From: a bacterium
Lineage (GTDB): Bacteria > ARS69
Reading direction: 5' to 3'
DNA length: 5,467 nt
Assembly (NCBI GenBank): GCA_025774865.1
Contig: JALGZO010000593.1
Span: 1 to 5,467 of the forward strand
The position numbers were made by a program, and so were the translations under genes. The notes under the pieces were generated by a model. The model did not search any database. It had not been told where the DNA came from and saw only the letters and a program-made list of their open reading frames with translations. Positions 1 through 5,467 of this stretch are shown here, in pieces (position 1 is the first letter of the stretch; each line of letters starts with the position of its first letter).

Positions 1-2
1 GT

Positions 3-491
3 GCTCCCGTGGCTCGTGTAGCGGGGCTCGGCAGCTTCGTCGGGGTCTCGATCGGCGTACTCCTGGGGCTGCGCCTGTTTCACGTGGCGGTTCCGTTCTT
101 CTTCGCCGAAACCCGTCCGGGGCCGTTTGCTGCCGCGGATCTGGACGAGGCTGCACGTCTGGCCGGCTTCGCGCCCCTCGTACCGGGTTACCGTCCGGAA
201 GTCCTGGGCGAACGCCTGCCGAGCGTGGTGGTCGCACGGGCTCCGCGGCCGACGATCGAGATCGAATGGAGGGGGGAGCGCTACCTGACGATCATCGAGC
301 AGAAGGGGGGAAGCGCCCCCGAGCACCCCGCAACGGCGCCACCGCTGGCCGACTTCCCGGGCTCCGCCTGGTGGGAGGACGGCCCCTCCCGGCATCTGAT
401 CGTTCAACGGGGTGACGTCTGGGTCCACGTGGAGACCGATCTGCCGTCCCGGGATCTCGAACGGATCGCGGACACGCTCCGCCCCTGGTGA
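3..491 (+). CDS. Membrane-anchored protein with DUF4367-like domain, 5' end probably outside window
   Basis: The frame is open to the left window edge. The first possible start in view is GTG at 9, but the eight bases before it contain no Shine-Dalgarno sequence, so the true start may lie upstream. Counting from that GTG, residues about 5-33 form one hydrophobic segment (GVSIGVLLGLRLF then PFFF), which reads as a membrane anchor. The rest is a soluble domain. Residues 46-64 (DEAARLAGFAPLVPGYRPE) and the ending, where a short strand (HLIVQRGDVWVHVE) is followed by a helix of the form DLxRIADTLRPW, resemble the DUF4367 fold found outside the membrane in some anti-sigma-factor-like proteins. I see no zinc-finger anti-sigma motif, though one could lie upstream of the window. 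The function is unknown. It converges on the response-regulator gene with only 19 bases between the stop codons and no clear terminator. The gene is likely real; the domain call is tentative. Confidence 0.72.
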   Translation, partial: APVARVAGLGSFVGVSIGVLLGLRLFHVAVPFFFAETRPGPFAAADLDEAARLAGFAPLVPGYRPEVLGERLPSVVVARAPRPTIEIEWRGERYLTIIEQKGGSAPEHPATAPPLADFPGSAWWEDGPSRHLIVQRGDVWVHVETDLPSRDLERIADTLRPW

Positions 492-510
492 GCCGACCGC
501 TCGTCGAGCC

Positions 511-1161
511 TCAGGTTTGGTCGACCGAGATGATGGATTTGCGGATCGCGTACCGGATGAGCTCCGCGCGCGAATGCAGCTCGAGCTTGGCCATGAGGTG
601 CGTCCGATGCGTCATGGCCGTCTTCAGACTGATCGACAGGTACTTCGCGATCTCCCGGCTGGTCTTGCCTTCCGCCAGTAACTTGAAGACCTGCTTCTCT
701 CGCCGCGTCAGACGATCGTAGTCGTCTTCCTCCAGCGACTTTCCCGTCGCGACCAGGTCCACGAGCTCCGCGGCGGCGACCGGATGCAGGTACCGCTCTC
801 CGCGGTGCACGCAGTGGATCGCCTCCTTGAGCTGCGAGGACAGGCTGCTCTTCAGCAGGTACCCGTGGGCGCCGACGCGGATGGCGCGCTTGATGTACTC
901 GCGGTTCTCGAACTGCGTCAGGACGAGGACCTTGACCTCGGGAAAGTCCGACACGATCGCCTCGGTGGCTTCGAGTCCCCCGAGACCGGGGAGGTTGACG
1001 TCCATCAGCATCACGTCGGGGCTCAGCTGTCCGGCCAGCCTGATCGCCTCTTGGCCGTCGCCGGTCTCGCCCACGACCTCGAGCCCCGGATCCTTCTCCA
1101 GGATCGCCCGGATTCCTTCGCGCACGAGATCATGGTCGTCGACGAGAACGATCCGGATCAT
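511..1161 (-). CDS. NarL/FixJ-family response regulator (REC + LuxR-type HTH)
   Basis: A 216-residue cytoplasmic DNA-binding regulator, the usual length for the NarL/FixJ family. The receiver domain spans residues 1-120. It has the acidic pair D8/D9 (in LVDDHDLVREG), the phospho-acceptor D54 (in LMDVNLPG), T82, the switch aromatic Y101 and the conserved K104 (in GAHGYLLKS). A linker at about 125-148 leads to a LuxR-type helix-turn-helix at about 150-212 (LTRREKQVFKLLAEGKTSREIA, then SLKTAMTHRTHLMAKL). The position after KT, usually Val, is Ala182 here. All phosphorylation residues are present, so it should be active. Its ATG overlaps the kinase stop codon in an ATGA, which implies translational coupling and a cognate pair. 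Its targets are unknown; the divergent promoter region upstream of the kinase is the obvious candidate. It is confidently a NarL-type regulator, but no specific gene name is justified. Confidence 0.96.
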   Translation of the reverse strand: MIRIVLVDDHDLVREGIRAILEKDPGLEVVGETGDGQEAIRLAGQLSPDVMLMDVNLPGLGGLEATEAIVSDFPEVKVLVLTQFENREYIKRAIRVGAHGYLLKSSLSSQLKEAIHCVHRGERYLHPVAAAELVDLVATGKSLEEDDYDRLTRREKQVFKLLAEGKTSREIAKYLSISLKTAMTHRTHLMAKLELHSRAELIRYAIRKSIISVDQT

Positions 1162-3263
1162 TGCAGTGGAACCTCCAGCCGAACCAGACTTCCGAGCCCC
1201 GGCTCGCTATCGAATCGGATCGATCCGCTCACCAGCGCGGCCCGCTCGCGCATCCCGGCGATCCCCGCCCCTTCGAATCGTTCCTGCGGATCGAAGCCGG
1301 TTCCGTCGTCCTCCACCGTCAGTATCAGCTTGCCGCCGTTCTCGTACAACTCGATCGAGACGTTCTCCGCCTGGGCGTGCCGCAGGATGTTCGTCACGAT
1401 CTCCTGGTAGATCCGGAACGTGGCCGTCTCGATCTCCGGCGGCAAAGGCAACCCGTCCTCGATCTCGAGGCTCACCGACGCGCCGTGCTGCATCAGGTAC
1501 TCCTCCGCGTGCGACTTCATCGCGGTCGCGAGCCCCAGGTTGTCGAGCACCGACGGGCGAAGATGGCGAATGATGCGGTGGATTTCCTTCTGGGTCTTTC
1601 CCAGGAGATTCTTCGCCTTCGTCATGGCCGGGGTGTCCGCATCGACGCGGTCCAGCGAGAGCCGGATTACCGTCAGGAGCTGCGAGATCTCGTCGTGAAG
1701 CTCCCGGGCGATGCGCCGACGTTCCTCTTCCGTGGCGTTGAGCATGCGCCGAACGAGGACCGTGCGCTGCTCGTCCTGCGCTACCGTCCGTTTCCACAGG
1801 TAAGCACCGTGCAGCGACGTGGCGAGCTCCTGGCCCAGCGCCTCCATCACTTCCTCGTCGACCTCCGCCATTCGCGGGTGGAAGAGCTGCGCTTGCGTGC
1901 GTCCCTCGTAGCCGATCTCGCGCTTGCACCAGTCCACGGGTGGATCACTTCCGCGATCGAGCCACTCCGGAGAGCTGTCGGACGGGAAGGTGTACGTTTG
2001 CGCCGGCGAATCGAGGGGGCGAGTCACGATCGCGGCGGCGGGGAACGCCCAATGTTCCGCGATCAGACGGAGGGACTCGGTCGCGATCCGGGCCGGTTCG
2101 CGCTCCCGTGTGCCGACCTGGGCCACGTCGTGCAGCATCTTCATGTCACGGTACTTCGCCCGGATGAGCTCGGTTCGGCTCGCTACCTTCGCTTCCAGCT
2201 CTTCGTTCAGGGCCTTCAGTTTTTGCAGCGAGGACCGGAGCTTCGCCCGCGCCTCGTCCAGCGTCTCCGCCAGCAGCTCGATCTCGTAGTCCCCGGACAC
2301 CTCGATCGTGCTCGTGAGATCCCCGTAGCGCGAGCGCTCCGCCCGCTCGGACAGTTGCTGGATCGGGGTCACGATGGACTTGGAGAGAGTCCGCGATAGC
2401 AGGAAACCCGTGGCGGCGAGCAGGATGCCGGCGATCAAGAGGCCCCGTCGCGTCGCGATCGCCGCGGCCAACGCCTCGCTTTCGTGCTGCTGTACGACGA
2501 CCGCCCACGGGGCGAAGCGTAGCGGAGCCATCGCCGGCAGCACGTCGGGGGGCCACTGACCGTCGTGCGTGAAATAGCAGGGGTGTCTCTCCTTGACGTG
2601 GCGTCCGCCGGAGCGAATCAACTCGCCGGTCGACTGGGCCGCGGCAACGGGAGAGAACAGATCGCCCGCCTCCACCGACGCGATCACGACCCCGTTCTCG
2701 TCGACGACCGCGATGTGCATTTCGGCGTCGATCGTCAGCTCGCGGAGAAACGTGCTCACGGCCGATCCCTCGGGGTTCATCTCCGACACCAGGTGGTAGT
2801 GCGCGCCGCCGTGCCGAAACGGCTGGATGATCGCGAGAACGTCCGGGTGCTCGGGGGCGGATCTTCGGACGAGGGACGTGACCGCCTCGTGATCCGGCAG
2901 GTTCGCGGGGGGGGCGGTAATGGCGCCGGGCGGGTCCGAGACGAGCACGCTGCCGCCCTCGTCGACAATGTAGGTTGCTTCGTTGAACGCGGATCGAAAA
3001 CGGAAGGCCCGGAGGCGACCGGCCTCCGACCCATCAACGGCCGATAGCTGAGCGGACACTCGACCCAGATCCTGGATCGTGGAGGACACCGTGGCGTCCA
3101 GAGAGTGGGCGATCGTCCGCGCCAGGAGGAGCCGGTCGTCGAGAACGCTCCGGCGCAGGCCCGCGTACGAGAAGACCAGCACGACGCCCGACACCGCCAG
3201 GAAGAGGAGAAACCACTCCAGCAACACGCGATACAGGCGCCGGCGCAGGGTCTGGCGTTTCAT
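1158..3263 (-). CDS. Sensor histidine kinase, double-Cache-like/HAMP/GAF-like/HisKA_3/HATPase
   Basis: A 701-residue inner-membrane kinase. ATG at 3263 is chosen because GGAG lies five bases upstream; the frame extends 27 codons further but without a good ribosome site. Domains in order: basic N-terminus; TM1 about 13-35; periplasmic region about 36-273 with two Cache-like strands (YIVDEGGSVLVSD at 98-110, AVVDENGVVIAS at 185-196); TM2 about 274-292; HAMP about 291-345 (P300, GDYEIELLAETLDEA); coiled coil about 327-372; GAF-like region about 375-490. The HisKA_3 H-box is RELHDEISQ with phospho-acceptor H523. D524 and Q528 form the DxxxQ pattern linked in this family to phosphatase activity. 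The ATPase has an N-box around N625 (QEIVTNILRHA), a G1 box DDGTGFDP at 652-659 and a G2 box GAGIAGMRERA from 665. It is intact and probably bifunctional toward the downstream regulator. The ligand cannot be read from sequence. The Cache and GAF calls are fold-level inferences. Confidence 0.95.
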   Translation of the reverse strand: MKRQTLRRRLYRVLLEWFLLFLAVSGVVLVFSYAGLRRSVLDDRLLLARTIAHSLDATVSSTIQDLGRVSAQLSAVDGSEAGRLRAFRFRSAFNEATYIVDEGGSVLVSDPPGAITAPPANLPDHEAVTSLVRRSAPEHPDVLAIIQPFRHGGAHYHLVSEMNPEGSAVSTFLRELTIDAEMHIAVVDENGVVIASVEAGDLFSPVAAAQSTGELIRSGGRHVKERHPCYFTHDGQWPPDVLPAMAPLRFAPWAVVVQQHESEALAAAIATRRGLLIAGILLAATGFLLSRTLSKSIVTPIQQLSERAERSRYGDLTSTIEVSGDYEIELLAETLDEARAKLRSSLQKLKALNEELEAKVASRTELIRAKYRDMKMLHDVAQVGTREREPARIATESLRLIAEHWAFPAAAIVTRPLDSPAQTYTFPSDSSPEWLDRGSDPPVDWCKREIGYEGRTQAQLFHPRMAEVDEEVMEALGQELATSLHGAYLWKRTVAQDEQRTVLVRRMLNATEEERRRIARELHDEISQLLTVIRLSLDRVDADTPAMTKAKNLLGKTQKEIHRIIRHLRPSVLDNLGLATAMKSHAEEYLMQHGASVSLEIEDGLPLPPEIETATFRIYQEIVTNILRHAQAENVSIELYENGGKLILTVEDDGTGFDPQERFEGAGIAGMRERAALVSGSIRFDSEPGLGSLVRLEVPLQ
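1172..1176 (-). promoter_or_regulatory. Ribosome binding site of the response regulator, inside the kinase gene
   Basis: GGAGG on the minus strand, ten bases upstream of the regulator ATG. The spacing is slightly long. It lies within the last codons of the kinase, so the regulator can be translated both by reinitiation at the ATGA overlap and from its own site. Confidence 0.6.
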
Positions 3264-3268
3264 GACGA

Positions 3269-3272
3269 CTCC
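3269..3272 (-). promoter_or_regulatory. Ribosome binding site of the sensor kinase
   Basis: GGAG on the minus strand, five bases before ATG 3263. This decides the start over the in-frame TTG at 3344 and ATG at 3335, which have no properly spaced purine-rich site. Confidence 0.7.
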
Positions 3273-3291
3273 GAGGCTCCCGGAGAGCCCC
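3273..3291 (-). promoter_or_regulatory. Predicted 5'-leader hairpin abutting the kinase ribosome binding site
   Basis: Read on the minus strand, GGGGCTC, a five-base loop TCCGG, and GAGCCTC can pair over seven base pairs including one G-U. The 3' arm ends directly against the GGAG at 3269-3272. Such a stem could limit ribosome access to the kinase start, or it may be chance in GC-rich DNA. No folding energy was computed. Confidence 0.35.
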
Positions 3292-3336
3292 GCCCCAATA
3301 TCCTCCCGCTCCGGGTGGCGGGACAGGGGGCCCATG

Positions 3337-3353
3337 CCCACCAATCAGGTGGG
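3337..3353. repeat. Perfect inverted repeat, candidate operator
   Basis: CCCACC-AATCA-GGTGGG: two perfect six-base arms with a five-base AT-rich centre, 19 bases upstream of the TATAAT box. It covers the -35 position of the rightward promoter and sits 73 bases upstream of the kinase ATG. The size and symmetry fit a site for a dimeric regulator such as the adjacent NarL-type protein, but no consensus for that protein is known. Confidence 0.45.
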
Positions 3354-3378
3354 AATCGCGGATCCGCAAGGATATAAT
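3350..3378 (+). promoter_or_regulatory. Promoter for the propeller-dihaem gene (sigma-70 type)
   Basis: A perfect TATAAT at 3373-3378 stands out in GC-rich surroundings. A hexamer 17 bases upstream, TGGGAA at 3350-3355, matches the TTGACA consensus at only three of six positions, so the promoter would probably need an activator. Transcription would start near 3385, giving a leader of about 75 bases before ATG 3462. The inverted repeat at 3337-3353 overlaps the -35 element and the palindrome at 3358-3367 lies in the spacer. Confidence 0.55.
3358..3367. repeat. Ten-base perfect palindrome in promoter spacer
   Basis: GCGGATCCGC is perfectly self-complementary and lies between the -35 and -10 positions of the rightward promoter. 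It could be a repressor or regulator half-site cluster. A ten-base palindrome can also arise by chance in GC-rich DNA. Confidence 0.3.
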
Positions 3379-3449
3379 GCGGACTGTCGAGTCACGAATC
3401 TGCCCGTCGCTCTCAGGCGAGTCGAGGGGCTTTCACCTTGCCTGGCTCC

Positions 3450-3454
3450 GGAGG
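3450..3454 (+). promoter_or_regulatory. Strong ribosome binding site of the propeller-dihaem gene
   Basis: GGAGG seven bases before ATG 3462, an ideal spacing. It fixes the start and places a signal peptide at the N-terminus. Confidence 0.8.
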
Positions 3455-3461
3455 ACACGAC

Positions 3462-5467
3462 ATGTCCTGCCATCGGCGCCCGCTCGGACGCCCCTCCCTG
3501 ACGCTTGTGAGCTTCCAAATCGCCTTCTTGATCACCCTGGTCGCCGGGCCGGCGTCGGCGTCGTCCCGGTCGACCGCCATCGACATCAGTCCGGATGGTC
3601 TCGAGGGTTGGGTCGTGAATCCGGACCACGCTTCGGTGAGTGTCTTCGGCATGCAAGGGGGCAGCGCGAACATGCTGCTGGCGGAGATCCCGGTCGGCCG
3701 CGAGCCATGGTGCGTCGACGTGCATCCGACCAACGGAGAGGTCTGGGTCACGTCAATGCGGGATGATCACGTCTACATCCTCGACGGAGCATCAAGGACG
3801 GTCGTCGATTCGGTCGCGGCGGGTTTCGAGACCTTCGGCGTCGCGTTCGATCCGGCCGGGACCGTGGCGCTGGTCACGGCCAGTGGATCCGACGAGATCT
3901 TCGTCGTCGATGTCGCTTCGAGAGCGATCACGCACACGTTCGACGTCTATCGCCGTCCGAGAGGAATCGCCTGGAGCCACGACGGCACTCGCGCGTGGGT
4001 CTCGCATCTCTTGATGCCGGAGTACTTCGGGAAGCTGACGGCGATCGACGCGGGCAGCTGGACTCTCACGCAGATCAACTTGCAACAGGTCTTCGGACTG
4101 GATCGCGGCGGCTACCTCAGCTCGATGCAGAACATCGCGCTGGCTCCCGCCCCCGGTGACTCGATTCTCTGGATCCCGAACACGCTGATCAACACGAAGA
4201 GCGGCGACCTCAGCGGACATCCTCTGACTCCGACCAACACGTTCCACGCCGTCGTCCGGCCGATCAACGTCGCGACGAACACCGACCTCAACTGGGACAC
4301 GTATTTCCTGAGTGAGGGCGGAACGCCGAACTCCGGTTTTGCGGGCGGGACCACTCCGGTGGGGGGGCCGGTCGCCGTCGCTTTCGGCACCAGCCGGGCC
4401 TACGTCGCAAACCTGCACAGCGAAAACGTCACGGTTCTCGGCCGCGACATCCTCGCACCACAGGAGCTCACGGTGCTGCCGGCCGGCCGAGCTCCGATCG
4501 GAGTCGCGATCCACACGGCGATCGCTCGGGTCTACGTGGCGAACTGGCTCAGCCGTGACGTCACCGTGCTCAACACCGCCTCGGGCACGGTGGTCGCCAC
4601 GGTGCCCACCACGACTTCGGAAGTCCTGAGCCCCCAGGTCCTGAACGGGAAGCAGTTCTTCTTCACCTCGACCGGCGACATGTCGCTGGAGGACCGGGGC
4701 TCGTGCGGGTCCTGTCACGTGTTCGGCCGCACCGACGGCCGTCCCTGGGATTTCAGTCAGTTCGGGACGCACATTCGGGCGACCAAGGATTGGCGAGGAG
4801 TCGGGTACACTGGCCCTCTCCTGTGGTCGGCGAACGTGGACGAGACTCAGGACTTCGAGTGGACCATCCGGGACATCATGGGCGGCGCCGGACTGATCCC
4901 CGGCACCCCGAATCCCGCTCTCGGTGATCCAAACGCAGGTCTCAGCCAGGATCTCGATGACATCGCGTTCTTCGTCTCCGTGCAGCAGCAGCGCCCGGAT
5001 ACTCCGTTCCTGCTCCCCGACGGGAGCCTCACGGCGGAAGCGGACAGCGGGCGGATCCTCTTCAACGACCCGTCGGTGGCGTGCCTCGTCTGCCACCCGC
5101 CGCCGTTCTTCACGGACAGCACGTTTCTCGAGGACCCGTGGATCCTGCACGACGTGGGTACGGCGGACTCCACCGATACGCTCGGGACGGCGGGCTACGA
5201 CACCCCGTCGCTCGTGGGGGCGTGGGACAACGCGCCCTATCTCCACCACCACCGGGCCAAGACGCTCGAGGAGATGATGACCACGCTCAACCCCGACGAT
5301 CGGCACGGCTTCACGTCCCAGCTCTCGCCGGAGCAGATCGGCTTCCTGGCGGCCTACGTCAAGTCGATCGGCTGGCCCGACTCTCCGGGCCCCCCGACGG
5401 GTGCGCCGTCGAGACCGATCGTCCAGGCGCCCCGGTCGTTCGATCGCGTGTTTCCGAATCCCTTCCG
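3462..5467 (+). CDS. Secreted YVTN-type beta-propeller fused to dihaem cytochrome c (MauG/CCP-like), C-terminus cut
   Basis: 668 codons are in view, with no stop before the window edge. Residues 1-33 are a signal peptide: basic MSCHRRPLGR, a hydrophobic core, and an ASA cleavage site after A33. Residues about 36-384 carry about seven YVTN/YncE-like propeller repeats; examples are GVAFDPAGTVALVTASGSDE at 126-145 and ARVYVANWLSRDVTVLN at 355-371. Two haem c sites follow. CGSCH (C415, C418, H419) lies in a cytochrome-peroxidase-type N-terminal context with DGRPWDFSQFG and a WSANVDETQDFE signature at 455-466. CLVCH (C541, C544, H545) is followed by HDVGT, DTPSLVGAWDNAPYLHHHRA and TLEEMM, the MauG/CCP C-terminal pattern. 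RHGFTSQLSPEQ at 614-625 precedes a final helix. The protein needs Sec export and Ccm haem attachment. Its activity is unknown: peroxidase, cofactor-modifying oxidase or electron carrier are all possible. After about 640 a proline-rich linker leads to DRVFPNPF, probably the start of a sorting or FlgD-Ig-like domain. It is transcribed away from the two-component operon. Confidence 0.93.
   Translation, partial: MSCHRRPLGRPSLTLVSFQIAFLITLVAGPASASSRSTAIDISPDGLEGWVVNPDHASVSVFGMQGGSANMLLAEIPVGREPWCVDVHPTNGEVWVTSMRDDHVYILDGASRTVVDSVAAGFETFGVAFDPAGTVALVTASGSDEIFVVDVASRAITHTFDVYRRPRGIAWSHDGTRAWVSHLLMPEYFGKLTAIDAGSWTLTQINLQQVFGLDRGGYLSSMQNIALAPAPGDSILWIPNTLINTKSGDLSGHPLTPTNTFHAVVRPINVATNTDLNWDTYFLSEGGTPNSGFAGGTTPVGGPVAVAFGTSRAYVANLHSENVTVLGRDILAPQELTVLPAGRAPIGVAIHTAIARVYVANWLSRDVTVLNTASGTVVATVPTTTSEVLSPQVLNGKQFFFTSTGDMSLEDRGSCGSCHVFGRTDGRPWDFSQFGTHIRATKDWRGVGYTGPLLWSANVDETQDFEWTIRDIMGGAGLIPGTPNPALGDPNAGLSQDLDDIAFFVSVQQQRPDTPFLLPDGSLTAEADSGRILFNDPSVACLVCHPPPFFTDSTFLEDPWILHDVGTADSTDTLGTAGYDTPSLVGAWDNAPYLHHHRAKTLEEMMTTLNPDDRHGFTSQLSPEQIGFLAAYVKSIGWPDSPGPPTGAPSRPIVQAPRSFDRVFPNPF

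Follow-up and report, generated by a model that had tools for sequence, protein, structure and literature searches.

We identified in the window, the whole stretch of DNA analysed (one complete contig of 5467 bases, C597 of genome G000), a gene for a protein that belongs to the known superfamily of fusions resembling the beta and gamma chains of hydrazine synthase (HZS). In a single chain it carries a beta-like propeller followed by a gamma-like dihaem module, and it forms a separate branch with its own sequence motif and C-terminal tag (Table 1). The protein is not a hydrazine synthase, because Trp455 stands in the place of His144 of HZS gamma, Cys165 and Asp168 are absent, and it has a DE(x2)D motif of its own. 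The 3' end of the gene is missing because the contig ends, directly after the residues FPNPF. In three homologues (L013, L002 and L046) the same FPNPF is followed by a complete FlgD_ig domain (PF13860), and, as these show, the window gene would run on past the contig end into a FlgD-like tail; a search for an overlapping contig with the last 101 bases of the window found none. On the other side of the gene lies a divergent NarL-type two-component pair (511-3344, reverse strand), which may be its regulator.

Table 1 Features of the window around the propeller-dihaem gene
Feature	Position	Strand	Basis or remark
NarL/LuxR-type response regulator, 4-base overlap with kinase gene	511..1161	-	ORF and domain scan
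Sensor histidine kinase (HAMP, HisKA_3, HATPase_c), divergent neighbour	1158..3344	-	Domain scan
Shine-Dalgarno-like GGAGGA	3450..3455	+	6-7 bases 5' of ATG 3462; sequence reading
CDS, propeller-dihaem protein, 668 aa, 3' end missing	3462..5467	+	ORF and translation
Predicted Sec-type signal peptide, residues 1-33, predicted cleavage after ASA	3462..3560	+	Sequence reading; inference
Seven-bladed YVTN/HZS-beta-like propeller, residues ~34-384	3561..4613	+	TIGR02276 and AlphaFold2 model
Blade-5 region, irregular, low-confidence, with insertion, residues ~207-300	4080..4361	+	pLDDT 28-63, long loops in model
Haem I motif CGSCH, residues 415-419	4704..4718	+	Aligns with HZS gamma Cys102-His106; presumed active haem
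Motif W455-x4-D460-E461-x2-D464-x-E466, between haem sites	4824..4859	+	Alignment
Haem II motif CLVCH, residues 541-545	5082..5096	+	Aligns with HZS gamma haem II
DTPSL (580-584)...APYLH (591-595)	5199..5246	+	Signature common to CCP/MauG/HZS gamma
His615, predicted haem II distal ligand (bis-His)	5304..5306	+	Aligns with HZS gamma His332
Linker and first residues (FDRVFPNPF) of FlgD-Ig/T9SS-type C-terminal domain, cut by contig end	5397..5467	+	Homologues

The propeller half matches the YVTN repeat family TIGR02276 with an E value of 9.1e-22 (NCBIfam profile search). In an AlphaFold2 model built from two sequences, that of the window and one homologue, the propeller has pLDDT values mostly of 70-94 and seven strand groups, the fifth blade being irregular; the model predicts a closed seven-bladed propeller. 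Its top PDB match by VIA-align is HZS beta (5c2v_B, Z 36.4 over 313 residues), with the YVTN propeller 1l0q_A as runner-up (Z 33.9), and Foldseek gives the reverse order, 1l0q first and HZS beta second. A sequence-only reading of this DNA had proposed an approximately seven-bladed YVTN propeller and a structure prediction as its check, and both the profile match and the model bear it out. The haem half has pLDDT below 40 in the full model and 29 when folded alone; its CCP-like packing would be expected from the sequence.

Among solved enzymes HZS is the best match for both halves, gamma by sequence and beta by fold. The window protein is matched by the HZS beta-gamma fusion family (E 7.5e-18) and by HZS gamma (E 2.4e-14) in NCBIfam, at scores that miss the curated HZS cut-offs (64 of 1250 bits). 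Searching the PDB with a profile of the window family (A1) returned a YVTN surface-layer protein, then HZS gamma (5c2v_C, E 8.5e-22), HZS beta (5c2v_B, E 6.4e-9) and FlgD. The sequence-only reading had called the haem module MauG/CCP-like. This holds for the superfamily, since HZS gamma is homologous to MauG and the bacterial CCPs, with a similar fold and haem arrangement (PMC12607021), and both haem motifs and the DTPSL...APYLH signature are present at the residues it had named. It does not hold for the nearest relatives: CCP_MauG (PF03150) scores 16.2 bits against a cut-off of 25.6, MauG gives an E value of 0.083 and TTQ_mauG is below its cut-off, although one relative (L046) passes PF03150 with 32.0 bits. 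In the tree, HZS gamma joins proteins of the published clade I-III type with support of 99/95, a tentative join because two long branches meet there; the window branch, which has 5 rows and support of 100/99, falls outside this group.

The active site was read from a 38-row alignment (A2) to which the HZS gamma chain was added. The haem ligands His419 and His545 are found in the alignment, and none of the haem-site columns varies among the 32 relatives. Trp455 occupies the position of His144; tryptophan here is the state of CCP and MauG, where it is important for catalysis, and is shared by the clade I-III homologues (PMC12758564). No cysteine follows W455 in the segment that could correspond to Cys165, which forms the third thioether to haem I in HZS gamma, and Asp168 aligns with Gly475, in a part where a length difference makes the alignment loose. 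In contrast, His615 falls in the column of HZS gamma His332 and is kept in 28 of the 32 relatives. The residues D460, E461 and D464 of the W(x4)DE(x2)D motif are present in 32/32 family members and in none of the five HZS-like clade proteins, which show P-T-R in these columns, while the column of Glu466 is that of the Cys165 equivalent in clade-I HZS-like proteins. The W455-DE-D segment and His595 are strongly conserved.

The order, with a seven-bladed propeller first and a two-haem CCP-like module second, is the same as in HZS beta/gamma of Kuenenia (5C2V) and in the fused HZS-BC of Scalindua (NF052342). The haem I and II motifs, DTPxL...H and the DxHGxTSxL segment with the haem II distal histidine are likewise common to HZS gamma, whereas the FlgD-type tail differs. 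In 2025, distant fusions of the beta-gamma-like kind were described from outside anammox. With the clade I-III proteins (from Syntrophobacter, Opitutus and Planctomycetota; PMC12758564) the window protein shares the fused propeller and two haems, the tryptophan and the His615 equivalent. It differs from them in its acidic motif and separate branch, in lacking N-terminal c554 haems, and in having no HZS-alpha-like or CRTAC1 gene beside it on the readable side. With the bacterial dihaem CCP, MauG and MbnH it shares the superfamily signature and the tryptophan between the haems, but these have no propeller in front.

Proteins of this kind are widespread. Over the module, homologues reach 49-67% identity; they come from the window's own lineage and from one further phylum. 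Of the four other genomes of the window's phylum, two have close homologues, and one of these matches a MAG that was deposited under the name Gemmatimonadota bacterium DHS20C21; a close homologue with the same tail is encoded in G368, from another phylum. The window's genome holds two extra copies, one in a 3146-residue protein and one cut by a contig end. In the phylum of G377, 68 of 282 genomes have more distant homologues, which agrees with the earlier remark that environmental genomes contain similar domain pairings; plasmids of Comamonadaceae and Anoxybacillus carry such homologues too. The architecture of the reading frame is therefore not due to chance, given the homologues, the two paralogues and the invariant haem columns. 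The gene neighbourhoods of four close homologues showed no conserved member. The 3146-residue paralogue (L018, 500-9937) combines TolB-like propellers, DUF11 repeats, the propeller-dihaem module and a FlgD-like tail in a single chain. Five further proteins (L085, L087, L089, L093 and L097) have long N-terminal regions before Big_5/PKD domains and the module; the LVIVD repeat was found in L087, and the other four are similar to it by eye only, L089 being outside the scan. In Anoxybacillus, a 686-residue protein with no Pfam or NCBIfam match is encoded directly upstream of the homologue (L044, 5753-7813).

In five relatives the module sits behind a copper radical oxidase domain of the GlxA/galactose-oxidase type. 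Four of them (L050, L098, L092 and L084) come from the phylum of G377 and the fifth (L043) is a Comamonadaceae plasmid protein. NF052501 matches the two fusion proteins scanned with it (8e-44 and 7e-40), PF09118 was found in 4/4 scanned, our own oxidase profile matches all five, and the YHS motif and the active-site cysteine (in the expected FC motif) are kept in every one. These chains also bear binding domains (PKD, PA14, F5/8 C, laminin G, NPCBM). Four of the five cluster in the tree, whereas L084 stands apart from them where the branching is poorly resolved, so that the fusion may have two separate origins. Across genomes, the family tends to be found together with copper radical oxidase genes (11/15 against 57/267 genomes, p 5e-5, or p 0.004 when genomes with fusions are left out, both values being uncorrected for relatedness and genome size). 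A search with PF09118 found no copper radical oxidase in the window's phylum, where the controls gave no match either; the same model does detect one in another phylum. The oxidase link concerns the relatives only, the window protein itself being unfused.

Copper radical oxidases produce H2O2 and pair with peroxidases, as in DtpA-Sco-GlxA (PMC4736821) and Perox-AlcOx (PMC9770985): maturation of Streptomyces GlxA requires Sco and the peroxidase DtpA (PMC4736821), and in fungi a tandem peroxidase activates the alcohol oxidases (PMC9770985). The relatives resemble these systems in being fused to a GlxA-like oxidase, and a SCO gene follows the plasmid gene of L043, the one case among the five fusions. 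They differ in being single chains, and the known pairs use other peroxidase families (DyP and class II). Among the titles and abstracts returned by a literature search there was no report of a copper radical oxidase fused to a dihaem peroxidase.

Because of these oxidase fusions and the DtpA and Perox-AlcOx precedents, a peroxidase-type role is our best guess for the module. We propose, with about even confidence, that the window protein is an extracellular, peroxide-driven dihaem oxidase or peroxidase, a secreted single chain of the HZS-beta-gamma/CCP-MauG superfamily; it is probably anchored at the surface. Haem I, with His419 as proximal ligand, would react with hydrogen peroxide on its distal side, which would be open and have the W455/D460/E461/D464/E466 segment as its lining, and haem II (His545/His615) would feed it electrons via Trp455. 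The propeller may dock a partner or gate access, as in HZS beta. Overall, peroxide would be reduced while a partner protein or a small molecule is oxidised outside the cytoplasm, a chemistry like that of CCP, MauG or MbnH and not that of hydrazine or hydroxylamine. Several points count against this proposal, among them the lack of an oxidase match in the window's phylum and of a shared gene neighbour in the close homologues. The catalytic glutamate of CCP has no clear counterpart in the window protein. The haem II ligands are His/Met in CCP and His/Tyr in MauG, and the predicted bis-His haem II departs from both. The haem half also lacks a confident model, so that its packing and open distal face stay predictions.

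The best characterised relatives, HZS beta and gamma, would suggest instead NO or hydroxylamine chemistry like that of HZS gamma, possibly within a complex that includes an HZS-alpha-like protein encoded elsewhere in the genome. Genes with the HZS_alpha domain (PF18582) are indeed present in four of the five genomes of the phylum, three of which (G000, G001 and G004) also have a window-type gene, while G003 has neither; in G002 the PF18582 gene adjoins a clade-type beta-gamma-like gene, together with CRTAC1-like and tetrahaem genes, an arrangement that matches the published HZS-alpha/beta-gamma-like operon. A locus of the published operon type in a genome of the same phylum (L106, 1-5800) carries CRTAC1/FG-GAP-like, HZS-alpha-like, HZS-beta-gamma-like and tetrahaem c554-like genes. 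We nevertheless consider this chemistry highly improbable for the window protein. Besides the replacement of His144 and the missing Cys165 and Asp168, HZS gamma clusters with the clade I-III type and not with the window branch, albeit through long branches. The alpha-like gene of the window's genome, split over C753 and C363 (109-base overlap, 99%; L016 3569-4189 and L017 2-2047, both reverse strand), lies on other contigs with neighbours of its own, among them a downstream thioredoxin-like gene; the downstream side of the window gene lies beyond the contig end. The alpha-like protein has the haem motifs CVGCH and CASCH, and in its CVGCHEART segment Thr replaces the HZS alpha ligand Tyr591. 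The full-length HZS alpha family (NF052339) gives weak matches only in this genome, and the estimated contamination of the assembly is 8.3%. Hydrazine synthesis by this genome is not inferred.

A RoxA-like oxygenase, using O2 at haem I for extracellular polymer cleavage, would suit a secreted protein, and the RoxA-like cytochrome c motif is weakly matched (20.6 bits), as are RoxC and RoxA over 40 residues. The motif score is below the cut-off of 26.7 bits and the match is confined to the DTPSL..H segment common to the whole superfamily, which makes such an oxygenase very unlikely. The two c-haems, the propeller, the surface-type tag and the giant adhesin-like DUF11 paralogue would also fit an electron-transfer or surface-structural protein without catalysis of its own, for example one passing electrons to the outer cell face; we regard this as unlikely, since the strong conservation of the W455-DE-D segment and of His595 is more in keeping with an active site than with a plain electron conduit.

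The sequence-only reading knew of no assigned function for this domain pairing. For the fusion class this stands, but the solved precedent of HZS beta-gamma had been overlooked, as had the secretion tag and the paralogues, and the continuation of the gene past the window lay outside its view; our literature search for a propeller-CCP fusion with known function gave only HZS papers as relevant. HZS was long thought to have no relatives; the wide spread of fused beta-gamma-like proteins has since been recognised, with their function unassigned. The window protein adds a distinct branch, with an invariant acidic motif of its own, from a host lineage that is little known. The copper radical oxidase fusions offer a tangible and testable hint to the function of the module and to the chemistry that the HZS ancestor may have had. 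More tentatively than for the window protein itself, we suggest that the propeller-dihaem module could serve extracellular oxidases in general as their peroxide-driven partner, in certain bacteria forming one chain with a copper radical oxidase that it would mature, activate or clear of H2O2, the window protein being a free-standing member that serves another partner. If this were true, what the wide HZS-beta-gamma-like superfamily catalyses would become testable.
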